This document shows positions 1 to 64,000 of a DNA stretch of 64,000 bases, one piece after another. The first letter of the stretch is position 1. Every line of letters begins with the position of its first letter. Under the pieces are notes generated by a model that did no database searches, had not been told where the DNA came from, and worked only from the letters and a program-made list of their open reading frames with translations. The stretch spans positions 72,501 through 136,500 of the forward strand of contig NZ_CP035417.1 in assembly GCF_004123675.1 (NCBI RefSeq). Reading direction: 5' to 3'. Both the position numbers and the translations under genes were made by a program. The stretch is from Leisingera sp. NJS204. GTDB taxonomy: Bacteria; Pseudomonadota; Alphaproteobacteria; Rhodobacterales; Rhodobacteraceae.

Positions 1-2537
<2,537 letters not shown>

Positions 2538-2760
2538 GATCCAGTAACAGACAGTGTTACTCAAAACCAAACAAGCAAACACATCCCATAATACAAGACC
2601 TGGACAACGTTGATTGTAACCGACGCAAGTTGCACGTGCCTGCCGCCACCCGGCGGTGACACAGCAACCGGGCGGCATCTCGCGCATTTGCTGAAGCAAA
2701 TACGCTGCCTGCCGCTCGCCAGCCTTGCTTCGCAAGGCCGTCGGAATTGGATTTTTCTTG
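2538..2760 (+). other. 23S-5S transcribed spacer
   Basis: This is a roughly 220-base spacer between 23S and 5S rRNA without a gene. It holds two clear inverted repeats. One is a 7-bp arm pair TGCCGCC (2641-2647) and GGCGGCA (2671-2677). The other is a perfect 6-bp hairpin CCTTGC-TTC-GCAAGG (2723-2737). These are probably processing structures of the rRNA precursor. No tRNA is seen in it. Confidence 0.7.
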
Positions 2761-2876
2761 GTTTGGTGGCTACAGCACAAGTGAAACACCCGGTCCCTTC
2801 CCGAACCCGGAAGTTAAGCACTGTCGCGCCGATGGTACTTGGGCTCAAGCCCTGGGAGAGTAGGTCACCGCCAAAC
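2761..2876 (+). rRNA. rrf: 5S ribosomal RNA
   Basis: A block of about 115 bases shows the 5S pattern: the terminal stem strands GTTTGGTGG and CCGCCAAAC, the loop motif CCCGAACCCGGAAGTTAAG, and GGGAGAGTAGGTC near the 3' end. Its place between 23S and tRNA-fMet is the usual Rhodobacterales rRNA operon order. The ends are placed from the terminal stem. Confidence 0.96.
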
Positions 2877-2922
2877 CTAGTAAAATCCAATAATCTCTCA
2901 ATACGGTCTCAAAAAAACCTGA

Positions 2923-2999
<77 letters not shown>

Positions 3000-3006
3000 G
3001 AACTAA

Positions 3007-3186
3007 TTAACCTGACATATCAAAGGCTTCGGATCTACCATCCGGGGCCTTCTTCGTGTTTAGGCCTTCCGCAACCGACGCCAGCCGCAACAGCCCGGCC
3101 AGATCCCCCTCCAGCGTCAGATCCAGGCCAGCGCCCGCCGCCGCAGGCGTCAGCACGATCCGCTCCACCAATGCGCGCAGTGACTC
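3007..3186 (-). pseudogene. Relic: C-terminal tail of a large serine recombinase
   Basis: The minus strand reads SLRALVERIVLTP followed by a DLTLEGDLAGLL-like stretch and a stop at 3007. That pattern is typical of the last ~60 residues of recombinase-family (large serine integrase) proteins. Nothing recombinase-like continues on the far side of the IS element (beyond 4500), so the gene had already lost its upstream part before the IS inserted. It sits just downstream of tRNA-fMet, a favoured place for integrated elements. The assignment rests on recalled family pattern and was not confirmed by a search. Confidence 0.6.
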
Positions 3187-3214
3187 TGGACGTGTCCCGT
3201 TTTCGTGCCGCTCC
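3187..3214. repeat. IS3-family terminal inverted repeat, orfB side
   Basis: This 28-bp arm starts TGGACGTGTCCCG and ends GTGCCGCTCC. It pairs with the arm at 4470-4497 with four mismatches. It begins immediately after the CTC target copy and lies 10 bases beyond the orfB stop codon. Confidence 0.9.
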
Positions 3215-3437
3215 AAGTGCTCGTTTAGGCCACTTTCCGTTCGAATGCGACGGGGCTTTTCCAGCCCAATGCTGAGTGCCGCCGTCGCGGATTGTAGAAG
3301 CCATTGATGTAGTTGAAGATGGCCAGTTCAACGGCCCTACGCGTTGGCCACGACCTTCGCCAGATCAGCTCTGCCTTGATCGTTTTGAAGAACGTTTCGA
3401 CCGCCGAGTTGTCGTAGCAATTTCCCTTGCCGCTCAT

Positions 3438-3480
3438 CCACTGCCCCGGCAGTGCATGTTTACATGCATGAGAGGGGGAC
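3438..3480 (+). repeat. Palindromic mini-element, copy 1 (in-frame insertion in orfB)
   Basis: The sequence starts CCACTGCCCCGGCAGT and continues with the hairpin GCATGTTTACATGC and the tail GAGAGGGGGAC. Its layout is a small hairpin (ACTGCC/GGCAGT), a second hairpin and a purine tail. It inserts 39 bp into the transposase gene, in the opposite orientation to copy 2. The insertion limits were deduced from the transposase family sequence on either side. Confidence 0.75.
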
Positions 3481-3806
3481 ACGCTGAACCCGTGTTGTCG
3501 CAGGATTATCTGATAGTCATGAGAACAGTATTGCGATCCACGATCCGTATGATGAATGCAGCCCATAGGCGGTGATCTGAAGGCTATAGCCATGTTCAGC
3601 GCCCGGATCGCCAAGTCCCGCTTCATCCGATTGCTGATGGCCCAACCGATCACCCGCCGGGAATGCAGATCAAGGATCACCGCCAGGTAGAGCCAGCCCT
3701 CGCGCGTCCACACGTAACTTATGTCACCTGCCCATTTCTGATTGGGCGCATCTGCGCAGAAATCCCGGTTCAGCAGATTGGGTGCGATGTTGAAGGCGTG
3801 GTTGCT

Positions 3807-3852
3807 GTCCCCCTCTCGGCTGATTGCTTCGCAATCGTCTGCCGGGCAATGG
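3807..3852 (-). repeat. Palindromic mini-element, copy 2 (frameshifting insertion in orfB)
   Basis: On the minus strand it begins CCATTGCCCGGCAG, has the hairpin GATTGC-GAA-GCAATC, and ends GAGAGGGGGAC, the same layout as copy 1 with a different hairpin stem. It inserts 41 bp, which is not a multiple of three and therefore breaks orfB. Uninterrupted flanks would read CGACC followed by GACAGC; at copy 1 they would read CATC followed by GACACG. Both insertion points therefore share C|GACA. Confidence 0.75.
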
Positions 3853-4158
3853 TCGTCACCTTGTATTTCTTAGATCGTTCGACACGGATGCCATTCTCAC
3901 GCATCAAACGCCCGACGCGACGATGGCCAATGTTCAGGCCCAACTCCTTCAGTTCCTCGGTCATCCGTGGGCGGCCATAACTGCCCAGGCTGAGGCGAGA
4001 TTGTTCCTTGATATGCGCCAGAACGACCATGTCAGTGCGCTGCCTTTGACTGGCCGGGCGGCTGCGATAGGCCCGTAGACCGCGCTCACTGACATCCAGC
4101 ACATTGCACATCCGCTTGGCGCTGAAGGTATCAGTGTGTTCTTCGATGAACCTGAACC

Positions 4159-4434
4159 TCATGGCTTTTGGCCCGCGAAGAACTGCGTTGCCTTTTTTAA
4201 GATCTCCCTCTCCTCCTTGAGAATGCGGTTCTCCCGTCGAAGCCGTTCATTCTCTCGGGCAAGGTCGAGGTCTTTGTCGGATACCACCTCGGTGTCGCGA
4301 TGCGCTGTGATCCACTTGTTCAGGGTCGAAAGGCCAACACCCAAATCAGAGGCCACTTGCTTCCTGCTCAGCCCGCTCGTCAGCGCAATCCGCACCGCAT
4401 CGGCCCGGAATTCTTCTGTCCGTTTCAGTCCCAT
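4159..4434 (-). CDS. IS3-family transposase OrfA
   Basis: This 91-residue protein has an N-terminal helix-turn-helix (residues ~8-45, including SRKQVASDLGVGLSTLNKWI). A leucine-zipper-like helix follows (ARENERLRRENRILKEE, residues ~60-80) and probably mediates multimerisation with OrfB. The start was placed at 4434 because AGGAGA precedes it closely on the mRNA; a longer reading from 4455 lacks that. Its stop overlaps the orfB start as ATGA, and a slippery AAAAAAG lies 11 codons before the stop. Confidence 0.9.
   Translation of the reverse strand: MGLKRTEEFRADAVRIALTSGLSRKQVASDLGVGLSTLNKWITAHRDTEVVSDKDLDLARENERLRRENRILKEEREILKKATQFFAGQKP
4192..4198 (-). other. Programmed -1 frameshift site AAAAAAG in the IS
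   Basis: The minus strand reads AAAAAAG inside the last codons of orfA. Slipping back one base here joins orfA to the orfB frame without a stop (continuing KKGNAVLRGPKAMRF), which is how IS3-family elements make the OrfAB transposase. This is direct reading plus known family behaviour. Confidence 0.75.
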
Positions 4435-4469
4435 AGTTCGTCTCCTTTGCTGCAATAAATGCTATCAAA

Positions 4470-4497
4470 GGAGCGGCATCAAACCGCGACACGTCCA
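4470..4497. repeat. IS3-family terminal inverted repeat, orfA side
   Basis: The 28-bp arm ends CGACACGTCCA and is followed directly by the second CTC target copy (4498-4500). It is the inverse of the 3187-3214 arm with four mismatches and lies about 35 bases upstream of the OrfA start. Confidence 0.9.
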
Positions 4498-4565
4498 CTC
4501 ATTCGGCAATTGAACAGAAGACGGGAAGCTTGACTCAGTAAAATGGTTTTGCCATTCAGCAAGTG

Positions 4566-4775
4566 TGACCGGTTCCGCGAGTGTTTCAATGCGCAGCGGA
4601 AGAAATAGGGAACACGGTGCGGCGTACCCATTAGGGACCAAATCCGTGACTGCCCCCGCAACTGTGAGCGGTGAGTGACGCTGAACATGCCACTGGGATC
4701 TTTCCCGGGAAGGCCAGCCGAACCAAGACCCGCGAGTCAGGAGACCTGCCGGACACAGGACAAAGACTTCGCTAG
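4566..4775 (+). promoter_or_regulatory. Cobalamin riboswitch
   Basis: The ordered cobalamin-riboswitch landmarks are all present: GGTTCC at 4571, GGGAACACGGTGC at 4609-4620, AATCCGTGACTGCCCCCGC with AACTGTGAGCGG after it, then CCACTGGGATC and CGGGAAGGCCAGCC (about 4689-4720), and the closing CGCGAGTCAGGAGACCTGCC (about 4731-4750). The element sits ~135 bases before the cobalt-transport operon, so adenosylcobalamin should switch that operon off. It begins ~70 bases outside the IS end and is undamaged. Confidence 0.95.
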
Positions 4776-4908
4776 CGGAGTGTCTGCCCTTTTCCACCGG
4801 ACGCCGGGGTGCGCGTCTGGCGCGGCTGCCGTTCAGGCTTCTCCGTGCCACTCTCCCCGTTGTTCATTCCTGATTGCAGGTGCGCCTGTGTCGTCGAATG
4901 AGGACGAA

Positions 4909-5694
4909 ATGAAACTGAATTATCTGGCTGCAGCTCTGGCCGTATCCCTGCCGGTCACCGCATCGGCGCATTTCCAGCTGAACTACACTGAAAACGTGCT
5001 AATCGGGAAGCCCGGCGATGTGCCGATGGGGCTGGTGTTCTGGCACCCGCTGGAAAACGGCCATGTGATGGACATGGGCAAACCCGAAGAATTTTTTATG
5101 GTTCACAAGGGCGAAAAGGTTGATCTTTCGGACCGCTTGGAACCGGCCACATTCAAGGGCGCGGAGAACGAAGCCGCCGCCTACAGGGCGTCGGTTCCGG
5201 TCAAGCGCTCGGGCGACTATGTGGTGGTGACTGTGCCCGCGCCCTATTATGAGGAAAGCGAAGACATCTATATTCAGCAGATTTCCAAAGTCGTGCTGAA
5301 CCGCAACACCCTGCCCACCGATTGGGATCAGCCGGTGGGCCTGGAAACCGAGATCCTGCCGCTGAACAAGCCCTATAACGTCATTGTCGGCTCTACCTTC
5401 TCAGGTCAGGTGCTGGCGGATGGAAAGCCGGTTCCGGGCGCCGAGATCGAGGTTGAGTTCATGGCATCAGAGCCTGACCTTGCGGCCTTTTCCACAACCA
5501 ACCCGACGGTTCAGCCGATGTCCGGCGGCGCCATCGTTGCGATTGCAGACCAGAATGGCGTCTTTTCCTTTGGCATTCCGAAAGCGGGCCACTGGGGCTT
5601 TGCTGCTCTCGGCTCCGGCCCGGCGACTGAGCATGACGGCAAGGAACTCAGCCAGGACGCTGTGTTGTGGATCCACGCTGAAGAGCTGAAGTGA
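4909..5694 (+). CDS. DUF4198 (NikK-like) periplasmic metal-uptake accessory protein
   Basis: This 261-residue protein starts with a signal peptide (KLNYLAAALAVSLPVTASA, cut near residue 20). It continues with the His-rich start AHFQLNYTENVL and a DUF4198 body of beta-sandwich type, ending DAVLWIHAEELK. DUF4198 proteins accompany CbiM/NikM-type cobalt or nickel ECF transporters and are thought to deliver metal in the periplasm; the metal here is inferred from the B12 riboswitch. The start was placed at 4909 because the longer open frame runs back through the riboswitch, and GAGGAC precedes this ATG. It is first in the operon, with cbiM 10 bases downstream, and is the only intact gene of the set. 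Confidence 0.82.
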   Translation: MKLNYLAAALAVSLPVTASAHFQLNYTENVLIGKPGDVPMGLVFWHPLENGHVMDMGKPEEFFMVHKGEKVDLSDRLEPATFKGAENEAAAYRASVPVKRSGDYVVVTVPAPYYEESEDIYIQQISKVVLNRNTLPTDWDQPVGLETEILPLNKPYNVIVGSTFSGQVLADGKPVPGAEIEVEFMASEPDLAAFSTTNPTVQPMSGGAIVAIADQNGVFSFGIPKAGHWGFAALGSGPATEHDGKELSQDAVLWIHAEELK

Positions 5695-5704
5695 GAATAG
5701 CGCC

Positions 5705-6321
5705 ATGCATATCGTAGACGGCGCACTGTCGAATCCGGTTGTGATCGGCGGCGCGGTTGCCGCCGTCGGCGGTATCGCCATGGGGCTGCGGAGCCTGCCG
5801 CTGGAACGTATTCCGGCGGCGGGGGTTCTTTCGGCCAGTTTCTTTGTGGCCTCCCTGATCCATGTCCCGATCGGGCCGAGTTCGGTTCATCTGATCCTGA
5901 ACGGGCTTGCGGGCTGGTTCTGGGCTGGGCGGCCTTTCCGGCCCTGTTTGTCGGCCTCTTGCTGCAGGCGGTGTTCTTTGGCTTTGGCGGGCTGACCGTG
6001 CTGGGCGTGAACGCCGTGAACATCGCCCTGCCTGCAGTTCTGGTCGGGCTGATATTCCGACCGCTGGTGGCCCGCGGCTCGCCTCTGCAGGGCGCCATCT
6101 GGGGCGGTATCGGCGGCGGCGCGGCCATTGCTGCCACAACACTTGCTGTTGCAGTCTCGCTGATGTTGTCCGGCGATGAGTTTATCCTGGCCGCGAAACT
6201 GGTGTTCTTTTCCCATATTCCGGTGGTGATCATCGAAGCGCTTTTGTCCGGCGCTGCCATTTTCCTGGCGCGGCGTGTGAAGCCCGAGCTGTTTTTCGAC
6301 ACAAAAGGAAGCCTTGCATGA
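5705..6321 (+). pseudogene. cbiM: CbiM cobalt ECF-transporter substrate-binding subunit, one frameshift
   Basis: The protein begins MHIVDGALS, the CbiM N-terminus whose amino group and His2 bind the metal. It has about six membrane segments. The frame breaks near 5910-5914, where GCGGGCTGG needs one more G to continue the expected GLVLGWAAFPALFVGLLLQA; with that base restored the protein has 205 residues. The stop overlaps the next start as ATGA. It is either a recent pseudogene or a base missed in sequencing. Confidence 0.85.
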
Positions 6322-6910
6322 TCCGCTCCTGCATTCTGATCCTTGCACTGCTGGCGCCGCTCCCGGTGATGGCACACAATGTTATCTCAGCTGTCTTTCC
6401 GTCCGGTTCCGACATTGAAGGCGAAGTGGGCTTTTCCAACGGTGACATGGCCGCGGACCTGCTGATTGAGATCTTTGACGCGGCCGGCAGCAAGCTGGGA
6501 GAGTCCAGAACCGACAGTGACGGCTTTTTCCTGTTCACCCCGTCGGAGCCTGTGACACATATCTTCCGCGGCGATCTGGGTGCTGGCCACGTGGCCGAGA
6601 TGATGATGGACGGTGCGGAGGTCGCGCAGATCATTGGGCAAAGCCCGGGCGCGGCAGCAGTTTCAGCGGCTGCTGTCCGGACACCTCTGCAGCGCCGGCG
6701 GCGGCAGGGTCCGCGGGCCTCTCCGATCAAACCCGCTCCGAGCTTGCCACCATGATGCGCAATGAACTGCGCCCGCTCCGGCAGGAGCTGACAGCGTTCA
6801 AGAACAAGTCGGACTTTCAATCCGTGCTTGGCGGCATCGGCTATATCTGCGGCCTGTTCGGGCTGGGCTTCTACATTGCCGCACGCCGCAAGATCGGCAG
6901 CAGCGCATGA
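6318..6910 (+). pseudogene. CbiN/NikL-like accessory subunit of the cobalt transporter, one frameshift
   Basis: The product has a signal peptide (cut after PLPVMA), a small beta domain resembling a carboxypeptidase-regulatory-like fold (residues ~20-90), and an Ala/Pro linker. A basic coil (RNELRPLRQELTAFKNK) and one C-terminal membrane helix (GIGYICGLFGLGFYIA) follow. The last part is read only after adding one base near 6677, in GCTGTCCGGACACC (a C-run one short). Corrected length is 197 residues. Its start and stop overlap its neighbours as ATGA. Such proteins replace CbiN in some Co/Ni ECF systems; the name is by analogy. Confidence 0.72.
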
Positions 6911-7693
6911 CCTATGTTCTGACGGGCGAGGAAAAACCGCTCGGCGGTTTCGGCACCTTCCACGCCAAGGTCACAGCAATTGACCCGCGGATGCGCATCG
7001 TGATGACGGCAGCCTATGCGGTGGTGGTTGTCTCGCTCAGCAATCTTTGGGTTCTGGCGGCCGCTCTCGGCCTGTCTATGTGGCTGCTGGCCTTCTCTGG
7101 CCTGCCGCCCCGGAAAACGCTGAAACGGATGGCGATGATGGACAGTTTCATCATCTTCATGCTGGTGCTGCTGCCCTTTACAGTGCCGGGAACCCGGCCC
7201 TGTCCATTTGGGGCTGGAGGCCAGCTGGGAAGGCCTGTGGCGTGCAACCGAGATTGCCCTTACCGCCAATGCGGTGATCCTTGCGGTTATGACACTGGTG
7301 GGTTCGATGGAGCCGGTAACCATGGGCCACGCGCTCTTTGCCCTCAAGATGCCGGAGCGGCTGGTGCACCTGATGATGTTCACCATCCGCTACATCGACG
7401 TTCTGCGCGAGGAATACCAGCGCCTGCGCACCTCGATGAAGCTGCGCGGCTTCCGACCCGGAACCAATTGGCACACCTACCGCAGCTATGGCTATCTGGT
7501 TGGCATGATGCTGGTGCGCTCCATCGAACGGTCGGAGCGCATTCTGGCGGCGATGAAATGCCGGGGGTTCTCCGGCCGCATCATCCTGCTGGAGGATTTT
7601 CGTTTCAACCGGTCCGACCTGCTGTTTGCCGCGGCGTTGTCCGCCGCACTTGCTGCCCTGATCTGGGCGGAGGCCGCCTATGCCGCTTCTTGA
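6907..7693 (+). pseudogene. cbiQ: CbiQ cobalt ECF-transporter T subunit, two frameshifts
   Basis: This is the energy-coupling transmembrane subunit. It shows the CbiQ pattern of membrane helices and cytoplasmic coupling helices with LRGFRP and CRGFSG, the two Ala/Arg-Gly motifs that contact the ATPase. The N-terminal frame ends at LPFTVPG. Adding one G near 7190 (CCGGGAACC) gives NPALSIWG, and adding another near 7211 (TTTGGGGCTGG) gives GLEASWEGLWRATEIAL and the rest. Corrected length is 262 residues. It overlaps cbiO by 14 bases. Confidence 0.85.
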
Positions 7694-8328
7694 TTTGAAC
7701 AATATCCACTTTGCCTACCCAGGGCTTGATCCGGTGCTGGAAGGCGCCTCGATGCGGCTGAACGCTGGTGAACGGCTGTCGATTTCCGGGCCCAACGGCG
7801 CCGGAAAATCGACACTGCTGAAATCATTATGGGGCTGCTTGTTCCCGCCAGCGGCACCGTCACCGCCTTTGGCAAGCCTTGCATGGCGGAAGCGGATTTT
7901 CACGAGATGCGCCGCCGCGTGGGCTTTGTGTTTCAGGACGCCGACGACCAGCTCTTCTGCCCGACCGTGGCCGAGGATGTGGCCTTTGGTCCGCTCAACC
8001 TGGGCAAATCCAAACAGGATGCCTTGGCGATTGTTGACAGCGTGCTGACCCGCCTGGAACTGATGCACCTGCGCGACCGGGTGACCCACAAACTGTCGGC
8101 GGCGAGAAGAGGCTGGTGACACTGGCCACGGTACTGGCCATGGAGCCGGCGGTGCTTATTCTGGATGAGCCGACAAACGCACTGGACCCGGACAACTACG
8201 CGCGGCTGGCCGGGATCCTGAAAGGGCTTGATCAGGCAATCCTTCTGGTCAGCCATGACCAGGAATTCCGTAAACAGATTGCTCCTGGAGGATATCGCTT
8301 GAAGGGCCGCGAGCTTATACGGGCTTAG
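7680..8328 (+). pseudogene. cbiO: CbiO cobalt ECF-transporter ATPase, two frameshifts
   Basis: The ABC ATPase shows Walker A GPNGAGKST, the Q-loop FQDADDQLF, Walker B LILDEPTNALD and the H-loop LVSHD. Two bases are missing. One is an A near 7828, where CTGAAATCATT should read LLKIIMGLLVP. The other is a G near 8100, where CTGTCGGCGGCGAG should give the signature LSGGEKR. With both restored the length is 216 residues, short but normal for CbiO of this type. It is the last gene of the riboswitch operon. Confidence 0.86.
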
Positions 8329-8549
8329 GACGTGCGGCTAATCGAAACGAATGGCCCAAACATGAACCGGCACCCGAAAAAGCCCCTGCCCAACAACCCG
8401 TCCTCGCTCCAGGCTGGGCGGCAGGCAGCTGGCGGGTTCTCCTATCCGCCACGACCGGCCGCATTGCCAAATGGCATTGGTAGCTCAGGGTAACTCGGAA
8501 TCCGTGCTACTTTTCGACATGTTGTTAAAAAGTAGGAGGGATATGTGAG
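8329..8549. other. Intergenic stretch with no recognised element
   Basis: About 220 bases separate cbiO from the decarboxylase. I see no terminator with a T-run and no second riboswitch. A ribosome-binding site AGGAGGG at 8534-8540 serves the next gene. A short inverted repeat CCAAATGGCATTGG lies near 8467. Confidence 0.5.
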
Positions 8550-9973
8550 ATGGAACGTGTTCGGCGTGGCTTGATGATGGGCAAGCGGTAGCTTTAGAAA
8601 CAGCCTACAGAGCGGCGAAGGCTTTTCGCGAGGATCTGCCTCAGGGGCTGGCCCGCCCCAGCTTAGAACTTGGCGAAGCTGCAAACCGCTTCCTGGGGCC
8701 CCTTGCTGAAACAGGGGTGCCGGAGAGTAAGGTTATCGAGGATATCGTGCAGCAGGCTGACGGCGGGCTGCACAAAATGGCAGCCCCGACCTTCTTCGGC
8801 TATGTCCTTGGTGCGTCGCATCCCGTTGGTGTAGCTGCTGATTTTTTAGTGTCAGCCTGGGGGCAGAACGCGGGTTCATCCTTTGAGACACCAGCAATCA
8901 CGGGTATGGAGCGCGCCGTCTGCAACTGGGTTATTGAATTGCTGTCGCTGCCTGCCGAAAGCGGAGCCGGATTGGTGACCGGCGGTACGGTTGCAAACAT
9001 GGCTGGCATTATGGCGGCACGCCATGCGCTGCTGGCCGCTCAGGGTTGGGATGTCGAAGCTGATGGGCTTTTCGGGGCACCGGAGATTCCGGTTTTGATC
9101 GGACAAGACGCGCATTCTGCGCCATTTGCAGCCCTGCGCTACGCCGGATTTGGAGCAAGCCGCACACAAACTGTAGCTGCCGACAGCGAAGGGAGGATTA
9201 AGCCGGACGCCTTTCGGGCAGCAATAAACCGGTGCAGCAAACCGCCGCTTGTGATCCTGCAGGCAGGTCAAATAAACACTGGCGCCTTCGATCCGTTTGA
9301 CGAATTGATCCCAATGGTACGCGAGAAGAAGGGCTGGGTTCATGTCGATGGAGCGTTCGGGCTATGGCTCGCTGCAGTGCCCGAGCTTGCAGATCGGCTG
9401 GAGGGGGTCGGCGAAGCGGACAGCTGGGCAATCGACCTGCACAAGTGGCTTAACGCTCCTTTCGATGCCGGCATGGTTATAGTACGCGACCGTGCGCCGC
9501 TCGTTGCGTCGATGTCTGCCCGTGGCGCCTATCTGCCTGAGACCACTGAGCATTGGGAGCCAAGTGATTCAACGCCTGAATTATCCCGGCGGGCAAGAGG
9601 TGTCCCTAGCTATGCGATACTGCGGCATCTCGGCCGGGCGGGTGTTCGCGATCTTGTGGCGCACCATTGCCGCCTCGCGGAGCGGATTGCCCGAACGGTG
9701 TCTAACGAGCCCGGCTTAACAGTCCTGAACCGCATCCACAGCAACCAGGTTGCGATTTGCTGCGGCGACGGGACCGATGACGGCAAGCTCACCATGCAGG
9801 TCCTGCGGCGTGTTCAGGAAAATGGCAAAGTTTACCCGACACACGGCGAATGGGCTGGCCGCAAGATCATTCGGGCTTCTGTCATTGGATACGGCATGCA
9901 GGAAGAAGATGCTGACCTTCTTTCAACTGAAATAATTGATGCTTATCGCTGCTGTGTCGCGGATGTTCGCTGA
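8550..9973 (+). pseudogene. PLP-dependent group II (glutamate/aromatic amino acid type) decarboxylase, one frameshift near the start
   Basis: The fold is that of AADC/GAD decarboxylases: GTEAN-type region as VTGGTVANMAG, HVDGAFG, and the PLP lysine in DLHKWLN. AGGAGGG followed by ATG at 8550 gives MERVRRG, but this frame stops after 14 codons. Adding one base near 8569 (CGTGGCTTGATG) continues into LDDGQAVALETAYRAAK and the long frame. Corrected length is 474 residues. If the deletion is real, translation could only restart at about 8717 and would miss ~55 N-terminal residues. The substrate cannot be told from sequence. Confidence 0.8.
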
Positions 9974-10179
9974 ATGGCTTGAATAGCAACTTGAAGCCCC
10001 TCCAGTTTACGCAAGCGGCAGGTGCCGCGAAAACCGGCTAGCCCTGCGGGAACATTGCCTAATTTGAAATGCTGCACCCGATGTGCGCCTGTACTGCCTG
10101 CGCCCCTGGCGCACGCAGACTCCCGCCAATGCCTCGGTCTATTGCATATTTATGCCGGCGCAACATGCGGAGTGACTGG

Positions 10180-10812
10180 TCAGCGGAGCTGATCCGGGTG
10201 CGCCGCGGCAAAAGCAGGGTGCGCCGCGCAGGCTGTTTCCACGGCGCAGATCCGTGGCAGGTTCGCAAAGTCCACTTCCCAGCGGCGTGCATTGTAAAGC
10301 TGCGGCATCAGGCAGATATCGGCGAGCCCCGGTGTTTTTCCAATGCAAAAGGGTGACTGGCTGAAGCCGGCAAGTAATGCTTCAAACGCTTGCAGGCCAG
10401 GCCGGATGAAATGCTGCATCCAGGCCTTGGGCATGTCCGCCGCACCGCTGCTGATCTGGGTCGCGTGTCTGGCCACTTGCAAGTTACAGACCGGATGCAC
10501 ATCCACCGCAACCGAATGGGCCAACGCCCGTGCCTTGGCACGCAGGCCTGGGTCTTTGGGCAATAGGCCGAGGTTCCGGGTTTCGTCCAGGTAATCCAGA
10601 ATCCCCAGTGATTGGGTCAGACGCAGCCCGTCGATCTCAAGCACCGGTACAAAGCCCTGCGGGTTGCGGGCCAAGTGCTCCGGGCTCTTGTGCTCGCCCT
10701 TAACCAGATCAACCGGGACCGAGGTGTATTCGATTTCACCCAGGTTCAGCGCGATGCGCAGCCGGTAGCTGGCCGATGATCGCCAGTAGTCAAAAAGAAG
10801 CGTGCTGCCCAT
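10180..10812 (-). CDS. maiA: Maleylacetoacetate isomerase (zeta-class GST)
   Basis: This 210-residue zeta-class glutathione transferase has the signature SSASYRLRIALN (residues 12-23), whose Ser/Arg residues hold glutathione, and the cis-Pro strand FVPVLEIDG with the TQSLGILDYLDE segment after it. It converts maleylacetoacetate to fumarylacetoacetate, the middle step between HmgA and FahA encoded upstream. It is the last gene of the minus-strand homogentisate cluster, 60 bases after the VOC gene. Confidence 0.93.
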   Translation of the reverse strand: MGSTLLFDYWRSSASYRLRIALNLGEIEYTSVPVDLVKGEHKSPEHLARNPQGFVPVLEIDGLRLTQSLGILDYLDETRNLGLLPKDPGLRAKARALAHSVAVDVHPVCNLQVARHATQISSGAADMPKAWMQHFIRPGLQAFEALLAGFSQSPFCIGKTPGLADICLMPQLYNARRWEVDFANLPRICAVETACAAHPAFAAAHPDQLR

Positions 10813-10872
10813 CGGCGTCCTCCGGTGCTGAGGAGGCAGCCCGATGGGCTGCCTTAATTGGTTTGGCCATAT

Positions 10873-11415
10873 TCAGGTCTTATGCAATTCCTTGGCGTGC
10901 AGCCATTCGGCATGCTTGGGGGCCTTCTTGGTCTTGGACCATTCTTCCAGCATTTCCCATTTCACCGAGTCCAGCTTCTTCAGCAACGCCTCTTCCTCGG
11001 GATCCGGACAGGCCAGTTCCACCCGGTGGCCGTTCGGGTCGAAGAAGTAGATCGAGTGGAAGATCGAGTGGTCTGTGACGCCCAGAACTTCGACACCGTT
11101 GGCCTCCAGATGCTCCTTGAACTGGATCAGGGTCTCGCGGTCTTTCACCTTGAAGGCGATATGCTGCACCCAGACCGGCGTGTTGCGGTCGCGGTCCATC
11201 TCCGGCTTGGTCGGCAGTTCAAAGAAGGCCAGAACGTTGCCGTTACCTGCATCCATGAAGATATGCATGTATGGGTCGGGTTCATGCGTTGATGGAACAT
11301 GGTCCTCGGCAATTGCCAGGACAAAGTCCATGTGCAGCATCTTGTTGTACCACTCTACCGTCTGTTTGGCGTCCTTGCAGCGGTAGGCGACGTGGTGGAT
11401 CTGTTCGATTTTCAA
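10873..11415 (-). CDS. VOC-family (glyoxalase/extradiol dioxygenase fold) protein
   Basis: The 180-residue protein has two beta-alpha-beta-beta-beta units. Candidate metal ligands are the His pair near the start (IHHVAY), H in VQHIAFKV and E in HRVELACP. Its overlap of 4 bases with the DUF2783 gene implies coupled translation. It is too short for 4-hydroxyphenylpyruvate dioxygenase. It may be a ring-cleaving or isomerising enzyme acting on the hydroxylated aromatic made by the adjacent FAD monooxygenase; that role is inference from context. Confidence 0.82.
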   Translation of the reverse strand: MKIEQIHHVAYRCKDAKQTVEWYNKMLHMDFVLAIAEDHVPSTHEPDPYMHIFMDAGNGNVLAFFELPTKPEMDRDRNTPVWVQHIAFKVKDRETLIQFKEHLEANGVEVLGVTDHSIFHSIYFFDPNGHRVELACPDPEEEALLKKLDSVKWEMLEEWSKTKKAPKHAEWLHAKELHKT

Positions 11416-11636
11416 GCGGTGTCCTCCCCAGGTTTCAGCGCGGCCGCGGCCAGCGCCTGTTTCAGGATCGCGCGTTTTCCAATGTGATTAGCCAGCACCA
11501 GCACCAGACGCGCATTCAGCGCATCGCTTTCGGCTTTGCTGAGGCCCTCATGCGCGGTCAGGAGATCTGCATAGAAATCGTCGGCGCGCTCGAGGTTGGC
11601 GGTCAGGATCAATTGGTCTTCGGTCATCTTGATCAC
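11412..11636 (-). CDS. DUF2783 domain protein
   Basis: A 74-residue, mostly helical, soluble protein lacking Cys. It overlaps both the FAD monooxygenase upstream and the VOC gene downstream by 4 bases (ATGA type), so the three are almost certainly made together. Proteins of this family are found next to flavin monooxygenases of aromatic degradation; a small partner or stabilising subunit is plausible but unproven. A second in-frame Met lies three codons in. Confidence 0.8.
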   Translation of the reverse strand: MIKMTEDQLILTANLERADDFYADLLTAHEGLSKAESDALNARLVLVLANHIGKRAILKQALAAAALKPGEDTA

Positions 11637-13243
11637 TCCTTGCCGATGGCCCGGCGGATTGCGTGCCGGAACTGGTTTTCGTCAAAGCCGGGGCGGCGGG
11701 CAGCAACATGCTGGTCCGGGCGGATCAGGTAAACACCGCTGTCATGCTTGCCCAGATACCGTTCCTTCAGCGCCAGCGTCTTGTCATCCTTGATGGAGAG
11801 CGCCAGCCGGGTGACTTCAATACCTTCTTCCTCGATCACATCGGGGGCATCGGCGTCGATGGTGAGCAGCACGAATTTATCTCCCAGCTTGTCTAGCAAG
11901 AATCCGTCGCCCAGCGGCACGTCGGGGCAGGAAGAGCCTGGGCGGGTACGCTCTGGCCCGTCCAGTGCATCTGCCGAATTCAGCGGCGAGCCGTCATAGG
12001 TGCATGGCACCGACAGGCGGCCCGAGTTCACCAGCGGACGGGCGAATTCAAACTGTTCGGACAGGTCCAGAACCGCGTCACGCAGCACCCGGCTCATCTC
12101 GGACTTGGGCGTGATGAAATCGGTGGAGCGCGATGAGTTCAGGATGTTTTCATCCGCACCGTGAACCCGCTCGGTGTCATAGCTGTCCAGCAGGCTTTCC
12201 GGCGCGGTGCCGTCGATCACCATCTGCAACTTCCAGCACAGGTTGTCGGTGTCCTGAATGCCGGAGTTCGCACCGCGGGCCCCAAAGGGCGAGACCTGAT
12301 GCGCGGCATCGCCGGCAAACAGCACCCGGCCATGGCGGAATTGCTCCATCCGGCGGCATTGGAATGTGTAGATCGACACCCACTCCAGCTCGAACTTCAC
12401 GTCCTCCCCCAGCATCGCCTTGAGGCGCGGGATCACGTTTTCCGGGCGTTTCTCGCGCTCCTTGTCGATATCCCATCCCAATTGCAGATCAATCCGCCAG
12501 ACACCGTCCGGTTGCTTGTGCAAAAGCGCCGACTGTCCTTTGTTGAATGGCGGGTCGAACCAGAACCAGCGTTCGGTCGGAAAATCCGCCTCCATAATTA
12601 CATCGGCGATCAGGAAGTTGTCCTCGAACACCCGGCCGACGAAGTCCAGCCCCAGCATCCGCCGGGTCGGAGAGCCTGCGCCGTCGCAGGCGATCAGCCA
12701 ATCGGCCTCCAGGTTATAGGAGTCTTCGGGCGTGTCGATTTCCAATGTCACATGGCTGGGATGAGTGCCGATGGCCGAAACCTTGTTGCGGCCGCGGATT
12801 TCGAGTGGTGCGCCCTGCTGCTGCAGCTCGCGAACCCGGTTCACCAGGTATTCCTCAAAGTAATACTGCTGCAGATTGATGAAGGCGGGGCGTTTGTGGC
12901 CTTCCTCCGGCAGCAGATTGAAGTCATAGACCTGACGTTCGTCAAAGAACACCTTGCCGGCATTCCACTGCACGCCCTTGTCCACCATCGGCTGGCCGCA
13001 GCCCAACCGGTCGAGGATCTCCAGGGGCCGCTTGGCAAAGCAGATCGCCCGGGAGCCGAAGCTCACCTTGTCGTTGTCATCCAGAATCACCACTTCGGTG
13101 CCGGCTTGCGCCAGGTCTATGGCGGCAGCCAGGCCGATTGGGCCTGCCCCGATCACCACCACCTTGCGGCGCACGGGGGCAGGGGCGTCCTGATCCGCGT
13201 GGCGCGCATAGGGGTACAACGGGACTTCAAAGATCTTGTTCAT
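11633..13243 (-). CDS. FAD-dependent aromatic-ring hydroxylase (MhpA/PheA type)
   Basis: This 536-residue class A flavoprotein monooxygenase has the GxGxxG dinucleotide motif VIGAGPIGLAAA (residues ~30-41). A middle DG motif (IACDGAGSPTRRMLG, ~186-200) and the second FAD motif GRVLFAGDAAHQVSPFGARG (~315) follow, with a thioredoxin-like C-terminal domain. Such enzymes hydroxylate phenolic rings with NAD(P)H and O2. Being next to hmgA-fahA-maiA, it probably makes homogentisate or a related hydroquinone from a hydroxyphenyl acid; the exact substrate is not known. AGGAGA precedes the start. Confidence 0.88.
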   Translation of the reverse strand: MNKIFEVPLYPYARHADQDAPAPVRRKVVVIGAGPIGLAAAIDLAQAGTEVVILDDNDKVSFGSRAICFAKRPLEILDRLGCGQPMVDKGVQWNAGKVFFDERQVYDFNLLPEEGHKRPAFINLQQYYFEEYLVNRVRELQQQGAPLEIRGRNKVSAIGTHPSHVTLEIDTPEDSYNLEADWLIACDGAGSPTRRMLGLDFVGRVFEDNFLIADVIMEADFPTERWFWFDPPFNKGQSALLHKQPDGVWRIDLQLGWDIDKEREKRPENVIPRLKAMLGEDVKFELEWVSIYTFQCRRMEQFRHGRVLFAGDAAHQVSPFGARGANSGIQDTDNLCWKLQMVIDGTAPESLLDSYDTERVHGADENILNSSRSTDFITPKSEMSRVLRDAVLDLSEQFEFARPLVNSGRLSVPCTYDGSPLNSADALDGPERTRPGSSCPDVPLGDGFLLDKLGDKFVLLTIDADAPDVIEEEGIEVTRLALSIKDDKTLALKERYLGKHDSGVYLIRPDQHVAARRPGFDENQFRHAIRRAIGKE

Positions 13244-13392
13244 CAGGTCTCCTCCCTAATTCGGGTGCCGTCAGGCACAGCTTTACCGCTTCCCGGCGTG
13301 GGCAGCCGAGAGGATGGTCTAGCGTCTCACAGGTTCTGCCGGGGCGACACGATCTGGATCAAACCGCCCCGGTTGCAATTCCTGGCCGGGGC

Positions 13393-14343
13393 TCAGCCCT
13401 GCAGGGCCTCCCACATCTCCAGATCGCGCTGGGCGGTCCAAATACGCGGGGTGTCGATGCCGCGGGCCTCGTCATAGGCGCGGGCGACGTTGAAAGGCAG
13501 GCAATGCTCGTAGATCGCATAATCCGAGAACTTCGGGTCGCACTCGGCACGCACGGCGTCCCAGGCCTCTTTCAGGGTGCCATTGCGGGCGGCTACCTTG
13601 GCGGCGGGACGGTACGTGCTCTCGACAAAGCCGCGGGTGTTTTCGATTGCGGCATTCACCATGTCCTTGCCAACCAGCGCGTCGCCGCGGCCAGGTGCGA
13701 TGGCGTCCACGTCGAATGACTTGATGTTGTCCAGCGTATCGCCCCAGTCGCTGAAGTGGCCGTCACCGCAGTAGCAGGCGGAGTGGTATTCCACGATGTC
13801 ACCGGTGAACATAACGTTCTGATCCGGCACATGGATCACGATGTCGCCTGCGGTATGGGCCCGGCCCAGGTGCATCAGATCGACCCGCCGGTTGCCAAGA
13901 TACACGGTCATATCGTCGGAAAAAGTCGTGGTCGGCCAGGTCAGGCCCGGAATGCTTTCATGGCCTTCGAACAGCCGCGGGAAGCGCTGGAACTCGCTGT
14001 CCCAGTCTTCCTGGCCGCGTTCCACCACCATGGCACGGGCCGCATCGCCCATGATGACCTGCTGCGCGCCAAATGCCGAGGCGCCCAGAACCCGCACCGC
14101 GTGGTAATGGGTCAGTGCCACATGGGTAATCGGCTTGTCGGTCACTGACCGAACGCATTCGATCACCTTGTTCGCCAGCCGCGGGGTGGCCTGTGCCTCA
14201 ATAATCATCACGCTGTCGTCGCCGATGATCACACCGGAGTTGGGATCTCCCTCGGCGGTGAAAGCATAGAGGCCTTCGCCAATCTCATCAAAGGTGATTT
14301 TCTTTTCGGTCATGTCCCCTTGGGACGCAAAAGCTTTTGCCAT
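13393..14343 (-). CDS. Metallo-beta-lactamase-fold hydrolase with altered metal site
   Basis: The 316-residue protein has the MBL fold, with later ligand regions HTAGDIVIHV and FTGDIVEYH. The core motif reads THYHAVR at about residues 78-84 where the family norm is HxHxDH, so the Asp-His pair of the second metal site is Val-Arg. The start was kept at 14343 because AAGGAAG precedes it; MTEKK eleven codons in is an alternative. It follows fahA by 11 bases. A role in hydrolysing a thioester or lactone from the aromatic pathway is a guess. Confidence 0.85.
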   Translation of the reverse strand: MAKAFASQGDMTEKKITFDEIGEGLYAFTAEGDPNSGVIIGDDSVMIIEAQATPRLANKVIECVRSVTDKPITHVALTHYHAVRVLGASAFGAQQVIMGDAARAMVVERGQEDWDSEFQRFPRLFEGHESIPGLTWPTTTFSDDMTVYLGNRRVDLMHLGRAHTAGDIVIHVPDQNVMFTGDIVEYHSACYCGDGHFSDWGDTLDNIKSFDVDAIAPGRGDALVGKDMVNAAIENTRGFVESTYRPAAKVAARNGTLKEAWDAVRAECDPKFSDYAIYEHCLPFNVARAYDEARGIDTPRIWTAQRDLEMWEALQG

Positions 14344-14354
14344 GGTGGTCTTCC

Positions 14355-15611
14355 TTATCTTGCGTAGGGGTCTTCAAGGGCGGCCAGAACGGTGCCGGTG
14401 CAGTCGCCGAACCCGATGGAATAGCCGTCGCCCTTTGCCGCGCCCCGCAGGGTCAGCGTGTCGCCATCGGCAATGAAGGAGCGCTCTTCGCCACTGTCCA
14501 GCGTCAGTGGTTCCTTGCCGCCCCAGCTCAACTCCAGCAACGAGCCGCGGCTTTCCTTGCTTGGGCCGGAGATGGTGCCGGACCCCAAAAGGTCGCCTGC
14601 ATTCATCGGGCAGCCCGAGGTGGTGTGATGTGCCAGCTGCTGCGCGGCGGAGTAGTACATTTCCTTGTAGTTGGTTCGCGCGATGGTGGTCGCCTCTTTG
14701 CCTTCCGGCGCCATGGTGACTTCCAGGTCGATGTCATAGAGCATCGGCCCGCAGTCCTTCAGGTGGTCCAGCAGCTCCACCTCGCGCTCGGGCGTGTCGC
14801 AGCGGAACGGCTCCAGTGCTGCTTTGGTCACGATCCAGGGGCTGATCGAATTGGCGGTCGCCTTTGCCTGGAACGGCCCCAGCGGCTGGTATTCCCAGGC
14901 CTGAATGTCGCGCGCCGACCAATCGTTCAGCAGCACATAGCCAAAGATATGGTCATCGGCCTCTTGCACAGTAATCGGACCGTCCGAAGGCGTGCCGACA
15001 ATGGCGCCCATCTCCAGTTCGATATCGAACCGCGCGCAGGGGGCCCAGCGGGGGGCTGCATCATTGGGGCCTTTCAGCTGTCCCCAGGGGCGGCGCACTT
15101 CGGTGCCGGAGACCACCACAGAGGATGCCCGTCCGTTATAGCCGATCGGGATGTGCAGCCAGTTCGGCGGCAGCGCGTTTTCCGGGCCGCGAAACATTGT
15201 GCCAACGTTGAAGGCGTGGTTTTTGCCGGCATAGAAGTCGGTGTATTCGCTGACTGCAAAGGGCATGTGCAGCTCGGCATCCACAGCGGAGACCAGCAGG
15301 GCTTCCACCTTTTCCTGTTCGGCAGCGCCGTCGGAAAGCAGCGCAGTCAGCCGTTCACGCAGTGCGGCCCATACTGCGGGGCCTTCTTCCATCAGGTCGT
15401 TCCAATAGGGCACGTCGAACAGCGGCGCATCGCCCAGCTGGATCAGCCCGGTCTCTTCGGCGGCCTGCATGTCCAGGATCATGCCGCCAATGGCCACGCC
15501 GCAGCGCGGGTCATCGCCCTCAACAGAGAACACGCCATATGGCAGGTTGTTCAGCGGGAACGGGTGGGCCGCGTCATTGGCCGAGGCCACCCAGGATTTC
15601 AGCAGAGGCAT
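14355..15611 (-). CDS. fahA: Fumarylacetoacetase
   Basis: This 418-residue enzyme splits fumarylacetoacetate into fumarate and acetoacetate, the last step of homogentisate breakdown. The N-terminal SH3-like domain (to ~110) and the FAH core are complete. Metal and catalytic residues are visible in SEYTDFYAGKNHAFNVG (~121-137), FDIELEMG (~197) and LLNDWSARDIQ (~229). It lies between hmgA and the MBL gene on the same strand. Confidence 0.96.
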   Translation of the reverse strand: MPLLKSWVASANDAAHPFPLNNLPYGVFSVEGDDPRCGVAIGGMILDMQAAEETGLIQLGDAPLFDVPYWNDLMEEGPAVWAALRERLTALLSDGAAEQEKVEALLVSAVDAELHMPFAVSEYTDFYAGKNHAFNVGTMFRGPENALPPNWLHIPIGYNGRASSVVVSGTEVRRPWGQLKGPNDAAPRWAPCARFDIELEMGAIVGTPSDGPITVQEADDHIFGYVLLNDWSARDIQAWEYQPLGPFQAKATANSISPWIVTKAALEPFRCDTPEREVELLDHLKDCGPMLYDIDLEVTMAPEGKEATTIARTNYKEMYYSAAQQLAHHTTSGCPMNAGDLLGSGTISGPSKESRGSLLELSWGGKEPLTLDSGEERSFIADGDTLTLRGAAKGDGYSIGFGDCTGTVLAALEDPYAR

Positions 15612-15691
15612 GGTGTCTCCAGTTTCCGGATCCGAAGATCCTTTTCATCTTTCCGGAAGTACTCCGGGGGTGAATGGGCCGGTCAGGCCCA

Positions 15692-15710
15692 GAGGGGGCA
15701 GCGCCCCCTC
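15692..15710 (-). terminator. Strong hairpin between hmgA and fahA
   Basis: A perfect 8-bp stem GAGGGGGC-AGC-GCCCCCTC lies 8 bases after the hmgA stop. No T-run follows on the minus strand, so it may stabilise the hmgA 3' end or attenuate readthrough instead of fully terminating. Confidence 0.45.
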
Positions 15711-15717
15711 ACCATAT

Positions 15718-17073
15718 TCATTTCAGGCCGGGCGTGCCGTCGAATTTCTTTTCGATGTCGTTCCAGCAGTCGATGTAGTCATCCTGCAGCGGCGCTTCCT
15801 TGGCAGCAAAGGCAGTCAGATGTTGCGGGAAGCGGGTCTCGAACATGAAGGACATGGTGTTCTCCAGCTTTTCAGGGCCGAGGTTGGAATTCGACGCGCC
15901 CTCGAATGCGTTTTTGTCCGGCCCGTGCGGCAGCATCATGTTGTGCAACGACATGCCGCCTGGAACAAATCCCTGCGGCTTAGCGTCATACTGGCCATAG
16001 ATGTTGCCCATCAGCTCCGACATGATGTTCTTGTGATACCATGGCGGGCGGAAGGTATTCTCCGCCACCATCCAGCGCTCGCGGAACAGCACAAAGTCGA
16101 TATTGGCAGTGCCCGGAACGCCCGAAGGAGCGGTCAGAACAGTGAAAATCGACGGATCCGGGTGATCGAACAGGATCGCCCCAACCGGGCAGTAGGTGGT
16201 CAGATCGTATTTGAAAGGCGCATAGTTTCCGTGCCAGGCAACCACATCCAGCGGCGAATGGCCGATTTTGGTCTCGTGAAACTGGCCGCACCATTTGATG
16301 GTTACGGTCGAGGGGGCTTCACGATCTTCAAACGCTGCCACCGGCGCCCTGAAGTCGCGCGGGTTGGCCATGCAATTGGCGCCGATCGGGCCGCGGCCCG
16401 GCAGTTCGAATTTCTGGCCGTAGTTCTCGCAGACAAAGCCGCGGCAGGGGCCTTCCAGCACCTCAACACGGTACACCAGCCCGCGCGGAATGATGGCAAT
16501 CTCCTGCGGCGCGAGATCGATGATGCCCAGTTCTGTCGTAAAACGCAGCCTGCCTTCCTGAGGCACTACCAGCAGTTCGGAATCAGCGGAAAAGAAGTAG
16601 CTGTCCACCATCGACTCGGTGACCAGATAGATGTGGCTGGCCATGCCTACTTGCGTGTTCACGTCTCCCGCGGTGGTCATGGTGCGCATGCCGGTGAGCC
16701 AGGTCATGCCCTGATCTGAATGCGGCACCGGATCCCAGCGGTACTGGCCCAGCGAGATCACGTCCGGGTCAACGTAAGGCGCGGATTTCCAAAGCGGCAG
16801 GTCGATTTTCTCATAGCGGTGCGAGTGCTTTACCGACGGGCGGATCCGGTAGCACCAGGTCCGTTCCGGCGGGTCGGCGGTAAAGGCGGTGCCGCTCAGC
16901 TGTTCGCCGTAAAGGCCATAGTTGCACTTTTGCGGACTGTTCATACCCTGCGGCAGCGCACCGGGCAGCGCCTCACTTTCAAAGTCATTGGCAAAACCGG
17001 GCATGTAGCCCTCGTTCGGCCCCTGAAGAGAGGGGGCCTGGATCATTTCATGGGGATCGGCGGGCCGATTCAT
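15718..17073 (-). CDS. hmgA: Homogentisate 1,2-dioxygenase
   Basis: This 451-residue, full-length Fe(II) ring-cleaving enzyme opens homogentisate to maleylacetoacetate. The cupin core and the iron ligands are present: His and Glu in [14 protein letters not shown] (about residues 343-356) and His in [13 protein letters not shown] (about 381-393). It is the first gene of the minus-strand cluster and is read away from the marR gene, with 71 bases between the two starts. Regulation by that MarR protein is likely. Confidence 0.97.
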
Positions 17074-17105
17074 CGCGCGTTTCTCCTCTTGCTGCTTGCG
17101 GAATA

Positions 17106-17125
17106 TTAGTTGTTTTTGTAACTAA
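17106..17125. promoter_or_regulatory. Candidate MarR operator between hmgA and marR
   Basis: The inverted repeat TTAGTT-N8-AACTAA lies in the 71-base divergent space. The spacing of arm centres and its position upstream of both starts suit a MarR-family dimer. Assignment is inference. Confidence 0.5.
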
Positions 17126-17144
17126 CAAGGGAGAGGGGAGCAAA

Positions 17145-17585
17145 ATGAACGAAAAAGATGATTTTGCCTTGCAGGATTTCCTGCCGTATCTGTTGAACCG
17201 GGCGGCTGAGGAAAGCTCGCTGGGTTTCCAAAAACACTACAAAAACCGCTATGGAATGCTGCGCACAGAGTGGAGGGTGCTGTTCCACCTGGGCAACTAC
17301 GGTGAGATGACCGCCAAGGAAATCGGTACGCGGGCAAAGATCCACAAGACCAAAATCAGCCGCGCCGTGGCCAAACTATCGGAAAAGCGGTTTGTGACCC
17401 GCACCCGCGATGAAAATGACCGGCGGGCCGAACATTTGACCCTGACTGCCGCTGGGGAGGCCGCCTATAAAGATCTGCGCGAACATGCGTTGCAGTTCGA
17501 CACCGGCATCTGCGCCCGGTTCACCACCGGCGAAGTTGCAATTTTGCGGTACATGCTGCGCAATTTAGCAGAGATAGACCCATAG
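17145..17585 (+). CDS. MarR-family transcriptional regulator
   Basis: The 146-residue protein has a winged helix-turn-helix (MTAKEIGTRAKIHKTKISRAVAKL, residues ~55-77, with the wing at RTRDENDRRAEHLTLT). It is the expected local regulator of the homogentisate operon read divergently from it, probably a repressor released by a pathway intermediate, as for HpaR/HmgR-like proteins. GGAGAGGGGAG precedes the start. Confidence 0.9.
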   Translation: MNEKDDFALQDFLPYLLNRAAEESSLGFQKHYKNRYGMLRTEWRVLFHLGNYGEMTAKEIGTRAKIHKTKISRAVAKLSEKRFVTRTRDENDRRAEHLTLTAAGEAAYKDLREHALQFDTGICARFTTGEVAILRYMLRNLAEIDP

Positions 17586-17636
17586 ACATCGGCGCCTGGA
17601 ATACCCAAGTAAGGCGGCGGTATTGAAGGTGAAAAC

Positions 17637-18869
17637 ATGATACAGATTGATGTCAATTCCGGACCGTTGATTGCCTGGCTGATGGAGCAGGGGCTTCAAG
17701 GCGCGCAGCAGCAGGATCTTTTGCAGGGATATTGCCAGCGTCTGGTCGATGCCGGAGTGCCGCTGTGGCGGTTCCACCTGGCACAGCGCGCCTTCCACCC
17801 GAAGTTCGGTGGTCTCGGCTTCAATTGGACCCGCACCGACGGCATCAGCCACGAGCACTACGAATACCGCGAGTCCCCGCGCGAGGAATGGCTGCGCAGC
17901 CCGTTCTTCCATATTCTGGAGCACAATCTGGAAGAGTTCCGGGAAAGGATCGAAGACAGTGCCCCGGCAGAATTTCCGCTGTTGCCTGAATTGCGGGAGC
18001 GCGGGGCGACCGATTACTTCGCCAAAGGCGTGCGGTTTGCACCGCCCGAAGCGGGTCCGAACGATCCGCGCCATCCGCAGGAAGGCATGCTGGTTTCCTG
18101 GTCATCAGACCGGCCCGGCGGGTTCAGCAACCGCGAGCTGGATCTGATCCGTACCACGCTGCCGCATCTGGGGCTGGCGCTGAAATCCTCTTCCAACCGG
18201 CAGATGGCCAGTGATCTTTTGCAGGTCTATCTGGGCCGCGATGCGGGCCGCCGGGTTTTGTCAGGCGAAATTCAACGCGGTTCCTCGCAGCAGATCGATG
18301 CTGTGCTCTGCCTGTTTGACCTTAAGGGCTTTACCCAGCTGGCGGAACGGCTGCCCGGAACCGAGCTGATCGAGATGCTGAACGGCTATTTCGGCCTGGC
18401 GGTGGAAACCATCCAGGCGCATGGCGGCAATATCCTCAAGTTCATGGGCGACGGCATGCTGACCATGTTCAACCTCGGCAGTATCGAGGAGGACGCCCAT
18501 GCGGCCCTTGCGGCGGCCAATGAACTGTGCGGCAAAGTGCGTGCCTTCAACTCCGAGCGCGAAGAGCGGGGACTGCCCACCGCGGGCTTTACCCTGGCGC
18601 TGCACGCGGGAACCATCCTTTACGGTAATATCGGTGCAGAGAACCGGCTTGATTTCACCGTCATCGGCCAGGCGGTGAACCAGACCGCCCGGATCGCGGG
18701 GATGCACCGTTCGGTCGGCCAAAGCATCATCATGTCCGAAGACGTGCAGAAGGCGGCCAAAGGCACCAACCACGATCTGGTGTCGCTGGGCCGCTACATG
18801 CTGCGCGGAGTGGCCGAGCCGATTGAGCTTTACACCATTTACCGCGGCAATTGCGGCTGCGATGGCTAA
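17637..18869 (+). CDS. Class III adenylate/guanylate cyclase
   Basis: The 410-residue protein has a C-terminal cyclase domain (about 215-385). The metal-binding Asp residues appear in CLFDLKGFTQL and FMGDGML, and the transition-state Asn/Arg in VNQTARIAGM. The Asp in LDFTVIGQ at the purine-selecting region favours ATP. The N-terminal ~200 residues have no membrane segment and are of a type seen repeatedly before alphaproteobacterial cyclases; I cannot name a ligand. It starts 50 bases after marR but belongs to no clear operon. Confidence 0.9.
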   Translation: MIQIDVNSGPLIAWLMEQGLQGAQQQDLLQGYCQRLVDAGVPLWRFHLAQRAFHPKFGGLGFNWTRTDGISHEHYEYRESPREEWLRSPFFHILEHNLEEFRERIEDSAPAEFPLLPELRERGATDYFAKGVRFAPPEAGPNDPRHPQEGMLVSWSSDRPGGFSNRELDLIRTTLPHLGLALKSSSNRQMASDLLQVYLGRDAGRRVLSGEIQRGSSQQIDAVLCLFDLKGFTQLAERLPGTELIEMLNGYFGLAVETIQAHGGNILKFMGDGMLTMFNLGSIEEDAHAALAAANELCGKVRAFNSEREERGLPTAGFTLALHAGTILYGNIGAENRLDFTVIGQAVNQTARIAGMHRSVGQSIIMSEDVQKAAKGTNHDLVSLGRYMLRGVAEPIELYTIYRGNCGCDG

Positions 18870-18886
18870 ACCGCCGCGGGGCAGGA

Positions 18887-19696
18887 TCAGATACTGATCT
18901 CGACCCCCGGCAGGTTCACTTCCTTCATCATGTCGCGCAGCTCCTGCCGGGCGGCGATGTTGGAAATGTTCAGCTGCTTGACGCCGATATCCTTGAGATC
19001 CAGCAGCGTCAGCCCGCGCGGGAACAACTCGCGGAAAATCACCCGCTCGGAAAAGCCCGGTGCGACCCGGAAGCCGATCCGCTTGGACAGCATATTGATG
19101 GCGCGCTCCATCTTTTCCTTGTTGACCATGCGCTGTGTGCCGACGCGGTTGCGGATCACGATCCAGTCGATCGGCTTGAGCCCCGCCTGCGCCCGCAGCT
19201 GACGGGCGTTCCAGACCATTTCCGAGTAGACGGACGGCCCGGTAATCGCCTCACCCTTCTGGTCCACATGCGCCAGCAGGTCGAAATCGACAAAACTGTC
19301 ATTCAAGGGCGTGATCAGCGTGTCAGCCAGCGAATGCGCCACCTGGCTGAGACGCGTGTGCGAGCCGGGGCAGTCGATCAGGATGAAGTCATGGCCAGGC
19401 TCCAGCGCCGAGACCGCCGCTGACAGCCGGTGGTCATAGATGTTTTCCCCCGGCTGCAAGCTATCCGGATCAATCTCCGGCAGTTCGTGCATTCCCACCA
19501 TCGGCAGGTCCAGCCCTGCCTTCGCGCAGAAATCCTTGCGGTTCTCCAGATACCGCCCCATCGAGCGCTGCCGCAAGTCCAGGTCAAGCGCCGCCACCTT
19601 GTGCCCAAGCCGGGCCAAGGTGGTAGCAACATGCATGGACACAGTGGATTTTCCCGCGCCGCCCTTCTCGTTGCCGACGACAATAATATGCGCCAT
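18887..19696 (-). CDS. mipZ: MipZ-type division-plane positioning ATPase (ParA family)
   Basis: This 269-residue ATPase has the deviant Walker A GNEKGGAGKST (residues 8-18) and Walker B FILIDCPGS. A long C-terminal region is typical of MipZ and distinguishes it from plasmid ParA. MipZ binds ParB near the origin and blocks FtsZ assembly away from midcell in alphaproteobacteria. It is convergent with the cyclase gene and downstream of the helicase gene start on the same strand. Confidence 0.9.
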   Translation of the reverse strand: MAHIIVVGNEKGGAGKSTVSMHVATTLARLGHKVAALDLDLRQRSMGRYLENRKDFCAKAGLDLPMVGMHELPEIDPDSLQPGENIYDHRLSAAVSALEPGHDFILIDCPGSHTRLSQVAHSLADTLITPLNDSFVDFDLLAHVDQKGEAITGPSVYSEMVWNARQLRAQAGLKPIDWIVIRNRVGTQRMVNKEKMERAINMLSKRIGFRVAPGFSERVIFRELFPRGLTLLDLKDIGVKQLNISNIAARQELRDMMKEVNLPGVEISI

Positions 19697-19806
19697 GTAC
19701 AGGTCCCTTCGCTCGTGCCTTTGGCACGCTTTTATCTTTGCGCCCCTGTATAGGCTCTGGATTCGGTCAAGAAAAGCGGTCTGCGCGGGCTGGTAAACTT
19801 AGTGTA

Positions 19807-21870
19807 TCACCTGTGTTTTGAAGGTCCCGCCGGCTTGCGGTTGGGACGGGTGTCGCCGCCTTTCCCAGGTTTGGCAAATGGAGCGCGGGCCTTGTTTTTC
19901 TTGCTGTTCGGCTTGCCGGCCGGCGGTTTGGGGCCCTTGGCTTTGAACGGTTTGGCTGCCGGTGCGCCGGGCTTTGCCATCCGTTTGGACGGATCCGAAG
20001 CGCCTTTGGGCTTGGCCGTGACTGCCGGAGCGGGCTTGCGGGCGCGGTCATCGGGGCGCGGTTCGCGGCGTTCTTCCCGGTCCTGCTTGCCGCTCCATTC
20101 CTTGCGCGGCGGCCGGCTGTCGCGGCCGTCATCGGATTTGGCGCGATAGGGTTTGGGGCCATCCTGCTTGCCGCGGTGCGGTTTTTCGCCGCGATCACGG
20201 TCGCCCTTGAACCCGCCCTTGGGGCCGCCGGGGCCACGGCGCTGGGCTGGTCCCAGATCAGGGGCTTCGGACAGCTGTGTCAGCACCGCGCCTGGCTCCA
20301 GCTCGTTCTTGCCGCCCAGTGCTTTCAGGAAGCCATCAACCGCATCCTGGCTGATTTCGGCAAAGGTTTCGTTTTCTTGTATCCGGATCGCCCCGATAAC
20401 GTCGCGATCAATATTGCCGGCCTTGCACAGCATCGGCAGCACCTTGCGCGGGTCCGCACCAGCGGCGCGCCCGCCTGACAGCGAGAACCACACCGACGGG
20501 CCGAAATCCTTGCGTTCTTTGCGTTCCTTGCGCGGTTCCTCCGCACCGGCCGGGCGCAGATCTTCCGGCGCCGAATGGCGGCTGCGGAAAAGGCGCAGGT
20601 AGGTGGTGGCAATCTGCTCGGCAGAGAAATGCTCCAGCAGGGTCTTAACGCCTGCCTGTTCCTGCTCCGCAACAGGCTCCTGCCAGACAGGGTCGGCCAG
20701 CATCCGCTCCTCGTCACGTGCCATAATGTCGTCGGCCGAGGGCGCTTCGCAGTGTTCTGCCGTCAGCTTGGCCCACTTCAGCAGCCGCAGCGCCTTGCTG
20801 CGGGCCTTGGGCGGCGCGATCAGCGCGCTGACGCCTTTGCGGCCCGCGCGGCCGGTGCGGCCCGAACGGTGCAGCAGAGTTTCGTGGTTCGACGGCAGCT
20901 CGGCATGTACCACCAGCTCCAGCCCTGGCAGGTCGATACCGCGTGCGGCCACGTCAGTGGCCACGCAGACCCGGGCGCGGCCGTCGCGCATTGCCTGCAG
21001 CGCCTGGCTGCGCTCGGCTTGGGACAATTCGCCCGACAGCGTCACCACCGACAGACCGCGGTTGGTCAGCCGTGCCGCCAGACGGTTCACCGCCGCTCGG
21101 GTGTTGGCAAAAACAATGGAGCTGGGCGCCTCATAGTAGCGCAGCACATTGATGATGGCGTTTTCCGCATCCTGCTGCGCGACACTCATCAGCCGGTATT
21201 CAATGTCGGAATGCTGTTTGGTTTCGCCTGCGGTCTGGATCCGCTGCGCGTCTTTCTGGAATGTCTTGGCCAGGCTGGCAATGCCCGACGGCACGGTGGC
21301 CGAGAACAGCAGGGTGCGGCGGTCTTCGGGCGCTTCGCCCAGAATGAACTCCAGATCTTCGCGGAAGCCCAGGTCCAGCATTTCGTCGGCTTCGTCCAGC
21401 ACCACGCCGCGCAGATTGCTGAGATCAATAGAGCCGCGCATGATGTGGTCACGCAGCCGCCCTGGTGTTGCCGCGACGATATGCGCACCGCGGGCCAGCT
21501 CTCGGCGCTCGTCGCGCATGTCCATGCCGCCGACGCAGGAGGCGATCACCGCACCGGCGCCCTTGTACAGCCAGCTCAGCTCGTGTTTCACCTGCAGCGC
21601 CAATTCCCGTGTCGGCGCAATCACCAGGGCCAGCGGCGCGGCAGCAGCCTCAAATGCCTCAGCCTCACCCAGCAGTGTCGGTGCCAGCGCCAGTCCGAAC
21701 CCGACTGTCTTGCCTGATCCGGTCTGCGCCGAAACCAGCAGGTCTCGCTCGTTCAGCTCTGGCTGGGTCACAGCCTCCTGAACTTGGGTCAGGGTTTCAT
21801 ATCCGCGCTCTTGCAGTGCGTTGGCCAGGGCTTGTTTCACGAGGAGGGCTGTCTTTCCCGCAAGGCGCAT
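19807..21870 (-). CDS. DEAD-box RNA helicase with DbpA-type C-terminal domain
   Basis: The 687-residue protein has helicase motifs in order: Q-motif region, AQTGSGKT (I), PTRELALQ (Ia), TPGR (Ib), DEAD (II), SAT (III), VATDVAARGID (V) and HRSGRTGRAG (VI). A DbpA-like RNA-binding domain follows at about 455-530. A ~140-residue disordered tail rich in Lys, Arg, Gly and Pro comes last and probably adds non-specific RNA binding. It resembles CsdA/DeaD proteins acting in ribosome assembly and cold adaptation. It follows rpmE-rplS on the same strand after a terminator. Confidence 0.92.
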   Translation of the reverse strand: MRLAGKTALLVKQALANALQERGYETLTQVQEAVTQPELNERDLLVSAQTGSGKTVGFGLALAPTLLGEAEAFEAAAAPLALVIAPTRELALQVKHELSWLYKGAGAVIASCVGGMDMRDERRELARGAHIVAATPGRLRDHIMRGSIDLSNLRGVVLDEADEMLDLGFREDLEFILGEAPEDRRTLLFSATVPSGIASLAKTFQKDAQRIQTAGETKQHSDIEYRLMSVAQQDAENAIINVLRYYEAPSSIVFANTRAAVNRLAARLTNRGLSVVTLSGELSQAERSQALQAMRDGRARVCVATDVAARGIDLPGLELVVHAELPSNHETLLHRSGRTGRAGRKGVSALIAPPKARSKALRLLKWAKLTAEHCEAPSADDIMARDEERMLADPVWQEPVAEQEQAGVKTLLEHFSAEQIATTYLRLFRSRHSAPEDLRPAGAEEPRKERKERKDFGPSVWFSLSGGRAAGADPRKVLPMLCKAGNIDRDVIGAIRIQENETFAEISQDAVDGFLKALGGKNELEPGAVLTQLSEAPDLGPAQRRGPGGPKGGFKGDRDRGEKPHRGKQDGPKPYRAKSDDGRDSRPPRKEWSGKQDREERREPRPDDRARKPAPAVTAKPKGASDPSKRMAKPGAPAAKPFKAKGPKPPAGKPNSKKNKARAPFAKPGKGGDTRPNRKPAGPSKHR

Positions 21871-21887
21871 ACCGCCTCAGCGTCAGG

Positions 21888-21923
21888 AGAAAAGAAAGAA
21901 GGCTGCCCGTCCGGGGCAGCCTT
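21888..21923 (-). terminator. Rho-independent terminator after rplS-rpmE
   Basis: A perfect 10-bp stem AAGGCTGCCC/GGGCAGCCTT with a 5-base loop, read on the minus strand, is followed by CTTTCTTTTC. It lies 30 bases after the rpmE stop and separates the ribosomal pair from the helicase gene. Confidence 0.85.
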
Positions 21924-21952
21924 CGGGAGTTTGGCAAAATACGGCAGGTGGC

Positions 21953-22174
21953 TTAGAAGCCCAGGCCTTCGTATTTCTTCTTGAACTTCGACACGCGGCC
22001 GCCGGCATCCATCAGGCGCGAGGTGCCGCCGGTCCAGGCCGGGTGCACGGTCGGGTCGATGTCCAGCGCCAGCTGATCCCCTTCATTGCCCCAGGTGGAG
22101 CGCATTTTGAGGATGGTGCCGTCGGTCATTTTGACGTCGATGAAGTGGTATTCGGGATGAGTGTCTTTTTTCAT
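21953..22174 (-). CDS. rpmE: 50S ribosomal protein L31
   Basis: The 73-residue protein begins [19 protein letters not shown] and ends in the basic tail [14 protein letters not shown]. It has no CxxC pair, so it is the zinc-free form of L31. It follows rplS by 11 bases and shares its terminator. Confidence 0.97.
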
Positions 22175-22185
22175 GATACCGCTCC

Positions 22186-22560
22186 TCAGGCTTTCTTGGG
22201 CTTGTAGTGTGCATCTTCTGCGATACGGGCCGACTTGCCGCGGCGCTCGCGCAGGTAGTACAGCTTGGCGCGGCGCACGCGGCCGCGGCGCACAACGGTG
22301 ATGCTGTCGATGTTGGTCGAATGCAGCGGGAACACACGCTCCACGCCTTCGCCGAACGAAATCTTGCGGACGGTGAACGAACCGGCAATGCCCGAACCGT
22401 TTTTACGGCTGATGCAAACACCTTCGTACATCTGCACGCGCGAACGCGAGCCTTCGGTCACCTTAAAGCCGACACGGATGGTGTCGCCGGCTTTGAAATC
22501 AGGGATATCTTTCCCCAGGGCGGCGATCTGTTCCGCCTCCAGCTGTGCGATCAAGTTCAT
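22186..22560 (-). CDS. rplS: 50S ribosomal protein L19
   Basis: This 124-residue protein starts [15 protein letters not shown], with GGAGAG just upstream on the mRNA; a longer frame back to 22614 lacks family support. Core motifs include [20 protein letters not shown] and the basic [19 protein letters not shown]. It sits at the 30S-50S interface and is paired with rpmE. Confidence 0.97.
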
Positions 22561-22911
22561 CGCAACTCTCCTAAATTGGCCTGCGGTTCTTTCCGCAGAG
22601 GTTTGCGCCGTCATGAGAGCTCTTGGTCTTCACCGGGTCCCGCCTTAGGCAGCCCGCCAGAGATCACGCAGTCTGTTTCTTGCTTCTGGCGGTCAGATCC
22701 CGGGTGAAAACCGAAGAAGATCTTCAGGTGGATTGATCCAAAAGCCAGCAGTCCGGAGCCGCAAAAGCGAATCCAGACTTGCGGACGTATAGGCAGAAAT
22801 GCGGGCCGGATCAAGGGAAAGAAATGCAGGTCCGGCCGCAGCGGGGGCAGAGCAGGGAACCTTCGAGGATGACAGGCGTTTTACCTGATCGGAGCCAAGA
22901 GAGGAAGACAG
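22561..22911. promoter_or_regulatory. Divergent control region between rplS and mscS
   Basis: This 351-base gene-free region must hold the promoters of rplS-rpmE (minus) and mscS (plus). It contains a perfect 8-bp inverted repeat CCGCCAGA (22654-22661) and TCTGGCGG (22685-22692), which on the minus strand would form a hairpin in the rplS leader. I see no further defined element and cannot name a promoter with confidence. Confidence 0.5.
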
Positions 22912-23895
22912 ATGGAGCAGGTGGATGCGGATGTCGGCAATGTTTTTGAGAAGATAGACAGCTGGGTGGACGGCTTTTTCAGAATCCTGCCCAATCTTGG
23001 CATCGCGCTGGTTCTGCTTGCCGTGTTCTGGCTGCTGGCCAGGCTGGTTGCCGGTGTCGTGAGTAGGGCAGGAAAAAGACGCGGGCGGGACAATCTGGGC
23101 GAGGTCGGCGCAGCCCTGATAAAATGGGCGCTGATCATTGTCGGTCTGATGCTGGCGATCACGGTCATTGCGCCCTCCATCACTCCTGCGGATCTGTTTG
23201 CCGGCCTGGGTATCGGCTCCGTTGCCATCGGCTTTGCCTTTAAGGACATTCTGCAGAACCTGCTGGCGGGGATCCTGATTCTGTTGCGCCAACCGTTTTC
23301 AGTTGGTGACCAGATTATCTCTGGCGGGCATGAAGGCACGGTGGAGCGGATCGAAACCCGGGCAACGCTGATTAATACATACGACGGGCGCCGCGTTGTC
23401 ATTCCGAATTCTGACATTTACACCGATGCCGTCACCGTCAACACAGCGTTTGAGCAGCGCCGTTCGCAGTATGACGTGCAGATCGGTTGCAACGACAGCT
23501 GGGACGACGCCAAGCGGATCATGCTTGAGGCTGCGCGCGGATGCGACGGGGTGCTGGAGGACCCGGCGCCGGAAGCGCTGCCTTGGGCGATTGCTGACAA
23601 TGGCAACAATATCCGCTTGCGCTGGTGGACCAAATCCGACCGGGCAAGCGTGGTGCAGACCTTTGCCCAGGTAATCGAGGCTGTCTACAAGGCGCTGGAT
23701 GACAGCGGAATTGACATGCCGTACCCGACCCAAGTGATGCTGTTTCACGACCAGACCGAGGAAACCGATGGCGACCGCAGCCGGCATCGTGAAGGCTGGC
23801 CTGCGCGGCCCGATGGCAACAACCCCAGGCCGCTCCGGATCGCAGATGCGCTGGCCGGGAGGCGGCAGACGCAAAGTGAGGAGAGCCAAGAGTAA
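22912..23895 (+). CDS. MscS-family small-conductance mechanosensitive channel
   Basis: The 327-residue protein has three membrane helices (about 24-48, 65-88 and 92-115). The pore helix region is GLGIGSVAIGFAFKDILQNLLAGILILL, where Gly and Ala pack the pore, followed by the beta domain with FSVGDQI and VIPNSDIYTDAV. The C-terminal tail (from ~285) is charged and unstructured. Such channels release solutes during osmotic down-shock. It stands alone on the plus strand between minus-strand translation genes. Confidence 0.92.
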   Translation: MEQVDADVGNVFEKIDSWVDGFFRILPNLGIALVLLAVFWLLARLVAGVVSRAGKRRGRDNLGEVGAALIKWALIIVGLMLAITVIAPSITPADLFAGLGIGSVAIGFAFKDILQNLLAGILILLRQPFSVGDQIISGGHEGTVERIETRATLINTYDGRRVVIPNSDIYTDAVTVNTAFEQRRSQYDVQIGCNDSWDDAKRIMLEAARGCDGVLEDPAPEALPWAIADNGNNIRLRWWTKSDRASVVQTFAQVIEAVYKALDDSGIDMPYPTQVMLFHDQTEETDGDRSRHREGWPARPDGNNPRPLRIADALAGRRQTQSEESQE

Positions 23896-23960
23896 CCGGG
23901 TTCCCGGACGGGCGTGGCTGCACAAGGCCGGTGGGCCTTGTGTCTGTCATACCGGCAATC

Positions 23961-24296
23961 TTAGCCGGTTTTGTCGTCCACTGCTGCATCAGGGGCGTTT
24001 TTCTTGACGGACTCGATGCCATTGTCGCGGCCAGAGGCGCTGGCGTAGCTTTGCGAGGTGCCGATCACCTGGCCATTGGTGGCTTTCAGGTTGAACATGT
24101 GCTTGCCGGCGGCTGTTTCCTTGCGCTCATACCGCCCATCATCACCAGCGTTCTTTTTAACTGACTCAATGCCGTTCTCAGCACTGGCTTTCTGCTTGTA
24201 GCCTTCGCTGGCCAGAATGTTCTCGCCGTTGCCTGCTTTCAGGCGGAAGCGGAATTCGCCCGCATTATCGGTATAAAGTTCGAATTTCCCAGACAC
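23961..24296 (-). CDS. YegP-family (DUF1508) tandem-repeat protein
   Basis: The 111-residue protein is made of two DUF1508 repeats, each of the form FxLxAxNGxxIxxSxxYxxxxxxxNGIESVKKNA (residues ~3-50 and ~55-104). The start is GTG at 24296, preceded by AGGAG at a suitable distance, and gives the usual YegP length; the frame further upstream lacks family similarity. The molecular role of the family is not established. It follows trmD after 116 bases. Confidence 0.9.
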   Translation of the reverse strand: MSGKFELYTDNAGEFRFRLKAGNGENILASEGYKQKASAENGIESVKKNAGDDGRYERKETAAGKHMFNLKATNGQVIGTSQSYASASGRDNGIESVKKNAPDAAVDDKTG

Positions 24297-24412
24297 CCTG
24301 CTCACTCCTAATTCCTGATGAATATGAGGGGACTTAATCACGGCTTGGGTCATCCGGCAATGTTTTGGGGCTGCTGCAAACGCGGAATCGGCGGTGCGGG
24401 CCAATCACCCGA

Positions 24413-25216
24413 TCAGCGATTGTTGTCTTTCTTGCTGCTGTGAGCTTCCCATAGGTCAGGACGGCGGGCCTTGGTAATGTCTTCGCTCATCCTGTGCCGC
24501 CATTCCGCGATCTTGCCATGGTGGCCTGACATCAGCACATCCGGGATTGCGCGGCCGTTCCATTCGGCAGGGCGGGTATATTGCGGATGCTCCAGCAGGC
24601 CGGAGGAAAAACTCTCCTCCTCGGTCGAGGCCTGATTTCCCAGCACGCCGGGGATCAGCCGGACGGTGGCATCAATCAGTGCCTGCGCAGCCAGTTCGCC
24701 GCCGGTCATCACGAAATCGCCCAAGGAGACTTCCTGAATACCGTAATGGTCCAGTACCCGCTCATCGACGCCTTCAAACCGGCCGCACAACAGGGTCATG
24801 CCATCGCATTGGGCGAAGTTCTGCATCATCTGCTGGTCCATCCGGCGCCCCCGCGGCGACAGGTAAATCAGCGGCCAATTGCCCTTGGTTCCGGCCATCG
24901 TGTGCTCAATTGCGTTGCCCAGCACATCTGCACGCAGCACCATTCCGGCGCCGCCGCCTGCGGGAGTGTCATCGACATTGCGATGCTTGCCGGCGCCGAA
25001 CTCGCGCAGATCCACTGTCTCAAGCTGCCACAACCCGTCCTGCAGCGCCTTACCGGTCAGGCTTTCGCCCAGCACTCCGGGGAAGGCTGCGGGAAACAGG
25101 GTGATGACCTTGGCTTTCCAAACGCCTGCGAGGTCCGGCGTGGGTGTCATCAGTTCACGCGGTTTCAGGGTCGGACGGATGGCCTTGCGGCCGTGGGATT
25201 TGCTTGGTGCTGTCAT
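24413..25216 (-). CDS. trmD: tRNA (guanine-N1-)-methyltransferase TrmD
   Basis: The enzyme makes m1G37 in tRNA with S-adenosylmethionine. The knotted SPOUT core is visible: GGGAGMVLR, YLSPRGRRMDQ, LLCGRFEGVDERV and SLGDFVMTGGELAA. The start at 25216 gives 267 residues with an N-terminal extension of about 30; a start at a Met 22 codons later is possible. It belongs to the rpsP-rimM-trmD-rplS group, but here the plus-strand kinase gene and mscS separate the members. Confidence 0.94.
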   Translation of the reverse strand: MTAPSKSHGRKAIRPTLKPRELMTPTPDLAGVWKAKVITLFPAAFPGVLGESLTGKALQDGLWQLETVDLREFGAGKHRNVDDTPAGGGAGMVLRADVLGNAIEHTMAGTKGNWPLIYLSPRGRRMDQQMMQNFAQCDGMTLLCGRFEGVDERVLDHYGIQEVSLGDFVMTGGELAAQALIDATVRLIPGVLGNQASTEEESFSSGLLEHPQYTRPAEWNGRAIPDVLMSGHHGKIAEWRHRMSEDITKARRPDLWEAHSSKKDNNR

Positions 25217-25272
25217 AATAATGCTGTTTAGTTCAGTCAGATTTTCGCGCAATAGAAAGCTTTGGCCCCTGC

Positions 25273-26316
25273 ATGAATTCGAAACGCACTTCTCTGCCAG
25301 CATCCATTGAGCAGCAGGGCGGGTTCGAGGCCGCGCAGCGCCGTGCCGAAGCGCTGTGGCCCGGGATCGCTTCGGATCTGGGGCTCCCGGCTGCAGGCGC
25401 TTTGTTCAGACGGATGCAGGTCAACCCCAAAAAAGAGGATCAATGCTGCGTCTTGAGAGTATCCTTGCAGGACGGCAGGGAACTTGTGATGCGGGCTGAC
25501 TTCGCCGAAGGAAACCTTCACCGGTATCAGGCGAACCTGAAACGCCACCAAACCGCAGCAGAGGCGCTGAAATTCACGACGGGCGTATCGGTGCCGCAGA
25601 TTCTTTGGTGCGATCCCCAGTATAAGTACACGCTGATGGAATTGGCTCCTGGGGATACAGCATTCCAGGCATTGTATCTGGCTGGCTATGGGCTTGGGGA
25701 CCGCGACCGGCTATTGCAGCGGATCGGCGCCGCGGTTGCTGCGCTGCACCGCTGCTCGGAGACGGATGAGCAGGTATTCTGGCCGATGCGGCATCTTGAA
25801 ACCGTGTCACGGACTGCCGGTACCGTTCGTGCAGGAGAGGTGACCGTTGTAAAACCGAAGCGTTTCCTGGGGCTGTGTGCGTATCTGCACCGTGCTGGGC
25901 GGCGCGCCAGAGGTGTCAGATACCAGCCCGGCCTTGCCCACGGCGACCTGCATTTCCGGAATATTCTGGCCTCAGATGATCAGATTTCCTTTATCGATTT
26001 TTCCAGCCAGAGGTTTTCTATCGCCGAGCGCGATATCTCCAACCTATGGCTTGCAAATGGCCTGGACCATTTGTCCGGCCTGGACGGAGACGCTGGATTT
26101 GGCGGGGTTTCACAAGCAGATTGGGCGGCGTTCGAAGAAGGCTACGGGCGGCATGTTTCCCGTGAACCGCTTTTCCAGTTCTGCTTTGCGCTGCGGCTTT
26201 GGGAATCCTGGATCAGGTTCTCGGCATCCGGCCGCGCCGCCGGAAAGAAAGGTCAGAGGCAGCTTGAGCAGGTGGTTAAGGTTCTTGATTTACTTCTGGA
26301 TCAAGAGCCGGGCTGA
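25273..26316 (+). CDS. Aminoglycoside-phosphotransferase-fold (APH) kinase-like protein
   Basis: The 347-residue protein has the APH catalytic loop HGDLHFRNIL (residues ~221-230), where Asp is the base, and a metal-binding FIDFSSQRFS. An N-lobe strand VMRADF could hold the phosphate-binding Lys/Arg region. Natural substrates of such proteins are often choline, homoserine or sugars, and none can be chosen here. It is inserted on the plus strand between trmD and rimM and converges on rimM with 15 bases between. Confidence 0.8.
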   Translation: MNSKRTSLPASIEQQGGFEAAQRRAEALWPGIASDLGLPAAGALFRRMQVNPKKEDQCCVLRVSLQDGRELVMRADFAEGNLHRYQANLKRHQTAAEALKFTTGVSVPQILWCDPQYKYTLMELAPGDTAFQALYLAGYGLGDRDRLLQRIGAAVAALHRCSETDEQVFWPMRHLETVSRTAGTVRAGEVTVVKPKRFLGLCAYLHRAGRRARGVRYQPGLAHGDLHFRNILASDDQISFIDFSSQRFSIAERDISNLWLANGLDHLSGLDGDAGFGGVSQADWAAFEEGYGRHVSREPLFQFCFALRLWESWIRFSASGRAAGKKGQRQLEQVVKVLDLLLDQEPG

Positions 26317-26331
26317 GCGGGGCCTGCCCGC

Positions 26332-26835
26332 TCAGAACAGCCCTTCGGGCGGATCGGCGATGATGCGGCCCCGGGTCTGGTCCACGGTTGGCACCGCCTC
26401 CAGAGTGAAAGGCAGCAGCACCGTGGCTTTCAGGCCGGGGCCGTGGATTTCCAGCAGGTCGGCGGCGCCGTGGTTCTGCACCGATTTCACTGTGCCCAGC
26501 AGGGTGCCGCCGGTGTCATACACTTCCAGCCCGATCAGGTCGGTGTGATAGAATTCGTCATCCGGCAGCTTTGGCAGCTGGTCGCGGCGGGCAAACAGGC
26601 GCAGGCCTCTGACTGCATCGGCCTGCTCTTTGGTTTCAACGCCGCTCAGCCGGGCGGCAAAGCCGTTTTTGACCGTTCGGGTCAGGGTCACCGTAAAACT
26701 CCGGCTGCCGTCCTCGCTGGTAAGCGGTGAATAGTCGCTGATTTCTTCGGGAATGGCGCAGAAGCTCTTGAGCCGCACCTCGCCGCGCACGCCGAAAGCG
26801 CCGGCCACCGCTCCCACGCAGATCAGGTCGCTCAT
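26332..26835 (-). CDS. rimM: 16S rRNA processing protein RimM
   Basis: This 167-residue protein has the N-terminal RimM barrel ([19 protein letters not shown]) and the C-terminal PRC-barrel ([20 protein letters not shown]). It assists maturation of the 30S head and binds S19. The start at 26835 begins MSDLICVG and lies 4 bases after the stop of a tiny upstream reading frame, implying coupled translation. Confidence 0.95.
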
Positions 26836-26839
26836 GGTG

Positions 26840-26980
26840 TTATTCCTTTGCACAGAACCCAGCGCGCAGCCATTGGCCGCCAGAGTGTTCGCAGAGTTCG
26901 CTTTGGTGGTTGCGTTCAAAAAAGATGCCTGCGGTAAAAGCCACTGCAACAAAAAACACAAGCCGGATCAACCGTCCCAT
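26840..26980 (-). CDS. Tiny single-pass membrane protein upstream of rimM
   Basis: A 46-codon frame runs from ATG at 26980 to TAA at 26840. It has an N-terminal basic cap (MGRLIRL), one membrane helix ([14 protein letters not shown]) and a short exterior tail with two Cys ([11 protein letters not shown] and GFCAKE). The stop is 4 bases before the rimM start and the ATG is 8 bases past the bluB stop, so it fits tightly into the transcript. The Cys-Gly-Gly tail suggests a disulfide in the periplasm. It is not a known family to me; the tight packing and helix make it believable. Confidence 0.65.
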
Positions 26981-26988
26981 CGCGGGCC

Positions 26989-27627
26989 TCAGCGGGTTTC
27001 AAGCGGCAGGCTGGCCATCCGGCTTTCCCAGCCGGTTTCTTCCAGCTCCGGCGTGTCCGAGAACCGTTCCGGATAGCCAATGCAGAAATAGCCGATCAGC
27101 TGCCAGCCTTCGGGGGCGTTCAGGTCGCGGTTCAACTGTTCGGGGTCCAGCACCGACACCCAGCCCAGACCCAGTCCTTCGGCCCGAAGAGCAAGCCAGA
27201 ACAATGTGATAGCGGTGACCACCGAATAGCGGCGCATCTCCGGCATGGTTGCGGCGCCCAGGCCGTGGCCCTGCGCAGTTTCATCGTCGCAGTAGACCGC
27301 CAATTGCACCGGGGCGTCGCGCATACCGGACAGTTTCAGCCCGGCATAACGCTCGGCGCGTTCGCCGGAATACCCCTCCAAGGCTTGCGCATTGGCAGTC
27401 TCAAAATTCTTCAGCGCAGCGGCACGGGCGGGGCTGCTGTCCACCCGCAGGATGCGCCAGGGTTCGCTGAGGCCCACAGACGGGGCAAGCGGAATGGCAG
27501 AGAGGCAGCGCATCAGCACTGCCTCTTCCACCGGATCGCTGCGGAACCGGCGCACGTCGCGCCGGAGCCGCATCAGCAGATCAAGCTGGCTGCGGAACTC
27601 TTCGGGAAAAGCGCCCCGCAGCTCCAC
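26989..27627 (-). CDS. bluB: 5,6-dimethylbenzimidazole synthase BluB
   Basis: The 212-residue flavin enzyme of the nitroreductase fold breaks down reduced FMN to 5,6-dimethylbenzimidazole, the lower ligand of B12. BluB marks are RRDVRRFRSDP, LAPSVGLSEPWRI, LKLSGMRDAPVQLAVYCD and LGWVSVLDP. The GTG start at 27627 lies 4 bases after the rpsP stop; a longer frame would overlap rpsP. Coupling of a B12 gene to a ribosomal protein gene is unusual. Confidence 0.88.
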   Translation of the reverse strand: MELRGAFPEEFRSQLDLLMRLRRDVRRFRSDPVEEAVLMRCLSAIPLAPSVGLSEPWRILRVDSSPARAAALKNFETANAQALEGYSGERAERYAGLKLSGMRDAPVQLAVYCDDETAQGHGLGAATMPEMRRYSVVTAITLFWLALRAEGLGLGWVSVLDPEQLNRDLNAPEGWQLIGYFCIGYPERFSDTPELEETGWESRMASLPLETR

Positions 27628-27631
27628 GGAA

Positions 27632-28000
27632 TTATTCCGCGTCTGCAGTTGCTGCGGAGGCTTCAGCAGCCTTTGCAGCTTTCTCTTCTGCGCGCTCCTG
27701 GGCTTTCTTGCCCGGGGCGCCTTTCTTGGGGTTGCTGCGCTCGGTCTTGGCACGGACACCGGCCGCTTCCAGCATGCGGGCGATACGGTCGGTGGGCTGC
27801 GCGCCGTGGTCCAGCCAGTGCTGCACGCGTTCCATGTCCATTTTCACGCGCTCTTCGCTGTCTTTCGGCAGCAGCGGGTTGTAGGTGCCCAGCTTCTCGA
27901 TGAAGCGGCCGTCGCGCGGCATGCGGCTGTCAGCAGCCACGATGCGGTAAAAAGGACGCTTTTTAGAGCCGCCGCGGGCCAAACGGATTTTCATTGCCAT
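27632..28000 (-). CDS. rpsP: 30S ribosomal protein S16
   Basis: The 122-residue protein starts [20 protein letters not shown] with AAAGGAGA 9 bases upstream. The conserved core ends near residue 80, followed by an Ala/Lys/Glu-rich tail typical of alphaproteobacterial S16. It heads the rpsP-bluB-(tiny ORF)-rimM transcript. Confidence 0.97.
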
Positions 28001-28061
28001 GGGTACATCTCCTTTGATGGCGTTGTCCGGGGTTTGCCCCGGTTGTTCCTGTTGTCTGTTG

Positions 28062-28370
28062 TTATTCTTGGTGTTTCTTGTGGTGCCGAATGACTTCACC
28101 GATGATGAAGTTCAAAAATGCCTTAGCGAATTCAGGGTCCAGATCGGCCTGTTTTGCCAAGTCTTCAAGCCGCGCGATCTGCGCCGCTTCGCGGGTTGGA
28201 TCAGACGGCGGAAGGTCGTGTTCAGCCTTGAGCCGCCCCACTGCCTGGGTGTGCTTGAACCGCTCGCCCAGAGTATAAACGAGGATCGCATCCAGGCGGT
28301 CGATGCTTTCACGGTGGCCCTTCAGCAGCTGGGCTGCGCGGACGGCGGGGTCTTGGGTTTCGGTCGTCAT
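28062..28370 (-). CDS. Chorismate mutase (AroQ type)
   Basis: The 102-residue all-helical protein has the AroQ pattern: [21 protein letters not shown] at the first helix, [19 protein letters not shown] around the loop, and a C-terminal helix [17 protein letters not shown]. It converts chorismate to prephenate for Phe/Tyr synthesis. It lies 61 bases before rpsP on the same strand. Confidence 0.9.
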
Positions 28371-28484
28371 CAGGTCCTCCGCAGGGCAGCAATGCCAGGG
28401 CGTGCCGGGACAGCAGCGGGCATATGTCCGCTATTCACAGCAAGTAGACCGCCACAGCGCAGCAAATGGGTGTTCTGGTGCAAC

Positions 28485-29087
28485 TCAGTCAAGTGCCCAA
28501 CCCTCCGGCTTGAACAACGGGTCGGCGTAGTGGCCGATTTCCATTTCGATGCCATGCGCAATCTGGCTGTCCTTCAGGGTGTCCGGCGCAGGGTGGCGGT
28601 AGACCGCATCATTGCCGTCGATGGTTGCGGCGCTGTGGTCCTTGGCAGCGCCGAGCCGCTCCGCCAGCCGGATCGAATCGAGATTCTTGGGATCGATATA
28701 GCTGACCGCGGTCTCCCAGCCCAGATTTGAATAAAAATGTCCGCGAGCGGCCTGTACCGCCTCCAGCGCATAGCCCTTGCCGGCGGCACCGGGCCAGATG
28801 ATCCAGGCGATCTCACGCTCGGGCCAGCCTGCGGGCTGCCAGCCGCCGGCCATGCCGTAAGTCTCGTCCGTGGCCTTGTCATGGATCATCCACATGCCGA
28901 AACCGCGCACCTGCCAATGGCCGATCTCAGCCGCATAGAGCATCCAGGCCTCGTAGGTATTCAGCGGACCGCCCATAAAGCGCGAGCGGTAGGAGCTGAA
29001 GGTGGCTTTGAAATCGGGGTAGTCCTGCGGTTCGGGGCCACGCAGTACCAGACGGCGGGTTTCGATCACCGGGATGTCAAAGGGCAT
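28485..29087 (-). CDS. GNAT acetyltransferase, RimJ/RimL type (copy 1 of 3)
   Basis: The 200-residue protein carries the Acetyltransf_3 fold with the N-terminal strand TRRLVLRGPE, the middle GHWQVRGFGMW, and the acetyl-CoA loop PGAAGKGYALEA (residues ~98-110). Start MPFDIPVIE at 29087 was chosen by alignment with the two paralogues downstream. Substrate unknown; the family acetylates N-termini of proteins or small amines. Confidence 0.87.
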   Translation of the reverse strand: MPFDIPVIETRRLVLRGPEPQDYPDFKATFSSYRSRFMGGPLNTYEAWMLYAAEIGHWQVRGFGMWMIHDKATDETYGMAGGWQPAGWPEREIAWIIWPGAAGKGYALEAVQAARGHFYSNLGWETAVSYIDPKNLDSIRLAERLGAAKDHSAATIDGNDAVYRHPAPDTLKDSQIAHGIEMEIGHYADPLFKPEGWALD

Positions 29088-29148
29088 CAGCTCGCTCCCT
29101 TCAGCGGAAGGTCGCGGCCGGGCCGGACTATGATCCCGTAACGGCGCA

Positions 29149-29715
29149 TTAGTGCAGCAGGCCCCGTTCGGCCTGCGCGCCGGACATGCGGGCGGGCGGG
29201 ACATGGCGCCAGACGCGGATATTGGGCGCGGGCTGCAGGCGGAAGCTGACCGGCTTTTCCGGGCGGGCGCCGACGCGTTGGGCCAGTGCGATGGAGGCGC
29301 CGTTTTCCTCGGGCACGTAGGAGACGATGCAGTCCCACCCGGCCTCGGCAAACAGCCAGTCGAGAACACATTGCGCGGCTTCGCTGGCGTAGCCCTTGCC
29401 GCGGCCCGTTTCCATCAGGTGCCAGGACAGTTCCGGTTCCGGCCAGCCTTTGGGGAACCAGGGGCCAACCAGGCCCACGGTCCGGCCGGTGCTGCGTTCA
29501 ACCACGGCAAACAGGCCGTAGCCGTGCAGATGCCAGTGGCCGATGATGGTGGCAATCGACCACCAAAGCGAATCCGGATCTTCTGCCGCATCGATGAAGC
29601 GCGCCGCGCCCGCGTCGAGGAAGGCGGCATTGGCGTCGAACTCCGGGTCCGCCGGAGACATCAGCATAAGCCGTTTGGACTTTAGCCGCGGATACGGCGT
29701 TTGCACGTCAGTCAT
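29149..29715 (-). CDS. GNAT acetyltransferase, RimJ/RimL type (copy 2 of 3)
   Basis: The 188-residue paralogue shares the block GHWHLHGYGLF and WFPKGWPEPELSW, and its CoA loop is TGRGKGYASEA. The first strand reads SKRLMLMSPA, so it is the most divergent of the three. The start at 29715 was chosen by alignment; an in-frame extension upstream lacks similarity to the family. Confidence 0.86.
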   Translation of the reverse strand: MTDVQTPYPRLKSKRLMLMSPADPEFDANAAFLDAGAARFIDAAEDPDSLWWSIATIIGHWHLHGYGLFAVVERSTGRTVGLVGPWFPKGWPEPELSWHLMETGRGKGYASEAAQCVLDWLFAEAGWDCIVSYVPEENGASIALAQRVGARPEKPVSFRLQPAPNIRVWRHVPPARMSGAQAERGLLH

Positions 29716-29864
29716 CTTGTACCCCTTTGTCCGGGCGGCGGACCGCCCGGCATAAATTTCACCCATCCAATGAGGGAGTATCGGGGAGACTGCGTAATTT
29801 TCAGTTAAACGGGCTGCATCCCGGGCTGCCGGTGCGGCCTGGTTTGTGCAAATTTGACAGAAGC

Positions 29865-30416
29865 TCATGCGTAGGCCTCCATCCCGCCGTCGCAAGGCGC
29901 CTCGGGGGCAGGGTGGCGGTAGACCAGCTCACGCCCGTGTTTCGGGTTGTCGAATTCCGCCTCGAACACCGCGCCAAGCCGTTCGGCCAGCGCCACCGAA
30001 CGGGTATTGCCCGGGAAGATGTTGGAACTGAGTGCGGGCAGGCCCATCACCTCGTAGGCGTGGGTGCGGGCGGCCAATGCGGCCTCGGCCATGACGCCGC
30101 GGCCTTCGCCGGCCGGGAACGCCACCCAGCCCAGTTCCGGTTCCGGCCAGCCTTCGGGCTGCCAGATGCCGGTGATGCCAAGCGCCTCGCCGGTTTCCTT
30201 GCAGGTTATGGTCCAGAAGCCGAAACCGCGCATTGCCCAGTGGCCCACCGACATGGTGAACCAGCGCCAGGCTTCGTTGCGGTCGAGCGGGCCGCCAAAT
30301 CCCCAGGAGCGTGCTTCGTCGGAGAAGAACGCTGCCACCGGCCCGAAATCCGCCGCCTCCGGTCCGCGCAGGACCAGGCGCTCGGTTTCAAGCTGAGGGA
30401 TGGCGGGGAGCTGCAT
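29865..30416 (-). CDS. GNAT acetyltransferase, RimJ/RimL type (copy 3 of 3)
   Basis: The 183-residue paralogue has TERLVLRGPEAADF, GHWAMRGFGFW, WQPEGWPEPELGW and the CoA loop AGEGRGVMAEA. Its ATG is 4 bases past the ffh stop, so it is read through from ffh. Copies 1 and 3 are closest to each other. Confidence 0.87.
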   Translation of the reverse strand: MQLPAIPQLETERLVLRGPEAADFGPVAAFFSDEARSWGFGGPLDRNEAWRWFTMSVGHWAMRGFGFWTITCKETGEALGITGIWQPEGWPEPELGWVAFPAGEGRGVMAEAALAARTHAYEVMGLPALSSNIFPGNTRSVALAERLGAVFEAEFDNPKHGRELVYRHPAPEAPCDGGMEAYA

Positions 30417-30419
30417 AGG

Positions 30420-31940
30420 TTACTTCTTCTTGCCGAAACCGCTGAGGCCCGCGGGCAGGCCCATGCCGCCGCCAAGACCGGGGAGGCCGCCGGGCAGGCC
30501 GCCTTTGCCGCCCATTGCCTTGGCCGCGGCTTCCAGCGCTTTGGGGTCCATCTGGCTGGGATCCATGCCGCCCATATCCGGCATGCCGCCCTTGCCGAAC
30601 ATGCCCTTCATAGCCTGTTTCAGCATCTTGCCTTTGCCCATCTTGCCCATCTTCTTCATCACGTCGGCCATCTGCCGGTGCATTTTCAGAAGCTTGTTGA
30701 GGTCGGAGACCTCCATGCCGGAGCCGGCCGCGATGCGTTTCTTGCGGCTCGCCTGCAGCAGCGCGGGGTTGGCGCGCTCTTTCTTGGTCATCGACTGGAT
30801 CATGGCGATCTGACGTTTCAGCACCTTGTCGTCCATGCCGGCGTCCTGCACCTGCTTGGCCATTTTGCCCATGCCGGGCATCATCTGCATCATGCCCTCC
30901 ATGCCGCCCATCTGGAGCATCTGTTCAAGCTGCATCTTCAGGTCGTTCATGTTGAACTGACCCTTCATCATGCGCTTCATCATCTTTTCGGCCTGTTCGG
31001 CCTCGATGGTTTCCTGGGCCTTTTCGACCAGCGCCACGATGTCGCCCATGCCCAGGATGCGGCCGGCGATCCGGTCTGCCTCAAAGGTTTCCAGGGCGTC
31101 CATCTTCTCGCCCAGGCCGACAAAGCGGATCGGCTTGCCGGTGACGGCGCGCATCGACAGCGCCGCACCGCCGCGGCCGTCGCCGTCCATCCGGGTAAGC
31201 ACTACGCCGGAGATGCCGATCTTGGCATCAAATTCCTCGGCCACCTCGACGGCGACCTGGCCGGTCAGGCCATCGACCACCAGCAGAGTCTCGCGCGGGG
31301 AGACCACGTTGCGGACGTCCTCGACCTCCTGCATCAGCACTTCGTCGATGTGCAGGCGGCCGGCGGTGTCCAGCATGTAGACGTCATAGCCGCCCAGCGT
31401 CGCCTGCTGCTTGGCGCGTTTGGCGATATCGACGGGTTTCTGGCCGGGTACGATCGGCAAAGTGTCGACGCCGATCTGGGTGCCGAGCACGGCCAGCTGG
31501 TCCATCGCCGCCGGGCGGTAGACGTCGAGCGAGGCCATCAGGACCTTCTTGCCCTCTTTGTCCTTCAGGCGTTTCGCCAGCTTGCCGGTGGTGGTGGTCT
31601 TACCCGAGCCTTGCAGGCCGACCATCAGGACCGGGGCGGGCGGGTTGTCGACCTTAAGCTTGCCGGGGTCTTCGTCACCGCGCAGCACGTCGACCAGCGC
31701 GTCATGGACGATTTTGACCACTTGCTGGCCGGGCGTCACCGATTTGGTGACGGACTGGCCGGTGGCCTGCTCCTGCACCTTTTTAACGAAGTCGCGGGCC
31801 ACCGGCAGCGAGACATCAGCCTCCAGCAGGGCGACGCGGACCTCGCGCAGGGCGGATTTGACGTCCTCTTCATTGAGGGCGCCCTGTTTGGTCAGCCGGT
31901 CAAAGACGCCGGAAAGGCGTTCGGATAGATTTTCAAACAT
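30420..31940 (-). CDS. ffh: Signal recognition particle GTPase Ffh
   Basis: This 506-residue protein has the N domain, the G domain with GLQGSGKTTTT (G1, ~108-118), DTAGRL (G3) and TRMDGD (G4), and the Met-rich M domain (~330-470, with runs such as QMLQMGGMEGMMQMMP). A Gly/Met tail closes it. It binds SRP RNA and signal sequences during membrane targeting. Start MFENLSERL at 31940 with GGAGG upstream; a longer frame lacks support. Confidence 0.97.
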   Translation of the reverse strand: MFENLSERLSGVFDRLTKQGALNEEDVKSALREVRVALLEADVSLPVARDFVKKVQEQATGQSVTKSVTPGQQVVKIVHDALVDVLRGDEDPGKLKVDNPPAPVLMVGLQGSGKTTTTGKLAKRLKDKEGKKVLMASLDVYRPAAMDQLAVLGTQIGVDTLPIVPGQKPVDIAKRAKQQATLGGYDVYMLDTAGRLHIDEVLMQEVEDVRNVVSPRETLLVVDGLTGQVAVEVAEEFDAKIGISGVVLTRMDGDGRGGAALSMRAVTGKPIRFVGLGEKMDALETFEADRIAGRILGMGDIVALVEKAQETIEAEQAEKMMKRMMKGQFNMNDLKMQLEQMLQMGGMEGMMQMMPGMGKMAKQVQDAGMDDKVLKRQIAMIQSMTKKERANPALLQASRKKRIAAGSGMEVSDLNKLLKMHRQMADVMKKMGKMGKGKMLKQAMKGMFGKGGMPDMGGMDPSQMDPKALEAAAKAMGGKGGLPGGLPGLGGGMGLPAGLSGFGKKK

Positions 31941-32038
31941 GCCTTGCGGCCTCCTGTGCCGGTTTCCAGTTGTAGCGCCCCCGTATGTAGGGGACATGCG
32001 ATCCATGCGCAAATGCCCCCAAGCTCCTCGTGTCAGTC

Positions 32039-32157
32039 GTGGGGCAAACCAAACGGGTTTGCCCCCACGGGCGTAACACGCTGGTGGGGGGCGATCCCTG
32101 GCACGGGCAGGGACCGGAAGACTCAGTGCTTCCGGACGTTGGAGCAGGCGTTACGCC
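32039..32157. other. Highly structured intergenic block upstream of ffh
   Basis: Four inverted repeats are packed into ~120 bases. A 12-bp hairpin GTGGGGCAAACC...GGGTTTGCCCCCAC lies at 32039-32068. An 8-bp closing stem GGCGTAAC (32070-32077) and GTTACGCC (32150-32157) encloses CCCTG/CAGGG (32096-32112) and CCGGAAG/CTTCCGG (32114-32135). It is not the SRP RNA, because the conserved GGAAGGAAGCAGCC loop is absent. It may be an RNA leader or a small mobile repeat. Confidence 0.5.
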
Positions 32158-32159
32158 GA

Positions 32160-32678
32160 TTAACCGTCAGAGTCAACTGTTGCAAGGGGGGCTGCAGGCA
32201 GCCATGCATTGATCGCATCGGCCAGCTGCAGCGGGCCGCGGCCATTGGTAAAGGCTTCAACCACCGGGTGGCGGCCGGCGCTCATGCCGCCGTCCAGTAC
32301 CAGCACCGGGCGGTAAAGCGTGCGGGTGCGGCCCTCGCTGCGGCTGGTGGTGCTTTCCACCTCGGCGTGGGACAGGTCGGCGAGCCGGTGTTCGGCCTCG
32401 CTGTAGCCGAACACCGACTGGCGCCGGATCACGATACTGCCGCCGGAGCGGTCGAGGATCACCTGCACCCGGCGCACAAAGAGGCAGAAGGCGGCAAAGC
32501 CCATACCGCCGCCCGCGAGGGCAAAGAAGATGCCGAACCAGAGGTTCGCGCCGCCGGTGCTGGCCGCGCCAAGACCTGCGCCAACAAAGACTAGGATAAA
32601 CAGGGTAAGGGCGATGCCGATGAACCAAGGGTTATCGGCCAGGATCAGCTGTTCAGGCGTGTTGCGGGTGATTTTCAT
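32160..32678 (-). CDS. Two-helix membrane protein of unknown function
   Basis: The 172-residue protein has two membrane helices (about 17-38 and 44-68) and a soluble C-terminal part (DRSGGSIVIRRQS, then a Ser/Arg stretch). This layout suits a PH-like or bacterial membrane-anchored beta domain. I do not recognise a named family. It lies 3' to its own structured intergenic block and upstream of ffh. Confidence 0.7.
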   Translation of the reverse strand: MKITRNTPEQLILADNPWFIGIALTLFILVFVGAGLGAASTGGANLWFGIFFALAGGGMGFAAFCLFVRRVQVILDRSGGSIVIRRQSVFGYSEAEHRLADLSHAEVESTTSRSEGRTRTLYRPVLVLDGGMSAGRHPVVEAFTNGRGPLQLADAINAWLPAAPLATVDSDG

Positions 32679-32952
32679 GGTGTAAGCTTACCCTGGGGAA
32701 AGCGGTCCTTCAGGGGAAAATGGCGGACTTTGCGTCAAATTCGTGTACGGGGCGCCGCCGCTACGCCCTCTGCGCGCTTGACTCGGGGCGGGGCGCTTGG
32801 CCAACATCAAAAACGGCCCCCTGCTGTCCATTCACCGGCACGGGGCGCTCAGAAGAGCACCGAGGCAGATCTTTGGCACAGGTAAGCTGCACGCCCTTGG
32901 CGATTGCGGTCCTAGGCGGGCATTCGCATCAGCCAAGGGAGGATCTAAGAAC

Positions 32953-34860
32953 ATGCGCGTTTTCACTATTCTGGGACCGTCGCAGTCCGGCAAATCAACG
33001 CTGGCCACGGCGCTGGCCAATCTGGACAGCGCTGCCGGCAAGCGGCAGGAGGTTGCAGGCGTTGCCGCTTTGCAGCCTTTTTCATTCATGGGCGAGGACT
33101 GGGCCGCAATCGACATCGCGGGCGGGGCCGACAATCTGGCGCAGGCGGGGCCTGCACTGGCGGCCAGCGACGCGGCCGTCCTTTGCGTGCCGGCTGATGC
33201 CGGGGCTGCGGTGCTAAGCGCGCCGTATCTGCGCAAGCTGGAGGAGGCGGGCATCCCCGCCTTTCTTTTTGTCAACCGCATGGACCAGGCAGCGGACCGG
33301 GTGGCAGAGATCGTTGCCGCGCTTCAGGCCTATTGCAGCCACAACATCATTCTGCGGCAGGTGCCGATCCGCGAGGATGGCCAGGTTGTGGGCGCTGTGG
33401 ATCTGATTTCCGAACGCGCCTGGCAATACCAGGAGGGTAAGCCTTCGGCGCTGATTGAGCTGCCGGTGGCAATGTATGCGCGCGAGCAGGAGGCCCGCAC
33501 CGAGCTGCTGGAAGCGCTGGCGGATTTTGACGACACGCTGCTGGAAGAGTTGATCGAGGATCAGAAGGTGATGCCGGAAGAGGTCTATGATGTGGCGACC
33601 AAGGTGCTGCAGCATAACGACCTGGTTCCGGCACTGATGGGGTCGGCTGAGAATAAGAATGGCATCCTGCGGCTGATGAAGTCCTTGCGGCACGAGGCGC
33701 CGGATGTGGGCGTGGCACTGGAGCGGCTGTCGCAGGACGGCGCGGTGGTGGCCGTCGGCTGCATGGCGGATCTGGTAAAACATCTTGGCAAGACGGTGAT
33801 GGTACGCGCGCTGGACATAGGCATGGGCAATGGCGCCCCTGTCGGCGGCGCGGCACTGGGGTCGCTGACAGGGATCGGCGGCGCCGTGAACAACGCGTTT
33901 CAGGCAGGAGACATTGGGCAGGCGGTTAAATCGGATCATTTGAACCTGGGTTTTGCCTATGGGCCGGAAGGGGCGGCGCCGTTGCCGGATTGGGCGCAGC
34001 CGCGGCCTTCGACATTCCGGCGGGTGATCACTCCGTTGAATGAGCGCGACGATGCGCGGCTGTCGGGCGCGCTGGAACGGCTGGCGGAGATCGATCCGGC
34101 GCTGGTGGTGGGGCAGGATGAGGCCAGCGGCCATCTGCTGCTGAACCTGCAGGGGCCGCTGCATATGCGACGCATCAAGCAGGCTTTGAAAGACGAGTTC
34201 GGCGTCGAGGTGGAGGAGGGGCAGGTGCCTCCGGCGCTGCGCGAGACCATCAGCAAGAGCGTGCAGATCCAATACCGTCACCGCAAGCAGTCCGGCGGCG
34301 CGGGGCAGTTTGCCGATGTGGTGATCGAGGTGAAGCCGTTGCCGCGCGGCAGCGGCTTTGTGTTCGAGGAAACAGTGAAGGGCGGCGCGGTGCCCAAGAA
34401 CTACATCCCCTCGGTCGAGGCCGGCGCGCGCGAAGCGCTGGCGCAGGGGCTGAACGGCCATCCGGTAGTGGATATCTGCGTGACGCTGAAGGACGGCAAG
34501 CATCACTCGGTCGACAGTTCCGACTATGCCTTCCGCACCGCGGGCAAGAACGCGGTCCGGGAGGCGCTGTCTGAGGCCGGCGCGGTGCTACTGCAGCCGA
34601 TCATGCGGGTGCATATCCATGTGCCGTCCGTCTTCACCGGCGGGCTGGTGCCGGTGGTGAGCGGCATGAAGGGGCAGATTCTGGGGTTCGAGGCTGAGGA
34701 CGGCGTGGCCGGCTGGGACGTGTTCGAAACCCTGCTGCCAATGTCGGCGCAGGATAATCTGTGCAACACGCTGGCCAGTGCCACCCGCGGTACCGGCTGG
34801 TTCAGCACTGATTTCGACCACTATGAAGAGGCGCGGCGGGCGGATTTCGCCGAGGCCTAG
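32953..34860 (+). CDS. Elongation factor G-like protein with degenerate GTPase site
   Basis: This 635-residue protein keeps the EF-G domain order: a G-like domain (~1-250), then domains II-V, with domain IV motifs QYRHRKQSGGAGQFADV and PSVEAGAREAL and domain V PIMRVHIHVPS. The nucleotide site is altered. The P-loop reads LGPSQSGKST, DTPGH is replaced by DIAGG, and NKxD is NRMD. Start at ATG 32953 with GGGAGGATC upstream; a longer frame runs from 32797. It resembles EF-G-like FusA2 forms of unknown role, and the lost PGH His argues against normal ribosomal GTP hydrolysis. Confidence 0.83.
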   Translation: MRVFTILGPSQSGKSTLATALANLDSAAGKRQEVAGVAALQPFSFMGEDWAAIDIAGGADNLAQAGPALAASDAAVLCVPADAGAAVLSAPYLRKLEEAGIPAFLFVNRMDQAADRVAEIVAALQAYCSHNIILRQVPIREDGQVVGAVDLISERAWQYQEGKPSALIELPVAMYAREQEARTELLEALADFDDTLLEELIEDQKVMPEEVYDVATKVLQHNDLVPALMGSAENKNGILRLMKSLRHEAPDVGVALERLSQDGAVVAVGCMADLVKHLGKTVMVRALDIGMGNGAPVGGAALGSLTGIGGAVNNAFQAGDIGQAVKSDHLNLGFAYGPEGAAPLPDWAQPRPSTFRRVITPLNERDDARLSGALERLAEIDPALVVGQDEASGHLLLNLQGPLHMRRIKQALKDEFGVEVEEGQVPPALRETISKSVQIQYRHRKQSGGAGQFADVVIEVKPLPRGSGFVFEETVKGGAVPKNYIPSVEAGAREALAQGLNGHPVVDICVTLKDGKHHSVDSSDYAFRTAGKNAVREALSEAGAVLLQPIMRVHIHVPSVFTGGLVPVVSGMKGQILGFEAEDGVAGWDVFETLLPMSAQDNLCNTLASATRGTGWFSTDFDHYEEARRADFAEA

Positions 34861-34968
34861 GTCCAGGCTGGCGCAAATCGGGGCGCAGGGGGCGGAACAC
34901 CTCTTGCGCCCCGCTGCAGTTTTGCGTGATCTGCTCTGCAATTCGTCACTGATTTCGCGGAGCACGCC

Positions 34969-35496
34969 ATGGACGCCTCATCAACCTATCAGGACAGCCT
35001 GCCTGTCTCTTCGGACGCGCTGCTGAAGCAGCTGGACGACTGGGGCATTGCCTATCAGCTGCACACCCATGTGCCGCTACGCACGGTGGAGGATGCCAAG
35101 GGCGTCGAGGAGCAGTTCATGGTGCCGGGCGAAAACGCGCTGCGGCTGAAGAACCTGTATCTGCGCGACAAGAAGAAGCGGAACTATCTGGTGACGCTGC
35201 AGCAGGACCGCGAAATCGACCTGAAGGCGCTGGGCGCGGAACTGGGCGCAGGCAACCTGTCCTTTGGTTCCGCTGGCAGGTTGCTGGAGAACCTCGGCAT
35301 CCGCCCTGGCGCGGTCAGCCCGCTGGCGATGATCACCGGCGCAAAGAAAGGCGTCACCTTCTATATGGACGCCGCTGCACAGGAAGTGGATGTGATCTAT
35401 ATGCACCCGCTGGTCAATGACCGCACGGTGGCGATGAAACGTGCCGATGTGATGGCATTCTTTGAAAAGACCGGCTGCGAGGTCAGCTGGGTCTAA
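34969..35496 (+). CDS. YbaK/ProX-type aminoacyl-tRNA deacylase
   Basis: The 175-residue protein has the YbaK/aaRS-associated editing fold with ENALRLKNLYLRDKKKRNYLVTL, where a Lys holds the CCA end, and a later GAKKGVTFYMD. It trims wrongly charged alanyl- or cysteinyl-type tRNAPro. The full N-terminus is present and no ProRS gene adjoins. Its stop TAA overlaps the convergent racemase stop in the sequence CTAA. Confidence 0.9.
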   Translation: MDASSTYQDSLPVSSDALLKQLDDWGIAYQLHTHVPLRTVEDAKGVEEQFMVPGENALRLKNLYLRDKKKRNYLVTLQQDREIDLKALGAELGAGNLSFGSAGRLLENLGIRPGAVSPLAMITGAKKGVTFYMDAAAQEVDVIYMHPLVNDRTVAMKRADVMAFFEKTGCEVSWV

Positions 35497-36245
35497 CCGG
35501 CCCGTTCCTCCTCCAGCGCAAGATCCAGCGCGGCGGCAACATGGGCGGCAGAGGGGTTCACGAACAGGAAGCCGCCGGTCTCGAAACTGACGTCGTCGAT
35601 GTGGTCAGGGAAGGCCAGCGGCAGTTCGGTGCAGGCCAGCAGAATGGCGGTGCCGGGCCGGGCGTGTTTGGCGCAAAACCGCAGCAGACGGCTCTGTGCG
35701 CCACTGGCCGCGCCGCCATGGAAATCCTCGTCGATCATGGCCTGCATTCCGATGATCTCTTCCTCTGGCAAAGGGTCATTGGCGCTGACCCCGTGTTCGG
35801 CGAGTACGCTGGCATAGTTGCGGGCCTGCATGGTGACAGCGGTGCCCAGGACCAGCGCATGGGTCGCGCCGATGGCGGCGGTGGCTTTGGCAGTGGAGTC
35901 AAAGATGCTGAGGATGGGCATCATTACCCCGTCGCGGATCGCATGCAGTCGCGCGTGCGGAGTGTTGGAGGCGATTAAGGCAAAATCACAGCCCGCGCGT
36001 TCCAGGGTCAGCATGGCCTCTCGAAAGACGGCGTCGAAAGCGGCCCAGCTGGCCTCATCACCAGGGCGGCCGCGCAGAGCGCGGGTCTGGGCTTGAACAA
36101 CGGATTCGATGGCAATGGGCGGTACCGGTAGCGGCGATGTGGCGCCGCGCTCCGCGAAGAACCGTCCAGCGCCCTCGCAGATGGCGCGGTAGTAATCGAC
36201 GGTGGAGGCCCAGCCGGCGCCGCCGAGAATGCCGATCTTCTTCAT
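35493..36245 (-). CDS. Aspartate/glutamate racemase family protein, first Cys replaced
   Basis: The 250-residue two-domain racemase has the N-terminal IGILGGAGWASTVDYYRAI and the C-terminal catalytic Cys in LLACTELPL. The usual first catalytic Cys (CNT) is Ser in ASNTPH, as in YgeA-like or single-base variants, so it may act as an isomerase with one base or on an unusual amino acid. Convergent with the YbaK gene. Confidence 0.86.
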   Translation of the reverse strand: MKKIGILGGAGWASTVDYYRAICEGAGRFFAERGATSPLPVPPIAIESVVQAQTRALRGRPGDEASWAAFDAVFREAMLTLERAGCDFALIASNTPHARLHAIRDGVMMPILSIFDSTAKATAAIGATHALVLGTAVTMQARNYASVLAEHGVSANDPLPEEEIIGMQAMIDEDFHGGAASGAQSRLLRFCAKHARPGTAILLACTELPLAFPDHIDDVSFETGGFLFVNPSAAHVAAALDLALEEERAG

Positions 36246-36309
36246 TGAGTTGCCTGCCCTTTAAACGCTGATGCTGGCAGATTGGCACGGCAGCGGAGGG
36301 GTGCCAAAC

Positions 36310-36350
36310 TTAAAAGACCGCCGGCCCTCCCGATGGAGAGCTGGCGGCCG
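36310..36350 (-). terminator. Terminator after azoreductase gene
   Basis: On the minus strand GGCCGCCAGCTCTCC pairs with GGGAGGGCCGGCGGTC across a short loop and is followed by TTTTAAG. The stem is long with one bulge. It lies 17 bases after the azoR stop. Confidence 0.7.
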
Positions 36351-36367
36351 TGCAGATGTGCAGAGGA

Positions 36368-36949
36368 TCAGGCCGCCAGGGCTTCGATCTGGGATTTTGC
36401 CTTGGCCAGGGCGCTGTCAGCGCCGGCCATCAGGGCGTCGGCGGCCACGATCTCAACCTCGGTGATGCCGATGAAGCCCAGCACGTGGCGCAGATAGGTG
36501 GTCGCAAAGTCGATGTCAGAGCCCGCCTGAGTACCGCCGGAGGCCACTGCGATGATGGCGCGCTTGCCTTCCAGCAGGCCGACGGGACCGGTTTCCTCGT
36601 AGCGGAAGGTGACGCCCACGCGGGCCACCAGGTCAATCCAGGCCTTGAGTGTGGACGGCACCGAGAAGTTGTAGATCGGCGTGCCGATCACGATGGTATC
36701 GGCCTGTTTCAGTTCCTCCACCAGCGAGTCGGAAAGGGCAAGCTGCTGCTTTTGTTCATCGCTGCGCTGGTTTGCCGGGGTGAAGTTGGCCCCGATCCAG
36801 GCGCCGTCCAGCAGCGGCAGCGGTGCAGCCAGATCGCGGCGGATCACATGGGAGGCGCCAAGGCGGCTGGTTATCTGCGCCGAAAGATCGCGGGAAACGG
36901 AGCCATCGATGCGGGCGGAGGAGTCGATATGGAGGATGGTACGGGCCAT
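36368..36949 (-). CDS. azoR: FMN-dependent NADH-azoreductase
   Basis: The 193-residue flavodoxin-like enzyme begins ARTILHIDSSARIDGSVSRDLS and has the FMN loop IGTPIYNFSVPSTLKAWID (~79-97) and the Gly-rich VASGGTQAGSDIDFAT. It reduces azo dyes and quinones with NADH. It is read divergently from the LysR gene, which probably controls it. Confidence 0.93.
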   Translation of the reverse strand: MARTILHIDSSARIDGSVSRDLSAQITSRLGASHVIRRDLAAPLPLLDGAWIGANFTPANQRSDEQKQQLALSDSLVEELKQADTIVIGTPIYNFSVPSTLKAWIDLVARVGVTFRYEETGPVGLLEGKRAIIAVASGGTQAGSDIDFATTYLRHVLGFIGITEVEIVAADALMAGADSALAKAKSQIEALAA

Positions 36950-36989
36950 TACTGTATTCCTGTGCTTGTTGCTGGCAGGAATTTGGGTT

Positions 36990-37009
36990 ATTGCATTTTC
37001 GAACGCAAT
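36990..37009. promoter_or_regulatory. LysR-type box between azoR and its LysR gene
   Basis: The sequence ATTGC-N10-GCAAT is a 20-bp palindrome of the T-N11-A kind used by LysR proteins. It lies in the 126-base divergent space, 41 bases from the azoR start. Confidence 0.55.
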
Positions 37010-37075
37010 GCCGATCAAATCACATGAATTGTGCGTTTTTGTGGGAGATGCTATTCCGCTGGCAAGGAGGCCGCC

Positions 37076-37954
37076 ATGGATAATTGGGACGAAGTCCGCA
37101 CCGCCTATCAAGTGGCCCGCATGGGCACGGTCAGCGGTGCCGCCGAGGTGCTGGGCGTGCATCACGCAACGGTGATCCGGCATATTGATGCGATCGAGGC
37201 GCGGCTGGGCGTTAAGCTTTTTCAGCGCCACGCCCGCGGCTATACCCCGACGGAATCCGGTCAGGACTTGCTGCGGGTGGCGCAGGCGACCGATGACCAG
37301 TTCAGCCAGCTGGTCGGGCGGCTGAAAGGGCAGGGCGACGATGTGTCGGGGGAACTGGTTGTGACATCGCTGGCGTCCTTTGCGCCGATGATGGTGCCAG
37401 CGTTGAAATTGTTTCAGGATATGCATCCGGGGCTGATCATCCGCTACCTGACCGGCGACCGGCTGTTCCGGCTGGAGTATGGCGAGGCGCATGTGGCGAT
37501 CCGCGCGGGCAATGCACCGGATCAGCCCGACAATGTGGTGCAGCCCTTTATGAAACAGCAGATCGGGCTTTATGCCTCCACGGCTTATGCCGAAGAATAC
37601 GGAATGCTGAAGGGTGTCGAGGATATTCCCAATCACCGGTTTGTCGGTCAGGATGATGAGAGCAGCAGGGCGCCGTTTTCGCGCTGGTTGCGGGCCAATG
37701 CGCCGGCTGAGGCCATCGCCTTTCGCTGTACCGATGGCTTTACGCTGAAGTCAGCGGTCCGCAGCGGTGCCGGGATTGGCTTTATGGCGGCCTGGGAGGC
37801 GCGGCGGCAACCGGATCTGGTAGAGATGATGCCGCCGCAGGAAGACTGGGAAGGCGCATTGTGGCTGGTGACCCATGTGGATCTGCACCGGACCACTAAG
37901 GTGCAGGCGTTCCTGACGTTCCTCAAGGAACAGGTAAAGGACTGGCAGCTGTGA
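37076..37954 (+). CDS. LysR-family transcriptional regulator
   Basis: The 292-residue protein has the winged helix DNA-binding domain at residues ~5-62 (VSGAAEVLGVHHATVIRHIDAIEARLG) and a two-lobed inducer domain (from ~90). Start ATG 37076 with GGCAAGGAGG upstream was chosen over a longer frame. Its stop overlaps the next gene's GTG start by 4 bases, so the DMT transporter is co-translated. Likely regulates azoR and the exporter. Confidence 0.9.
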   Translation: MDNWDEVRTAYQVARMGTVSGAAEVLGVHHATVIRHIDAIEARLGVKLFQRHARGYTPTESGQDLLRVAQATDDQFSQLVGRLKGQGDDVSGELVVTSLASFAPMMVPALKLFQDMHPGLIIRYLTGDRLFRLEYGEAHVAIRAGNAPDQPDNVVQPFMKQQIGLYASTAYAEEYGMLKGVEDIPNHRFVGQDDESSRAPFSRWLRANAPAEAIAFRCTDGFTLKSAVRSGAGIGFMAAWEARRQPDLVEMMPPQEDWEGALWLVTHVDLHRTTKVQAFLTFLKEQVKDWQL

Positions 37955-38847
37955 GCGAGGCACTGCGCGGGCATCTGGCGATGCTGTTGTTTTCGGCCCT
38001 GGTGGCGGGGTCTTTCTCGCTGGGTGTCATGGTCGCCAACGAGATTGCACCAGCGGCCTTGAATGCGGCGCGGTTTGGTATTGCCGCTGTGGTGATCGGT
38101 GTCGCGGCGCTGGCCACCACCGGGCTGCAACGGGCGCATTTCCGGGCGCCGTGGCGGTTTGCGGTGCTGGGCGGGCTGTTCGGCGGCTATTTCGTGCTGA
38201 TGTTCTACGGGCTGCAGACGGCGGCGCCGGTCAGCGCAGCGGCAGTGTTCACGCTGGTGCCGTTGATGAGCGCCGTGTTCGGCTGGCTGCTGCTGCGGCA
38301 GATCACTACCGGCTGGATGGCATTGGCGCTGGCGATTGGCGCGGCAGGCGCGGTCTGGGTGATCGTGCGTGGTGATCCGGGCGCCTTGGCTGCCTTTGAG
38401 ATCGGCCAGGGCGAGGTCATCTATTTCTGGGGCTGCGTGCTGCACGCGATCTATACGCCGATGGTGCGCAAGCTGAACCGGGGCGAGCCGGCGGTGGTGT
38501 TCACCTTCGGGATGCTGCTGGCGGGCGGCGCGTTGCTGGCGGTATTCGGCTGGCAGGACATTCTGGCCACCAATTGGTCCCAGCTGCCCGGTATCGTCTG
38601 GATCGGTCTGTTCTATCTGGCGGTCTGTGCCAGCTCTGCCACCTTTGTGCTGCTGCAATATGCGGCGATGCGGCTGCCCTCGGCCAAGGTGATGGCCTAT
38701 ACTTATCTCACCCCCAGCTGGGTGATCCTGTGGGAGATCGCGCTGGGCCGCGGCGCGCCGCCGGGCCTGGTGCTGATCGGGGTGGCGATGTCGGTGGTGG
38801 CGCTGGTGATGCTGCTGGAAGGGGCGCGGTCGCGGGTCCCGGCCTGA
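37951..38847 (+). CDS. DMT-superfamily (EamA) exporter
   Basis: This 298-residue membrane protein has about ten helices in two EamA repeats (residues ~10-135 and ~150-290). It probably exports a small metabolite. GTG start inside the lysR stop (GTGA). The final codons lie in a 15-bp tandem repeat. Confidence 0.88.
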   Translation: MSEALRGHLAMLLFSALVAGSFSLGVMVANEIAPAALNAARFGIAAVVIGVAALATTGLQRAHFRAPWRFAVLGGLFGGYFVLMFYGLQTAAPVSAAAVFTLVPLMSAVFGWLLLRQITTGWMALALAIGAAGAVWVIVRGDPGALAAFEIGQGEVIYFWGCVLHAIYTPMVRKLNRGEPAVVFTFGMLLAGGALLAVFGWQDILATNWSQLPGIVWIGLFYLAVCASSATFVLLQYAAMRLPSAKVMAYTYLTPSWVILWEIALGRGAPPGLVLIGVAMSVVALVMLLEGARSRVPA

Positions 38848-38895
38848 ACGCAACGGGCCTGAACGCAACGGGCCTGAACGCATTGGGCCTGACCG
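38841..38895 (+). repeat. 15-bp tandem repeat, about 3.7 copies
   Basis: The unit GGCCTGAACGCAACG occurs at 38841, 38856 and 38871 (the last ending CATTG), with a partial copy from 38886. The TGA stop of the DMT gene is within the first unit. The repeat is a probable replication-slippage site. Confidence 0.9.
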
Positions 38896-38992
38896 CCGGC
38901 GGGCCTTCGCCGCCGCTTGCGGCAGGTCAACGCAATTCCCTTGTTTTCCGCTATACTGGTCCTGAGGGACTCTTCGGATAGAGGAGGGAGAA

Positions 38993-39403
38993 ATGTTCAA
39001 GCATATCATGGTGCCCGTTGATCTGCACATGCCCGCAACGGTCAAGAAAGCCCTGGATGTGGCAGCGGACTTTGCCAAAAATCACAGCTCGCGCGTAACA
39101 CTGGTGCATGTGACGGATCAGCAGGTCAAGCGCGGGCATACGGTCGGGCCGTCAGGTGACGAGCTGGCGGACCTGGCAAACAAGATGGCGGCAGAGACCG
39201 GTGCAAGGGTGGAGGGGCTGCCGGTCTATTCTGTGGATGTCGGATCAGAGATCAACTCCATACTGCCCCGGACCGCTAAGGAGCTGGAGGTGGATCTGGT
39301 TGTGATGGGCACCCATATGCCGGGGATCCTGGATTATGTGTTTTCGTCCCACGCCAGCCATCTGGTGCTGCATTCCGAAACCTCGGTATTTGTGGTGCGC
39401 TAG
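38993..39403 (+). CDS. Universal stress protein (UspA family)
   Basis: The 136-residue alpha/beta protein begins MFKHIMVPVDLHMP. The C-terminal nucleotide loop reads GTHMPGILDYVFSSHASHLVLH, so the usual G-x2-G-x9-G pattern is incomplete and ATP binding is doubtful. Convergent with the ArsR gene, with stops overlapping in CTAG. Confidence 0.87.
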   Translation: MFKHIMVPVDLHMPATVKKALDVAADFAKNHSSRVTLVHVTDQQVKRGHTVGPSGDELADLANKMAAETGARVEGLPVYSVDVGSEINSILPRTAKELEVDLVVMGTHMPGILDYVFSSHASHLVLHSETSVFVVR

Positions 39404-39744
39404 GGGTCCGGCTGCGCGTCCTCTGACAGATGCTCGGCCTCCAGAAAGCGTTCAAAGGCATCCAGATTGACCGGCTCGAACTGGCCGAAGCCCTGCATCC
39501 AGACCGAGGCTGCGCGCATGGCATCCGGTTGCAGCTTGCACCATTTGACCCGGCCATGCTTTTCCTGCGCGATCAGGCCTGCGCGGGTCAGGATAACCAA
39601 GTGTTTTGAAATTGCTGCCAGCGACATCTCAAACGGTTCCGCCACATCGGTCACCGCCATATCGTCCTCCAGCAGCATGGTGAGGATCGCCCGGCGGGTG
39701 GGGTCGGCCAAGGCCGCAAAGACGGTGTCAAGAGGGTCGCTCAT
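39400..39744 (-). CDS. ArsR-family transcriptional regulator
   Basis: The 114-residue protein has the winged helix core (DPTRRAILTMLLEDDMAVTDVAEPFEMSLAAISKHLVIL spread over ~14-51). No Cys-based metal site is seen, so it may respond to something other than a metal. It is divergent from the DMT gene at 39834 and may control it. Confidence 0.87.
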   Translation of the reverse strand: MSDPLDTVFAALADPTRRAILTMLLEDDMAVTDVAEPFEMSLAAISKHLVILTRAGLIAQEKHGRVKWCKLQPDAMRAASVWMQGFGQFEPVNLDAFERFLEAEHLSEDAQPDP

Positions 39745-39833
39745 GCCTGATACTCCTACCCATCGTCCGGCAGTTTGACAATCTGTCCTGAACCGTCATG
39801 GTGGCGCCTTTCAAGCGCACGGGGATTGATGGC

Positions 39834-40730
39834 ATGGCATTGAAATACTGGCTGGTGATATTCATTCTCGGCATCGGCTGGGGCATGTCGTTCATGTTCA
39901 ATGCTATTCTGCTGCGCGAATTGGGGCCGTTGTCGGTGTCGATGGGGCGGGTCGGATTTGGCGCGCTGGGCTGCTGGATCTATGTGCTGGCGGCACGCAA
40001 GCGGGTGCCGGCAGAGCCTGGGCGCTGGCTGGCGCTGTTTGGTTTTGGAGTGCTCAGCTATGCCGGGCCCTTTGCCTTTTACGCGCTGGGCCAGCAGCAT
40101 ATCGCCAGCGGCGTGGCCGGGATTGTCAATGCGACCACTCCGGCGCTGGCGGTGGTTGTCTCCCATTTCTGGCCCGGCGGCGAGCGCGCAACCGGGTTGA
40201 AGTCTCTAGGGGTCGTCTGCGGGTTCCTTGGGATCGTGCTGCTGTCGCTGCCTCTGCTGGATAGCGGCCGGTCGTCGGAGATCTGGGCGGTGCTGATCAC
40301 TCTGTGCGCGCCGCTGTGCTATGCCTTTTCGGTCAACATCGCGCGCCGCTTTAAGGATATGCAGCCGGTGGTGCTGGTGGCCATTGCGCTGACCGGGGCC
40401 ACCGCGGCGATTGCGCCGCTGGCAATCTGGAGCGAAGGCCTGCCGCATGTGACGCGGATTGAGACCTGGGCCTCCTTGTTCATCATCGGTTTTGTGCTGA
40501 CCTCAGCCGCTTTCATCGCCTTTTACTGGGTGCTGCCCAAGGTGGGGCCAACCAACATTACCCTGCCAACGCTGATCGCGCCGGTTTCGGCGCTGTTCCT
40601 TGGAACCTACATCCTGAAGGAGCAGCTGCTGGCAGAGCACCTGTGGGGCATGGCAGCGATCCTGCTGGGATTGTTGCTGATCGACGGGCGGATTGTGCGC
40701 TGGCGGATGGCAAAACCGCCCATTCGCTAA
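39834..40730 (+). CDS. DMT-superfamily (EamA) exporter
   Basis: The 298-residue protein has ~10 membrane helices in two EamA repeats. It is only distantly similar to the exporter at 37951. Start MALKYWLVIF at 39834 was preferred over an ATG 36 bases upstream, since the shorter form fits the family; neither has a strong ribosome site. Confidence 0.86.
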   Translation: MALKYWLVIFILGIGWGMSFMFNAILLRELGPLSVSMGRVGFGALGCWIYVLAARKRVPAEPGRWLALFGFGVLSYAGPFAFYALGQQHIASGVAGIVNATTPALAVVVSHFWPGGERATGLKSLGVVCGFLGIVLLSLPLLDSGRSSEIWAVLITLCAPLCYAFSVNIARRFKDMQPVVLVAIALTGATAAIAPLAIWSEGLPHVTRIETWASLFIIGFVLTSAAFIAFYWVLPKVGPTNITLPTLIAPVSALFLGTYILKEQLLAEHLWGMAAILLGLLLIDGRIVRWRMAKPPIR

Positions 40731-40732
40731 AA

Positions 40733-40748
40733 TCAACCTTTTGGTTGA
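40733..40748. repeat. Perfect hairpin downstream of the DMT gene
   Basis: TCAACC-TTTT-GGTTGA forms a 6-bp stem 3 bases after the DMT stop, without a T-run after it. It could be an operator or a weak terminator in the 202-base space before atpI. The rest of that space is presumably the ATP synthase promoter region. Confidence 0.45.
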
Positions 40749-40932
40749 ATATAGAAACTGGGTTGGATTGGCGCCAACGATTGCTGCGGCAGAGCGGCGC
40801 GGTTTTTCGATATATCAAATTATAACTTATAAATCAGTGACTTGGTGGCGCGTTGAATCTTCTTTCCTTGTAATTGACTCCTAAGCCCCATGGCCTTAGC
40901 AACCTCATAGAAATCGCGTGAGGATGGCGCCC

Positions 40933-41268
40933 GTGACCGACGACGACCAAAAGCAGCGCATGGCGCAGCTGGAGGAAAAGCTCGCGGCGGCGCGTAAGGC
41001 ACAGCAGCCCAAGCCGCGCGCGGATGAGCACTATTCCATGGCCAATCAGGCTTGGCGGATGGTGATTGAATTGGTGGCCGGTCTCGGGATCGGCTTTGGC
41101 ATCGGATACGGGCTGGACCTTCTGTTTGGAACCCTGCCCATCTTCATGGTGCTGTTTGTAATGCTGGGCCTTGCGGCTGGAGTGAAGACAATGCTTCGCA
41201 CCGCGCAGGAGATCCAGGAACAGAAACTGGCCGATGAGGCCAAGAAAAATGCGCAAGACCGGGACTGA
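40933..41268 (+). CDS. atpI: ATP synthase assembly factor AtpI
   Basis: The 111-residue protein has a charged N-terminal helix ([18 protein letters not shown]) and two membrane helices (about 37-58 and 65-85, with [16 protein letters not shown]). AtpI helps c-ring assembly and Mg transport. GTG at 40933 was chosen because GAGGAT precedes it; ATG at 40924 is an alternative. First of the F0 operon. Confidence 0.88.
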
Positions 41269-41308
41269 TCCGACGGGATCAAACGCCGGCGACAGGAGAA
41301 GCGGACCG

Positions 41309-42109
41309 ATGGGCAAAATTTTCTTTTACGCAGCGCTGGCGCTGGTGCTGGTATCCGGCCTGATTTTCGCCCCGGCGGAGTCAAAACTGGCAATCCACCC
41401 GATGGACCAGTTCAACGTGGCAGCGCTGTTTGGCGATCACATCTCCTGGTACACCCCGACCAACGTGACCCTGTGGATGGCGCTGGCTGTTGCCGCGGTG
41501 TTTGCGCTGCTGGTCATGGGCTCATCGCGCCGCGCCATCGTGCCTGGCCGCGCCCAGTCGGTCGCGGAACTGGCTTACGGCTTCATCTACAAGATGGTTG
41601 AGGACGTGGCTGGCAAGGACGGCGTCAAGTTCTTCCCCTACATCATGACCCTGTTCATGTTCATCGTGATGGCCAACTTCCTGGGGCTGATCCCCGGCTC
41701 GTTCACCACCACCTCGCACATCGCGGTGACCGCGGTTCTGGCGGCGCTGGTGTTCTTCACTGTGACCATCGTTGGTTTCGTCAAGAATGGCGCTGGTTTC
41801 CTGGGCCTGTTCTGGGTGTCGAGCGCGCCGCTGGCGCTGCGCCCGATCCTGGCCATCATCGAACTTATTTCCTACTTCGTGCGCCCCGTCAGCCACAGCA
41901 TTCGTCTGGCAGGCAACGTGATGGCCGGCCACGCGGTTCTGAAAGTGTTCGCAGGCTTTGCCGCAGCACTGGGCATGTTCAGCTTCCTGCCGATCTTTGC
42001 CATCACCGCGGTTTACGCACTCGAAGTTCTGGTGGCCTTCATTCAGGCCTACGTCTTTACCATCCTGACCTGCGTGTACCTGAAGGACGCACTGCACCCG
42101 AGCCACTAA
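41309..42109 (+). CDS. atpB: ATP synthase F0 subunit a
   Basis: The 266-residue membrane protein has five to six helices. The essential Arg, which faces the c-ring, is in [14 protein letters not shown] (about residue 200), and the helix-5 region carries [16 protein letters not shown]. Start [10 protein letters not shown] at 41309 with AGGAG upstream. Confidence 0.97.
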
Positions 42110-42193
42110 GGCCAGGATCTGAAAATCCGCGGGCGCAGCCTGTCCGGCGCGCCTGCTCCCCGAAATGCACATTCCATCGTAAGGAGAAACATC

Positions 42194-42433
42194 ATGGAAC
42201 TCGTAGCAGCAGCAGCACTCGGCAAATTCATCGGCGCAGGCCTGGCAGCAATCGGTTCCGGCGCAGCCGCAATCGGTGTGGGCCACGTTGCCGGCAACTT
42301 CCTGGCAGGCGCTCTGCGCAACCCGTCGGCAGCTGCCGGCCAGACCGCAACCCTGTTCATCGGCATCGCATTTGCAGAAGCACTGGGCATCTTCTCGTTC
42401 CTGGTTGCGCTGCTGCTGATGTTCGCCGTCTAA
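42194..42433 (+). CDS. atpE: ATP synthase F0 subunit c
   Basis: The 79-residue hairpin protein has the Gly motif [10 protein letters not shown] in helix 1 and the proton-carrying Glu at residue 62 ([11 protein letters not shown]) in helix 2. Proton, not sodium, coupling is likely as no extra polar ligands are seen near it. AAGGAG precedes the start. Confidence 0.97.
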
Positions 42434-42521
42434 GACCTCAGGAACCTATTTCCTTACGGCCGGGCAGTGCGGCCTAAATCCGCACTGCCCGGTGTAACGG
42501 CAAGTTCCCAAGGAGGACGAC

Positions 42522-43070
42522 ATGGCATCTAATACGCAAGACGCAGCACACGGCGCCGCAGACGCAGCGCACGGGTCTGCTCCGGGTATGCCGCAGCTGG
42601 ACTTCTCGACCTTCGGGAACCAGATCTTCTGGCTCGCGGTCGCTCTGGTCGTGATCTACCTCATCCTGTCGCGCGTCGCGCTGCCCCGCATTGCGGCTGT
42701 GCTGGCCGAGCGTCAGGGGACAATCACCAACGACCTCGCCGCGGCTGAAGACCTGAAAGCCAAGGCAGTCGAGGCCGAAAACGCATATAACAAAGCTCTG
42801 GCGGATGCCCGTGCCGAATCTCAGCGCATCGTTGCTGAGACACGTGTGGAAATTCAGGCCGGGCTGGACGAGGCAATTGCCAAAGCAGACGAACAGATCG
42901 CTGCCAAGGCTGCCGAGTCCGAAAAGGCAATCGCCGAAATCAAGGCCGGTGCGCTGGAAAGCGTGAAGGCTGTTGCCACCGACACCGCAGAGGCGCTGGT
43001 GACGGCGCTGGGCGGTTCGGCAGACGCAGACGCAATTGCCGCGGCAGTTGCCGAGCGGACGAAAGGATAA
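42522..43070 (+). CDS. ATP synthase F0 subunit b'
   Basis: The 182-residue stalk protein has a non-helical N-terminal tail rich in Ala/His, one membrane helix ([15 protein letters not shown]), and a long Ala/Glu/Lys-rich helix. It is the b' of the heterodimeric b/b' stator of Rhodobacterales. AAGGAGG precedes the start. Confidence 0.93.
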
Positions 43071-43074
43071 GGAC

Positions 43075-43632
43075 ATGCGCAATATTCTCGCCCTTGCCCT
43101 GACTTTCGGTGCAGCGTCGCCTGCCTTTGCTGCCGGCGGCGGCCTGGACCTGTCCAACACCAATCTGGTTGTGGGTCTCGGCTTTGTACTGTTCGTTGGC
43201 ATTCTGCTGTTTGCCAAAGTGCCATCGCTGCTCGCAGGCCAGCTGGATAACCGTGCGGAAGGTATTCAGAAGGAACTGAACGAAGCCCGCGCGCTGCGTG
43301 AAGAGGCCCAGACCGTTCTGGCGTCCTATGAGCGTAAGCAGCAGGAAGTTCAGGCCCAGGCTGATCAGATCGTTGCTGCGGCCCGTGACGAAGCTGCCCG
43401 CGCAGCGGAACAGGCAAAAGCGGATCTGCAAACCTCCATTGCCCGCCGTCTGGCGGCTGCCGAGGAGCAGATTGCTTCGGCGGAAGCCTCGGCTGTGAAG
43501 GAAGTGCGCGACCAGGCGATCACAATCGCTGTTGCTGCTGCGGACCAGGTGATCTCCAAGCAGATGACTGCCGCCGAGGCCAACAAGCTGATCGACGCCG
43601 CCATCGCGGATGTGGACGCCAAGCTGCACTAA
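43075..43632 (+). CDS. atpF: ATP synthase F0 subunit b
   Basis: The 185-residue protein starts with a hydrophobic leader (NILALALTFGAASPAFAAGGG), then a membrane helix (VVGLGFVLFVGILLFAKV) and a long coiled-coil region. The Ala-Gly-rich leader ending AFAA suggests cleavage before the mature chain. It follows the b' gene by 4 bases and closes the operon; the F1 genes are not in this window, which is usual for the split operon of these bacteria. Confidence 0.95.
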   Translation: MRNILALALTFGAASPAFAAGGGLDLSNTNLVVGLGFVLFVGILLFAKVPSLLAGQLDNRAEGIQKELNEARALREEAQTVLASYERKQQEVQAQADQIVAAARDEAARAAEQAKADLQTSIARRLAAAEEQIASAEASAVKEVRDQAITIAVAAADQVISKQMTAAEANKLIDAAIADVDAKLH

Positions 43633-43660
43633 GCTGGGCACCACTGCTGAAATCAAAGAA

Positions 43661-43686
43661 CCCGGCCCAAGCGGCCGGGTTTTTTT
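43661..43686 (+). terminator. Rho-independent terminator of the F0 operon
   Basis: A 7-bp GC stem CCCGGCC-CAAGC-GGCCGGG is followed by seven T residues, 28 bases past the atpF stop. Confidence 0.95.
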
Positions 43687-43761
43687 GCAAATTTGGGAGG
43701 GGATGATGTGAACCCATTCCGCAAAGTCGCGCGCCGCCGCAGATTGCCCGTGCCGTCCACT

Positions 43762-44178
43762 TTACCCGTCGCGTCCAGGTTCGTTTGGATCGTTTGAGAA
43801 CAGTGCGATCTTGTTGCCTTGAGGATCGCGCAGGTACCCCACATAGAAGTGAGGCCCGTAAGAGGCACGAAAGCCGGGCTGGCCCTCGTCCGACCCGCCC
43901 GCAGAAAGCGCGGCGGAGTGAAGGTTGCGAACCTGTTGTTGATTGCACGCTTCAAAGGCGACCATAGACCCGTTGCCAGCCGAGGCGGGGCGCCCGTCGA
44001 AAGTTGGTTTAACGTAGAAGTCAGGCAGAATCGGAGACTGACCGGACCCAACAGGCAGTGCGTAACTAAGGCCCTCAGACCCCTCTTCCAGTTTGTATCC
44101 AAGGGCTGGCAGGAACGCAGAATAAAACAGTTTCGCGCACGCGATATCATCCGCTCCGACTGTGATATAGGCTATCAT
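43762..44178 (-). CDS. VOC-family protein
   Basis: The 138-residue protein begins MIAYITVGADDIACAKLFYSA and has the second half GPHFYVGYLRDPQGNKIALF, with candidate ligands at the ends of the two modules. The role is unknown; such proteins include glyoxalases and small resistance proteins. The start at 44178 is preceded by AGAAAG. Confidence 0.82.
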   Translation of the reverse strand: MIAYITVGADDIACAKLFYSAFLPALGYKLEEGSEGLSYALPVGSGQSPILPDFYVKPTFDGRPASAGNGSMVAFEACNQQQVRNLHSAALSAGGSDEGQPGFRASYGPHFYVGYLRDPQGNKIALFSNDPNEPGRDG

Positions 44179-44268
44179 TTTTCGTCTTTCTTTCCGGCCT
44201 CCAAAGCCGGCACTGGTTTGACAGTGGCACAATTCGGTTTGCCCCGAATTCTGTTCACGGTTTCAGCC

Positions 44269-45051
44269 TCACCCCTTGCCGATCTCATGCTCCAGCCGCT
44301 GCTTTGCCACTTCGGCGTTGCGCTCGGCGCGCTGGTGGTCGGTGAGGGCCTGTTTCACATAGTCCAGATGCGCCTCCACCGCGGAACGGGCGGCTTGCGG
44401 GTCGCGGGCCTGCAAGGCGGCGTTGATGGCGCGGTGCTGCTCCAGCAGCGCTTCATAGGTGGTGTGCTGCTGGAACATGATCCGGCGGTTGTAGAAGACG
44501 CCCTCGCGCAGCAGATCAAACATCGAGCGCATCATGTGCAGCATGATGACGTTGTGGCTGGCGTCCATGATGGCGGAGTGGAACTGGGCGTCGAGCTGGG
44601 CCGCTTCTTCAGAAATGGCGGGATTGCCGGCCGCCTCCATCTTGTCAAAGATCGCCTGGATCACCTGCAGGTCATAGTCCGATCCGAACCGGGCTGCGCG
44701 CTCTGCGGCCAGCCCCTCCATGTCGCGGCGGAAGGAGAGGTAGTCAAACACGGCTTCGTCATGGGTGGCGAACAGCTGGATCAGTGCCGGCGAAAAAGCC
44801 GATCCCAAAACGTCCCCCACAAACACGCCGGAGCCTGCCTTGGAGGCAAGCAGCCCGCGCGCCTGCAACTCACCGATGGCATCACGCAGGGAGGGGCGGG
44901 AGACACCAAGCCTCTCCGCCAGCTCCCGTTCGGCAGGCAGCCGTTCACCAGGTGAGAGGATGCCGCGCAGGATCAACTGCTCGATCTGCTTAACGACGGA
45001 GGCGGAGAGTTTTTCGGGCTGAACTTTCTGAAATGGCATGCGGAGGCTCAT
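44269..45051 (-). CDS. GntR-family (FCD) transcriptional regulator
   Basis: The 260-residue protein has an N-terminal winged helix (LSPGERLPAERELAERLGVSRPSLRDAIGEL spread over ~32-62) and a C-terminal FCD domain with metal-type His residues (DAQFHSAIMDASHNVIM and the later EQHRAINAAL, DPQAARSAVEAHLD). It resembles PdhR/LldR. Its own start abuts the operator at 45058 and the divergent aminotransferase start is 148 bases away, so it likely represses both. Confidence 0.9.
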   Translation of the reverse strand: MSLRMPFQKVQPEKLSASVVKQIEQLILRGILSPGERLPAERELAERLGVSRPSLRDAIGELQARGLLASKAGSGVFVGDVLGSAFSPALIQLFATHDEAVFDYLSFRRDMEGLAAERAARFGSDYDLQVIQAIFDKMEAAGNPAISEEAAQLDAQFHSAIMDASHNVIMLHMMRSMFDLLREGVFYNRRIMFQQHTTYEALLEQHRAINAALQARDPQAARSAVEAHLDYVKQALTDHQRAERNAEVAKQRLEHEIGKG

Positions 45052-45057
45052 CTGAAT

Positions 45058-45076
45058 TGGTCAAATCATATGACCA
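45058..45076. promoter_or_regulatory. GntR/FCD operator, site 1
   Basis: TGGTCA-N7-TGACCA is a perfect 6-bp-arm palindrome of FadR/PdhR type (TGGT...ACCA), 7 bases upstream of the regulator's start. It fits autoregulation. Confidence 0.7.
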
Positions 45077-45128
45077 CGGGGGAGGGGGGGCTGCAAGTGC
45101 GGGCAGGGATCACGAAGGCTGTAACATT

Positions 45129-45147
45129 AGGTCAGTATTGTTGACAT
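45129..45147. promoter_or_regulatory. GntR/FCD operator, site 2, over a -35 element
   Basis: AGGTCA-N7-TGACAT has the same N7 spacing and GGTCA/TGAC arms as site 1. The right arm is part of TTGACA (45141-45146), a -35 candidate for the aminotransferase gene 53 bases downstream; the -10 is weak. Confidence 0.6.
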
Positions 45148-45198
45148 TACTTCGCGCGCTCCTACCGTGACACCAGATCCCAAGCCAGGAGAGCCAGG

Positions 45199-46407
45199 AT
45201 GCAGTTCGATCAGATCTATGCCAGCCGGAACACGCGGATGAAGGCGTCGGAAATCCGTGAACTGCTGAAGCTCTTGGACCAGCCGGATATCATCTCATTT
45301 GCCGGCGGTATCCCGGACCCGGCACTGTTTCCGGCGGATGAATTTGCCGATGCATTCAAGAATGCGCTGACACCGGAACGGCAGGCCATGGCACTGCAGT
45401 ATTCAGTGAGCGAGGGATATCTGCCGCTGCGTGACTGGATTGTTGAGGAAATGGCGAAGATCGGTATCGCCTGTGATGCGAACAATGTGCTGATCACCTC
45501 CGGCTCCCAGCAGGCGCTGGATTATCTGGGCAAGCTGTTCCTGTCGCCGGGGGATACTGCACTGGTCGGCTGGCCGACCTATCTGGGCGCGCTGGCAGCG
45601 TTCAACGCCTATGAGCCACGTTATGACCGGCTGTCTTTGAAGGGCAACCGAACGGCGGAAAGTTATGCCGAGGATGCAGCGGACGCGGGCAGCGCGGTGA
45701 AATTTGCCTATCTGTCGCCGGATTTTGCCAATCCAACCGGAGAGACCCTGGACCGCGCCGGGCGGCTGCGGCTGCTGGAACTGGCTGACAGCCTGGAATG
45801 TGCCGTCATCGAAGATGCGGCTTACCAGTCGCTGCGCTATGATGGGGAGGTGGTGCCGCCGGTTCTGGCGCTGGAGCAGGAACGGAAGGGCTCGATTGAG
45901 GACTGCCGGACGATTTATTGCGGTTCGTTCAGCAAGACCCTTTCGCCGGGTTTGCGGATCGGCTGGGCGGTGGCAGCCAAGCCGGTGATCACGCAAATGG
46001 TGCTGCTGAAGCAGGCGGCGGACCTGCATAGTTCGACAATCAACCAGATGGCAGTCCATGGCGTTGCCGAGGCCCGTTTCGATGTGCATGTGGCGCAGCT
46101 GCACGTAGTCTACCAACGCCGCCGGGACGTCATGCTGGCGGCGCTGGAGGAGCACATGCCGGAGGGTGTCAGCTGGACCCGGCCTGAGGGCGGCATGTTC
46201 GTGTGGATGACCCTGCCGGACCGCATGGATGGGGCGCAGTTGCTGGCCCGTTCTTTGGAGACGGAAAGGGTGGCCTTTGTGCCGGGGCAGGCATTTTTCG
46301 CCGATGGCAGCGGCCAGGACACGATCCGGTTGAGCTTTTCCAACTCTAACCATGCGGCGATTGAGGACGGGATTGCCCGGTTGGGCCGGCTGCTGGGCTC
46401 TGTCTAA
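45199..46407 (+). CDS. PLP-dependent aminotransferase (fold I, 2-aminoadipate/LysN type)
   Basis: This 402-residue enzyme has the YSVSEGYLPLRDWI segment and the PLP lysine in YCGSFSKTLSPGLRIGW, with the phosphate-binding Arg/Ser around it and the substrate Arg in IRLSFSNSN. It belongs to the group containing LysN and aromatic or valine-pyruvate transaminases, so the substrate is uncertain. GGAGAG precedes the start. The neighbouring GntR regulator probably controls it. Confidence 0.9.
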   Translation: MQFDQIYASRNTRMKASEIRELLKLLDQPDIISFAGGIPDPALFPADEFADAFKNALTPERQAMALQYSVSEGYLPLRDWIVEEMAKIGIACDANNVLITSGSQQALDYLGKLFLSPGDTALVGWPTYLGALAAFNAYEPRYDRLSLKGNRTAESYAEDAADAGSAVKFAYLSPDFANPTGETLDRAGRLRLLELADSLECAVIEDAAYQSLRYDGEVVPPVLALEQERKGSIEDCRTIYCGSFSKTLSPGLRIGWAVAAKPVITQMVLLKQAADLHSSTINQMAVHGVAEARFDVHVAQLHVVYQRRRDVMLAALEEHMPEGVSWTRPEGGMFVWMTLPDRMDGAQLLARSLETERVAFVPGQAFFADGSGQDTIRLSFSNSNHAAIEDGIARLGRLLGSV

Positions 46408-46453
46408 GGCCGGATTGCCACCGGCTTGGCAAAAGATCGCCGGGTTGTGCGGG

Positions 46454-46462
46454 TTATCCACA
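46454..46462 (+). other. DnaA-box-like 9-mer upstream of smc
   Basis: TTATCCACA matches the DnaA box consensus exactly. It is single, about 110 bases before smc, with no cluster nearby. It may be a chance match or a DnaA regulatory site. Confidence 0.4.
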
Positions 46463-46572
46463 AGATATGGTGTAGTTTGAGGCTGGTTCGCCCCGATTTG
46501 GGGATGCAGAGCGTTGACACACACGATAGGAACCGCTGAACTTTCTCGATCCGGAATCACGGAGGGGCAGCT

Positions 46573-49500
46573 TTGCGGTTTTCCAAGCTCAGGCTGAACG
46601 GCTTCAAAAGCTTTGTTGATCCTACCGAACTGGTCATTGCCGATGGGCTGACCGGGGTAGTGGGTCCAAACGGTTGCGGCAAATCCAATCTTCTGGAGGC
46701 ATTGCGCTGGGTGATGGGCGAGACCCGTGCCAAGGCAATGCGCGGCGGCGGCATGGAAGATGTGATCTTTGCCGGTACTTCGTCGCGGCCCGCGCGCAAC
46801 TTTGCCGAGGTCAGCCTGCAAATCGACAATTCTGAACGGCTGGCGCCCTCGGGGTTCAATGAGGCGGACGGGCTGGAAATCGTGCGCCGCATCACCCGCG
46901 ATGTGGGCAGTGCCTACAAGTCGAACAGCAAGGATGTGCGGGCACGCGATGTGCAGATGCTGTTTGCCGATGCCTCGACCGGGGCGCATTCGCCGGCGCT
47001 GGTGCGGCAGGGGCAGATCGCCGAGCTGATCAACGCCAAGCCCAAGGCACGGCGGCGTATTCTGGAAGAGGCGGCGGGTATTTCCGGCCTTTATCAGCGG
47101 CGCCACGAGGCTGAGCTGAAGCTGAAGAACACCGAAGCCAACCTGCTGCGTGTCGATGACGTGATCGAGCAGCTGGCGGCACAGCTGGCGCAGCTGGCCA
47201 AGCAGGCGCGGCAGGCGCAGCGCTACCGCGAGATCGGTGAAAAGCTGCGCCTGGCCGAGGGCATGCTGCTGTACCGCCGCTGGCGCGAAGCGGATGCGTT
47301 GCGGCTGGCCTCCGAGGATGAGCTGCGGGCGCGGGTTGAGCAGGCCGCCAAGGCTGAGGCGCTGGTGCGTGCAGCCGCGGCGCAGCGCGGCACGTTTGAA
47401 GAAAAGCTGCCGCCCTTGCGGGAAGAGGAGGCGATTGCCGCTGCCATCCTGCAGCGGCTGGCGGTGCAACGGGATTCGCTGGGCGATCAGGAGGCGCAGG
47501 CGCGCCAGACCATCGAACGGCTCAGCAGTCGTGTTGTGCAGCTGGGCAACGACATTGAGCGCGAAGCTGGGCTCAACAAGGACGCCGGCGAAACCATCGA
47601 ACGGCTGGAGTGGGAGCAGCGCGAGCTGTCCAAGGCCGGCGACGGGCATGACGGCAAGATGGCCGAAGCAGCGGAGCTGGCGCGTGATGCCGGCTCGATC
47701 TTGCAGGCACGCGAGGATCATCTGGCGCAGGTGACCGAGGATGTGGCCCGTCTGGCGGCTCGCCACCAGTCGGCACGCCGTGCATTAGAGGATTGCCAAC
47801 GAGCTTTGGGCCGTTCCGAGGGCGAGGCTGTGAAGGCCCGCGCCGCCAAGGGCGAGGCGCAGGATGCCTTGGAACTGGCGGTGGAGAAATTCGAAACTTC
47901 GGTGGCCGTTGAGGAAGAGGCCCGTGAGGCCTCGGAAATGGCTGAAGAGGCGCTGGCCGATGCGGATGAGACCCGCACCGAGACACAAAGCCGGGAGGCC
48001 GAAGCGCGTTCGCAGCGCTCGGAAGCCGAAGGCGGGCTGGGCGCATTGCGTGCCGAGGTTACGGCGCTGGCCAAACTGGTGGAGCGGGATACCGCCGAGG
48101 GGGGGCAGATCCTGGACGAGCTGACCGTGGCTCCGGGGTATGAAAAGGCTCTGGGTGCGGCACTGGCCGATGATCTGCGTGCGCCGCTGGCGGAGGCGGA
48201 CGGGCCGACGGGCTGGGTGTCGCTGTCCGGTTATGACCAGGATGCGCCCCTGCCCGATGGTGTGCAGCCGCTGGCGCTGTTTGTTTCCGGCCCTGATGCC
48301 CTATCCCGCCGGGTGGCGCAGATCGGACTGGTGGATGGCGATGCGGCAGCAGGGCTGCAGGCGCAGCTGATGCCAGGGCAGCGGCTGGTGACGGTTGAGG
48401 GTGACCTATGGCGTTGGGATGGTTACCGCGCTTGGGCCGAGGACGCGCCAAGTGCAGCAGCCCTGCGGCTGGAGCAATTGAACAAGCTGGAAGCGTTGAA
48501 ACAGGAGATGGAACGTGTCAGCGCCACGGCGGACGGCGCGCGTGCGGCACATGAGATGCTGTTGCGCAAGCTGGAGGAGGTGACGCTGGCCGACCAGAAC
48601 GCCCGCCAGGCGCGCCGCCTGGCCGACCAGCGGGTGGCTGACGCCGCGCGTGCGCTGAGCCGTGCCGAGGCAGACCGCAACCTGGCTGAGGCCAAACTTG
48701 AGACATTGGGGATTGCCGTCTCCCGCCATGAGGAAGACGCGCTGAGTTCCAGCCTGCAGCTGAAAGAGGCGGAAAAGGCGCTGGGAGATCTCGGCAATCT
48801 GGACCAGGCCCGCATTGCGGTTGAGGACATCAAGCAGTCGGTGGAGGCGGCGCGGATCACCATGCTGACTCACCGGTCCTCCCACGATGAGCTTCGCCGT
48901 GAAGGCGAGGCCCGCACCAAGCGCGCCCAGGAAGTGACCAAGGAACTGTCCGGCTGGCGCCACCGTCTGGAGAGCGCTGAGGCACGGATCGCAGAATTGG
49001 CCGAACGCCGCGAAGCCTCGCAAGAAGAGCTGGAAGAGGCGAATGCGGTCCCGGCGGAGATTGCCGGGAAACGCGAGGAGCTGAACGAGGCGATTTCCGA
49101 GGCAGAGGTGCGCAAGTCTGCGGCAACAGAAGCGTTGATTGCAGCCGAGGCCGAACTGCGCGACGCGGTTCATAAGGAACGCGAATGCGAGCGGCTGGCA
49201 TCTGAGGCACGCGAAGCACGCGCCCGCTCCGAGGCGCGCAGCGATGCGGCCAAGGAGGCGGTGACCCAGGCCGCGGGCCGCATCATCGAGGCGCAGCAGA
49301 TCACCCCGCAGGCATTGCTGGAGAAGCTGGGCGTTTCACCGGATGAAATGCCCGCCTCGGATGACCTGGAACACGACGTGGACCGCTGCAAGCGCCAGCG
49401 CGATGCTATGGGTGCTGTGAACTTGCGGGCGGAGGAAGATGCCCGCGGCGTGCAGAACGAGCATGACACGCTGGTCGCCGAGAAGCTGGACCTGGAAGGC

Positions 49501-50028
49501 GCGGTCAAGACCCTGCGCGACGGGATTGCCAGTCTTAACCGCGAGGGGCGCGAACGGCTGCTGACGGCGTTTGAGCAGGTGAACAACAGCTTTGCGATGC
49601 TGTTCACCCATCTGTTCGGCGGCGGCGAGGCCAATCTGGTTATGGTCGAAAGCGACGATCCGCTGGATGCGGGCCTGGAGATCATGTGCCAGCCGCCGGG
49701 CAAAAAGCTGTCGACCCTGTCGCTGCTGTCGGGCGGCGAGCAGACGCTGACCGCGATGGCGCTGATCTTTGCGGTTTTCCTGTCCAATCCGGCGCCGATC
49801 TGTGTGCTGGACGAGGTCGACGCGCCGCTGGATGACGCTAACGTCACCCGCTTCTGCGACCTTCTGGACGAGATGTGCCGCCAGACTGACACCCGTTTCC
49901 TGATCATCACCCACCACGCTGTAACGATGGCGCGGATGGACCGGCTGTTTGGGGTCACCATGCAGGAAAAGGGCGTTAGCCAGCTGGTTTCAGTTGACCT
50001 GAAGAAAGCAGAGGCGATGGTGGCCTAA
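46573..50028 (+). CDS. smc: Chromosome segregation protein SMC
   Basis: The 1151-residue protein has Walker A GPNGCGKSN (residues ~31-39), a coiled coil from ~160 to ~500, a hinge around 510-640, a second coil to ~960, and the head C-terminus with LSLLSGGEQTLTA and Walker B PICVLDEVDAPLDD. It condenses and segregates DNA with ScpAB. The start is TTG at 46573, with GGAGGGGC upstream. Confidence 0.96.
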   Translation: MRFSKLRLNGFKSFVDPTELVIADGLTGVVGPNGCGKSNLLEALRWVMGETRAKAMRGGGMEDVIFAGTSSRPARNFAEVSLQIDNSERLAPSGFNEADGLEIVRRITRDVGSAYKSNSKDVRARDVQMLFADASTGAHSPALVRQGQIAELINAKPKARRRILEEAAGISGLYQRRHEAELKLKNTEANLLRVDDVIEQLAAQLAQLAKQARQAQRYREIGEKLRLAEGMLLYRRWREADALRLASEDELRARVEQAAKAEALVRAAAAQRGTFEEKLPPLREEEAIAAAILQRLAVQRDSLGDQEAQARQTIERLSSRVVQLGNDIEREAGLNKDAGETIERLEWEQRELSKAGDGHDGKMAEAAELARDAGSILQAREDHLAQVTEDVARLAARHQSARRALEDCQRALGRSEGEAVKARAAKGEAQDALELAVEKFETSVAVEEEAREASEMAEEALADADETRTETQSREAEARSQRSEAEGGLGALRAEVTALAKLVERDTAEGGQILDELTVAPGYEKALGAALADDLRAPLAEADGPTGWVSLSGYDQDAPLPDGVQPLALFVSGPDALSRRVAQIGLVDGDAAAGLQAQLMPGQRLVTVEGDLWRWDGYRAWAEDAPSAAALRLEQLNKLEALKQEMERVSATADGARAAHEMLLRKLEEVTLADQNARQARRLADQRVADAARALSRAEADRNLAEAKLETLGIAVSRHEEDALSSSLQLKEAEKALGDLGNLDQARIAVEDIKQSVEAARITMLTHRSSHDELRREGEARTKRAQEVTKELSGWRHRLESAEARIAELAERREASQEELEEANAVPAEIAGKREELNEAISEAEVRKSAATEALIAAEAELRDAVHKERECERLASEAREARARSEARSDAAKEAVTQAAGRIIEAQQITPQALLEKLGVSPDEMPASDDLEHDVDRCKRQRDAMGAVNLRAEEDARGVQNEHDTLVAEKLDLEGAVKTLRDGIASLNREGRERLLTAFEQVNNSFAMLFTHLFGGGEANLVMVESDDPLDAGLEIMCQPPGKKLSTLSLLSGGEQTLTAMALIFAVFLSNPAPICVLDEVDAPLDDANVTRFCDLLDEMCRQTDTRFLIITHHAVTMARMDRLFGVTMQEKGVSQLVSVDLKKAEAMVA

Positions 50029-50086
50029 GGCAGAGGCACTACTGGGATTGGTGCTTTTGTTTTCGAATTTATTAGTGGAGTGACAA

Positions 50087-50554
50087 ATGAATATGCTCAA
50101 AGCAATTGCCGCATCCGTGGTCTTGATGATCCCGGTTGCCGCGGCGGCCCAGAATGTAGTCGCCAAAACCGGCGACAGTGTTGCCGGTTTCTTCAAGGAT
50201 GAGGGCGCCAAGGTCGAAGTAACCACGGACAGCGTAGGTGATCCCAAACTGAAAGTTGAGTATTACGGCAACGATTTCTCAGTCTATTACTACGGCTGCG
50301 ACAACAACACCAACTGCGAGGCCATCCAGTTCTTTTCCGGCTATCAGACAGACGGCAGCGTGCGCCTGTCCAAGATCAACGAGTGGAACAATGAAAACCG
50401 TTTTGCCCGCGGCTATGTCTCGGAAGAGGGTTCAGCCCGGATCGAAATGGATGTGTTCCTGGGCAACAAGGGCATGAGCCCGGATGATTTTGCCGAGGCA
50501 GTGGGGATCTGGAACCGCGCAATGCTGGATTTCGAAGCTTTCATTGACTGGTGA
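50087..50554 (+). CDS. Secreted YbjN-domain protein
   Basis: The 155-residue protein has a signal peptide (cut after AAAAAQ region, ~residue 21). The body shows the YbjN pattern: YYYGCDNNTNCEAIQFFSGY and KINEWNNENRFARGYVSEEG, with the two Cys probably disulfide-linked. YbjN proteins are type III secretion chaperone-like; here it is exported and its role is unknown. Confidence 0.82.
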   Translation: MNMLKAIAASVVLMIPVAAAAQNVVAKTGDSVAGFFKDEGAKVEVTTDSVGDPKLKVEYYGNDFSVYYYGCDNNTNCEAIQFFSGYQTDGSVRLSKINEWNNENRFARGYVSEEGSARIEMDVFLGNKGMSPDDFAEAVGIWNRAMLDFEAFIDW

Positions 50555-50612
50555 ACCCACGTGTCACCGGATCGTGACACCAGCTTAACAAGTGAACCGC
50601 TAAGGTAGGGGC

Positions 50613-50969
50613 ATGAAATGGATCATGCCCCTTTTTCTATCTCTGATGGCAGGCAGCGCGTTGGCCGGCGATTGGCCGCTGCGGCCCGGCGACACGGTGT
50701 TGGCGCAGGACGAACTGGACGCGCTGTCAGGCCGGTCCTTTCGCTTTTATGATGGCGGAGAGTCTCTGTATGGCAGCGATGGCGCCTATGCTTATACTTA
50801 CTCGGCGGAGAACGGCGGGGGCACCGCTTGGGGCACTTACCGGATTGCCGCAGATGGCAGCGTCTGCGTAGAGTTCGCCAACGGACTTGGCCGCTGCGAT
50901 CTGTATGTGCGTAATGGAAGCCGGGTCATCCTGATTACCGAAAAGGGCGAGCGGTTCCCGGTCCGTTAA
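50613..50969 (+). CDS. Small periplasmic protein of unknown family
   Basis: The 118-residue protein has a signal peptide cut after SALA. The mature part is rich in Gly and Tyr and has a single Cys pair (SVCVEFANGLGRC) with beta-strand character. It begins 58 bases after the YbjN gene and may form a transcript with it. Stop TAA overlaps the convergent transglycosylase stop (TTAA). Confidence 0.7.
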   Translation: MKWIMPLFLSLMAGSALAGDWPLRPGDTVLAQDELDALSGRSFRFYDGGESLYGSDGAYAYTYSAENGGGTAWGTYRIAADGSVCVEFANGLGRCDLYVRNGSRVILITEKGERFPVR

Positions 50970-52135
50970 AGCTTCTGCAGCAGCGCCGGCGTCGGCCAGG
51001 CATCAGCGGGCAGGCCAAGGCGGGCTTGCTCTTTTTGCACTGCAATCCGGGTGCGGGCGCCAAGAATGCCGTCGATATCCCCAACGTTATGGCCGCGGGC
51101 CTGGAGTATCTGCTGCAACTGCTTCATCTGGGTGCCATTCAGCCCGCTTTCGGGTTGGCCGGCGCTAAAGGCTTCTGCGCCTTTCAACCGGTTGGCAAAG
51201 TAAGCAGCCGTGAGGACATAGGTAAAACTCTGGTTCCACTCAAAATAGACGTCAAAGTTAGGGTAAGCGAGGAAAGCCGGCCCCTTGTGGCCCTGCGGCA
51301 GCAGAAGCGACGCGCGCAAGGAGGGATCGGGGAGTTTGCCGTCCCGCGCCGAGACGCCCAGACCGCGCCACTGGGCCACGGATTTCTTGCGTCCAGTGCC
51401 TGTCAGCGTCAGATCCAGATCCTGAGGGATGATGACCTCTTGCAGCCAGGGCTGGCCCGGTTTCCAACCCAAATGGGACAGCATCCGCGCACCCGACATC
51501 AGCGCGTCGGCGGCAGAGGTTTTCAGACTGACCTGCCCATCGCCGTCGGCATCGACACCATGATCCAGAATATCCCCGGGCAGCATCTGTACCATGCCGA
51601 TCTCGCCGGCCCAGGCGCCTGTTGTGCGTTTGGGATCGAAATTGCCCTGGTTGAACAGCTCCAGTGCCGAGAAGACCTGCGGCCGGAAAAGCTCCGGGCG
51701 GCGGCAGTCATGCGCCAGGGTGACAAGCGCATCGCGGGTGTTGAAATCGCCCTGATAGCCGCCATAGTCGGTCTCGAAGGCCCAGAACGCCAACAGCACA
51801 CCGCGGTCAATGCCATAGGTGTTCTCAATCCGCTGGAAGGTGGCATCATGTTTTTGCGCCATCTGGCGGCCGCGCTTGATCCGGCTTTGCGAGATCAGGT
51901 GGCGGGTGAACTCGATGAAAGGTTTTTGGAACACACCCTGGGCACGGTCGGCCTTAAGCACGCGGGCATCTTTGCGGGTGCCTGAGAAGAAGGCGTTGAC
52001 AGTGGACGTGTCATATCCGGCCTGCACCGCCTCGTCTTTCATCAGCTTAACAAAATTCTGAAAGCCGCCGCCGCATTGGGCAGTTGCCGCCGCAGGCAGC
52101 AGGCTTGCTGCAAGGACGAAGGGCATTAGGCGCAT
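50966..52135 (-). CDS. Lytic murein transglycosylase (MltB type) with peptidoglycan-binding tail
   Basis: The 389-residue protein has a signal peptide (cut near ATAQ), a lysozyme-like SLT_2 domain with the catalytic Glu in FWAFETDYGGYQG (about residue 120), and GMVQMLPGDIL nearby. A PG_binding_1 module sits at the C-terminus (~330-385, GDIDGILGARTRIAVQKEQ). No lipobox Cys follows the signal, so it is probably a soluble form. Confidence 0.9.
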   Translation of the reverse strand: MRLMPFVLAASLLPAAATAQCGGGFQNFVKLMKDEAVQAGYDTSTVNAFFSGTRKDARVLKADRAQGVFQKPFIEFTRHLISQSRIKRGRQMAQKHDATFQRIENTYGIDRGVLLAFWAFETDYGGYQGDFNTRDALVTLAHDCRRPELFRPQVFSALELFNQGNFDPKRTTGAWAGEIGMVQMLPGDILDHGVDADGDGQVSLKTSAADALMSGARMLSHLGWKPGQPWLQEVIIPQDLDLTLTGTGRKKSVAQWRGLGVSARDGKLPDPSLRASLLLPQGHKGPAFLAYPNFDVYFEWNQSFTYVLTAAYFANRLKGAEAFSAGQPESGLNGTQMKQLQQILQARGHNVGDIDGILGARTRIAVQKEQARLGLPADAWPTPALLQKL

Positions 52136-52181
52136 TGTTCCGGCGCTCCTTTGTCTGACCGCTCCCGCAGGGCCTTATGTG

Positions 52182-53093
52182 CTAGAAAACCGTGGCAATG
52201 GCAACCGTCAGGACAAGCGCAAGCGCCCAGGTCTGCCAAAGCAGGGTCACGGAGCGGGTGATGGTTTCGGCATTGGCGCTTTTGGCACCAAAGGCATGGA
52301 CCCAGGGAAAATCGCGCATCTGCCCCTCATAGGATCGCGGGCCGGCCAGTGCGGTGTCCAGCGCCCGCGCCATGGCGGCTTCAGGCCAGCCGGCATTGGG
52401 CGACCGGTGCTTCCGGGCGTCTGCAGAAATTGCGCCCCAGTGGCGCAGCTGGCCGCTGGACAGGGCGATCAGCACCCCGGTAAGGCGGGCCGGGATCAGG
52501 TTCAACAGGTCGTCCAGACGGGCAGATGCCCAGCCGAAATCCTCATACCGGCTGGTACGGTAGCCGATCATGCTGTCGGCGGTGTTGACCATCTTGTAAG
52601 CAATCAGGCCCGGCAACCCGGCAATCAGAAACCAGAAGGCAGGGGCGATGACGCCGTCCGACATGTTCTCGGCGCCGCTTTCAATGGTAGAGCGGGCGGC
52701 TTGCGGCGCCGTCATGGCCGCGGTGTCGCGGCTGACGATCATGGCCACCGCTTGGCGGCCATCCTCCAGGCTGCTGCGCAGGCCCTTGGCAACGGCAGCA
52801 ACATGTTCGATCAGCGAACGCTGGGCGATCAGGATGGCTGCCACCAGGATTTCCACCAGCGTGCCGGGCAGCGACAGCAGCTTGCCGGCGATAATGCCGC
52901 AAAGAACCAGCGCCAACGCCGCCAGCACGCCTTTGCCGCGGCGGTTTTGGCCGGTATTAAGCTTGCGGTCGAAGAAGCCGACTGCCTTGCCCATCAGCAC
53001 CGCCGGATGGGTGATACGGGACCACAGCCATTTGGGCTCGCCGAAAACGGCATCCAGCACCAGGGCCACCGCGAGCATTGCCGCGGTAGTCAT
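52182..53093 (-). CDS. cobD: Adenosylcobinamide-phosphate synthase CbiB/CobD
   Basis: The 303-residue membrane protein has about five helices and the CbiB motifs [37 protein letters not shown] and [14 protein letters not shown]. It attaches aminopropanol phosphate to cobyric acid. Its start overlaps cobC's stop by 4 bases (ATGA). Confidence 0.94.
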
Positions 53094-54064
53094 AGCGCGG
53101 CCTCCAGCCGGTCCCAGCCGTCAGCGGGCGGCAGGCCGAGGCGCAGATAGGTTTTGGAATAAGGGAAAATGCGGCTCCAGATGCGGGCGCGGGCAAGTTT
53201 ATCCTGCCAGGCAGCAGCATCGTCAACATTGTAGAGCCTGAACAGATCGGTGCCGCCCACCAGGCTGGCGCCCTTGGCAAGCACCATTTCATCCAGCCGC
53301 GCCGCATCCGCCCGGAGCCGGCTGCGGGTGTCTCCGGCCCAGCCGTGGTCCTGCAGGGCCAGCGCGCCAGTTCGCAGGGCCGGGCCGGAGACGGCCCAAG
53401 GGCCTTGCCACGTTGACAGAGCGGCGATCAGTTTGGGATCGCCGATCGCAAAGCCGAGCCGCAGGCCGGCGAGGCCCCAGAATTTGCCAAAGCTTTTCAG
53501 GACAATCACGCCGGGGCGGGCGGCCATGCGAATCAGGCTCTCCGTTGGGCAGACGTCGCAAAAGCTTTCGTCGATAATAGTGAGCGGTGCGGTGAGCTGC
53601 TCTTCTTTCCACATCCGGCCGTCAGGGTTGTTCGGATGCACCGCGACACGGGCCTCAGCCGGGCCATCCACGCGAATCTTCCAGCCGCGGGCTTCAAAAG
53701 CAGCGGCGTGCTCGTTGTAAGTCGGCTTGCTGATCTGCACCCAGCGCGGCGCGGCCAGCGCAGGCAGGGCTGCGATCAGGGCTGATGCACCGGGGGCAGC
53801 CAGGACGGCGGCCTCATCCGGGATGTTCCAGAACGACCGCGCGGCGCGTTCCATATCGGTCAGCGCATCGGCGTCCGGAAGCGCGCCCCAATCTCCGGCA
53901 GTAAAGTCCGGCAGCGGATAGGGGTGCGGGTTGATACCGGTGGACAGGTCCATCCAATCGCTGCGGGTTCCGCCGAATTCTGCCATGGCAACGCCCAAAT
54001 TACCGCCGTGGTCCCTGGATGGGGTTGCATTTTCATGCGGGAGTTCAAGCATCGCGGTAGCCAC
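53090..54064 (-). CDS. cobC: Threonine-phosphate decarboxylase CobC
   Basis: The 324-residue fold I PLP enzyme supplies aminopropanol phosphate to CobD. It begins with [14 protein letters not shown], and the PLP Lys is in [27 protein letters not shown] marks the PLP-Asp region. No riboswitch is seen in the 136 bases upstream. A second Met four codons in is an alternative start. Confidence 0.92.
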
Positions 54065-54200
54065 CGGTTGAATGTTGCTCCGAACGGATCGGACGTCAAA
54101 TCAGACACAGCGGTTCATAAAGCAACCGGGACGGGGCGTGAACTCCCTAATTTTAGCGGTATCGTCCGGAATCGCCGGATTGGCGGCTGCCAGCGGCGGA

Positions 54201-55175
54201 TCAGCCGCGCCGGTGCGGTTCTTGCCAGTCGATATCCGGATTGACCGGGATGATCCGGTGCGGGTTGATGGTGTCGTGGCTGTAGTAATAGTGGCGCACG
54301 ATATGCTGCATGCCGACGGTTTCCGCCACGCCCGGCCATTGGTACAGCTCGCGGGTGTAGGCCCAAAGGTTCGGGTAGTCTGCCAACCGCTTGCGGTTGC
54401 ACTTGAAATGCACGTGATAGACCGGATCAAACCGCAGGAGTGTGGTGAACAGCCGCCAGTCGGCCTCGGTCACGCGGTCCCCCAGCAGGTAGCGGTGTTG
54501 CGACAGCAGGTCCTCCAGCCAGTCCAGGCTTTCAAACAGCGGCTTGACTGCGGTGTCATAAGCCTCTTGCGTGGTGGCAAAGCCGCATTTGTATACGCCG
54601 TTGTTTATGGTGCTGTAAATGCGGGCGTTCACGGCCTCGATCGGCTCCCGCAGCTCTTCCGGCCAGTAATCGCCGGTGTTGCCGGTGATCCCGTTGAACG
54701 CTGAGTTGAGCATTCGGATGATCTCGGCGCTTTCGTTGGAAACGATCGTATTCTGTTCCTTGTCCCACAGAACCGGCACGGTCACCCGGCCGGTATAGCC
54801 TGCATCGGCGCGGGTGTAGATCTGGTGCATATGGGAACTGCCGAACAGAGTGTCGCCGGTGGCGCCATGGTCATCCCTGTCAAAGGTCCAGCCTTCGCCT
54901 AGCATATCGGGATGCACAACGGAAAAGGATATATGATCCTCCAGCCCCTTCAGCTTGAGGAAGATCAGCGTGCGGTGGGCCCAGGGGCAGGCGAGCGAGA
55001 CAAAAAGGTGATAGCGTCCGCTTGCTGCCGGGAAGCCGCCTTTGCCCGAAGGACCGGCGCTGCCATCGGCTGTGATCCAGTTGCGGAACTGCGATTCGCT
55101 GCGTTTGAACGCGCCGCCATTGGATTTGGTATCATACCACTTGTCGTGCCATTTCCCGTCGATCAAAAGGCCCAT
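54201..55175 (-). CDS. Glutathionyl-hydroquinone reductase (Xi-class GST, YqjG type)
   Basis: The 324-residue GST has the catalytic Cys in SLACPWAHRTLIFLKLKGL (residues ~58-76) and the C-terminal helical domain with VTEADWRLFTTLLRFDPVYHVHFKCN. It removes glutathione from glutathionyl-hydroquinones, which fits a bacterium that also oxidises aromatics, though it is not in that operon. Confidence 0.92.
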   Translation of the reverse strand: MGLLIDGKWHDKWYDTKSNGGAFKRSESQFRNWITADGSAGPSGKGGFPAASGRYHLFVSLACPWAHRTLIFLKLKGLEDHISFSVVHPDMLGEGWTFDRDDHGATGDTLFGSSHMHQIYTRADAGYTGRVTVPVLWDKEQNTIVSNESAEIIRMLNSAFNGITGNTGDYWPEELREPIEAVNARIYSTINNGVYKCGFATTQEAYDTAVKPLFESLDWLEDLLSQHRYLLGDRVTEADWRLFTTLLRFDPVYHVHFKCNRKRLADYPNLWAYTRELYQWPGVAETVGMQHIVRHYYYSHDTINPHRIIPVNPDIDWQEPHRRG

Positions 55176-55389
55176 CGGGTCTGCTCCTGCTGCTGTGCGC
55201 AGGAAACATAGACCTGCTCAGGCCGGGTGCCTATGCAGTGCAGCGCGCAAGCCCTCTGCGCCACTGCACAAGAGCAACAAAATTGCGCGACCGTCAAATT
55301 TCCGAAAATGTTCACTTGATTTTATATATTTGTGACGCACCGTTGAAAGAAGGACCCGAGAGACCCTAAGCATTTGGAAGGCCGGAACG

Positions 55390-55758
55390 ATGAATACCTA
55401 TGTGCCCAAAGCCGTGCAGGAAGCGCTGGACACCGCCCGCCTTCAGGGGATGCGCAAGAAAAGCCGTTTGCGGGTAATGGCGGACAATGAGCTGGTCCCG
55501 GTTCTGCGGATGTGGAAGACGGGTTTTTCGGTTGAGGCAGAGACCGCGCCGATGCTGCGCGGGCTGGTCGATCTTTACGAGGGAGCGCGGCACCTGTCGC
55601 AATGCCTGATCGTTGCCAGCGAAGAAGAGGGCGGCGAGATGCGCTATGAATTCAAGCGCTCAACACCCGCTGCGGACAGGGCACCGCTGGATTTCTACAA
55701 ATCCCCGGACGCACCTGCCGGGCTGATCCCCTTCGACCAGTCGCAGGGCAAGATCTGA
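55390..55758 (+). CDS. Conserved hypothetical protein, 122 residues
   Basis: A soluble, mixed helical protein with KKSRLRVMADNELVPVLRMW as the most distinctive stretch and a C-terminal segment ending PFDQSQGKI. No signal, membrane helix or catalytic motif is visible. It stands alone; the 214 bases before it hold an AT-rich stretch near 55315-55333 that could be its promoter. I do not recognise a family. Confidence 0.75.
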   Translation: MNTYVPKAVQEALDTARLQGMRKKSRLRVMADNELVPVLRMWKTGFSVEAETAPMLRGLVDLYEGARHLSQCLIVASEEEGGEMRYEFKRSTPAADRAPLDFYKSPDAPAGLIPFDQSQGKI

Positions 55759-55767
55759 GCCGCTGGC

Positions 55768-56298
55768 TCAGGGACGGATTTCAATCTCCGTCCCGATTTC
55801 TGCCAGGCGCCACAGCGTTTCCATCTGTTCATTGGTGACAGCGATGCAGCCGGCGGTCCAATCGCCGGGCAGGGTGATCAGATCGCCCACCGAATTCGGC
55901 TGTCCATGAATGAAGATGTCGCCGCCGGGGCTGACCCCGGCCGCTTGGGCCTGCTTCCTGTCTTCGGGTTGCGGATAGTTGATTCCCAGCGACAGATGAT
56001 AGGCACTGTTGGGGTTGCGCCGGTCGATCAGGAATTTGCCTTCGGGCGTTTTTCCGTCACCTTCCTGAAACTTGTCACCTGCCGGTTCGAACCCTAGCGC
56101 AATGGGGAACTCCAGCACCGTCTCACCCGCCCGGCTGGCGGTCAGGCGGCGGGCGGATTTTTCGATCAGGATGCGGTCGATCCGCTCCACCGCCGCGGCC
56201 TGTGGCGGTGGAGCGGGCCGCGGTGCAAAAGCCTGCCAGGCGGCCCAGGCGGCGCCGGTCAGAACAACCAGCGCCAGAAGACGCAGCAGGCGCTTCAT
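55768..56298 (-). CDS. L,D-transpeptidase (YkuD) family protein
   Basis: The 176-residue exported enzyme has one N-terminal membrane anchor (LLRLLALVVLTGAAWAAW) and a YkuD core. The catalytic His is in IFIHGQP and the catalytic Cys in GDWTAGCIAVTNEQM (about residue 150). It links or modifies peptidoglycan. Its start lies 2 bases after the stop of the C-S lyase gene. Confidence 0.92.
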   Translation of the reverse strand: MKRLLRLLALVVLTGAAWAAWQAFAPRPAPPPQAAAVERIDRILIEKSARRLTASRAGETVLEFPIALGFEPAGDKFQEGDGKTPEGKFLIDRRNPNSAYHLSLGINYPQPEDRKQAQAAGVSPGGDIFIHGQPNSVGDLITLPGDWTAGCIAVTNEQMETLWRLAEIGTEIEIRP

Positions 56299-56300
56299 GG

Positions 56301-57473
56301 TTACTGCAGATCCGAGAAGGCTGTAGTCAGGCGGCGGCAGGCTTCCTCCACCCGTGACCGCTGGGTGGCCAGGTTGAAGCGTTCCATGAGTTCGCCGCCG
56401 GTGCCGAAACCGTCGCCGGGCGAAGTCGCGATCTTTGCGTCTTCGCGCAGCCGTTTGATGAATTCCTCGCGGCTCATACCGGTGCCGGAGAAATCCACCC
56501 AGGCCAGATAGGTCGATTGCAGCGGCAGTGATTTCAGCCCCGGCAGGGCGTTCACGGTCGCGTCAAACAGTCTTCGGTTACCTTCCAGGTGGGCGACCTG
56601 GGCATCCACCCATTCGGCGCCCTCGGGAGAATACGCGGCGGTGATCATCGCAACACCAAGCGCGCTGGGATCATAGTCCAGCGTGTTCTGCCGGTGCCGC
56701 ATTGCGGCGCGCAGCTCCGGGTCTGGAATGATCATGTTGCCGGTCCGTTGGCCGGCAATATTGAAGGTTTTCGAAGGCGCGGTCAGGGTCACAGTCCAGG
56801 CGCGTGCGTCGGGGGCCGCCACGTCCATCGGCACAAAAGTGCTGCCAGAATAGACTAGGTCATGGTGAATTTCGTCGGAGATCAGAATTAACCCGTTGCG
56901 CTTGGCGAACTCTGCCACTGCGCGCAGTTCCTCGGCGGTCCAGACCCGGCCTGAAGGGTTTTGCGGCGAGCACCACAGCAGCAGCTTCTCGGTTCCGTTC
57001 AGGCGCGATTGCGCATCGTCGAGGTCCAGATTGTAGGTGTCGCCGTCGCGCGCCAGCGGGCATTCGGTAACCTTGCGCCCCGACTTGTTCACCTTGTGCG
57101 CAAACTCATGATAAACGGGCGAGAAGATAACAGCGCCATCACCGGGCTGGCTCCAGACATCCAGGCAGAGGGCAATGGCATTGCCCAGCCCTTGCGATGT
57201 CAGTACCCAATCGGTTTCAATGTCCCAGCTGTGGCGGGTTTTCATCCACCATTGAACCGCCTGTAGATACTCCAGGTGCTGCCAGGAATAGCCGAAGACA
57301 CCATGTTCGGCGGCGGCTTTGACGGCATCAATCACGCAAGGCGCAGTTTCATAGTCGGAATCCGCCGTCCACATCGCCAGACCGTCCTGCGCCGGGATGC
57401 CGTACAGTTTCTCCATCTTGTCCCATTTCGAACTGTGAGTGCCGCAGCGGTCGGTGATTTTGTCAAAATTCAT
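56301..57473 (-). CDS. PatB/MalY-type C-S lyase
   Basis: The 390-residue PLP fold I enzyme begins NFDKITDRCGTHSSKWDKME and has the PLP Lys in TLTAPSKTFNIAGQ (about residue 235) and the substrate Arg in ERFNLATQR. Such enzymes split C-S bonds of cystathionine or related thioethers. A related PatB takes part in sulfur chemistry of Roseobacter antibiotic pathways, but no such cluster is here. Start at 57473 chosen; a longer frame has no similarity. Confidence 0.9.
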   Translation of the reverse strand: MNFDKITDRCGTHSSKWDKMEKLYGIPAQDGLAMWTADSDYETAPCVIDAVKAAAEHGVFGYSWQHLEYLQAVQWWMKTRHSWDIETDWVLTSQGLGNAIALCLDVWSQPGDGAVIFSPVYHEFAHKVNKSGRKVTECPLARDGDTYNLDLDDAQSRLNGTEKLLLWCSPQNPSGRVWTAEELRAVAEFAKRNGLILISDEIHHDLVYSGSTFVPMDVAAPDARAWTVTLTAPSKTFNIAGQRTGNMIIPDPELRAAMRHRQNTLDYDPSALGVAMITAAYSPEGAEWVDAQVAHLEGNRRLFDATVNALPGLKSLPLQSTYLAWVDFSGTGMSREEFIKRLREDAKIATSPGDGFGTGGELMERFNLATQRSRVEEACRRLTTAFSDLQ

Positions 57474-57583
57474 GTGGTGAATTCCCGTGTCGTTGCCCGT
57501 AACTTTGCATGCGAAGCTAGCCGCTGCAGCGGCACGCGCAAGGGGGCGTTGCGATGGCGCTGCTGATCGCATACATGAAGCGC

Positions 57584-58102
57584 ATGAAACGACCGATCCT
57601 GATCCATCCCGATCCCCGCCTGAAAAAGGTCTGTGTGCCTGTGCCGGACCTGAGCGATGATTTGCGCGTGCTGGCGGATGACATGCTGGAAACCATGTAT
57701 GCAGCCCCCGGCATTGGCCTGGCGGCGCCGCAGATCGGTATTCTGCAACGGCTGATCGTGCTGGATTGCGTTAAGGAAGAGGACGGCGATGCGCGCCCCT
57801 TGGTGATGTTCAACCCGCAGGTCCTGTCGTCGTCGGACGACACCAACGTCTATGAGGAAGGCTGCCTGTCGATCCCGGACCAGTATGCCGAAGTGACCCG
57901 TCCCAGGGTCGTAGAAGTCGAATGGATGGATCGCGACGGCAATGCGCAGCGCGAGACCTTCGACGGGCTTTGGGCCACTTGCGTGCAGCATGAGATCGAC
58001 CACTTGAACGGCAAGCTGTTCATCGATTACCTGAAACCGCTGAAGCGCCAGATGATCACCCGCAAGATGCAGAAGCTGAAGCGCGAACGCGCCCGCGCCT
58101 GA
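57584..58102 (+). CDS. def: Peptide deformylase
   Basis: The 172-residue metal enzyme removes the formyl group from new proteins. All three motifs are intact: GIGLAAPQ, EGCLS and QHEIDHLNG, with Cys and two His as ligands and Glu as base. The start MKRPILIHPDPRLKK at 57584 fits the family; AAGGGGGCG before an in-frame ATG at 57554 makes a 10-residue longer product possible. First in a def-def2-fmt run. Confidence 0.93.
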   Translation: MKRPILIHPDPRLKKVCVPVPDLSDDLRVLADDMLETMYAAPGIGLAAPQIGILQRLIVLDCVKEEDGDARPLVMFNPQVLSSSDDTNVYEEGCLSIPDQYAEVTRPRVVEVEWMDRDGNAQRETFDGLWATCVQHEIDHLNGKLFIDYLKPLKRQMITRKMQKLKRERARA

Positions 58103-58115
58103 GGAAACATCAGAC

Positions 58116-58613
58116 ATGACCGTCCGCACCTGCCTGCCCTGGCCTGACAAGCGCCTGCGCACCAAGGCCGAAGACGTGAGCGAAATCACCAGTGAGATTC
58201 GTGAAATCTGGAACGACATGGTTGATACTATGGATGCGATGCCGGGCGTGGGCCTGGCCGCCAACCAGATCGGCGTGATGCTGCGGCTGGCAGTGGTGGA
58301 CGGCTCCAGCGAACGCGGCCGCGCGGTGAAGCTGGCCAACCCGGAGATCCTGCACGCCTCGATCGAACTGCGAGAGCATGACGAAGCCAGCCCCAATCTA
58401 CCGGGCGTCTCAGCCAAGATTAAACGCCCGCGTGCCGTGACCGTCCGTTTCATCAACGAACAGGGCATAGTTGACCGCAAGGATTTTATCGGGATTGAGG
58501 CGACCTCGGTACAGCATCAGATCGATCATCTGAACGGCAGGATGTATTTCGACCGTCTAAGCAAGGTGAAACGCGACATGCTGATCCGCAAGGCGAAAAA
58601 GCTGAACGGCTGA
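58116..58613 (+). CDS. Degenerate peptide deformylase paralogue
   Basis: The 165-residue protein is a clear deformylase paralogue (GVGLAANQIG, then QHQIDHLNGRMYFD). It lacks the metal Cys: the EGCLS site reads PNLPGVS. The catalytic Glu of HEIDH is Gln in HQIDH. It can hardly deformylate. It begins 13 bases after def and may have a non-enzymatic role or act on something else. Confidence 0.88.
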   Translation: MTVRTCLPWPDKRLRTKAEDVSEITSEIREIWNDMVDTMDAMPGVGLAANQIGVMLRLAVVDGSSERGRAVKLANPEILHASIELREHDEASPNLPGVSAKIKRPRAVTVRFINEQGIVDRKDFIGIEATSVQHQIDHLNGRMYFDRLSKVKRDMLIRKAKKLNG

Positions 58614-58734
58614 GGCCGGATTTCATTTCCCGGGCCGCTTGGGCCCGGTTCGCGCCCGGCCCCGTCCCCAGGACGGACGCGAAACTGCGTAAGGCCCGTT
58701 TTGACGGCTGCGGGCAAGGCAACCGGGGCAGGGG

Positions 58735-59646
58735 ATGCAGATGCGTATTATCTTCATGGGAACGCCTGATTTTTCGGTGCCGGTGCTGGATGCGCTGGTC
58801 GATGCAGGGCACGAAATTGCCGCCGTTTACTGCCAGCCTCCCCGGCCTGCAGGCCGCGGCAAGAAGGACCGGCCCGCGCCCGTCCACGCCCGCGCCGCGG
58901 CCTTGGGACTGGAAGTGCGCCATCCAGTTTCTCTGAAAGGGGCAGAAGAACAGGAAGCCTTTGCAGCTTTTAATGCGGATGTGGCGGTGGTTGTGGCCTA
59001 CGGTCTGATCCTGCCGCAGGCGGTTCTGGACGCACCCGAACATGGCTGCCTGAACATCCACGCCAGCCTCTTGCCGCGCTGGCGCGGTGCGGCGCCGATC
59101 CACCGGGCGATCATGGCGGGTGATCCGGAAACCGGCATTTGCATCATGCAGATGGAGGCAGGGTTGGACACCGGTCCAGTGCTGCTGCGGGAGGCCACCG
59201 CAGTCGGGGACGGGGAAACCACCGCCCAGCTGCATGACCGGCTGTCGGAGATGGGCGCTGCGCTGATCGTGGACGCCCTAAGCCGCCTGGCAGAGCTGAC
59301 GCCTGAGGAGCAGCCGGAGGCGGGTGTTACCTATGCCGAAAAGATCGACAAAGGCGAGGCGCAGATAAACTGGACCCGTCCGGCGGCTGAAGTGGACCGT
59401 CAGATTCGCGGGCTGTCGCCCTTCCCCGGTGCCTGGTGCGAAATCGAGGGCCAGCGGGTCAAGCTGCTGGCGTCGCGTTTGGCAAAGGGTCAAGGCGCGC
59501 CGGGCGAAGTTCTGGATGACAATCTGACAATCGCTTGCGGGTCCGGGGCGGTCCAGCTGTTGCGCTTGCAACGGGCAGGTAAAAGCGCGCAGGATCCTGA
59601 AGTATTCTTACGTGGCTACCCTGTTTCGAAGGGCTGCCGCCTGTAA
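58735..59646 (+). CDS. fmt: Methionyl-tRNA formyltransferase
   Basis: The 303-residue enzyme has the [10 protein letters not shown] start and the formyl-folate site [20 protein letters not shown] with the later Asp in [12 protein letters not shown]; the C-terminal OB fold (~210-300) is present. It formylates initiator Met-tRNA, the product of the tRNA gene at 2923. Forms a functional set with def. Confidence 0.96.
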
Positions 59647-59659
59647 CCTGGAGCCCGGC

Positions 59660-59896
59660 ATGATTCTGACCCTGATGGGCACCGTGGTGATTGCCGGTAT
59701 TGTCGGCTACGCTTCTGAACGCAGCGGCTTTACCAGCAATGGCTATGTGCCATCGATCATCATTTGCACTGGTGGTGCGTTCCTGTTCTATTTCATGCGG
59801 CTGATGTTCGGCATCGGCTTCAGCGCGCCGGGCTGGAATGCGATTGCCTCTTCCATCGGGGCCTTGGTGATCGTTCCGACCCATTGGCGCAGATAG
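59660..59896 (+). CDS. Small two- to three-helix membrane protein
   Basis: The 78-residue protein has hydrophobic segments at about 1-18, 31-48 and 55-72. ATG 59660 is preceded by GGAG; the longer frame overlaps fmt. It resembles GlsB/YeaQ/YmgE-like stress membrane proteins only in size and helices. It pairs with the next gene, 10 bases on. Confidence 0.68.
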   Translation: MILTLMGTVVIAGIVGYASERSGFTSNGYVPSIIICTGGAFLFYFMRLMFGIGFSAPGWNAIASSIGALVIVPTHWRR

Positions 59897-59906
59897 GGAG
59901 ATTGCT

Positions 59907-60143
59907 ATGCCCGTTCTTGCATTGATTATCATCGGCGCTGCGGCAGGTTTCCTGGCGACCCGGCTGATGCGGCTTGAAACCGATATTATCACAACTGTTG
60001 TGATTGGCATGGCCGGTGCATTGATCGGCGGGCTGGTGCTGCGCGCCCTGCTGGCGGTCATGGGGTTCATGGCCGGCTTTGCCGGCGCGGTACTGGGCGC
60101 TTTGGTGCTGATCTGGCTTTGGCAGCGTTATCTGCAAAAGTAA
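59907..60143 (+). CDS. Small membrane protein, GlsB/YeaQ/YmgE-like
   Basis: The 78-residue protein has two strongly hydrophobic stretches, with Gly-rich turns (ITTVVIGMAGALIGGLVLRALL) as in the transglycosylase-associated family. No catalytic role is known for this family. Twin of the gene just upstream in size, not clearly in sequence. Confidence 0.72.
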   Translation: MPVLALIIIGAAAGFLATRLMRLETDIITTVVIGMAGALIGGLVLRALLAVMGFMAGFAGAVLGALVLIWLWQRYLQK

Positions 60144-60274
60144 TCCCGGCTGAGGCACACAGGCCACAGCCGAAGGGAGAACGGGCGATTTCTGCTGCAC
60201 CGGTCCGCTGAATGAATACAATATCTCAACCGCTGAGCAATGCGGTGGAAAATCGAGGCAGAGGGCATTTGCAG

Positions 60275-61267
60275 ATGACACAGGACAGCGGCCAGCCCGG
60301 CGCGCCGAACGTGGTGGTTGTGACCACCATGAAGGATGAAGGCGCCTATATTCTCGACTGGATCAGCCACTACAAATCCATTGGTGTCAGCGATTTTGTC
60401 ATCTTCACCAATGAATGCTCCGATCCCACGGACCATATCCTGCGCTGTCTGCACCGGATGGGTGTAATCGAACACCGGTTCAGCCGGGTTGTGCGCCGCG
60501 GCCCGCACAAAAGCGCACTGATGTGGGCGGAGTACGAGCCCAAGGTGAACAATGCCGACTGGGTTCTGGTGATCGACGTCGATGAATATCTGCAGATCAA
60601 TTCCGGTGACGGCACGTTGCCGGGGCTGCTGGCAGAGCGGGCGGATGCAGATGCGGTTTCCTTTGTTTGGCGCATTTTCGGCAATGCGGGTGTTGGACCT
60701 GTGGATCACCCCCCTGTGCCTCAGGCCTTTGTGCTGGCTGAACCCGCGGCGGGGCTCCCGGATGAACACCGTTTCTTCAAGACCGCGTTCCGCAAAAATG
60801 GGAAATTCACCCGTATGGGGGTTCACCGCCCTTTTCTTGCGGACACGGCGGGCGAGGTGAACTGGCAGCTTGCCGATGGCACACGCCTGCCGGAGGATGA
60901 GCTGGAAGGCGCCCTGTACGTGCGCGGCGGCTACGGCTATTCTGCAGCGCAGCTCAACCACTATGCGCTGCGGTCGCGTGACGGGTTCCTGAACAAGAAA
61001 GCGCGTGGCCGGGCAAACCACTTCACCTCCTCCATCGAGCCAGGCTACTGGCACAAGTTTGATAAGAATGAAGAAGAAGACCGGCGGCTGGCGGACAATT
61101 TCTCAGCCGCGCTGCAGATCAAGGAAGATCTGCTGCAAGACGACAATCTGCGGGAATACCATGAAATGGCGCTGGTCTGGCATCGGCGCAAGGGCCGGAA
61201 AGCCAGGATCAGCAAGGACGGCCAGGAGTTTCTGAACTCGTTGGCTGACAGCCGCAAAACCGCCTGA
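60275..61267 (+). CDS. Family 2/92-type glycosyltransferase
   Basis: The 330-residue soluble enzyme starts its domain with VVVTTMKDEGAYILDWISHY and has the DxD motif in WVLVIDVDEYLQI (~105-117), where Asp binds the metal of the sugar nucleotide. The GHKxSAL-like segment and the tail FLNKKARGRANHF are typical of DUF23-type transferases. Start at 60275 with AGAGGG upstream; an ATG at 60212 would add 21 residues. Acceptor unknown. Confidence 0.82.
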   Translation: MTQDSGQPGAPNVVVVTTMKDEGAYILDWISHYKSIGVSDFVIFTNECSDPTDHILRCLHRMGVIEHRFSRVVRRGPHKSALMWAEYEPKVNNADWVLVIDVDEYLQINSGDGTLPGLLAERADADAVSFVWRIFGNAGVGPVDHPPVPQAFVLAEPAAGLPDEHRFFKTAFRKNGKFTRMGVHRPFLADTAGEVNWQLADGTRLPEDELEGALYVRGGYGYSAAQLNHYALRSRDGFLNKKARGRANHFTSSIEPGYWHKFDKNEEEDRRLADNFSAALQIKEDLLQDDNLREYHEMALVWHRRKGRKARISKDGQEFLNSLADSRKTA

Positions 61268-61473
61268 TTGCGGCTGATTGGTAGCGGGCGCCATTCGTGT
61301 CAGCGCGTCTTGGCTTCCGGTGGCGGCAGATTGAGCAGCCTTGCTCCGCAGCAGCCGCGTATCTGATTGCGCTGGTGACAGTTTCCGGATCCGGGTTGTG
61401 AAGATTGGGTTCACAATCAGGTAATTCCGGTTGATTGGAGGAAGGCGCCCATTGTTCTGACCGCAAGTCGGTC

Positions 61474-62097
61474 TTAGCTGCGCGGCGGGCGGCTTTTGTA
61501 GACAGGCAGGTGCCAGCCGAACAGGATGGAACCTGCCCGCAATGTCCAGCACACCCCGGCGCAGGCCAGCAGGGCAAACCGCACCTCCAGTCCCAGCCAG
61601 ATCATCATAACGGCAGTGATCGCTCCTGCCATGGCGCAGGAGATGTACAGCTCACCCTGTTTCAACACCAATGGCACCTCGTTGCAGACGACGTCGCGCA
61701 TCAAACCGCCCATGGTTCCGGTAGCCATGCCCATCAGCACGGTGATCACCGGCGGGCTGTCCAGCGCCAGCGCGGCACCTGTCCCCGCGGGGACAGCCAC
61801 GGCCAGCGCAAAACTGTCGAGCCACACGACCCAGCGCAACCGGCTTTCCAGCAGATGCGCAGTGAAGAACACGGCCACCGCTGCAAAGGCCGCAAGCAGG
61901 ATGTAATTCGGGTTGCCGATCCAAAACACCGGATTGCGGTCCAAAAGCAGGTCGCGCAGCGTGCCGCCGCCAAGCGCAGTCAGGCAGGCAACAAAAGCAA
62001 AGCCGACGATATCCAGCTGTGCCCGGCTGGCTACCAGTGCGCCGGATAGGGCAAAAACCAGAACAGAAGCGTAATCCAGCAGCGCCAGAAATGTCAT
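61474..62097 (-). CDS. TRIC-type (UPF0126/YicG) membrane channel
   Basis: The 207-residue protein has seven hydrophobic helices in two triple-helix repeats. The family motifs GGGTLRDLLLDRNPVFWI and GGLMRDVVCNEVP each mark one repeat. TRIC proteins pass monovalent cations. Start MTFLALLDY at 62097 was chosen; a longer frame overlaps rnhA. Confidence 0.9.
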   Translation of the reverse strand: MTFLALLDYASVLVFALSGALVASRAQLDIVGFAFVACLTALGGGTLRDLLLDRNPVFWIGNPNYILLAAFAAVAVFFTAHLLESRLRWVVWLDSFALAVAVPAGTGAALALDSPPVITVLMGMATGTMGGLMRDVVCNEVPLVLKQGELYISCAMAGAITAVMMIWLGLEVRFALLACAGVCWTLRAGSILFGWHLPVYKSRPPRS

Positions 62098-62113
62098 GGG
62101 CAGTGCGCTTGCA

Positions 62114-62578
62114 TCAGGCGCTCTTCTTTTTCTTGAAGGGCGCCATGCCCGCGCGGGCCAGTTCATCCGCGCGTTCGTTCTCCAGGTGGCCGGCGTGGCC
62201 CTTGACCCATTCCCAAGTCACTTTGTGGCGGGCTTGCGCTTCGTCCAGGCGCTGCCACAGCTCGACGTTCTTGACCGGCTTCTTGCTGGAGGTTTTCCAG
62301 CCGTTTCTCTTCCAGCCGAAGATCCAGCCGGTGACGCCGTTCTTCACATAGGCCGAGTCGGTCACCACGGTGAGCGTGGACGGGCGCGCCAGGCTTTCCA
62401 GCGCGTTAATCGCCGCCAGCAGCTCCATCCGGTTATTGGTGGTCTCGGCTTCGCCACCCTTCAGTTCTTTCTCCTTGACGACGGTGTCTCCATCCATCGC
62501 ACGCAGCAACGCACCCCATCCGCCGGGGCCGGGGTTGCCGGAGCAAGCGCCATCGGTATAGGCAAACAGCTCAGCCAT
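62114..62578 (-). CDS. rnhA: Ribonuclease HI
   Basis: The 154-residue enzyme has the four catalytic acids in [13 protein letters not shown] (Asp), [10 protein letters not shown] (Glu), [10 protein letters not shown] (Asp) and NERADELA (Asp), and the basic handle region [12 protein letters not shown]. It removes RNA of RNA-DNA hybrids. Its start overlaps the methyltransferase stop by 8 bases. Confidence 0.96.
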
Positions 62579-63164
62579 GGGCGGTCACCAGAATGAAGGG
62601 GGCCATGGTGCCATCCAGGCCCTCAGCCTCGCCGAATTTGCGGGTTTTCACGTCAAAGCCAGTCTGTTCCAGAAGCTGCACCAGTTCGTCCTCGGAGTAA
62701 TAGGTATAGAGGCGGCCGATACCGTCGCGGGCTTCGCCTTCCCCCAGTTTCATGCCGATGTGAAACACACCGCCGGGTTTCAGCGCCTGCTTGAGGGCTG
62801 CCAGATGCCGGGGCATATCGGCGCGCGGGGCGTGCAGCAAGCTGAAATTTGCCCAGATGCCATCATAGATCGCGGTGCCTCCGATCTGATCGAAGGTCGC
62901 CCGGCGGGCGTTGACGCCAGCGTGCTGGTCCGCCAATGCGACCATCTCGGCAGAGGCATCCAGCGCGTCAGCTTGCAGGCCGGATTGGGCCATGCACGCA
63001 GCGGCAGTACCGGGGCCGCAGCCAAGATCAAGCACCCGGCCACCCTTGGGGCAGGCTTCGATGAAGGCCGCCAGGCTTGGGTCGTTTCCGGCTTGCTCAT
63101 CTGTCAGTGCGGCATAATCTGCGGCGCGGCTATCGTAGACGCGGATGGTTTCTGAATCGGTCAT
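62571..63164 (-). CDS. Class I SAM-dependent methyltransferase
   Basis: The 197-residue protein has the SAM motif [16 protein letters not shown] (residues ~42-57), an acidic strand end (ALDASAEMV), and the post-II segment [12 protein letters not shown]. The short loop at [11 protein letters not shown] precedes it. The acceptor is unknown; it resembles small-molecule methyltransferases. Confidence 0.9.
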
Positions 63165-63182
63165 ACTGCGGTCTCCGTAGGC

Positions 63183-63797
63183 TCAGGCGCGTTCCAACGC
63201 TAGCCGGGCTGCGAGGCCTGCAAACACGGCGGCGAAGCCTCGGCTCATCCATTTCAGCACCCGCTCGCTGTTCAGCAGATAATTGCGGGCCTGTGCGGCA
63301 AACAGTCCGTAGAACACAAAAATGACGAAGGTCATCATCATGAACACCAGTCCCAGAACGGACATCTCCAGCGTTGCGCTGGCGGGGGTGCCGCTCAGGA
63401 ACGGCGGCAGCAGCGCCAGAAAGAATACCGACAGTTTGGGGTTCAGAATGTTGATCAGCGCTCCGCGCCAGGCGATGGTCCAGCCGGGCTGGCTGGTACG
63501 CTTAGAGCTGACGGCCAGGACGCCGCCGCTGCGCAGGGCCTGCCAGGCCAGATAAAGCAGATAGGCAACGCCTGCGGCCTTGACCATCTGGAACAGCAGC
63601 GCCGAACTGTGCAGGACCGCCGCCAGCCCGAGGGTTGCTGCAGCCAAATGCGGAAGAATGCCGAAGGTGCAGCCAAGCGCAGCCCAGATCGCAGCGCGGC
63701 GGCCTTGGCCGAGGCCCAGGGCCAATGTGTAAATGACGCCGGTACCCGGGGCGAGGACAACAACAAAGGCGGTGATCAGAAATTGCAGGGTAATCAT
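63183..63797 (-). CDS. LysE/RhtB-family amino acid exporter
   Basis: The 204-residue protein has about six helices and the family sign PGTGVIYTLALGLGQGRRAAI, plus LINILNPKLSVFFLALLPPFL. It exports amino acids or homoserine-like compounds. Start at 63797, chosen by family; a frame 29 codons longer is present upstream. Confidence 0.9.
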   Translation of the reverse strand: MITLQFLITAFVVVLAPGTGVIYTLALGLGQGRRAAIWAALGCTFGILPHLAAATLGLAAVLHSSALLFQMVKAAGVAYLLYLAWQALRSGGVLAVSSKRTSQPGWTIAWRGALINILNPKLSVFFLALLPPFLSGTPASATLEMSVLGLVFMMMTFVIFVFYGLFAAQARNYLLNSERVLKWMSRGFAAVFAGLAARLALERA

Positions 63798-63899
63798 CAA
63801 TGCGGCTCCTGAAAAAATGTCCGAGTGCTTTTGGGTAACATGAATAGCGTACCGCAGGCGTGTTTTCTGTGACTTTCGCCGCAATCCAGCCGCGTGTCG

Positions 63900-64000
63900 T
63901 CAGGCGGTTTCGCGCAACACCTTGGGCACCTTGAATTCCACGGTTTCGACAGCGGTTTCCACTACCTCGACCGTCACGTCGTAGCGGCCGCGGAAGGCGT
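63900..64000 (-). CDS. ispH: 4-hydroxy-3-methylbut-2-enyl diphosphate reductase, C-terminus only
   Basis: The last 33 codons before the TGA at 63900 read [20 protein letters not shown] and VPKVLRETA, the C-terminal tail of IspH, the last enzyme of the non-mevalonate isoprenoid route. The rest lies beyond the window. IspH next to LysE/rnhA genes fits Rhodobacteraceae order. Confidence 0.72.

Follow-up and report, generated by a model that had tools for sequence, protein, structure and literature searches.

Introduction

The question raised by this locus is whether seven one-base deletions have really broken a cobalt transport operon together with the gene behind it, or whether the bases are missing from the published sequence only. 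Taken literally, the record describes a strain without this cobalt importer and without the start of a decarboxylase. The DNA considered here (the window) is the whole stretch of 64,000 nucleotides, G000:C1:72501-136500, of a genome that totals 5,036,933 bases in 8 contigs, with a chromosome of 4,246,063 bases and a plasmid (contig C7) of 59,982 bases. Rfam places a 23S rRNA, a 5S rRNA and one tRNA in the initial 3 kb of the window. The transporter proteins were assigned to families through their intact copies in the complete sister genome G017, and the decarboxylase through the part of it that is open in the window. The features are as follows.

1..2538, plus strand: 23S rRNA, truncated by the window start (Rfam RF02541)
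3187..4497, minus strand: IS copy (genome-internal comparison)
4553..4767, plus strand: cobalamin riboswitch (RF00174, 129.7 bits against a gathering score of 31.5)
4909..5694, plus strand: DUF4198 (NikK-like) gene, frame intact, zero gaps against G017 (PF10670 on the G017 protein)
5705..6321, plus strand: cbiM, frame lost from 5911 (PF01891, as two pieces in this genome)
6318..6910, plus strand: nikL-like gene, frame lost from about 6678 (NF058648 on the G017 protein)
6907..7693, plus strand: cbiQ, one-base gaps at 7193 and 7210 (PF02361, partial in this genome, and in G017)
7680..8328, plus strand: cbiO-like ATPase, one-base gaps at 7821 and 8098 (PF00005 on the G017 protein)
8345..8450, no strand: intergenic segment of about 103 bases, not present in G017 (alignment to G017)
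8550..9973, plus strand: PLP-dependent decarboxylase, one-base gap at 8575 close to the start (PF00282)

The riboswitch is followed by the DUF4198, cbiM, nikL-like, cbiQ and cbiO-like genes and, after an intergenic gap, by the PLP decarboxylase, of which 418 amino acids are still open from a GTG at 8717 (474 amino acids in G017).

Results

An earlier sequence-only reading of this DNA proposed seven single-base deletions. The alignment with G017 finds all of them, at most 7 bases from where they had been placed: those put at 5912, 6677, 7190, 7211, 7828, 8100 and 8569 lie at 5911, 6678, 7193, 7210, 7821, 8098 and 8575, respectively. The first six are in the transporter genes (cbiM, nikL-like, cbiQ and cbiO) and the last is in the start of the decarboxylase. 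Identity to G017 across 4497-8350 of the window is 97.0%, with 7 gaps (the six in the transporter genes and one at 8347), every one a base missing from the window, and between 4497 and 5910 the same comparison contains no gaps; 8575 belongs to the next aligned block. The pattern had been described as “purely -1, homopolymer-only”. The first half of this description stands, considering that all seven are one-base losses (spanning 2.67 kb), while the second half holds for five, which fall in single-base runs 3-5 long (G4, C4, G5, A4 and G3, as sized in G017); 6678 and 8575 are not within such runs. Two further gaps are not counted among the seven. The one at 8347 was dropped as an alignment-end effect next to the approximately 103 bases not present in G017, and the one at 8471 is intergenic and ambiguous, with an adjoining substitution.

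Comparison of the same locus in sister strains, which had been suggested as a check, was made with seven relatives, G017 among them; we take six of the seven to be Leisingera sp. ANG59, ANG-Vp, ANG1 and ANG-M1, L. daeponensis DP1N14-2 and the Bugula symbiont AB1. In every relative the four transporter genes are uninterrupted open reading frames, and the breaks are private to the window. When the eight sequences are aligned, gaps of a length not divisible by three number 6 in the window and 0 in the relatives. At five of the six transporter sites the missing base is present in every relative; the exception is 6678, where G017 alone has the base and the remaining six relatives show in-frame gaps.

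How unusual is such a density? Among G017 open reading frames of at least 100 amino acids, 20 frame-breaking gaps with clean flanks were counted in 166 kb aligned, 7 of them in the 2.67-kb zone and 13 elsewhere. For one-base gaps at any site, the zone has 7 missing bases and 0 extra ones, and the sequence outside it 14 missing and 13 extra. Binomial values for the clustering range from 3e-11 to 2e-9; these are indicative only, since the zone was picked post hoc for its oddness, and they describe the clustering without proving anything. Ten of the 13 outside gaps were viewed singly, and the other three adjoin those. In one case, at G000:C1:57960, a surplus base divides a long gene that G017 has in one piece. 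The remaining places coincide with gene starts, cancel one another, or involve short or doubtful reading frames (as at 20675, 62461 and 95358). The greedy choice of reading frames used in this count names wrong-strand frames at several places; the gene-level reading is therefore based on the reading frames of the relatives, the eight-way alignment and the viewing of single sites.

A codon-frame HMM served as a density control. Over 796.5 kb of the chromosome its densest 3 kb is this zone, where it places 8 same-strand switches, true gene junctions counted; the next-densest 3 kb beyond the zone has 4, and the densest part of 456 kb of G017 has 5. The model flagged two of the zone's breaks outright, labelled others as gene junctions and missed 6678 and 8575. 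It gave 13 non-junction switches in the 796.5 kb, of which 2 are in the zone, 1 occurs also in G017, and 4 carry one repeated pattern, taken to be an IS. No such switch was found from 8.7 kb to the end of the window, where the genes had been said to read cleanly; this lends the statement weak support, the model calling most of the known breaks junctions.

Read in the frame of G017, with the 7 gap-bearing codons skipped, the four broken genes show 86 differences from the G017 copies, 68 of them synonymous and 18 changing an amino acid; pN/pS is 0.095, and there are no new stop codons. Polarisation by six outgroups gives 6 nonsynonymous and 14 synonymous changes on the window branch and 5 and 11 on the G017 branch; amino-acid change is thus not raised on the window branch among the changes that could be assigned, 50 of the 86 substitutions being assignable to neither branch. 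The broken genes still show purifying selection, with no sign of relaxation.

The rRNA operon, present in 4 copies in the genome, provides an internal control. Positions 1-4497 of the window (rRNA and IS) equal G000:C1:268255-272752 with zero differences save one gap, at 2420, where the window's 23S rRNA has one C less in a run than each of the other three copies. This is the same kind of change, in the copy that adjoins the patch, though it may also be a single real mutation of that copy.

The sizes of the chromosome, of plasmid C7 and of the total are exactly those of Leisingera sp. 204H, which was assembled with HGAP from 709 Mb of PacBio RS II reads; contig ends were compared by BLAST and edges trimmed manually, and the paper, whose eight replicon lengths sum to the genome total above, makes no mention of short reads (PMC7348020). 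For this matching strain, then, the assembly seems to be a PacBio-only one, and the read total corresponds by arithmetic to a mean depth of about 140-fold. Another report describes PacBio/HGAP data as liable to lose single bases within homopolymers (PMC4888979).

We believe that the gaps are very probably residual consensus errors of a PacBio RS II/HGAP assembly and no real feature, and that the cell most likely carries intact copies of cbiM, the nikL-like gene, cbiQ, cbiO and the decarboxylase. Across some 2.7 kb, the consensus would have dropped one base at a time, mostly where the same base is repeated a few times. We presume that the local cause may have been few or conflicting reads adjoining the long two-copy repeat of rRNA and IS or, alternatively, a hand-trimmed contig edge. 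Position 1 of the chromosome begins what we take, from our own reading of the sequence, to be a DnaA-like protein, so that the contig seems to have been rotated.

The preference for an artefact over pseudogenes, expressed already from the sequence, is now supported by the sequencing method of 204H, by the predominance of one-base losses in runs, by the coding constraint that is kept, by the shorter C run in the 23S rRNA, and by the continuation of the breaks from the operon into an unrelated gene, the decarboxylase. The losses are also private among the 8 genomes compared, and the surrounding 166 kb has few breaks. Some observations speak against it. With a mean depth of about 140-fold, the explanation needs a local drop; clean runs account for only five of the seven losses; the part of the repeat inside the window (1-4497) has one gap only, and the next 1.4 kb has none; and the polarisation leaves 50 of the 86 substitutions unassigned. 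A further point, that a real loss of the operon is plausible, comes from the plasmid and requires a closer look at cobalt transport.

On the G017 copies, DUF4198, CbiM, the NikL family and CbiQ of the NikKMLQO set are all above their cut-offs; for cbiO, TIGR01166 is below its own (180.3 against 211.8) and ABC_tran is above. The operon is accordingly of the NikKMLQO-type ECF kind, with M, L, Q and O, a NikK-like DUF4198 protein and an upstream cobalamin riboswitch. In an earlier study, operons of this type behind B12 riboswitches are predicted cobalt carriers in five proteobacteria (PMC2667541). From the riboswitch and this precedent, the metal is likely to be cobalt, as had been proposed from the sequence, though the subunits are of the NikKMLQO kind.

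Plasmid C7 encodes a second predicted importer, CbtA, in an open frame, and a cobalamin riboswitch closely precedes it on that strand. On the near-identical 201A plasmid NZ_CP038240.1, the annotation lists CbtA, CbtB and DUF1636, with a Tn3 transposase next to them; over 13.2 kb aligned with C7, the only differences are 2 mismatches, both terminal, and a single gap in a run of C that is shorter in 201A. Among 21 genomes of the genus, CbiM was found in 8 and CbtA in 16: both in 3, CbiM only in 5, CbtA only in 13 and neither in 0 (Fisher p 0.0028, kinship ignored). The two are nearly mutually exclusive in the genus, and this strain is one of the three genomes with both. In the second (G008), a single stop codon interrupts the CbtA frame, which is open elsewhere, and no riboswitch match was found in the 14 kb searched; in the third (G014), CbtA is open and the riboswitch is present. 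Our literature search on CbtA together with CbiM found no paper.

With this second importer on C7, the chromosomal operon may be dispensable, which raises the prior for a real loss. It is tempting to propose that the plasmid CbtAB made the chromosomal cobalt transporter redundant and that frameshifts then accrued by ordinary mutation, as both the open CbtA behind its riboswitch and the near-exclusion in the genus would suggest; however, amino-acid change is not in excess, although more of it would be expected in genes inactive for long enough to gain six indels by ordinary mutation. The probability of so few changes along with six indels is 0.0017 at 5 substitutions per indel and 5e-10 at 10, so a slow decay is disfavoured; in bacteria the ratio is about 10. 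Moreover, only one-base losses occur, the operon's leading gene has no break, and redundancy does not explain why the decarboxylase is also hit. We therefore consider such a gradual loss highly improbable.

If only 1 or 2 substitutions accompany each indel, the same calculation gives 0.90 or 0.46, so the substitution test is compatible with indels that arose without accompanying substitutions, i.e., with a real burst of one-base deletions in a single event, for instance by error-prone repair beside the rRNA operon, that struck five genes at once. The tight clustering and the single direction of the changes agree with this. We know of no local mutation spectrum of one-base deletions only, and the sequencing method yields the same pattern without a new process. 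Besides, the losses are mostly in runs of 3-4, whereas a review gives runs of 5-8 as the indel hot spots in E. coli (PMC10710837). A burst by itself is very hard to credit in our opinion, and it would be just as surprising if the seven deletions were real as one -1 burst over 2.7 kb beside the rRNA operon, in an operon that the plasmid CbtAB had freed from selection.

Phase variation or programmed frameshifting of the operon, to which the position of most breaks in single-base runs might point, is rejected by the eight-way alignment, where none of the seven relatives shares the breaks, and has next to no probability, considering also that seven sites spread over five genes, in runs no longer than 3-5, do not resemble the contingency loci that are known.

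Discussion

If the gaps are consensus errors, as we believe, the five genes stay in the likely repertoire of the strain, and a complete PacBio-only reference can carry a dense local patch of errors. We consider the near-exclusion of the two cobalt importers across the genus to be worth more than the frameshifts.

Three known cases are close to what is reported here. The nearest to the preferred explanation are the residual deletions of PacBio RS II/HGAP data, which are likewise one-base losses, mostly in runs, in an HGAP assembly; in that report, 561 deletions were counted genome-wide by comparison with Illumina data (PMC4888979), whereas ours are packed in 2.7 kb and recognised from the consensus only. 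The operon itself resembles the NikKMLQO ECF transporter (PMC2667541) in the gene set DUF4198 (NikK-like)-M-L-Q-O after a cobalamin riboswitch; it differs in that four of its genes read as broken, and its transport function is predicted. Finally, CbtAB would likely perform the same task, cobalt import, and the CbtA gene of C7 also has a cobalamin riboswitch upstream, although the proteins are unrelated to the ECF set and are encoded outside the window.

Cobalt importers within the genus

The two unrelated cobalt importers, CbiM and CbtA, are nearly complementary within the genus: among 21 genomes, 13 carry CbtA only, five CbiM only and three both, and none lacks both. The strain studied (G000) carries CbtA on a plasmid (C7), and two other genus genomes that have both importers are G008 and G014; one in-frame TAG lies inside the CbtA gene of G008.

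CbtA loci in the genomes with both importers
C7:13822-14484, CbtA of G000 (L191)
C19:386700-387362, CbtA of G008 (L192)
C27:39866-40528, CbtA of G014 (L193)

Flanks of the cobalt operon

The complete sister genome G017 has about 27.7 kb (C1:76897-104596) between the rRNA operon and the cobalt operon, whereas G000 has only the IS copy there (window 3000-4550); the rRNA operon that bounds this interval is the same one in both genomes. On the other side, about 103 intergenic bases 3' of cbiO (window 8345-8450) are missing in G017.

Frame breaks and a shortened C run outside the cobalt operon

The reading of the IS transposase orfB (window 3225-4162, minus strand) is split over two frames. This may be a conserved frameshift rather than an error, because seven other IS copies align without gaps and a 78% identical copy (L045) is apparently split at the same place. 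A codon-frame HMM scan found four frame switches of identical geometry (G000:C1:229626, 281803, 560688 and 3614020); their likely source is a single kind of IS that uses programmed frameshifting. At G000:C1:57960, one extra base divides a gene whose G017 counterpart encodes 496 aa, leaving pieces of 143 and 379 aa. A comparison of the 23S rRNA copies within the genome showed that the C run at window 2420 is one base shorter in one of the four.
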